DNA of 34,855 nucleotides from Thelephora terrestris (Eukaryota > Basidiomycota > Agaricomycetes > Thelephorales > Thelephoraceae): assembly GCA_015956445.1 (NCBI GenBank), contig WIUZ02000043.1, positions 1 to 34,855 on the forward strand, written 5' to 3'. Positions within the stretch are counted from its first letter, which is position 1. Every line of letters starts with the position of its first letter. Below the pieces are notes generated by a model, which did no database searches, was not told the origin of the DNA, and worked only from the letters and a program-made list of their open reading frames with translations. Positions 1 through 34,855 of the stretch are shown here, one piece after another. Made by a program: the position numbers and the translations under genes.

Positions 1-155
1 TATGCTCCCAACAGGCTGCCGATCACCAGAGCCAAGGAGCCGCTCACTCTGAAAACAAACTGCGGAGGCCCAAAGGAGGAAGGATTGAATGATCTGGGAG
101 GAGAGGTGATCTGGGTTCTAGATTGAGATGAGCTCACAGAAAACGTGGAACTTTC

Positions 156-1179
156 TTAAGACCCACGCCGTACGTTGCCAAATTCATCACGGGTCAGCGT
201 CTTTACCCACAAGCTAAACAAAGACCGTTCGTCGACGGTTTTTATGGGGCGGGAGTGTTGACACCTCTCCGCTGCAAAACCCTCTGCCATTGCAAGGCAA
301 GGTGGTCGCAATGGAGAGGGGGTGACGAGTGTGGAGCCACATTCAGAGAAGACCGCAATTTTGATTGGAGAGAGGGGTGACTGTAGAAAAGTCTTGTGAA
401 CTGCCTTGGGGAAGCGACAAAGCAATGACAGTGTACCAAGCGTGCGATCGCACTCCTCGGCCAACTTCTCCAGTTGTTTGACCTGCTTGGCCCGCAAACC
501 TGTGGCCTTTGCGAACCTCTGAGCGACGGCAAAGGCACTTTGGAGTATCGCTTGGAGCATCCAGGCGATAGTCCCAAAGACGTCACGGGTCTCTCTCAAA
601 TTTCTGCCAACGTCAGTCATTACCTGTATCATCTTGCCCAGTTCTTCGAGTCCAGACCGAGCAACGGAAAACGTAATCGGAATCACCGTCAGTGAAAACC
701 GCTCCCTCTCCGCTGCCGAGTCGGTCAACGACCTGGTCAGCAGACCCCTTTGTGCCCTCATCAGAAGCTCGCATATCGTCAATGCCGATCGTGAGCTGAT
801 TGTATTCAGTCCTGGTAAAATGTCCAGATGAGAGGTGCGATGCTGCAGCTGATAATCTTGACTGATCGCCCCCACGGTTACCACCCAAATTCTGACCAAC
901 AACCTTGCCGCGAAGCACTCGCTCCAGGCCAGTCCAGGGTATATTGTCCGCCTTGTCCTTTTCCTTTTCCCCCTTGACCTGCCGTGGCGCTTCCTTCCGG
1001 GGACGTCTCGACCAGCCCTTCTGAAGTTCTGCGAAAAAAAAAACTTACCGGTTGCTTGGCACTTGCCCGTGTGATCCCCAATTCAAATTCATACCTAACT
1101 GATCAGTGATCCCACTCAAACTCCGCTCGAGGTCTACGCAATGGGTCTCCAGTTCCAAAGCCCTCTCCTTCCACCCCAT
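156..1179 (-). CDS. Hypothetical protein, two exons
   Basis: I do not recognise this protein. A two-exon model is frame-consistent: exon 1 runs 1179-1049 from an ATG (MGWKERALELE...), then an intron 1048-979 with a GTAAGT donor and GGCAG acceptor, then exon 2 978-156. The product would be about 317 residues. The body is helix-rich with alternating hydrophobic and charged residues, for example the stretches around LLMRAQRGLLTRSLTD and LEELGKMIQVMTDVG, followed by a Lys/Glu-rich coiled-coil-like stretch (AKQVKQLEKLAEECD). The region just after the acceptor is also open in a second frame with charged, protein-like composition, so a further small intron near 840-890 is possible. Upstream in-frame sequence lacks another ATG. 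Coding is inferred from splice-phase agreement and composition only. Confidence 0.4.
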
Positions 1180-2451
1180 ACTGACCAACGTGTTCTCTTT
1201 TGGTTGAGGAAACACATCCCAAAGGTCCGTCGTGTATGCTATCAACAGGCGGTCAGATCATGATACCAGATAATGGGAACCGTATCGAGACCACTTACAA
1301 ATGTGTGATTGTATGGCTGGCCTAAACCGTAAAGCCACCGATGCCTGTGGGGTATCAGACGCCAATCAACTGGGGCCAGGAGCTGGGGAGGGGGGCTGTT
1401 GCAACAACCTATTTGCAGCCCGTGAGGGAGCTGGGGCATGGGCATATAATCATCGACTGTAAATATAACCAGACATTTGAGGAACCAGTAAATCATCTGA
1501 GTCCAACCCACTCCCTCAAGACAGAAGAACCGGTGCGGAGCACGGTAGATACCTGGCAATGGCATGATCATGACGAATCGATGACGATCACAAGTGCATG
1601 TGAACTTGACGTGAAAACATTGTGGCGGCGTGAAGCTCAGACTCATCCTTGAAAACGGTCAAGTGACGGCATGGTTTTTCGACAACACGACGATGGAGAT
1701 AAATGAAAAAACTAAAGACCCAGGACCTACAATCCCGGGAAAATATCGAGTCATCGGTGACGCCATGGATCGTCCCAATCTTTCACGCCGTCACAACAAA
1801 GGGGCCCCAAACTTCAAGCACATTCTCGTTACCACTCTTGTGAAATTCCTTTGCCCATTGGCTAATTAGGGCTGGCATTCCAGATCTTGATGCAAGCGGC
1901 CCAAGCTAATACATAATGGTGCTGTGTTCGAGGCTCGAGGAGGCTGAAAAACTGTCAAAAACCAGCACTGATCCCGAAAAACGGGTTTGATAGATGCCTA
2001 TGGAAGTTGCCACTTGCGGTCATACGCTTTGGCACGATACTCACAATCCCCCCACATCTTGATCATCAGTATTGTTTTTTTGATGTTCTTACCGAGTGAG
2101 CAAGTCACATGGGGATCCACTGTAGGTTGCAAATTGGTGAACCCCACAGGTGATTCAAAGATATGCACGGCGATGAAGAAGCCTGAAGGAGGATAGTGTC
2201 GATCGCCGGTTGGCAGGGTTTTACGTACGTATGCGGCAGTGATAGTGATATGGAAGATCCATCTACATTACGTTCTGCGAACGCTGGATCATCCCAAGAT
2301 GTCGGTGATACCGGAACCAGCTTGTATACAGTATGGGCCACTTGTTTTTACCTTCTTCTGGATCACCCCCGGCCATCAAGGGTCTTGTCAATTGGTCAAA
2401 ATGCAGCAGTAGTCGGCAACTATCAATCCAACCTATCCCCATTACCCTGCA
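1180..2451. other. Intergenic stretch without a supported gene
   Basis: Several short open frames occur on both strands, but none has protein-like composition and consistent splice phases. It separates the divergent genes at 156-1179 (minus) and 2452-3876 (plus), so it should hold both promoters. I saw no clear TATA box. Confidence 0.4.
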
Positions 2452-3876
2452 ATGCCTGCTCCTCCACTGACCGCCCGGCAGGATCAGATGGATCCGATCA
2501 ACTTCGAAAACCGACTTCACATCCTCCCCAGTGAGGTAAGGTTGCAAATTGACCGGCCGTGGTATTATTACGACATCGTCGAACCTGCCCGTCGATTTCG
2601 CCGGGTGATGGGTCCCCACCAGGGGAATACTGCTGAGGAGGAAGAGGAAGACATATACGAATCTGACCATGGTGGTGATGACAAATCACCGGTTGTGTGC
2701 CATCGTCCGTATGTCGAATCTCATGGCCATCATTCCCCCCTCTCATCTTTTCATTGCACACAGCAGAAAGTTTGTTGTGGAAGTTCCAATGACGGAAGAG
2801 GTGGTGGCCGCCTCCCTGTTTGAATATGGCCCGCTTGACACCTTCGAGGTTATAGTCAATCGCATCGTTCAGGGCACAAGGCATACAGAGGAGAGCATCG
2901 CCGGCAAAGTTGTACTTCCCTCGTTTATTGCAGAAGAGGGTCGCTACACCATACACGCTGGCTACCGGCACATCCTGCTTGGGATGAACAGGGAGATCGA
3001 ATTTTCTCACAACGATGAAATTGTTGATGGGGAATGCTCCTTCCGGTGCAAGTATCTATGGCGGGTCCTGGACGAGTTTGCCGAAGAACTGGGGCATCGA
3101 CAACCGACCTCTCCAAGTTTTCGATCCCAGGTGCTGAATCCAATTGTTCAGCGTCAGTTCCGAGGGGTCCCGGACAATAATTCAGACCACCTCAAGCAGG
3201 TCATCGAGGGGATCTGGTACCCAAGCACCCACGGACAAATATTGGATGTAGTCCATGAATACTACCTCTCCATCGACCCCCTCCACCCCCAGCACAGACT
3301 CAGATTCCTTCGACACACCCTCTACGTCCCGCAGGTTCGACTGAGCCTGCAATACTTATCAAGGAAGCCATGTAGCAAGGAGGCGTACCAATCGGCCATG
3401 CTTCTCTTTCTCACAAAAGATTCCAGGGACAGTGATAGACTGACCTGCGAAGAAGAGGAGTTCATCAAGAGTCAAGATCTCAGCCGGGTGTACGGCAGGC
3501 TCATCGAGCGGGAGGTGAGCAGTCACCATCAGTGCTCTGTTAAAGCTCTAGGCACTTAAAGAAAGCATGGTGTGCAACCTCTAAGGTCACACCAACCAGG
3601 GAGGATGATGCGGTTGCCAGTCCCTCAAGCTGGGGACAGATCAATGCGGTTGCTGGTCCCTCAAGCGGGGGACAGATCATTGCTGTCCCTCCAGCCGACA
3701 ACCCTCAGGGCTCTCAGCTGCTCGTGGACTCCCAGTATGATCATAATGTGCCTCAGGGGGGGCCTGTTGGCCAAGATGGAATGCAGTTCTTGCATCATTT
3801 GGGGGTTGAGGATCCAGGGCCCATAGACGAACCTCTTGCTGATAGGATTGTTAAATTGTTGGAGCAGATGAGCTGA
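2452..3876 (+). CDS. Hypothetical protein, three exons
   Basis: No family recognised. The model joins exon 1 (2452-2535, MPAPPLTARQDQMDP...ILPSE), exon 2 (2771-3514) and exon 3 (3586-3876, stop TGA) in frame, giving about 372 residues. The second intron (3515-3585, 71 bases, GTGAGC donor, CTAAG acceptor) is convincing: both sides are phase 0 and the downstream exon changes at once to low-complexity Ser/Gly/Gln/Pro-rich sequence (AVASPSSWGQ, AVAGPSSGGQ) ending in an acidic, Leu-rich tail (RIVKLLEQMS). The first intron (2536-2770, 235 bases, GTAAGG donor) is long for this type of genome and less certain; the second exon is open upstream to about 2669. Exon 2 encodes a globular, mixed alpha/beta-looking segment with many aromatic residues. 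Function unknown. Confidence 0.5.
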
Positions 3877-4779
3877 TCATGTGCCCATTTCATTCTGTAC
3901 TGGCCCGATTTTCGTCACTGTTTGAGACAACGCAATATAATTGGGCTCCACTCATCTTCGTTACTTCGTTCATTGCTTTGTACAGTGGCACTGAGTGGAT
4001 AACGCTTACGTGTGTTATCCTTGCACCGTGTTGCTCAGGCCTCAATGTCGAGCAATCGAAACTGTTGTCTATTTTGCCCACTGTACAGTATCCGACAGTT
4101 TTTGTTAGTGGGTACTGGGACTCCCCATATCAAACACACGCCCAGGCCAGCTTAGGAAATGGAGCTACCTTCTTATAGCATCGCAACCGGCAGAGGAAAC
4201 GGGATTTGAGGGTCATAGCCTTGCGTGTCAGACAAGCCAGGTTAAAAGGCAGGAGATTTTGGCAAGTGCACAGAGGCGTTTAAGTTGGTAACCTCACATG
4301 GACTTTCTGGAGCAACGATGGTAGTGTATACGCCCAATTCGGTTCCACTGGGCTGATGAGTGGACTATACACAGCAGCGTAATGACTCAGCCACACGAGA
4401 TCTCTCGGTCGCACGTGGTGGACATGTTTACTAGACAATAGGACCACAGTGGATAGACCCTCAGCTGCTGACCAGAGGAGACTACCACTGGTCAGAAGGT
4501 GGACTTGCCGCTGGCAGAGATGTGGAGTGCCACCGGGAGCCCCCGTACAAAATCAGATGTCGGGCACCGGCCTGCACATAATGCTCTGCGATGGCTGGAA
4601 GGATCAAGCACAGCGGTGTAATTCCACGAGCGATGGAAGCCCAGATAAACGAAATTCAAGTATTATAACACATTCTGAGGGGTTGGGAGGCAGTGGCACC
4701 CGAGGGTGCCCCAACGGGACCTTCGACCTGTTCCTGTATCAGTGGCTCGTATCCGCCCATGGTTACAGATATTTGAGTT
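3877..4779. other. Intergenic stretch, nothing convincing
   Basis: Open frames here (for example plus 3879-4178 and 4449-4781) have no protein-like features or splice support. A short GC-rich dyad, GGCACCC-GAG-GGTGCC, lies near 4693. Otherwise I see nothing. Confidence 0.4.
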
Positions 4780-5808
4780 AGGTGCCACGACAACGGCGCC
4801 CGGTGAGACACCATACCCTCTGGTGGTGGGATAATATTGCCCTAAGAGCTCTGTTGTTCACAATTGCTCGTGCACCCCCAAAGATGACATACCTGAACAT
4901 CTGCCCTCCTAGTGTCCTCGTGGTCGCCTCGTCGGTTGCGCTTTGAGCAGGACGCTCAGCATACAAACCAGACAAAGTCGCTCAGCAAGGGTGGCTTCCT
5001 CAAGAAGGGGGTCAAAATCCCAGAACACAATGTTCCTGCTCATCGTCGATCACTTCCTCTTCAGTTAAACGGGCGAGCAAGGCATGAGGTAGTAATTAGA
5101 GTGTGGTTGACATGGAGGGAGAGCGAGAAATGATTGTGGGGAGTCCCGGAGCTTGCACTCACCAACATAAATTACTGTGCTCACGGTCGAGTCAGCAAAT
5201 TTCGGGTCCCTGTGGAAAACTCAAATGTGAACGTTCTAACTTACATTTTTGAAGACCGCAACAGGGACGAGCAACCGAACATCAAGATCTGAATATGTGA
5301 AGTCTGAACCAACCGGCAAAAACCCAACTCTTTGCAATGAATTCCGACCCGGGTGGTGAATTCGATGCCATTCTGTCTGACCAAATCATACTAACCGTTG
5401 ACGTTGGGACCTGGATTTCCCCATTCAACTATGAACCATGTATGTGGATAGTAACCAATAGATGAAGCTGAGGACGAGCAGAGGGATGAAAAACTTCCAG
5501 CCATCGAGATTTCCTCCCCATCTGGCCAACCGGTGGTCCGTGCATCCGGGTTCCACCTGCTACCGGATTGAGCATGATAGTAAGGCTCACCGTTCTTGTC
5601 GAAACTACAGTGTGCCCCCAGTGTAATTGCGCCACTCCTCGCTTCATGCATAGTCAGCTCTGATGGTCACAAAGACCAATTTGCCCTTAGGGCACCATGT
5701 TCCGGTGTGCAGCTGATCGCGGTGATTTCCACACGTATCACCTGCATAGCGCTGAACTTCATAGAAAGCACCAAGTATGACACAGGTTTCAAAGCCCATT
5801 TTCGCCAT
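4780..5808 (-). CDS. Probable multi-exon hypothetical gene, structure unresolved
   Basis: A chain of protein-like segments lies on the minus strand. 5808-5644 starts with ATG (MAKMGFETCVILGAFYEV...) and ends ...FVTIRADYA. 5640-5395 encodes ...GAITLGAHCSFDKNG... . 5370-5250 encodes ...GFLPVGSDFTYSDLDVRLL... up to a GTAAGT donor. A short exon near 5220 reads DPKFADSTVSTVIYVG and ends at a GTGAGT donor. About 5090-5030 reads HALLARLTEEEVIDDEQ. The segments suggest one protein, and one frame near 5490 would encode a hydrophobic, membrane-like helix (FFIPLLVLSFIYWLL). However, the phases between segments do not all agree and some apparent introns would be under 40 bases. Either the gene has unusually small introns or it carries frameshifts. 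No family recognised. Confidence 0.35.
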
Positions 5809-5832
5809 CAGTACTAAGGAGCATCATTAACA

Positions 5833-6170
5833 ATGGGACAGGCTTTGGCAACTTGCTCTTCACTGATCTTACTGACCCCGTGGGCCCGAAATGTCATCAG
5901 TAAGGCCCCCCCCTACTCTGAAGGGTTCCAGTTACATCACAGTATTAGCTAGCCTCCCCTGTTGACACCTCTTTTCCAGAGTTATCCTTGGAGGGGTCGG
6001 AGAAGAAGACTGTCACTGTAGCGGCTGCTCAGTGTGAAGCCAAACCCCAGGAAGTGTGCGAGGAGAGAATGTTGGAGGGGCTTGCAGAGGGGTGTCTGGC
6101 TCAACGCTGCCCACCTAACCTGTGCATGTGCAACCCCACAGCTCAATCACATCAAGCGAAAACCAAATAA
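5833..6170 (+). CDS. Small spliced Cys-containing protein, hypothetical
   Basis: Exon 1 (5833-5899) begins MGQALATCSSLILLTPWA, which looks like a short hydrophobic leader. The intron 5900-5979 has a GTAAGG donor and a TTTTCCAG acceptor, with matching phases. Exon 2 runs 5980-6170 and contains a Lys/Glu-rich part followed by several cysteines (CEERM, CLAQRCPPNLCMC). The product would be about 85 residues. A secreted small protein is possible, but the hydrophobic leader is marginal. The stop lies just upstream of the F-box gene's TATA box, so this could instead be a transcribed leader region. Function unknown. Confidence 0.28.
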
Positions 6171-6182
6171 CAGATTGGAAGA

Positions 6183-6192
6183 GTATATATAA
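6183..6192 (+). promoter_or_regulatory. TATA box of the F-box gene
   Basis: The sequence GAGTATATATAACG contains a strong TATA element about 45 bases upstream of the ATG at 6230. This is close to the spacing expected for a short fungal 5' leader. Confidence 0.5.
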
Positions 6193-6229
6193 CGGGGTGA
6201 CCACAAGCGCTCCTCAGTCAACAACTGAC

Positions 6230-7540
6230 ATGTCACCCCCCCATCTTGCGCAGGAGCTCCTGGACCTTATAGTCGACCACCTCCACCAAGATTCTGATGC
6301 AATTCAGGAATGCTCATTTGTCTCCAAGTCATGGATCCCACGAGCCAGCAAGCACCTGTTTGAAAAAGTCAAGTTCACCACCAGGAGGCAGTTCAAGCTG
6401 TGGGAGCGTACATTCCCTGTCCCACTCTCCTCCCCAGGCCGCTACACCAAGTCTCTCTCCATCTGCGCTCTCTGCGCCACATTCAGATCTGAAGAGGCGT
6501 GCAGCTGGATCCGAGCTTTCCCCAATGTTAGCTCCTTCAAGGTTTACAGTCACGGCGCAGCAGACATATATGAATACAACATGACCTTTGCGGAGGAAAA
6601 CTACATCCCCTTTGGCATTTCTCTCGTCCCATTCCATGGATTCTCCCTTGTGCTTAAATCGCTCACCATCGGAATCAGCCACCTGCCACCTCAAGAGGTC
6701 CTGGAGTTTATACTGTCTTTCCCGCTTTTGAAGGATCTCACAGTCCACGGATTGGGAGCACAAAATCACTATGATGAGGAAGAGGACCAGATGAACCTCC
6801 AAATTCCATCAGTGTTCCCTCCATTGACCGGAACCCTGGATCTCATATCACGCAAGTGTAGTCTCCGATTCACCGTGAATAGACTATTGGGGCTGCCCAA
6901 CGGGATCCACTTTCAGGCCCTTCGCCTGTGGCTCGTATTTGAAGAGGACAGCCCAAGCGAGAGGAGGGTTGCCACCACTAGGGGCCTCATTAAGGAGTGT
7001 TCTCCAACACTCAAAGACCTTTTGATAGTTTTTGACGGTCAGTGCAACATCTGTGCACTCTTACTTTTCTCAAATTCATTCCTTCTCGCAGAGACCTCAA
7101 TAGCCGACGCAGGAAACACAAGCAGTTTCTTCCTCGACCTCTCCATGGCAGCCAGGCTGGAGACTCTGACATTCTGTCCATGGACAATGGATGTCGGGTG
7201 GGTCATCAGAACTCTTGCCACTATCCCAGGCGATCACATTAACATCAAGATCAAACTTGTATATGATGTTATACCTGTCAAGCATCTGGCAAGGGGTCTA
7301 CAATTCGCCGGTGCAGTTGACCCGACCATCTTTCGGCAGTGGCTGAGACTGGATGGACTGATTGTCCAACTCTGGGAGTCTAGCGAAATCCTCACCGATG
7401 TCTTTTGCCACGACCCATGTACAGGGTGGCTAGCATGGGGAGTAGGGGTGGCAACTGGGACTCTGCTGCCAGAGGCAACAAGAAGAGGGGTGGTCACGGT
7501 GGAGCAGTTCTATGACAGGTTTTGGTTGGATGCGGATTAA
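6230..7540 (+). CDS. F-box domain protein, intronless
   Basis: The protein has 436 residues from the ATG at 6230, chosen because the F-box begins at once after it; the frame is open upstream to 6122. Residues about 4-50 match an F-box (LAQELLDLIVDHL, then VSKSWIPRASKHLFEKV). F-box proteins bring substrates to SCF ubiquitin ligases by binding Skp1. The rest contains irregular leucine-rich segments (for example PLLKDLTVHGLG, CSPTLKDLLIVFDG), typical of the large fungal F-box families whose C-terminal part recognises unknown substrates. There is a TATA box at 6183 and no intron. The frame is intact and ends in TAA. Large F-box families with many members are usual in mushroom genomes; I infer no specific substrate. 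Confidence 0.85.
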   Translation: MSPPHLAQELLDLIVDHLHQDSDAIQECSFVSKSWIPRASKHLFEKVKFTTRRQFKLWERTFPVPLSSPGRYTKSLSICALCATFRSEEACSWIRAFPNVSSFKVYSHGAADIYEYNMTFAEENYIPFGISLVPFHGFSLVLKSLTIGISHLPPQEVLEFILSFPLLKDLTVHGLGAQNHYDEEEDQMNLQIPSVFPPLTGTLDLISRKCSLRFTVNRLLGLPNGIHFQALRLWLVFEEDSPSERRVATTRGLIKECSPTLKDLLIVFDGQCNICALLLFSNSFLLAETSIADAGNTSSFFLDLSMAARLETLTFCPWTMDVGWVIRTLATIPGDHINIKIKLVYDVIPVKHLARGLQFAGAVDPTIFRQWLRLDGLIVQLWESSEILTDVFCHDPCTGWLAWGVGVATGTLLPEATRRGVVTVEQFYDRFWLDAD

Positions 7541-8132
7541 GTGTATGCGTCAATCGTTCACCCTATGTCCTCTTCTGACATTGGACTTTATTAGTTTGGG
7601 CTCTGTGGCCTTTGTTTTCAAAGCAACACTCTGCCCAAACCGACACCAGTCGCTGTTCTTATAAACACCTTTCGTCCTTGCTCGAGACCCTTTCGATTGA
7701 GTTCTCCATGTCGAAATGTGTCAGTCGGCTTCAGCTTACTCATATCTACGAAGAGTTTCGTTATGTTTCTAAGCATTCACTTCCTTACAAGTACGATCAT
7801 GGCCTGTGAGACATCTTGAGCGATCTCAGGGTTGTTTTCACCCATTTCATCCACCGAAGGTGCACGCACGTCAAGGCGGGATTTTATACATCTAAATTGC
7901 GGATGCTGGGGGTGTCTTCACTTTCTACATCTCCACACACATCGACTCCTGTTGGCAGGTCCCAGGATGTTTAACATACGGTTCGTTACAATGTGTATCA
8001 TGTACCTCGTCAACGTAGGCGACGATCGTAATCATGTTGGCAACCAAAACCTGAGCAGATGGAAGGCAGCCTGTCACATTTGTACCGCGAAAAAAAACAG
8101 CCAACGACAAAGGATGAAACGCGGGTGACCCT
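7541..8132. other. Intergenic stretch, convergent 3' regions
   Basis: The F-box gene (plus) and the RING gene (minus) converge here. Short open frames have no protein-like composition. No terminator or RNA gene recognised. Confidence 0.4.
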
Positions 8133-9152
8133 TCATATTAAAGAGTACCCATCAAACGCAGTCTCGCCTGTGCCTGGTGGATTTCTAGGTTCCGGAGGTT
8201 TGATACCTCGGAATGAACCCAGATACGAAACAAGCATCTTGACTTTGAAGTCCTCAACTGGTCTACGGGTTACAACAGCCCGACATGAAGGGCACGAATA
8301 TTGAGGGCCGGGGAACTTGGCCATGTGGAGGTATGCCCTGTAACACTCTTCAGGAAACTCAAGCGGTTGTCCAAGAAAAGCCCTGAGATGTGGAGATACA
8401 AGGCTATACCCTTGGTGGCTGTTGACGAATCGGACGTGGATGTCGTCAAACCAGCTCAATAGGCAGGCAAGACAGAAAACGTGTCCGCATTCCATTAACC
8501 TGGATCTTTATCGGTGAGCGGATCACATAGACTGGCGTTGACTGGACCCACCGGTAGGGTGACCACATACTCACAGTGCAGAGGTCGCAGGTGAGTTCTT
8601 CTTCAATCTTGTCGATTATCTGGGTGTGCATGACCAGGGATAAATCTGGGAAGTCGGGACAGGACGTACGGCTGGAGACTCTCTAGCCGCTATCTCTTTC
8701 TTCTGCATTGCCACAACTTGCTCCAACTCTCTCTCCCTCTGCATAACGCATGGTCAGACTTGGGAATGATCGTTGTGTCGTCGGCGGCGTACCGTCTTCA
8801 GCTTCTCAATCTCCTGCTGTTTGTCAAACAACTCAGCCTCATAGTCTGACTCAGCAGACAGTAGCTTCCCGCGCTTCGTGAGTGCCTTCTTTTGCGGCGG
8901 TTGGAGGTCATCTTCGTCAGAGGAAATCTCGATGAAATCTTCAGTTGACACGGTCGAATCGCGGTGTCGTTTCTGCGCTTGGTCTGAGGAAGTGGCCCTT
9001 GGGTGTACAACCTGACCAACGATTCCGCCGGGTTTGTTTAGCGACATGGGGTTGAGAGATGGAAAGTTCTGCCTGGAGGGGCAATAACTAGCTGTTGAAC
9101 TGAGCTTGAACTTCCCTTTGATCGGCGGTGACTTTTTAAGTATCATGACCAT
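8133..9152 (-). CDS. RING-type E3 ubiquitin ligase with coiled coil
   Basis: Exon 1 (9152-8793) encodes a Ser/Lys-rich N-terminus with an acidic patch (IEISSDEDD) and a start of coiled coil (DKQQEIEKLKT). Exon 2 (8738-8670) continues the coil (RERELEQVVAMQKKE). Exon 3 starts at 8619 (IIDKIEEELTCDLCT) and holds the first zinc pair C-x2-C. Exon 4 (about 8499-8133) holds C-G-H-x2-C-x2-C (MECGHVFCLACLLSWF), a long insert of about 50 residues, then CPSC. Introns 8792-8739 and 8669-8620 are clean GT-AG with matching phase. The third intron is a problem: the strong GTGAGT donor at 8574 leaves the frame one base off for the CAG acceptor. A weaker downstream donor (GTGGTC) would restore a nine-residue RING spacing. 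This is the fungal RING family with a long insert before the last zinc ligands. Product about 280 residues; it is intact or freshly broken depending on that junction. Confidence 0.7.
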
Positions 9153-9982
9153 GCTCGGGATACACCGGGATCCACGTGACTTCCACGTGCTTTTTTTGCT
9201 TGTGTCGTGGTTCCGGCTGGTGAGGAGTGACTGACGGAAGGTACTTCGTAATAAGTACACGCCCAATTCGGGCAGGTGGGGTCCGGGTGTACGGGTCATC
9301 GGTTGACGGGGTGGGCGGGAAACCTGGTTCCGGGGCAAGTGCCACCAATCAGCCACCTGACTGCTGTGCGCTTTTTCCACATGTTTAGTAGACGTGAGTA
9401 AGCTGGTACACAGGTGGAATGTCATCAATCTTTCATTATGTATTTGCATGTTGTGTCCAGCGGGTCATCGCCGCTCGAGCGCAAGCTGTGATGTCATTTA
9501 AACGATGTCATAACACTCGCGAGCCGTGGCTTCGAACTTTTCTTTCTTCCGTTCGTGCGCCGTTTTGATAAATTGTTATTGGACTGGCTCGTACATACAT
9601 TGATCACTATTTACTCGAGTTGTTTGCGGCCAAACGAAGGTTGCGGTAGGGTGAGTGAGACCGTCACAACGACATCATCACCTTGGTTTTGTCTGCTTGC
9701 TGGGAAATGTCTTGTTATCGGACGTTTCGGTCTTCAGACGCTTTGCAGCTCGTTTCTGGGCCGTTTTGAGGCGTTTTGCCGCCAATGCTGTTGCAATCAG
9801 GAATGAAATCACCGAGTTGCGGTGAAGCATTGGAACAGCCTCATATCAAATCGGCGAAGAGCTTGAGGTATTCCCATCCTTGGACACACTATTAGCGCGC
9901 TGACGATGCTTCGCTACAGAGCAACGTTAAAAAGTATTCCCGACTCGTTCTCCTGAGCCCGTCCATCCATCACTACAAGGGC
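9153..9982. other. Intergenic stretch, no supported gene
   Basis: The RING gene frame stays open upstream to 9449 but with non-protein-like composition. The rest (9450-9982) has only short open frames. Promoters for the divergent neighbours are expected here, but no clear motif was seen. Confidence 0.35.
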
Positions 9983-10919
9983 ATGGTTCCGAGAGACTAC
10001 CTCATTGTAAGCCACACTTATTCACGAGCGACTATATCTCTGATTGTCACCTCAGAAACTCGTCGTAAAATACCGCTTTGGTATTCCTCCAAACATCGAA
10101 GCCAACGGGTACGCGTGGGCGAAGATCACTGCGTGCATTGACTACGAGCTCACACAAGCATGAGGTCGGCTAAAAAAGATTGTGAGTTCATGCCTAATCC
10201 ATCCCTTTTACAGTGGTCTCACAGATATTACCAGCTCAAGAAAGACGCAGGGATAGAAGATGTCCAATCTCGCTCAACTATTTATCAGCTCACGAAGTCC
10301 ATGGTGGGGGACGAAAACCACAAGATCTCCGTCGCCATCTGCACCCGTGTCGCTATCGTGGTATGTTGTCGTATTTCAACTTCCCGGCGTCAGCGTGAGG
10401 TTCATCACTCGTTCCCTCGCGGCGACTTTTGGGATCAAGTCGACAAAACTCTCGACTCAATCAAATCGATGCCATGCCGGAAGGACGGAGGTTTAAGTAT
10501 ATCGTCTCTGTTTATTTTTTTGCAATCACTCACACTTTCATGGCGGATAAGAGCGAGAACTTCTCGACCGTGGATTCCTATTTCTTTGCGTATCCTCAAG
10601 ACCTGCAGGCAGCCCTGGAGCAGATCAAAGATACGGTTAGGACATATCGTCCACTTTCTGAGGGCCTTCCCGAAGCCACCGTGATCGACACGACTGGGGC
10701 AAAATCAATCGCAGCTTTTCCACCCACATCTCAATCTCGGGACAAAACTTCATGTCCTGGGTTCAACGATACTTATTGGAGTTACGCACGGCAGTCAACA
10801 GAGGACAACAGTTCAGCGTGACTCGGTACATCAATATGCTCCATAAAACCTTGCATCTGTGGCTGTTCCCAATGCTTAAGTTCTTCCACATTGCTAGCAG
10901 TATCTCGCTGATGGTCTAA
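9983..10919 (+). pseudogene. Frame-broken fungal gene, possibly DUF6532-like
   Basis: Protein-like segments follow one another in changing frames. Exon 9983-10006 (MVPRDYLI) is followed by a clean intron 10007-10055 (GTAAGC...CTCAG), then KLVVKYRFGIPPNIEANGY... to ELTQA at 10160, where a stop intervenes. A +2 frame then continues RSAKKD...WSHRYYQLKKDAGIED...SVAICTRVAIV. After a possible intron comes RGDFWDQVDKTLDSIKSM, then another frame DKSENFSTVDSYFFAYPQ, and finally a third frame DWGKINRSFSTHISISG... to a TAA at 10917. Order and style (YAWAKI..C.DYELTQARS, then FW..VD..L) resemble fungal proteins of the DUF6532 type; that assignment is from memory of the family's style and is weak. At least three frame changes lack an adequate intron, so I call it a pseudogene. 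Confidence 0.45.
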
Positions 10920-11160
10920 CCACTTTCAGCCGCGTCGGATCGCAGCCTGGATGCACGAAAATTAGCGGGAGCACTTGGAGGAGGGTGGAGCGGTTCGGTA
11001 TGTTCCCGCAGTGTCATTACGAGTGTTGTATGTTAACGTCCACCCAATTTGCATTGGACGAAGACCAGGCGGCTTTTGGGCCGTGATACTAAAGCGGGCC
11101 ATGAACACCGTTCTGGGATTGAGTCACGCATGACAGGATGATACCCCCAAGTCCACTGAA

Positions 11161-11915
11161 TCTCTTAAGAAGCAGACGAGTTTCAAGCACAAAGCGAAGG
11201 TGTTCCCATTGAGTGTTCCTTCTCCCGCTTTGAGATACCCCTCCCCGACCAACTCAGCCTCGAGCGATAAAGACAACGACGCGTTGTTCGCGGCGTCGAC
11301 CTTTTGTCCCCGACTGGGAAGCAGGCGCTGGGACGTGTGGGAATGATCATAATGTTCCCAATTGCCCAGTCTGCTGTGGATCTGGACATTCATGCGGAGT
11401 CTCAGCAGTTGATCCGGAAACAGCCTGTTTCGAAGGTCGACACTGCAAAAGTCGACAAGCATCTTCTACCTCCGTCCCAAGGTTCACCAGCCACGCCGGA
11501 GACCCTTACATCGTCTGTGCCGCTCCCTGACCCCCCTAGTAGGCAGAGGACAACGACTCTGAGCAGCATCTCCGCCTGGCCACATCCACCCACTTCAATC
11601 CCTCCCAGTCCTTCGCCATCCCCTACGCTCGCATCTTCTCCTACTTCAACGCTGAAGGGAGACAATCGGGATTCGTACATCGATCACGTTCGGCAACCGT
11701 CTCCCGCGTTTGCGACGATGACGGTCGGCATGCCCGTTAATACAGATGATTTGTCGGTTAGTGATAAAAGGCCCATCCTGGGAAACACTGGTGGTGACGT
11801 GTGCTGACTTCCAGTTGGCAGCGAGGAATTTGGGGCTATCCTAAAGCAGATATTCATCAAACTTGGAGAAACCTTTTCCAAATATACAGAGGTGATCATG
11901 AGTGTTCACTCATGA
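11161..11915 (+). CDS. Ser/Pro-rich coding-like region, possibly partial gene
   Basis: From about 11304 an open frame encodes a Ser/Thr/Pro-rich, probably disordered segment (SIPPSPSPSPTLASSPTS). An intron 11761-11814 (GTGATA...TTCCAG) joins it in phase to an amphipathic helix, GSEEFGAILKQIFIKLGE, followed by TFSKYTEV and a TGA at 11913. A protein-like segment just upstream in another frame (KVFPLSVPSPALRYPSP...SSDKDNDALFAAS, about 11190-11290) may be an earlier exon or the result of a frameshift. The last codons and the stop fall inside the hairpin at 11891-11937, so the true end may have been replaced by an insertion. It might be a separate gene or a continuation of the broken gene upstream. 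No family recognised. Confidence 0.3.
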
Positions 11916-11937
11916 ACGTTGAACACCCATGATCACC
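11891..11937. repeat. Hairpin, 18-bp inverted repeat
   Basis: The left arm GGTGATCATGAGTGTTCA and right arm TGAACACCCATGATCACC pair at 17 of 18 positions around an 11-base loop. It spans the end of the preceding open frame, with the stop codon inside the loop. GGTGATCAT recurs near 12619. It could be the edge of a small inserted element or a transcript 3'-end structure. Confidence 0.55.
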
Positions 11938-12483
11938 GGTGATTGATATGTTTATATACATTTTCTTGACTATTTGTCCAGCCACACCATTCATTCATAC
12001 GTCGACTTGTGGAATGTTTTTTTTTTTTTTGCATTTCTCCGATGGTTAGCCTCATAGGTGGTGCACCTGTAAAGCGGTTGGAAACTCGCACGAAATTCCC
12101 GCTTTCTTATCAAAATTCTGATTCCGAGTGGACAGAGTAGCAGCACATGCTGTGAAAAACCCCGCGCCTTGGATCCAGACAAAAACCACAGATTCGGTCG
12201 GTGTACTAGGCACTGAATTCAGGTGTTTACTTGAAAGGCGACATAAATCGCCTTGATTTCGGTCGATTTTGTGTACTGGATTTCAGTCACTACAATATAT
12301 TCACAGGGCGTGAGGATTACAGAAGCCGGTCGTGGGCCACGCCACTTGCCGGCGCTAATAATTATACTGAAGTTTTGGGAATCTGTTATGTGTGGGCCAC
12401 CAGAGCGCACCTGTCGGCTGGACAAATAGTCAAGACAACGGAAAGAATATATCCGTCATCGGTGATAATGGGCGGTAATCGAC

Positions 12484-12606
12484 GGCCATGAGTGGTCACC
12501 AATGACCACCAGTTGGTGTGGATGATGGCCAGTGAGAGCAGGTGGTGAAGAGTGACAAGGGATTGCCATAAATGCCAACCATCACTGCTGGTCACTGCTC
12601 ATAGCC
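12484..12606. repeat. MITE-like fold-back element
   Basis: GGCCATGAGTGGTCACCA at 12484 and TGGTCACTGCTCATAGCC at 12589 are inverted repeats matching at about 14 of 18 positions. Inside are further nested dyads (TGGTCA/TGACCA, and CCAGTGA facing TCACTGCTGG). No coding potential and no clear target-site duplication. This is consistent with an old non-autonomous inverted-repeat element. Confidence 0.35.
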
Positions 12607-13394
12607 GTGTTGATCGGTGATCATAGGTGGCAATGAATGAGGGGAAACTAGATTTCCCTCCTCATCACTCACCGTCACTTGGCACCGCTTGCCGTGAATT
12701 CTGTCACCCAAGGCTTTCGATGGAAATCATTTCTGTCCATCATCCGGCGTCACTCACCGTCACTAACCGTCACTCTTCACCCCAACGCCCACTGTGTAAG
12801 GCACATGCCACTCCAACGGACTGCCCTCTATGGAATAGGTCCCGTGCCCGTTTTGTCGTGGTTCCCAGCCCAATTCCCAGCCCAATATATTTGTCATAAA
12901 TCGCGGAACGGGTCCCCTACAAATGTTACATATACAACTGATCGATGATCAAGAGACGGAGCTCCGGTTCCATCTATAACGTTTGATGGTGCAAAGTTCA
13001 AACACTATTGGGGATAGCGAATTCTTGTGTGTGTGCCGAACGGGGAGCCCCAGCCTGCAGTCCCCTCCCGCCCCACCCTCTCACCCCTTGCAAGTCCGTC
13101 TGAAAAGCGACGTGCCCCCGCTTGTCCACGAGGGAAGAGGACAGATCAACGATGCCGGTCATAGAGCTCAGTGCCCATATTGAGCAGATGATCGCGCACG
13201 ACGACCTGCTGAAGGAGGTGAGTTTAAAGAGTATATGTTGCCATCTCTTGCATGGAAACAAGATCTGCCTGGCTTCGCCACGGCGAATTCATGTGAACAT
13301 TGAGATTGTAAAATTACATTCGTAAGCGAGTTGGTAGGTATTTAGTAGAGAACTATGGGTAAACTGTGCCAGTCATATATCTGGACACGTTTGG
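12607..13394. other. Intergenic stretch with one possible short exon
   Basis: At 13152 a short frame reads MPVIELSAHIEQMIAHDDLL and ends at a GTGAGT donor at 13219. No downstream exon could be joined to it before the opposing gene that ends at 13395. The rest is Thr/Pro/Ser-rich open frame without support. Confidence 0.25.
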
Positions 13395-14231
13395 TCAAGT
13401 CCCTGTCCAAAGGTTTAGCAGAAGAATATACTGTGTAGAACATAAAGATAAAACATGCCTTAAGCTGTCGTTGATCTGTTGCATGTGAGTGGACACTGCG
13501 CGGCTAGGCAGTGAATCACCACCGAGTTCACGGTAAAAAACCGCATCATTCGTGTCGGGGTCGAGAGAAATGTAGCTGCTTGAGAGAAAGTTACCTTCCA
13601 TTTGAATTTTCTCATGTCTGTCCCGAGTCTCGAATTGAAGTGTGCCGAAGACGTGGTTGTGGTCGATCCTGAAGGTCAGGTCCCATAGTTTCAAGCCTCC
13701 TGACACGGCTGAAATGTCGGCGGACACACGAAGGACGAACTGAGCGAGTTGTACAAAAACAACGGAGTTGGATTGAATGGGGAGCGCAAAGAGGACGCTG
13801 AAGCCGAACGAATCACCAGGGGGTGGTGGGAGATGACGCGATGTGAAATCGAAGGTATAGAATAGGTGCGGGGTGTCGAGAGCCTCCAAACGGAAGTGAA
13901 GGGGGAACTGATGGGAGCGCGGCTGATGTGATTCATTAAGTACCTGTTCGTGATATATGATATGTCAAAGGAACACTCACCCGAAGGAGCGACGCCAGCA
14001 ATAGCGTAGTGGAGGAGCACGGGTTCGGTCCAACACGATTAACAACCGTGCGGACTTCCTTCCGGTTGATAATCTTGAGGTAGACTTGTGAGTCAATCAA
14101 CCGGTCTCGTTGTTGCAGCTCTGGTAAGTGGCAGGTTAGTTCAGATGGAAAATCAGCAGATTTCCGACATTACTTTCACCAAGATATGGAGTGCGAGAGG
14201 AAAACATGTAAAATATTGATGCATCAGCCAT
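13395..14231 (-). CDS. Hypothetical protein, three exons
   Basis: No family recognised, but the gene model is strong. Exon 1 (14231-14174) reads MADASIFYMFSSRTPYLGE. Intron 1 (14173-14121, 53 bases) has GTAATG, a CTAAC branch site and ACCAG. Exon 2 (14120-13981) encodes LQQRDRLIDSQVYLKIINRK... . Intron 2 starts at 13980 with GTGAGT and can end at 13944 (37 bases) or 13923 (58 bases, more typical); both keep the frame. Exon 3 runs to the TGA at 13395. The product has about 241 residues, with beta-rich segments (FSVLFALPIQSNSVVFVQLAQF, stated here in part: SVVFVQLAQFVLRVSA) and the charged stretch FETRDRHEKIQMEG. There are no signal peptide or membrane segments. Function unknown. Confidence 0.55.
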
Positions 14232-14800
14232 CTTGAATGAGGGGGTGAACGGCGATGAACCAGCAGGAGATAAAAAGATTAAATATGACAAAACTATATC
14301 AGTGGGATGGGGCGGTAAGCCCGGGAACCAAAACCGTTGAACGAATGCCATGACGGTAATGGTAAAGCGGGACTCGGGCGATCCGAGGTGGTGATGATCG
14401 ATAACCGCTACCGCTGCGGTTGAACATCCACTAAGCCGAATATATTGGAGTGGGATAAACAAAGGGTGAACGGGTTCATCTAGATAGATGAAATTTATTA
14501 GTACCGGCATGAAAATGGTAGTTTGGACAAAGAGAAAATGAGTAAAAAATATGACAAAATAAACATATGATGAAACAAACATATGACGAAAATAACATAT
14601 GACGAATTATATGTTGAAAATAACATAGAGTAAACTGAAGTCTGCTGATTTCACAACATTTTAAGTCACTCTACTTGTTGTGAGTCACAACAGGCTGTTG
14701 AGAGCCATCACAGGCTGCTGCAGGCCGTTGCAAGCGGTTATGGGCTGTCATTAGTTATCATGAACTGCTGCAGGCATTCATCAACAGTTTTGAGCCGTTG
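14232..14800. other. Upstream region of the 13395-14231 gene, AT-rich
   Basis: No supported gene. From about 14490 to 14640 it is AT-rich, with repeated CATATGA motifs. It grades into degenerate GAGCCGTTGC-like units (14690-14800) that precede the perfect 20-bp array. Confidence 0.4.
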
Positions 14801-15090
14801 CGAGCTACGTCTGGCCGTTGCGAGCTACGTCTGGCCGTTGCGAGCTACGTCTGGCCGTTGCGAGCTACGTCTGGCCGTTGCGAGCTACGTCTGGCCGTTG
14901 CGAGCTACGTCTGGCCGTTGCGAGCTACGTCTGGCCGTTGCGAGCTACGTCTGGCCGTTGCGAGCTACGTCTGGCCGTTGCGAGCTACGTCTGGCCGTTG
15001 CGAGCTACGTCTGGCCGTTGCGAGCTACGTCTGGCCGTTGCGAGCTACGTCTGGCCGTTGCGAGCTACGGCTGGCCGTTGAGAGCTACTG
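14801..15090. repeat. 20-bp minisatellite, about 14 copies
   Basis: The unit GAGCTACGTCTGGCCGTTGC is repeated in tandem. The first 13 copies are identical, the 14th has one change (CGG for CGT) and a partial copy follows. Decayed precursor-like units lie just upstream (about 14690-14800). Because 20 is not a multiple of 3, all three forward frames are open; I regard these as chance open frames. The uniformity points to recent expansion or strong homogenisation. Confidence 0.95.
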
Positions 15091-15404
15091 TGAGCTTTCT
15101 TATTGTCTTTTAGGCCTTGGAAATTGTGTATATGGTATAATTACAAATAATCAAGAAAAGGTAACATAAGGTGAAAAATTAACAAAACAGTACATTGATA
15201 TATTTTCCAGTATACCATCTGATAGTCCTACTCAACCCAGATCCCCACATTCAGCTACCACTTTATGGCTTATCCTTATCCCTCCCCTGTATTTCCACTC
15301 TGTATTTTTTTCCTTCCAACCCTTATATAACTGCCAACTTATCATCTTTGATTCCTCTGCTCCACTCTGCACCAACAATGAGTGATTTGCTGCATCTGAC
15401 TTGG
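15081..15404. other. Non-coding Helitron 3' flank with plus-strand promoter-like signals
   Basis: No gene is supported. On the plus strand a pyrimidine-rich tract and TTATATAA (about 15322) precede an ATG at 15379 whose frame ([15 protein letters not shown]) runs over the helicase stop to a GTAGGT donor-like site. See findings. Confidence 0.35.
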
Positions 15405-18400
15405 CTAAATCAGAATGTCATGGTAGGTGATATTTGTTGTTGTTGTTTGACCATCAGGGAGTAACACCACCAGGGCATTGCGATGCCTTACCCTGGAAAG
15501 TGCGGTGTACAGTTGACCATGTGTAAAAACTGGTCGAGTTAGATCAATTCCAACATAGTCAAGTGTTAGGCCCTGACAGCTGTGGAAGGTTGAGGCATAT
15601 GCGGGAGCAAGAGGAAACTGCTTGCGAAGGAGGGTATGACCAGAAGGTAGTGTATCCTTGAATGTAATACGTGGTAAGAGTATATCTCCATGATCTGAGA
15701 ATGATATATTGCCAACTGATTTGAGGAGGTGGACAGTGATGAGCTTTTGCCCAATACCAGTAACAACTACCCGGGTATTCTTGACCAAACCACGATCAAT
15801 TGAAAGGTTCCGGAGGAGCCGATAAACACCACCAAGCTTGATAAGTAATGTATAATCTGGCATTCCCTTTGGTCGGACCTTAGAGACATAATCTAAGATA
15901 GCATCTGGAGTTGGGAGAATATCACTTTCAGATTCATCAGAGACATTGGTATGCTCTTCAAGCGAGTCAGCAGCACAGAAGAGTTTCAGGCTGCCTGGAA
16001 GGAGGTTTAGAATGGCTGAATTGTAGGTGTCAACTTGTGCATTTGTGGGGGCAAGAATACATCGCCGCAAACAGAGAGTGGGATTGCTGATAATGTTTTG
16101 TGGGAAGACAGAATTGATAATGTCAAGTGTACATTTGGCATGCTGCAACCCTTGGAATGAGATCTCTGGCCCACCTCCATCACCAATTGCATCAACAAAA
16201 GCAGCAAAGGGGGGATCCTCTGCATTTCGAATAGGAGTGATAAGGTGGTTGATTGTGAAGTTTGGCCAAGTAGTAGAACGTGAAATGCTTGCATCAATGA
16301 CTTCAGCTTTGGTACCCTTGCGAATAACAGGGCATGTTTGACGGAAGTCACCCAGTAAAACAACCACTTTTCCACCAAATGGCAAAGCACATTGCATAAT
16401 CCGACGGCAGGTTTCATCAACACAGGCAAGTACTGCACGGTTGGCCATAGGAGCCTCATCCCAGATGATAAGGCTGGATTGGCGAATGAGTGCTGCACGT
16501 GAATCAGTTGGAGAGATTGGAGACTCTAGCATCTCACTCCGCTCATTCACAGGGACCTAGGTCAAAAGATATTATTTATATGTATTAAGCAGAAGTGTGG
16601 TTATCCATACCTTAAATGTAGAGTGAGTTGTCCGCCCCCCAGGGTACAGTTGTGCTGCAAATGCTGAAGTTGCAGTTGCAAGGACAATCTTTTCATGACC
16701 CCGCACTTGGGAACAGAGTGCATTCACCAAGTAGGTTTTTCCACGGCCGGCCTTTCCATCAATGTAGAGGCACAGAGGTTTATTGTCCTGGATAGCATTC
16801 CAGACAATATCAAATATCCCCCTTTGTTCAGAGTTGAATGACATCACTGCTTCTTCTGCTGCAAAGAGGAGCTGAGGGATATCTGATGACCACCTCTGAA
16901 TTTCTGCTATAACTTCATTTCCAATGTAGGTAGGTTGAGGGAGGCCATAGTCTCGAGGCTCTTTTCCATACTCTCGCAGACGCCCTGCAATTTCCAGGAG
17001 TGCACTTGAAAAAGCAAGGCTCCAATTACCACCGTTTGAAACATGAAAGTCCTCAGATAACGGTTGTTGGAATTTTTCCCATATAGCAAGTGGTGTAGTA
17101 ATACACTCATTAGTGAGCATGTGGATGAGGAGGAGGCGCATTTGGTGAGGAGTGTGTAAAGACTCAACAGCTTCTGTAAAACAGTATTCTGCTTCTGTTT
17201 CATCAGAAAATAGATTGAGTGCAACACAGGCTCCTTGGAAAGACGGGTAGAGAGTTCCATTGACTGTGCGGAGATCTTCGAAGGAGCGTGCAGGCTGGGT
17301 CTGAAGCAAGACTCTGAGGTAAAAAACATCACCAAACAATAATCGAACTGGTTGGAGGCGGGTAATATGTGGATTACTGTGGTGGCGAAGAATGACATGC
17401 ATAGTGGGGACATTTGGTGGAGGGTTCTTTTCCAAGAAGTATTGAGATTGGCCATTTGCTTTTGTGGGATCATATGATTGGAGGCGGAAGAGCTGAAAGT
17501 ATTCAGAATAACGAAGATCTGAAAAATGCTGAATTGTCCCATCAATTTGAAATGTGCCATCAGGGCGAAGAAAGTATCTTTCAAGAGCAGAGAGTGATCC
17601 AACTTGTTTGTGGGTAGAGTATCTCCGGTTGTGGATTGGGTTTGGTAGGTGAACAGGTAGTGATGTGACAGCTGGAGATTTCTTTGAAATACTGAATCCA
17701 AGAATTCTCCAGGTAGCTTCAGAGGCAGAATGGTAGCGGCCATTCCAGTATTCTTCAATTTCATCAATCTGATCATTCTCTGTCTGGGCTGAGATACGAA
17801 AATATGCACGATCTGGACCTGAGACATATGGTTAATAATGTTCTATATTCAAATATGTATCATACCTTTGTGAATATATTTGAATAGATATTGGAATAAC
17901 TGGCCAGAACCCCCAATTTCCATGTTCATATGGCATTTGAACTTTCGCAAGAGAGGAAGGCAGTGTGGGACAATATTTTGATCTGATGGCTGGCATCGTA
18001 GATATTGGACCCGGCCACTCTCAGTAAATGTTGTTTGTGGTATTATGGGCTTTGGATATCCAAAACGACATATGCGTGCGTTGTTCACCCAACGCTCACA
18101 GTACCTGAGTGGGTGATCACTGTCAGGGGGAATATGGTTGATAATACCAGGAGGGTGGGATTGATGGACCATGAATTTCAGAACCAATGCAGAGTCAGCA
18201 GGATCAGCTGGGAGTGTGGCTGATATAACCTGATTGATATGTTCAGGAAGAAGACAATCCTGTGCATACTTCAGCAAGATATGTGCATGTGGTAAGCCAC
18301 GCTTTTGAAATTCAATTGAAGTAATTGAATAAATCAAGCGCCCTGCATTAGGAAACATTGTGCGAAGGGCTGTCATTAGCTTTGAAAGTTTTTGCTTGAA

Positions 18401-19570
18401 GACACGGCATACAACTACTGGGATGTCTGTGAAGTTCTGTCCTGGTAATAACTGTGACTGAATTTCAGGCCAATCACTATTGCATGTAAAGGTAAGGAAA
18501 AAGGTAGGGGGTCCATAGGCAGCCGCAATGGCAAGAGAGTCAGCTATCTGATTTGAAACCCATCTCCGAGATCCAAGGAAGGATGCAGGGAGGTAGATAT
18601 TTTCTGACTCTTCAACTGTCTCTTCAGCCATTAATGCAGCATCATGCTCCAAGGATCGTAAACGTGACTGGTTGGAACGAATATATCTGAGCCTGCATTC
18701 AAGCTCACGTGTAAACATATCAACAACATATTCATTTGTGAGCCTGCCAAAGATATGGAAGCGGAACTCGCGAAGAAGGCGTGCTCGATATAACCAGATC
18801 TGTGTTGTAGGAGCATCAAAATCACTACTGTTGTATTGGTGTGTAGAATCTCCCACTGAGCCTATCAAACCCCAACCAAGGGTTCCTGAAGGGAAGAAGA
18901 GAGGATATGCAAGTGGCTCCCAGAGGCGGCTGATAGTTGGTATATACTGATCTTGGCCGTGCTGCTGAGATACAACTAAGCATCGAGGAGAGATGTCAGA
19001 AAGCACAGTATTATCATAACACATGATAGCTGCGATTTCTGATGTGCCCGTATCACGAATTATAACACTTGCATCTGAGAAGTTGTTGGGATCCTGAATT
19101 TGGAGGTCATGGAGAAAGGAGAGTGACTGTGTCAATGGATTGACTCGCAAAAAGCACTCGCGGAGGAGAGTTATCCAAAGTGGCGGGATAGAATTATCAC
19201 TATGGGGAGCAGCTGAAGGGTCAAATCCATCATACAGAAGCCAACGAACAGCAGAGTTTGAGTTGGAGCTACTCCGCACTCTATGGTATATCCGCCCGGA
19301 AATTGCAACAAATGATGGGTTGCCAGGAGTTGGAAAAGCATGTGATGACTCCAATGCAGCAAAGGAGAAGATAAGGTTTAACCGGCGTGAGAGGCGAGAG
19401 ATGTTTGGATCATTGATAAGAACATCATACTCAGGTGGAAGAGGAGGGAGAGATGGTATAAGAAAATACCGGTTGCCATTTGGGCCACAGCAGAAACCCG
19501 GTTTTTCACCAGTCAGAAGAAGAATACCACAGAATTTGCATGAGCGAACAGTGTTGCGGTTATTGACCAC
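15405..19570 (-). CDS. Helitron Rep/PIF1-like helicase transposase
   Basis: This is the rolling-circle transposase of a Helitron: an HUH-type Rep nuclease fused to a PIF1-family helicase. Exon 1 is 19570-17866, exon 2 17818-16611 and exon 3 16556-15405. The introns (47 and 54 bases, GTATGA...CTCAG and GTATGG...CCTAG) restore YIHKGPDRA and HSTFKVPVNER exactly. The spliced frame has 1355 codons with no stop. Motifs in order: an N-terminal Cys-rich segment (CKFCG, FCC); Rep motif HAHIL; the two-tyrosine motif YLFKYIHKG; helicase Walker [17 protein letters not shown]; Walker [19 protein letters not shown]; and the C-terminal [12 protein letters not shown]. No in-frame ATG lies at the N-terminus. 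The frame is open upstream only to a stop near 19630, so the true start is probably in an unidentified upstream exon (candidate acceptor TATTAG near 19634). All key motifs are present, so the element may be active or recently active. Confidence 0.92.
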
Positions 19571-19689
19571 AGTGCCCCACTGGAGATGTGGGGAGGAAAT
19601 GGGTCCAATTTCCCATGTCCTGGATGAGCTCTAATATTGGGTATTAGTTTATTCCTCAGTTTGAAGTTATCTGACACTTGCCATGCTTG

Positions 19690-20131
19690 CTGTGTGAGAT
19701 AGAGGTACAAACAGTTGCAGGTGCAGGTTGTGGGCATGGGTGCAGAACACAGATGGTTCTGGGTGCGGGACACGAGCGGTTGTGTGTGGGACACGAGCAG
19801 TCGTGCGTGTGGGACACGAGCGGTTGTGGATGCCTGACACGAGTTGTCGCAGGCGCGGGATGCAACTTGTCACGGGCGCGGGACGCGAGCTGTCACAAAT
19901 GGATAGTTGTGGGTCCAGGTGACAAATTGTCACGGGTGCGGGACACACGAGCGGTCGCAGGTGCGGGACGCGAGTGGTCGCGAGTGCGGGACGCGAGTGG
20001 TCGTGAGTGCGGGACACGGATGTTTGCAGGCGCAGGATACGGACAGTCGTGGGCACAGGACACGAACGATTGTGGGCTCGGAACACGGGTGGTCGTGGGT
20101 ACAGGACCTAGACAGTCACAGGTGCAGGTTG
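19690..20131. repeat. Decayed GC-rich minisatellite, about 23-24 bp period
   Basis: About 18 variable copies built around GTGCGGGACRCGAG and GGTCGTGAG-like pieces. The clearest adjacent copies (near 19960-20010) repeat at 23 bases. Copies differ mostly at CG versus TG or CA positions. It abuts the 5' end of the Helitron gene. Open frames through it on both strands are by-products of the repeat. Confidence 0.8.
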
Positions 20132-21415
20132 CAACCCGTGTCCATGAAAAAATAAAATGTATGAAGCCACACACTGGCATTATTCACCTTGTTGGCCATT
20201 TCTACCGGCCGGATCCTCAAGTGGCAATGCAACAGCCAACCCTGTCTACAAACAATACACTACTGGTCCGTTGGAACGACAAATAAAGTTCCGCATAAAA
20301 CAAACCCTTGCCCCACAGAATCCTTCGTAAGCCTACCTCGATTTATACTCTTCACCTTTTGTTCTACAGGTGGAACGCGGTCACCGAACCGATTCGCGGC
20401 CCATCCGAGACCAAGGGTCATCGAAGGCGATCGAGAGAACACCCGCATCACGTTCGGAACAGCTGCCCTAAGCATCCCGATATTTGATTTCCGGGCCTAT
20501 GTCACCGCAATGTCTGTGGCTTCGGGGAAACAAATTCTCCCCCATATATTTTCCCCGAGTACCTAATTTTATAATTCTTGCAGTGCTTTTTAACGTATAT
20601 ACTAGTTCTCGTTGAGAGACGATTTTCGAGTGAAATCCAGACAATTCACAAAAACCCGAACAGGTGCAGTGTAGATAGATTGACGATTATTACGTTGTAG
20701 CAATCGAAGCGGATCTCTACACCGCTCAAAATAAAATAAAATACATCCATTCCCAACGTGCGAAATGATCCATTTAAGACATATTGATTTGATGATCAAA
20801 ACATATCTTATCATTGGAGCTATCGTGATCGGCACAAATTTCGGGAATACTAAACTAACGCACTCCGGTAAAGCTACCTCTATTCAAGAAGAGGCAAGTC
20901 CCCGTAGATATCGCCTGTGTCACCGTGTTCACCAAGATCCGAACGGGCTCCGTCAACGCATTGCAAATAAAGTTGATACAGCCAACCGGGTAAACCGAAC
21001 GAAGTCTATCGCGCGGGTTGTAATCCCGTGCTGTGGGTGACATCAGAATTGACACTTACCAGAAACAGGGTGTCACTGCAAGGTAACGTGCTGTAGATAT
21101 GGACTACCGCACCATGGCGTCCTGTGTACTCAATAGAAATGTGAACACATAGGCGTTGCAGGAGTTCTGTTGGATTTGTTAGAATATTCTCATGCTAAGA
21201 TGAACAGTAAGTGACAACGCACGCGCCACAAAATTGAGCGAGCCGCTTAAGATGTCAAATGTCGGGTGTCGCAAGTGCGGGGAGCGCATGATCAGAGGCA
21301 GGGAAAAGTCATTGAGGGACCACATATTTATTGGATCCTCAAAATTTATCGGAGGCACAGAAACGGTCGGTACAACTACATGATTGGAGGAATAATTTCG
21401 AGCCAAATTGAGGAA
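20132..21415. other. Stretch without a firm gene
   Basis: A short protein-like frame lies at about 20370-20560 on the plus strand (IEGDRENTRITFGTAAL, FDFRAYVTAMS) after a CTACAG acceptor-like site; it may be a terminal exon of a gene disrupted by the Helitron. On the minus strand two short segments read APVRVFVN (about 20650) and EPVRILVNTV (about 20920), which suggests an old duplication. Nothing else can be supported. Confidence 0.3.
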
Positions 21416-22726
21416 CTAAAGTTGAACTTCCTTTGCCTTACCCTTCTGCTTCTTCTTGGCGACCGGCGAACCATCACCTTCATCGGCGGTAGTAAGTTCG
21501 GAGGAAGTAGCAGTGGCAACATTCCCCTTTTTCTTCGCTGCAGCGCGTGTTCGTTTAGGGGGGCCAGGTGTCGATGGGCCGGCTTCGGCTTCGCTAGGAG
21601 GTAGGGTGGGGATGGGAAGCATGCTGAGGGGCCTAGGGCTTTGGCTATCCTGTGTGAGGAACGGCGAAGAGCTTGGGTGGAGTTAGTAACAGTAAAAAAA
21701 TATAGATCCCGCCATACCTTGGTGTGTCTGAGGAGGATGTATTTTCCTTTGCCTTCGCCCTACCAAAGTGTGATCAGTAATGATTGTTTGTGTCGTGAAA
21801 ACACAAACCTTATGGGAATCCCGAACTTGGACCTACCGGGTGTTGCAGGTAACCCGGCCGTTTCGACACCACGGGTTGGCGTAATGAACTGCATCGTCTC
21901 AAGATCTACGCGCAACGACTCAAAGTCTTCCCCTTCAAGAGACCCGCTGATCAAGATGGACATCCCGGGAGTTGGGATGTGCGTTTTTTCCCAACGTTTG
22001 CTAGTCGTTCGATTGAGCCTGCACCTATAAAACATCCTCAAACATTGTCAAGGGGTGAAAGAACGGGTCACTAACCTGATGTTGAAAGTCTGGTTACGAT
22101 CCCGAACCCAGTCGCTTGCCTCAAGCATGAGGAATTTGTCGGGGCTGCCAGCTACCTCAGCGACCGAAGTGACACGGCCGAACACAATGACAGAGATGCG
22201 AAGTGCCTCTGGAAGGAAATCGCCCCTTGGGTCCAACGTGTTTACGACGAAATGGTGAGCATCAACTTGGAGGTGGGGCCCCTTTTCGTTGTCTACAGAG
22301 ACCACCGAGAACTTCCCCCAGAGATGAATGACCTTGTCATTGATGTCCTGGTTTGCGTTGTACAGTCGAACTTCGGTGTTGATGAAAGCCTTCGAAGCGA
22401 GTGAGCCGAGAGCAGCGCAGGAATCGTAGATGGTAAGATATTGTTTGGGTTTTCGAGGGGAGGTGGTAGTTGCCTCAGGCGAGTTGTCTGTAAATTGTCG
22501 GGGATTTGCAAGCTGGAACCAGCCTTCAATCAGGCACGTCATGGGCAGGTTGTGTGGCGGAATGACTTGAGCGCAGGATGGTGGATGTGGTAGATAATGA
22601 TGGGGAGGAACAGAGCGACCGCGAAGAACGGTACCCTCATTTGCTATAAAGTTTAGCGAACCGATGGCGTCAACTTGTGGGGGAGCGCTGTTGCTTACCA
22701 GAACTTAAAATCGCCCCCAATCCCAT
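21416..22726 (-). CDS. Hypothetical protein, five exons, possible OB-fold family
   Basis: The five-exon model is fully phase-consistent: 22726-22699, 22643-22076, 22024-21837, 21752-21718 and 21649-21416. The introns are 55, 51, 84 and 68 bases, most with clear donors (GTAAGC, GTTAGT, GTAGGT, GTATGG) and CTAA-type branch sites. The product has 350 residues. The middle is beta-rich with a conserved-looking core (YLTIYDSCAALGSLASK, FINTEVRLYN, ISVIVFGRVTSV, FLMLEASDWVRDRNQTF, TTSKRWEKTHIPTPG). The C-terminus is disordered and basic (PPKRTRAAAKKKG, VAKKKQKGKAKE), likely nuclear-localising. The gene at 26096-26998 is a divergent relative. The alternating strands and short loops suggest OB-fold-like single-stranded nucleic acid binding, but this is inference. 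Confidence 0.65.
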
Positions 22727-23062
22727 GTCCCATGAGCGCCATGTCACATCGCGAAGAAGAGTGCTAACCATTCAAGGTTAAGGCTAATAAAACTCGCAAG
22801 CAGAGGTGCCAACGGATCTTGAGAAAAGGCACTCAAGACGACTGTGGTAGGAGGATGTGGCAGAAGGGGAAGCGTTCAACGGGCGGGATATAGACCTCTT
22901 CGCAAACCCGCTGGCCGCGAGTCAGCTACGGCAATTTCCGTGATCGACATGGGGTACGGACATTGCACCGTCCGTCCACCCCACGCTTACATATTGTCTT
23001 ATAGAATTTGCCAGAGTACTAATTCCCTAAGTCACCCCAATCAAATAGTCATCGAATGTAGA
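22727..23062. other. Upstream region of the 21416-22726 gene
   Basis: No gene supported. One plus-strand open frame (22844-23179) lacks protein-like composition. Likely promoter region for the minus-strand gene. Confidence 0.35.
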
Positions 23063-23470
23063 CTACGTAGAAGGCATAGTGCGTTTTGCGTTCCTCGCGA
23101 ACCGTACTTCATGAGGTTTAGAACGATCAAACCAAACAGGTGCAAAGCTGATGGGAGCATCTGCTTCATACACCAGTGATACTCTGCGCAGCTCCATCTG
23201 TCCGACGAACGTGTTCAACAGGAGACCAGGGAGCGCAGGGAGAAGATCCAACTCTGGAGACAGAAGGTGAGGACGCGAGATAATGTCACTTATGTTGTGG
23301 ATTAACCTGTGCGCAAAAGATCTGCCAGATAGAGCAAGAGGAGGGACAAGTGGATGCTCTGCAGCAATAGTACGCCCGGCTCCGCTCACAAGCACTCGAG
23401 AACATCCAAGCGGACATCATCCAACCAAAAACCATGGCCACGGGGAGGGGAACATTTTCGCGGAGTCCCG
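23063..23470 (-). pseudogene. Hypothetical protein fragment with a frame break
   Basis: The minus strand reads PRGHGFWLDDVRLDVLE (from about 23450) and then, one frame over and without room for an intron, VSGAGRTIAAEHPLVPPLAL...SFAHRLIHNISDII...LLPALPGLLLN...FVGQMELRRVSLVYE...APVWFDRSKPHEVRFARN. A TAG at 23063 is followed in frame by further protein-like residues (STFDDYLIGVT). The break lies in CTCGAGTGCTTGTGAGC near 23390. The segment looks genuinely coding but I do not recognise the family. Either a sequencing indel or a decayed gene. Confidence 0.4.
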
Positions 23471-24023
23471 GGGGTTGTGAAAACAATTGGTACCCTTGCG
23501 GTTGATACTTGCGTTTTTTGCAAGGTTTCTCTAACCACCTTCCTATATCATTTCGCTGGTTGTTCGCGGGACCCAATTTTCATCAAATAGAATGTATTGC
23601 GTAAGTATCCTGAATATAGCTGAATTTCCACCATTGGTGCCCTGCTGCACCACAAGACAGGATTTTTCACTGAGTTCGTGCACATGCGAAAGCGTAGCCA
23701 CGCGCGTGAGCAACTGCAGTGTTTCTGTTGCTCGTGGCCAACGCCCATTAGCCTTATTGTAGACATGACAACAAGGTCACCATAGGCCATCGCTGCCCGT
23801 ATACTGGTGCGCTTCACCAACCATACCCAGAAGATGTGAACTCCCGGATACGTACTCGCAAATGGATGTGGCATCTGATTGCGTACCATGTTATCCTCAA
23901 TAGGACACGAAAATGGAGGAAACCGGGGGATAAAAAATGCGGCGGAGAGGCGCAATCCAACTCCATTCTAGGGTGAATCCAGGGTGACCGAGACTCTGGA
24001 CCGTCTCCCCACTGTCGCCGCCT
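23471..24023. other. Stretch without a firm gene
   Basis: A minus-strand open frame (23548-23955) is weakly protein-like (TSIRAAMAYGDLVVMSTI) and might be a remnant of a membrane protein, but no continuous model is possible. Confidence 0.25.
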
Positions 24024-24560
24024 TCAAGCATGAAGATGACTTGCTGGTAGCACTGCCCACTTGATCAATATGATAGCAACAAGCCCGCGCATCTTCGCAG
24101 TACGGCCGAGATCTCGCACGCCCTCAGCATGGAACTCCTCTCTGATTTTGTTGTACTGATCTTCGTTATGCTCAGAGAGATCGCCAAACTCATGAATATC
24201 ACCTGTCTCTGTCCTTACGTATGAGCCTTTTGGTCTGGGCCACTGCCAATTGAGTCGGGGATGAGCTCCATCGAGCGTCCTCAGGGGTACTGGGAGAACC
24301 TTCGCAAGGACATTGCCCCCCAGTTGCCCTTCGACCCTATCAAATGCTCCTGGCATTCTCGCGGCGAGAGCATGTTCGAGGGAGGGATTCCAGGGTTCCG
24401 GAGGGTGGGTGAAAGGGTAGCTTTGGAGCCCCAAGGTATGTTTTTCTTCCGAACGAGCATCCTCGAGCTTAGCAGGGAGCTGGTGTTGTTTCGTCACATA
24501 TAAAAGCTTCCTTTGCTTTCTTCTCCATCTTGGTTTGGGAGGAGGGTTGTGGTGGGTCAA
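24024..24560 (-). CDS. Hypothetical protein
   Basis: An open frame of up to 178 codons with protein-like composition: a basic N-terminal part, then EPWNPSLEHALAARMPGAFD, LPVPLRTLDGAHPRLNW, TETGDIHEFGDLSEHNEDQ and a C-terminal hydrophobic stretch (GLVAIILIKWAVL) that could be a tail anchor or read-through intron. The frame has no ATG at its upstream edge. An ATG in the neighbouring frame (MEKKAKEAFICDETTPAPC, near 24527) would fit a real start if one base were missing, or an unrecognised intron exists. It lies just beyond the 3' end of the retrotransposon relic on the same strand. Family unknown. Confidence 0.4.
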   Translation of the reverse strand: MTHHNPPPKPRWRRKQRKLLYVTKQHQLPAKLEDARSEEKHTLGLQSYPFTHPPEPWNPSLEHALAARMPGAFDRVEGQLGGNVLAKVLPVPLRTLDGAHPRLNWQWPRPKGSYVRTETGDIHEFGDLSEHNEDQYNKIREEFHAEGVRDLGRTAKMRGLVAIILIKWAVLPASHLHA

Positions 24561-24689
24561 GCAGACAGACAGGGGGGGAAACCTGGGGTGGATAGAAGTG
24601 ACCTAGTGTGGTGTATGTGGTGTATTAGCAACGGGGGGTGAAGAAGATATGACGTAGCTTTCAAGTGTAGATAATGTCTCCTGATAGTG

Positions 24690-25700
24690 TTAGTCCAGAT
24701 CGAGGTCGAGCTTTGCTTGGGCGTGTTTCTCTTTTCTTTCTTTCTCCTTGAGGAAGAGGTCGTCAGCAGCACGGACTTCCCCGAAGGTGGTCCTGAAGCG
24801 GTGTGCATCGTTGACGTATTGTAGGAGTGGGGGGATTCACGAATGATCGCTAAAAACATGGCATAGCGTGAATCCGTTTCTGCCTGTGGTCGCTGGCTGG
24901 CGAGGTCTGGCTCCGGAATAGTGCGGGCACAAGGAAATGAGGTGGAGTATGTCTCATGCATGCTTTGTGGGCAGCGTGGACGATGAGGTCACTCAGCTGG
25001 TTTGATTCTGAAGACGACTTTGTTAACCGGGACGTGGGATGCCGTTATTTGCGTTAGTAGACTCCCTTGGTTTTGTTTGAGCTGGGAGATGTTTTGGAGG
25101 TAGTCGTCGGCGAGGAGGAAGTTGTCACTATCGTTATTAAGTTGAAATTAGGGCGAAGCGGCCCATTCTGCTTGGCAGTGAGTTTTGAGAATGGTGCAAT
25201 CGACTCCCTCTGGACCCCAGGACACAAATGCGTAGACGGTGACTAACTAGCAGACATAGCAGCAAAGGCAGCGCCAAAGACAAAAGCAGCGAAGCGATGA
25301 AACTCCCTGATCTCCTGAGTCGCAGACCCTTAACGATGAGTATCGCAGCCCTCGTCAGGCACTCAAGAAAATCCTACGTCCTTTCCCCCCTGTGCTTCCA
25401 GATCCATCGTTCAACTTGGTTCTTCCTTGGCCTACCTTGTGTCCTTTGATTTTCCTTGCCTACTTTCTGGCTGGTTGAGCTTGTGGGTCATAAATCGCTT
25501 TGTTGATCCGTTCCAGGACATAGCCTCCCGGTCTAGATTTCTGTTTATGTAGGGAATCAGTGAAGCGCGACTGTCTGTACCAATCGTGACTGGTTTGAGC
25601 ATTCGGTTGGAATCCTTTAACATCTGAGGCGCGAGGACTACCGCAAGCGCCGTTGCCTCGCATACAGTGATCTACCCGGATGGAGGCCCACATACCTTCT
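24690..25700 (-). mobile_element. 5'-truncated non-LTR retrotransposon relic (RNase H and C-terminal region)
   Basis: Segments of a LINE-type polyprotein end are recognisable. Minus 25700-25448: start of RNase H (ITVCEATALAVVLA, GTDSRASL, then in another frame SRPGGYVLERINKAIYDP). Plus 25198-25390: the rest of RNase H with the diagnostic SLWTPGHKCVDGD, a stop, then LADIAAKAAPKTKAA and ...SIAALVRHS. Minus 25137-24989: LLADDYLQNISQLKQNQG and SLLTQITASHVPVNKVVFRI, typical of the region after RNase H in fungal LINEs. Minus 24961-24690: IIRES/PPLLQYVNDAHRFRTTFGEV and a Lys/Glu-rich tail to a TAA. Several frameshifts and stops make it dead. No reverse transcriptase is left, as expected of 5' truncation. 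No poly-A tract or target duplication found. Confidence 0.7.
25198..25390 (+). pseudogene. RNase H C-terminal half, inverted within the relic
   Basis: WTPGH, V-x-G-D and LADIAAKAA match the conserved C-terminal part of retroelement RNase H (W-x-P-G-H...G-N/D-x-x-A-D). An in-frame TAA replaces the residue before LAD. It lies on the plus strand, while the matching upstream and downstream parts on either side lie on the minus strand. Confidence 0.65.
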
Positions 25701-26095
25701 CGCCTGAATCACCCAGGTTAGTCCTTAGTCACGTTAGGTCGTTAGTGTAAACCATAAGCAGTAGCGCCGACAAGCCGCATGGCCCACGCCCATCTTAGAG
25801 AACTCCTACTTCAGACGGCCGCATTCCGTCTTCCTTCGATGCAATCAGAAACCAAAGAGGAAGCAATTTAAAAACTCCCATCATGAAACGAGAGTCGTTC
25901 AGCCAAATCGCGATCAAAAAAACGATAAGTCCGAAAAACTTCCTGTTGGTCCTAGGGATCAGTATATATTCCCACTCTAATCTAGTCCTACGAATGGCGA
26001 GCAAACATGTACAAAGATGATGGGGTCGTCTGCTTATCTACTTTGTCGGTCTGGGTAACTGTTCCGCGTTGTTCTCAAGCGCTCACCACGCAGCC
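25701..26095. other. Intergenic stretch, no gene
   Basis: No reverse-transcriptase remnants were seen upstream of the relic. This region should hold the promoter of the plus-strand gene at 26096. Nothing else recognised. Confidence 0.35.
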
Positions 26096-26998
26096 ATGAC
26101 ATCTTCCTGCCTCATATCCAGGATTTTCGAACTCTCCACGGGGATGAGATGTTTTCCCCCGTATTACGCCACTTATTCCTCCAGTCTCAAGTTCATTGAC
26201 AAGGACAAGGAAGTCGACTGTGGTATCTCCATGCAAACGTATACACCACCCTCCCATGACCTCTATGCAGATAAGACATTTGTTTGGGCGGCCTTCAACG
26301 CCGCACTTCCCGCCAGTGGCGAGTGGATTTTCGACGCCATATCCTGTATACCACTCGAAATCCAGCAAATGCCCCCGAAAACCAGTCACATTGCGGTTAT
26401 CACTGGCGTCATCCACTCAGCAACCGAACATGGGGGCATTCGATCATTCTTCGCCCTTTCTGCGAGTGAGTATGTACGTAGAAACCGTTGCTCTTTCAGT
26501 GTCCGGTTTGTCTTCTGTCTGAGATCTCGCTTCTGATTTTGTCTGAGTCACCAAAATCCCAGATTTGACTACGACGCGACTTCCAAACAATGGGAGAACG
26601 TTCCGATTCGTCCTAGCGGATTGCCGGTCACAGCAGTGGGGACCTTTAAGAGCTTTTCAGACCAAGGCTGTGTTCTCAAATTACTCAAATTGAGTTTACC
26701 CGCGGCGGCAACAGTTGCTATTTCACCAATGAGGTCCACTGGCCACCAAAGGGATAGGACTCCTGAAGCTGCCGCTTCTTCACCCATGCGGTCAGGTGGA
26801 AGTCGCAGGGCCGCAAAGTAGGTTTACGCATCATCAATATTATGTTTGGCGACTAATACCTCATAAACGCATTCCAGTGAACCAAAGCCCTCTCCACCGT
26901 TGTCGGGTTCACCGCTCACCGTTGTCGACGATAGGGATGACTCGAGGATGGCAGCCACCAACCGAACTCCCAAGAAGCGACGAATGAATCAGCATTGA
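26096..26998 (+). CDS. Relative of the 21416-22726 protein, three exons, possibly broken
   Basis: Exon 1 starts at 26096 (MTSSCLISRIFELSTGMR) and encodes EVDCGISMQTYTPPSHDLYA, DKTFVWAAFNAALP, HIAVITGVIHSA and FFALSASEYV. Exon 2 (26563-26817) encodes FDYDATSKQWENVPIRPSG, VTAVGTFKSFSDQG, then a disordered basic tail. Intron 26818-26877 (GTAGGT, GACTAATAC branch, TTCCAG) leads to exon 3 (26878-26998) ending TNRTPKKRRMNQH with a probable nuclear localisation signal. Order and motifs parallel the gene at 21416-22726 (DK.....F, then I.V..G.V, then SEYVR / SDWVRD, then TSKQWE / TSKRWE, then a basic tail). The exon 1 to exon 2 junction is a concern: the donors GTGAGT (26466) and GTACGT (26474) both miss the acceptor's phase by a base. 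About 250 residues if functional. Confidence 0.5.
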
Positions 26999-27759
26999 CG
27001 CCGACAAGCGGCAAGGCCCACGACTCGTATCCCTGGCTGATGGAAAGCGAATTGGTCGTGCTCGGATTTCGGACTCAGGATTTCAATATTTGGCTACAGT
27101 TTGAGCACAATGGGTGACTATGCGTCGGACTTAGTCACCCGTCGGACTAGATTAGAGTAGGAATATATATACTTATCGCAGAAGGGTGCCAGTTGCCGGG
27201 TTTTGCGGTGTTCCTGAGCCTACGGAGCGGTCGGGGTCCTGACACTGATTGACAGTTCCCTTAAATGACCTCAGAAATTCATCTGGATTCAAGTGTACAC
27301 CGTGTAAATCCTACGGACAGTGACCCAATATTGATTCCGCTTACCCACACGTCTCTCAATTGTAGTGAAGTAGACTAGCTGTTCAACGTTCGACGTGATT
27401 CCATCACAGGAATGGCTGGTACTTTGACCTCACCATTGGAAACCTTCCTTTCATACACCAAACTGCTCCCCTACTCTTTGGTTACGCCCTCTCCAACTGC
27501 CCAGTCTGGATGGACAAGGTCATCGCCGGGGTTTTTGTCGATTTACTGTCATAACTACTTCCAAGATCATCCACGATAACGACCTTCCAAAAGGATCCTT
27601 GTGGTCGTCGGTCAGGGCACGTCCATCCTCAAGGAGATCAAGCAGATGGAGTGTGAGATGTGTCCTACCTGGAGTGCCAGCTGAACGTTGAGCCCAACGC
27701 GCCCGAGCAGTCAGGTCCAATGGTCCAGAGGGACTTCAAGGATCCTAGTCCCGAGCCCC
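26999..27759. other. Left flank of the giant inverted repeat
   Basis: No supported gene. Short open frames only. It contains AATGGTCCAGAGGGACTTCA at 27719, which recurs in a near copy beyond the right end of the element (34440). Confidence 0.4.
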
Positions 27760-27944
27760 TTCAGCTATCTTTTCTCCATGGGTCATGGACCATACATCGT
27801 GACAATTCTCCATGGGTCATGGGCCATGCAACGTTGTACAACGCGTTGTACAACCCATGACCCATGGAAAAAAGATACCATTGTACAACCCATGACCCAT
27901 GGGTAATGGAATAGTATCCGTTGCCCATGCCCCATGGGTTGTAC
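27760..27944 (+). repeat. Left outer boundary block of the fold-back element
   Basis: About 185 bp matching 34192-34376 in inverted orientation with few differences. It contains two copies of GTTGTACAAC separated by GC (27833-27854), forming one continuous palindrome. It also holds monomer-like units in reversed orientation (27855-27900) that flip near 27905, a nested palindrome at the element's edge. Confidence 0.85.
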
Positions 27945-29930
27945 AATGGTATCTGTTGCCCATGCCCCATGGGTTGTACAACACTATCTGTTCCCCATGG
28001 GGCATGGATTGTACAACGCTATCTGTTCCCCATGCCTCATGGGTTGTACAACGCTATCCATTCTCCATGGGGCATGGGTTGTACAACCCTATTCATTCTC
28101 CATGGGGCATGGGTTGTACAACGCTATCCTTTCTCCATGGGGCATGGGTTGTACAACGCTATCCATTTCCCATGGGTCATGGATTGTACAACGCTATCCA
28201 TTTCCCATGGGACATGGATTGTACAACACTATCCGTTCCCCATGCCTCATGGGTTGTACAACACTATCTGATTCCCATGCCTCATGGGTTGTACAACACT
28301 ATCCATTCTCCATGGGTCATGGGTTGTACAATGCTATCCATTTCCCATGCCCCATGGGTTGTACAACACTATCCATTTCCCATGCCCCATGGGTTGTACA
28401 ACACTATCCTTTCCCCATGGGGCATGGGTTGTACAACACTACCCATTCTCCATGCCCCATGGGTTGTACAACGCTATCCATTTCCCATGCCCCATGGGTT
28501 GTACAACACTATCTGTTCCCCATGGGTCATGGGTTGTACAACACTATCTGATTCCCATGCCTCATGGGTTGTACAACACTATCCATTTCCCATGGGTCAT
28601 GGGTTGTACAACGCTATCTGATTCCCATGCCTCATGGGTTGTACAACACTATCCATTTCCCATGGGTCATGGGTTGTACAACGCTATCTGATTCCCATGC
28701 CTCATGGGTTGTACAACACTATCTGATTCCCATGGGGCATGGGTTGTACAACACTATCCATTCCCCATGGGGCATGGGTTGTACAACGCTATCCTTTCTC
28801 CATGGGGCATGGGTTGTACAACGCTATCCATTTCCCATGGGTCATGGGTTGTACAACGCTATCCATTTCCCATGCCCCATGGGTTGTACAACACTATCTG
28901 TTCCCCATGGGTCATGGGTTGTACAACACTATCTGTTCCCCATGGGTCATGGGTTGTACAACACTATCTGATTCCCATGCCTCATGGGTTGTACAACACT
29001 ATCCATTTCCCATGGGTCATGGGTTGTACAACGCTATCTGATTCCCATGCCTCATGGGTTGTACAACACTATCTGATTCCCATGGGGCATGGGTTGTACA
29101 ACACTATCCATTCCCCATGGGACATGGGTTGTACAACACTATCTGTTCCCCATGGGTCATGGGTTGTACAACACTATCTGATTCCCATGCCTCATGGGTT
29201 GTACAACGCTATCCATTTCCCATGGGTCATGGGTTGTACAACGCTATCCATTTCCCATGCCCCATGGGTTGTACAACACTATCTGTTCCCCATGGGTCAT
29301 GGGTTGTACAACACTATCTGTTCCCCATGGGTCATGGGTTGTACAACACTATCTGATTCCCATGCCCCATGGGTTGTACAACACTATCCATTCCCCATGG
29401 GGCATGGGTTGTACAACACTATCCATTTCCCATGCCCCATGGGTTGTACAACACTATCTGTTCCCCATGGGACATGGATTGTACAACGCTATCCGTTCCC
29501 CATGCCTCATGGGTTGTACAACGCTATCCATTTCCCTTGCCCCATGGGTTGTACAACACTATCCATTTCCCATGGGGCATGGGTTGTACAACACTATCCT
29601 TTCCCCATGGGGCATGGGTTGTACAACACTACCCATTCTCCATGCCCCATGGGTTGTACAACACTATCCAATTCCCATGCCCCATGGGTTGTACAACGCT
29701 ATCCATTCCCCATGGAGCATGGGTTGTACAACACTATCCATTTCCCATGGGTCATGGGTTGTACAACACTATCTATTTCCCATGCCCCATGGGTTGTACA
29801 AAGCTATCCGTTCCCCATGGGTCATGGGTTGTACAACGCTATCCATTCCCCATGCCCCATGGGTTGTACATCACTATCCAATTCCCATGCACCATGGGTT
29901 GTACAACAGCATCTTGTGCCCATGGGGCAT
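27945..29930 (+). repeat. Left 35-bp tandem array, about 56 copies
   Basis: Each monomer has, in order, the dyad CCCATG-NNN-CATGGG, the palindrome GTTGTACAAC and a linker of the form RCTATCYRTTY. Length is very constant at 35 bases. NNN is mostly GGT, CCC, CCT or GGG. The array shows higher-order blocks, for example a ten-monomer offset (start points 28704 and 29054). All three plus-strand frames are open and read the same rotated peptide (GCTTLSISHG...). I regard these as non-coding satellite sequence. Confidence 0.95.
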
Positions 29931-30567
29931 CAGTTGCAGAATGGTGTCCTTTCTCCATGTCCCATGGATTATATCACTATTCCAGGAAAGGAGATACTTT
30001 ATAAATCAACCATTAGCTGTGTGAATTTGAAAAAATTAGACTCTGTTTGTATGCATGATAGACCATACATCAGTTTGTGGCTCTAACCTAATGGAAACTA
30101 AACTTAACCTGATAATAGCCACAACCTAATCCTCAATCTAACCTGAGCCAATGTAAACTTGAGCCATGAACCTAAGCCTAACCTAATCCTAAACCTGGTC
30201 TAATCCCAAATCTAACCCTAACCTGACCTAACCTAACCTAACCTAACCTAACCTAACCTATACCTAAACCAACCTATACCTATACTAACCTATACCTAAC
30301 CTAACCTGGTATGGGCAAACCTAACCTACCTATCATGACCTGTTTCAGCCTAATGTCATGTATGCCAGCCAAGACTAACTTCACCCAGTTGCAAACATAT
30401 GACTTGGGTCACAGGACCATAAAGCAAACTGCAGTCCCCTCACTCTGTGCCCAACCATCCCATAAGCCCACAGATGCACAAATATATCATCAGCAACCCA
30501 GCATCATGCTTATCACCCATGTTCAACCACAAACCACTCTCACCCTTTGTTCTGTGCTATCTCAAAG
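29931..30567 (+). repeat. Left inner block with degenerate CCTAA repeats
   Basis: Pairs with 30700-31336 with no length change (paired positions sum to 61267) and only a few base differences, for example at 29972/31295 and 30230/31037. From about 30060 to 30330 it is a degenerate CCTAA/CCTATA array. The remainder is unique sequence with no convincing gene. Confidence 0.9.
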
Positions 30568-30699
30568 CCTAACCAAAACTCTAGCTCACCCACCCATATT
30601 AATCCTTGTGTGGAATATGTTATAAGTCTATAAACCATATGTTTGTAGGCCACTTGCTTGTGGGCCCAAGGAGGTGGATGAACTTGAGTTGTGGTTTGT
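30568..30699. other. Unpaired spacer at the centre of the inverted repeat
   Basis: About 132 bp where the two arms stop matching. The left side reads GCCTAACCAAAACTCTAGC and the right side GGCCCAAGGAGGTGGATGAA; there is no symmetry. It would be the loop of a folded transcript or extruded cruciform. Confidence 0.8.
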
Positions 30700-31336
30700 C
30701 TGTGAGATGGCACAGAACAAAGGGTGAGAGTGGTTTGTGGTTGAACATGGGTGATAAGCATGATGCTGGGTTGCTGATGATATATTTGTGCATCTGTGGG
30801 CTTATGGGATGGTTGGGCACAGAGTGAGGGGACTGCAGTTTGCTTTATGGTCCTGTGACCCAAGTCATATGTTTGCAACTGGGTGAAGTTAGTCTTGGCT
30901 GGCATACATGACATTAGGCTGAAACAGGTCATGATAGGTAGGTTAGGTTTGCCCATACCAGGTTAGGTTAGGTATAGGTTAGTATAGGTATAGGTTGGTT
31001 TAGGTATAGGTTAGGTTAGGTTAGGTTAGGTTAGGTCAGGTCAGGTTAGGGTTAGATTTGGGATTAGACCAGGTTTAGGATTAGGTTAGGCTTAGGTTCA
31101 TGGCTCAAGTTTACATTGGCTCAGGTTAGATTGAGGATTAGGTTGTGGCTATTATCAGGTTAAGTTTAGTTTCCATTAGGTTAGAGCCACAAACTGATAT
31201 ATGGTCTATCATGCATACAAACAGAGTCTAATTTTTTCAAATTCACACAGCTAATGGTTGATTTATAAAGTATCTCCTTTCCTGGAATAGTGATGTAATC
31301 CATGGGACATGGAGAAAGGACACCATTCTGCAACTG
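30700..31336 (-). repeat. Right inner block with degenerate TTAGG repeats
   Basis: Inverted copy of 29931-30567. The telomere-like array appears as TTAGG/TATAGG (about 30940-31200). Total number of pentamers equals that of the left block, with one TTAGG/TCAGG difference in the perfect run. Confidence 0.9.
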
Positions 31337-34191
31337 ATGCCCCATGGGCACAAGATGCTGTTGTACAACCCATGGTGCATGGGAATTGGATAGTGATGTA
31401 CAACCCATGGGGCATGGGAATTGGATAGCATTGTACAACCCATGGGGCATGGGAATTGGATAGCATTGTACAACCCATGGGGCATGGGAAATAGATAGTG
31501 TTGTACAACCCATGCACCATGGAGAATGGATAGTGTTGTACAACCCATGGGGCATGGGAATCAGATAGCGTTGTACAACCCATGGGGCATGGGAATTGGA
31601 TAGTGTTGTACAACCCATGCCCCATGGGGAATGGATAGTGTTGTACAACCCATGCCCCATGGGGAATGGATAGTGTTGTACAACCCATGGGGCATGGGAA
31701 TCAGATAGTGTTGTACAACCCATGACCCATGGGAATCAGATAGCGTTGTACAACCCATGACCCATGGGAAATGGATAGTGTTGTACAACCCATGAGGCAT
31801 GGGAATCAGATAGTGTTGTACAACCCATGAGGCATGGGGAATGGATAGCGTTGTACAATCCATGTCCCATGGGGAACAGATAGTGTTGTACAACCCATGG
31901 GGCATGGGAAATGGATAGCGTTGTACAACCCATGGGGCATGGGAATTGGATAGTGTTGTACAACCCATGACCCATGGGGAACAGATAGTGTTGTACAACC
32001 CATGACCCATGGGGAACAGATAGTGTTGTACAACCCATGGGGCATGGGAAATGGATAGCGTTGTACAACCCATGGGGCATGGGAATTGGATAGTGTTGTA
32101 CAACCCATGCCCCATGGGGAATGGATAGTGTTGTACAACCCATGCCCCATGGGGAATGGATAGTGTTGTACAACCCATGGTGCATGGGAATTGGATAGTG
32201 ATGTACAACCCATGGGGCATGGGAATTGGATAGCATTGTACAACCCATGGGGCATGGGAATTGGATAGCATTGTACAACCCATGGGGCATGGGAAATAGA
32301 TAGTGTTGTACAACCCATGCACCATGGAGAATGGATAGTGTTGTACAACCCATGGGGCATGGGAATCAGATAGCGTTGTACAACCCATGGGGCATGGGAA
32401 TTGGATAGTGTTGTACAACCCATGCCCCATGGGGAATGGATAGTGTTGTACAACCCATGCCCCATGGGGAATGGATAGTGTTGTACAACCCATGGGCATG
32501 GGAATCAGATAGTGTTGTACAACCCATGACCCATGGGAATCAGATAGCGTTGTACAACCCATGACCCATGGGAAATGGATAGTGTTGTACAACCCATGAG
32601 GCATGGGAATCAGATAGTGTTGTACAACCCATGAGGCATGGGGAATGGATAGCGTTGTACAATCCATGTCCCATGGGGAACAGATAGTGTTGTACAACCC
32701 ATGGGGCATGGGAAATGGATAGCGTTGTACAACCCATGGGGCATGGGAATTGGATAGTGTTGTACACCCATGACCCATGGGGAACAGATAGTGTTGTACA
32801 ACCCATGACCCATGGGGAACAGATAGTGTTGTACAACCCATGGGGCATGGGAAATGGATAGCGTTGTACAACCCATGACCCATGGGAAATGGATAGTGTT
32901 GTACAACCCATGCCCCATGGAGAATGGATAGCGTTGTACAACCCATGGGGCATGGGAATTGGATAGCATTGTACAACCCATGGGGCATGGGAATTGGATA
33001 GTGTTGTACAACCCATGACCCATGGGAAACAGATAGTGTTGTACAACCCATGCCCCATGGGGAAAGGATAGTGTTGTACAACCCATGCCCCATGGGAAAC
33101 GGATAGTTGTACAACCCATGGGGCATGGGAAACAGATAGCATTGTACAACCCATGACCCATGGGGAACAGATAGTGTTGTACAACCCATGACCCATGGGG
33201 AACAGATAGTGTTGTACAACCCATGGGGCATGGGAAATGGATAGCGTTGTACAACCCATGACCCATGGGAAATGGATAGTGTTGTACAACCCATGCCCCA
33301 TGGAGAATGGATAGCGTTGTACAACCCATGGGGCATGGGAATTGGATAGCATTGTACAACCCATGGGGCATGGGAATTGGATAGTGTTGTACAACCCATG
33401 ACCCATGGGAAACAGATAGTGTTGTACAACCCATGCCCCATGGGGAAAGGATAGTGTTGTACAACCCATGCCCCATGGGAAACGGATAGTTGTACAACCC
33501 ATGGGGCATGGGAAACAGATAGCATTGTACAACCCATGACCCATGGGGAACAGATAGTGTTGTACAACCCATGACCCATGGGAAACAGATAGTGTTGTAC
33601 AACCCATGAGGCATGGGGAACAGATAGTGTTGTACAACCCATGCCCCATGGAGAAAGGATAGCGTTGTACAACCCATGCCCCATGGAGAATGAATAGGGT
33701 TGTACAACCCATGACCCATGGGGAACGGATAGTGTTGTACAACCCATGACCCATGGGGAATGGATAGCGTTGTACAACCCATGGGGCATGGGAATTGGAT
33801 AGCGTTGTACAACCCATGCCCCATGGAGAATGGATAGCGTTGTACAACCCATGACCCATGGGGAACAGATAGTGTTGTACAACCCATGGGGCATGGGAAT
33901 TGGATAGGGTTGTACAACCCATGACCCATGGGAACTGGATAGTGTTGTACAACCCATGCCCCATGGAGAATGGATAGTGTTGTACAACCCATGCCCCATG
34001 GAGAAAGGATAGCATTGTACAACCCATGACCCATGGGGAACGGATAGCGTTGTACAACCCATGGGGCATGGGAATTGGATAGTGTTGTACAACCCATGCC
34101 CCATGGGGAAAGGATAGCATTGTACAACCCATGAGGCATGGGGAAGGGATAGTGTTGTACAACCCATGGGGCATGGGCAACAGATACCATT
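31337..34191 (-). repeat. Right 35-bp tandem array, about 83 copies
   Basis: Same monomer as the left array on the other strand, but about 27 more copies and a different order of variants. Two higher-order duplications are visible: about 804 bp offset (marker ATCCATGTCCCATGG at 31859 and 32663) and 383 bp offset (marker GGATAGTTGTAC at 33101 and 33484, a monomer lacking two bases). Single-base losses at about 32490 and 32765 do not close the minus-strand frames. Confidence 0.95.
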
Positions 34192-34376
34192 GTACAACCC
34201 ATGGGGCATGGGCAACGGATACTATTCCATTACCCATGGGTCATGGGTTGTACAATGGTATCTTTTCTCCATGGGTCATGGGTTGTACAACACGTTGTAC
34301 AACATTGCATGGCCCATGACCCATGGAGAATTGTCACGATGTATGGTCCATGACCCATGGAGAAAAGATAGCTGAA
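34192..34376 (-). repeat. Right outer boundary block of the fold-back element
   Basis: Inverted copy of 27760-27944. Differences include CG in the left block replaced by TG (read on the same strand) inside the double GTTGTACAAC motif and in the neighbouring CAACG/CAATG. Confidence 0.85.
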
Positions 34377-34855
34377 CCCTGTGTAGTCCCTACTTGGGGA
34401 CTTTGTCTGGTTTGTTCGCTCACCCAAGGAGCTCAAATGAATGGTCCGGAGGGATCTTCAAATGCCCCAGTGCCTACCCGGCTCACAGTACACTACCGAC
34501 AGCTTCACCTGGTGTCTTTGCGCACCCGAAATGGATCACATGTAGCCTCCGAATGCCCATTCCATCCTCCGGTTGCAGCGCACCCCCCTCCCCACCACCG
34601 AAAACCTCTATACCAGAGAAGCCACAAAGAACATCAGTTATCTCCCGCTCTGCCCCAACAGAACTTTTGCAATACCTGGCAACAATGTCTTCCCACCATA
34701 CCACCACGTTGATACAGGCAGATTGTCTTCGTCAAGCGGCTCGGCCCACCCTAAGCTCCATGCTCGATTGGACAGGAAGTGTTCCTTGCCTCAGGCATCG
34801 AACGATTGCCACTTGCTTGTTCACTTGTACACAGGGAATCGGGCCACCACCTTTG
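34377..34855. other. Right flank of the fold-back element, no supported gene
   Basis: Open frames on both strands (34323-34712 plus, 34483-34707 minus) lack recognisable features and one starts inside the repeat. A near copy of the left-flank motif, AATGGTCCGGAGGGATCTTC, is at 34440. A gene running off the window's end cannot be excluded. Confidence 0.35.

Follow-up and report, generated by a model that had tools for sequence, protein, structure and literature searches.

A probable non-autonomous foldback-type DNA transposon family with satellite-bearing arms in the genome of Thelephora terrestris

The large palindrome at positions 27,753 to 34,383 of the window, that is, of the entire 34,855-bp contig C38 of Thelephora terrestris, is very probably a non-autonomous foldback-type DNA transposon that is moved in trans and represents one copy of a large family. 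The element spans 6,631 bp once its ends are corrected from the flanks and displays the features of the foldback class, namely long inverted arms accounting for most of its length, variable tandem repeats within those arms, and dispersed copies presenting the same ends and target duplications. Here, "foldback" refers to an architecture, known from animals and plants, and not to a phylogenetic family.

Examination of the window copy revealed the organization listed in Table 1. The 6.6-kb inverted repeat with layered arms and a small unpaired centre described in an earlier note on this sequence was borne out, with the inverted arms (28,773–30,594 and 30,673–32,494; 1,822 nt each) being 93% complementary in an ungapped comparison and separated by a 78-nt spacer. 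The satellite arms contain unequal numbers of a 35-bp unit, the consensus of which comprises one CCATGNNNCATGG box and one TTGTACAA palindrome; the box appears 147 times within the element, as opposed to not once in the remainder of the window. The defined, mirror-image ends that had also been claimed were confirmed in part. The ends are indeed sharp and nearly perfect inverted copies behind the outermost heptamers, yet each of them has to be moved outward by 7 bp, and these outer 7 bp are not mirrored.

Table 1. Features of the window copy and its flanks
Feature	Position	Strand	Remarks
Target site duplication TAGTCCC, left	27746..27752	.	7 bp, perfect match to the right one
Terminal heptamer GAGCCCC (G-type end)	27753..27759	+	asymmetric, outside the inverted repeat
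Left terminal block	27760..27959	+	inverted copy at right end, 3 mismatches/200 bp
Left satellite arm	27889..29924	+	35-bp unit x 58
Inner non-satellite arm, left	29940..30594	+	
AACCT-rich degenerate simple repeat	30169..30307	+	within left inner arm
Unpaired centre	30595..30672	.	78 nt
Right inner arm	30673..31327	-	inverted copy of 29940-30594, 98.3% identical
AGGTT-rich repeat	30960..31098	-	mirror of 30169-30307
Right satellite arm	31359..34221	-	35-bp unit x 82
Right terminal block	34177..34376	-	
Terminal heptamer CACAGGG, read inwards (C-type end)	34377..34383	-	asymmetric
Target site duplication TAGTCCC, right	34384..34390	.	

A search of the genome for a second copy with the same ends yielded dozens. 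A 22-bp end motif, allowing up to 3 mismatches, gave 149 matches, as compared to none for a control pattern, while controls for the two end patterns gave 1 match (C pattern) and 19 matches (G pattern). Before pairing, 5 of 91 C-type and 8 of 100 G-type rows were dropped as chance-like variants; 12 C-ends and 18 G-ends were left without a partner. In this manner, 74 dispersed copies with paired ends, the window copy among them, were identified in the 40.6-Mb genome. These are spread over 23 contigs, many of megabase size, and enclose 368 kb or some 0.9% of the genome, with nested elements being counted twice. Three subfamilies were distinguished, A (48 paired copies), B (22) and C (4), which have their end sequences in common, with the satellite of B being different. 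Copy lengths range from 459 bp to several kb, the shortest (L051) being devoid of the inner block yet bordered by a perfect target duplication. The lengths of two copies, L054 and L056, are understated, given that nearest-first pairing picked buried ends; in L054, terminal blocks are buried inside an arm, two 807-bp units are 100% identical, and the target duplication fits the outermost end only. The copies in C15 and C24 (L081 and L087), counted as two, appear to be one insertion in a duplicated region.

Target duplications were sought at all copies for which both flanks were read. Of these 46 copies, 39 are bordered by perfect 7-bp duplications, as is the window copy, four by duplications with one mismatch and one by a duplication shifted by 2 nt, with two copies (L052 and C18:89772-93154) showing none. 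By subfamily, perfect duplications were seen in 28 of 32 A copies (with two presenting one mismatch and two none), in 9 of 11 B copies (one with one mismatch and one shifted) and in two of three C copies (the third with one mismatch). When the joined flanks of 18 copies served as queries, paralogous empty sites, in which the 7-mer is present once and the sequence is uninterrupted, were found for L045, L046, L049 and L055; junction-spanning matches of L043 and L054 corresponded to their own flanks and were excluded. For L055, one of the two alignments obtained is gapped at the junction, with the other (L003) being clean. The L046 insertion lies in a B satellite array. The joined flanks of the window copy matched only C34 in the genome, in diverged and rearranged form (69–76%), and offered no clean empty site. 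The 74 paired copies, the perfect duplications and the four unoccupied paralogous sites uphold the proposal, made when the palindrome was first noted, that this is a Foldback-like mobile unit.

The outermost 7 bp, GAGCCCC at one end and CACAGGG at the other, are not inverted repeats of each other: every one of the 19 fully read A copies shows 6 differences over the 7 positions, and because of this asymmetry the heptamers are placed outside the inverted repeat. Copies that keep perfect duplications have one GAGCCC end and one CACAGG end; as end pairing permitted G–C pairs only, an asymmetry rule is not provable from the pairing alone. Relative to the ends, the centre points one way in 12 copies and the opposite way in 4 (n = 16). 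Diagnostic bases adjoin the centre that was used to sort the copies and, as such, are not independent evidence of flipping.

None of the 19 fully read A copies, a set made up of copies other than the longest (C3:1089954, C12:2795298, C12:2147932, C10:198559 and C58:1459026), contains a transposase-like frame, and these copies are therefore read as non-autonomous. The one non-satellite frame that recurs among A copies, located in the inner arm, was weighed as a candidate gene but dismissed, since comparison of diverged copies shows no purifying selection (pS 0.074 and pN 0.074 for L044; pS 0.075 and pN 0.106 for L049). A Pfam search of this recurrent frame gave no match above the cut-off; L049 has two further non-satellite frames, of 125 and 230 codons. 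Among the long B and C copies, those in C18 (L064) and C60 (L061 and L063) were read whole, as were the interior of that in C8 (L065) and part of that in C58 (L066). Nested insertions make up much of the extra length. L064 and L066 contain a 2.3-kb TGTCA..TGACA unit bordered by duplications of 5 bp, to which sequence in L065 is related, and further palindromes are nested as well. That the 2.3-kb unit is an arm component was rejected on the basis of its own duplications, ATACG and ATGAC. Four ORFs of L061 and L064 showed no Pfam match.

The genome contains 125 matches to KDZ domains, 2 to MULE domains and 3 to the hAT dimerisation domain. When the KDZ rows were reduced to one per place, 64 places were available for checking (59 KDZ, 2 MULE and 3 hAT), none of which lies within a paired element; five are found no more than 12 kb from one, with the closest KDZ place lying 2.7 kb from C59:827682-834227. 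No autonomous partner for the family thus came to light. Comparison of two KDZ copies, L067 and L068, provided no usable clean ends, the latter being part of a longer duplication also present in C19.

With duplication length and abundance as the basis, the likeliest single source of transposase is tentatively taken to be a Kyakuja-type (KDZ) element, at a probability somewhat short of even. In PMC12730594, Kyakuja elements of Agaricomycotina are described as generating 7-bp duplications and as having CA..TG termini without terminal inverted repeats. This source is favored because the Kyakuja duplication is exactly 7 bp, because Kyakuja lacks terminal inverted repeats and because KDZ domains are abundant here, and also because MULE and hAT domains are scarce, with no match to the single P-type model used. 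The family described here likewise lacks terminal inverted repeats at its very ends, and one end starts with CA. On the other hand, the other end begins with GA, giving GA..TG rather than the CA..TG of Kyakuja (PMC12730594), the inverted arms are long and sub-terminal, no coding capacity was found, and none of the 59 KDZ places falls in a paired copy.

It is unlikely, albeit worth weighing, that an element of the same kind is moved instead by a Mutator-like (MULE/Phantom) transposase, as proposed for nematode Tm1, a mostly non-autonomous Mutator/Foldback family of Meloidogyne (PMC3169594). The layout of Tm1 is similar, with asymmetric 7-bp terminal motifs lying outside an inverted repeat, the arms of which contain short tandem repeats in variable number (PMC3169594), and two MULE domains do exist in the genome. 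Both, however, lie more than 12 kb away from any paired copy, and Tm1 duplications measure 8–10 bp, mostly 9 (PMC3169594), rather than 7 bp. The likeness is one of layout: Tm1 has units of ~14 bp and a member coding for a MULE transposase (PMC3169594), whereas the present family has satellite units of 35 bp or of other kinds, arms of kilobase length and a shared inner block, with no coding member having been found. According to that same report, a Tm1 copy with the identical motif at both ends showed no duplication, and there was no clear target consensus (PMC3169594).

Movement by a transposase of the P superfamily, as for the foldback-like Galileo element of Drosophila, is considerably less probable still. 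Galileo has long, internally repetitive arms and 7-bp duplications, as seen here, and chimeric copies between non-matching 7-mers are a further likeness (PMC3573991). In Galileo, a P transposase is known (PMC3573991), whereas PF21787, the one P-type RNase H model tried, was unmatched in the genome; this counts weakly, as control genomes were equally without a match.

A non-mobile structural chromosome locus, or an ordinary satellite turned palindromic, would agree with arms that are satellite arrays and with the AACCT-rich tract of the inner arms, but this alternative, raised in the earlier note, is rejected with hardly any reservation by the dispersal of dozens of copies whose ends are precise to the base, by their target duplications and by the empty sites seen in paralogous sequence. 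Equally negligible is an assembly artefact in which a contig end is folded back on itself: the window is a small contig with the element near its right end, but the arms are non-identical (98.3% in the inner arm, with unequal satellite number), duplications flank the element, and equivalents lie inside large contigs. A role as a putative source of double-stranded RNA is compatible with the transposon reading.

For a non-autonomous foldback-type transposon, a DDE-type transposase encoded elsewhere in the genome would recognize the terminal region (TTCAGCTA..TTTT together with the CCATGNNNCATGG boxes), bring a GAGCCC end together with a CACAGG end and insert the element with a stagger of 7 bp. 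The arms could grow or shrink as satellite units undergo unequal exchange, yielding the observed range of lengths, and exchange between both arms of one element could flip the centre. It is possible, if rather doubtful, that a KDZ-moved foldback family uses the outer heptamers as a left-right pairing rule, in which only a G-end together with a C-end is productive and the palindrome keeps its polarity. Were this true, heterotypic heptamers would, given that nematode Tm1 is laid out in the same way, represent a general means of moving giant palindromes. Three subfamilies sharing their ends render testable the role of the asymmetric heptamers, the growth of satellite arms and the tolerance of a genome for multi-kilobase palindromes.

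Tetris of Drosophila virilis is likewise a non-autonomous foldback element with tandem repeats in its arms, for which an autonomous partner was not found (PMC4079207); it differs in having units of ~220 bp, duplications of 8–10 bp and three complete copies (PMC4079207). In flies, foldback elements have been linked to chromosome inversions (Galileo; PMC3573991) and to new satellite DNA (Tetris; PMC4079207). Among the matches listed in the open-access literature on foldback or palindromic elements, as distinct from subscription papers and Repbase, no such fungal family appeared. In one of these matches, "foldback" denotes RNA hairpins in the text excerpted.

Contig C38 (34,855 bp) corresponds to the window in full, the genome comprising 40.6 Mb in 60 contigs. 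The element is a giant inverted repeat with arms made of satellite, lying where the earlier note had placed it, although comparison of copies set its true ends 7 bp further out on each side. Read inwards, these ends are GAGCCCC-TTCAGCTATC (G-type) and CACAGGG-TTCAGCTATC (C-type). In all 19 fully read copies of subfamily A, to which the window copy belongs, the two outer heptamers are unlike at six of seven positions. Directly behind them, the window copy presents 3 differences in 200 bp; in other copies, symmetry between the corresponding blocks is weaker, with 1 to 128 mismatches per 200 bp in an ungapped comparison.

Features of the element, its relatives and their surroundings
Feature	Stretch	Position	Strand	Description
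Element	window	27753-34383		6631 bp; TAGTCCC directly outside either end
Satellite arms	window			35-bp units, 58 left, 82 right
Inner arms	window			~655 bp each, 98.3% identical to one another
Centre	window			78 nt
Inner-arm frame	window	30540-30956 and mirror arm	-	138 aa
Minisatellite	window	14794-15088		20-bp unit, 14.8 copies, 99% matches
Helitron-type gene pieces	window	15405-19570	-	matches to Helitron_like_N and PIF1 helicase
Tandem units	L054	4122-6543		807 bp each
CACTGGGGGCA-ended palindromes	L067	4727-5566
	L061	1927-2887
	L065	6480-7845
TGTCA..TGACA units	L064	7173-9502		2.3 kb, 5-bp duplications
	L066	410-2659		2.3 kb, 5-bp duplications
Palindrome within B element	L064	2764-6839		4.1 kb, 98% self-complementary

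A 22-bp end motif matched the genome 149 times at up to 3 mismatches (control, 0). Separate patterns for each end type found 91 matches against 1 in the control and 100 against 19; of these, 86 and 92 were used. Pairing ends of opposite type, belonging to one subfamily and at most 25 kb apart, yielded 74 elements (48 A, among them the window copy, 22 B and 4 C), with 30 ends left unpaired; further copies had been proposed for seeking in the earlier note. Subfamily A copies have a median length of 4.45 kb, the shortest (459 bp) being flanked by a perfect duplication. B satellite units differ from those of A in carrying CGTACG and GGCGCC palindromes in place of TTGTACAA; the C copy L059 contains a short array of 35-bp units. 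The CCATGNNNCATGG box occurs in A, in both counted B stretches and in the only C copy that was counted.

The target duplications, which the earlier note had also proposed seeking, were 7 bp long and perfect in 39 of the 46 copies with both flanks read; four others showed one mismatch, one a 2-nt shift and two no duplication. One of the latter, the A copy L052, is C-type at both ends, the pattern expected of a recombinant. No target consensus was evident among 19 sites. For four A copies, the joined flanks align through the junction to unoccupied paralogous sequence containing a single 7-mer; in the case of L046, that site is a B satellite array.

The centre lies one way in 12 of 16 copies and the other way in four, for which exchange between arms would be the simplest reading. 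The arm bases distinguishing the sides adjoin the centre and travel with it, a co-movement partly resulting from how copies were sorted. The copy L054 carries three consecutive terminal blocks, the outermost alone fitting the duplication; its tandem units, two of them identical, end in a buried terminal heptamer and possibly record arm growth. Inner arms are 98.57% identical within elements (14 core A copies) and, at best, up to 99.9% between elements. Because similarity across A elements often equals or exceeds that of one element's two arms, these copies would appear to be related through recent spread.

In 19 A copies, 32 non-satellite frames of at least 100 codons were found, the majority representing one inner-arm frame (101-140 codons), often in both arms and open in many copies. 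Since this frame gave no Pfam match above cut-off and diverged copies showed no sign of selection (silent and replacement changes being about equally frequent per available site), it is read as non-coding.

None of 64 KDZ, MULE and hAT places lay inside a paired copy, so the family is most likely moved in trans. Elements of KDZ type have been reported in Basidiomycota (PMC12730594), and the KDZ transposase domain gave 125 matches in this genome and 0 in 14 control genomes, making the host presumably a fungus. The 7-bp duplication agrees with those of Kyakuja and Galileo, and not with that of typical Mutator. KDZ is tentatively preferred as the transposase class, although the terminal dinucleotide GA speaks against it. 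Foldback architecture is already known, as are asymmetric heptamers outside the inverted repeat, the layout of nematode Tm1, which the heptamers here match. Among the entries listed in searches of open-access literature, none described such heptamers together with 7-bp duplications, satellite arms of kilobase length and three subfamilies in a presumed fungus.

Other repeats were also seen. The CACTGGGGGCA-ended palindromes represent a second kind of palindromic element. The one in L067, a KDZ-containing stretch, has a 3-bp duplication (GGA) and no counterpart at the corresponding place in L068, which suggests a CACTA-like foldback element. The TGTCA..TGACA units, inserted near the termini of one B and one C element, contain a 208-214 aa frame open in three copies and look like solo LTRs.
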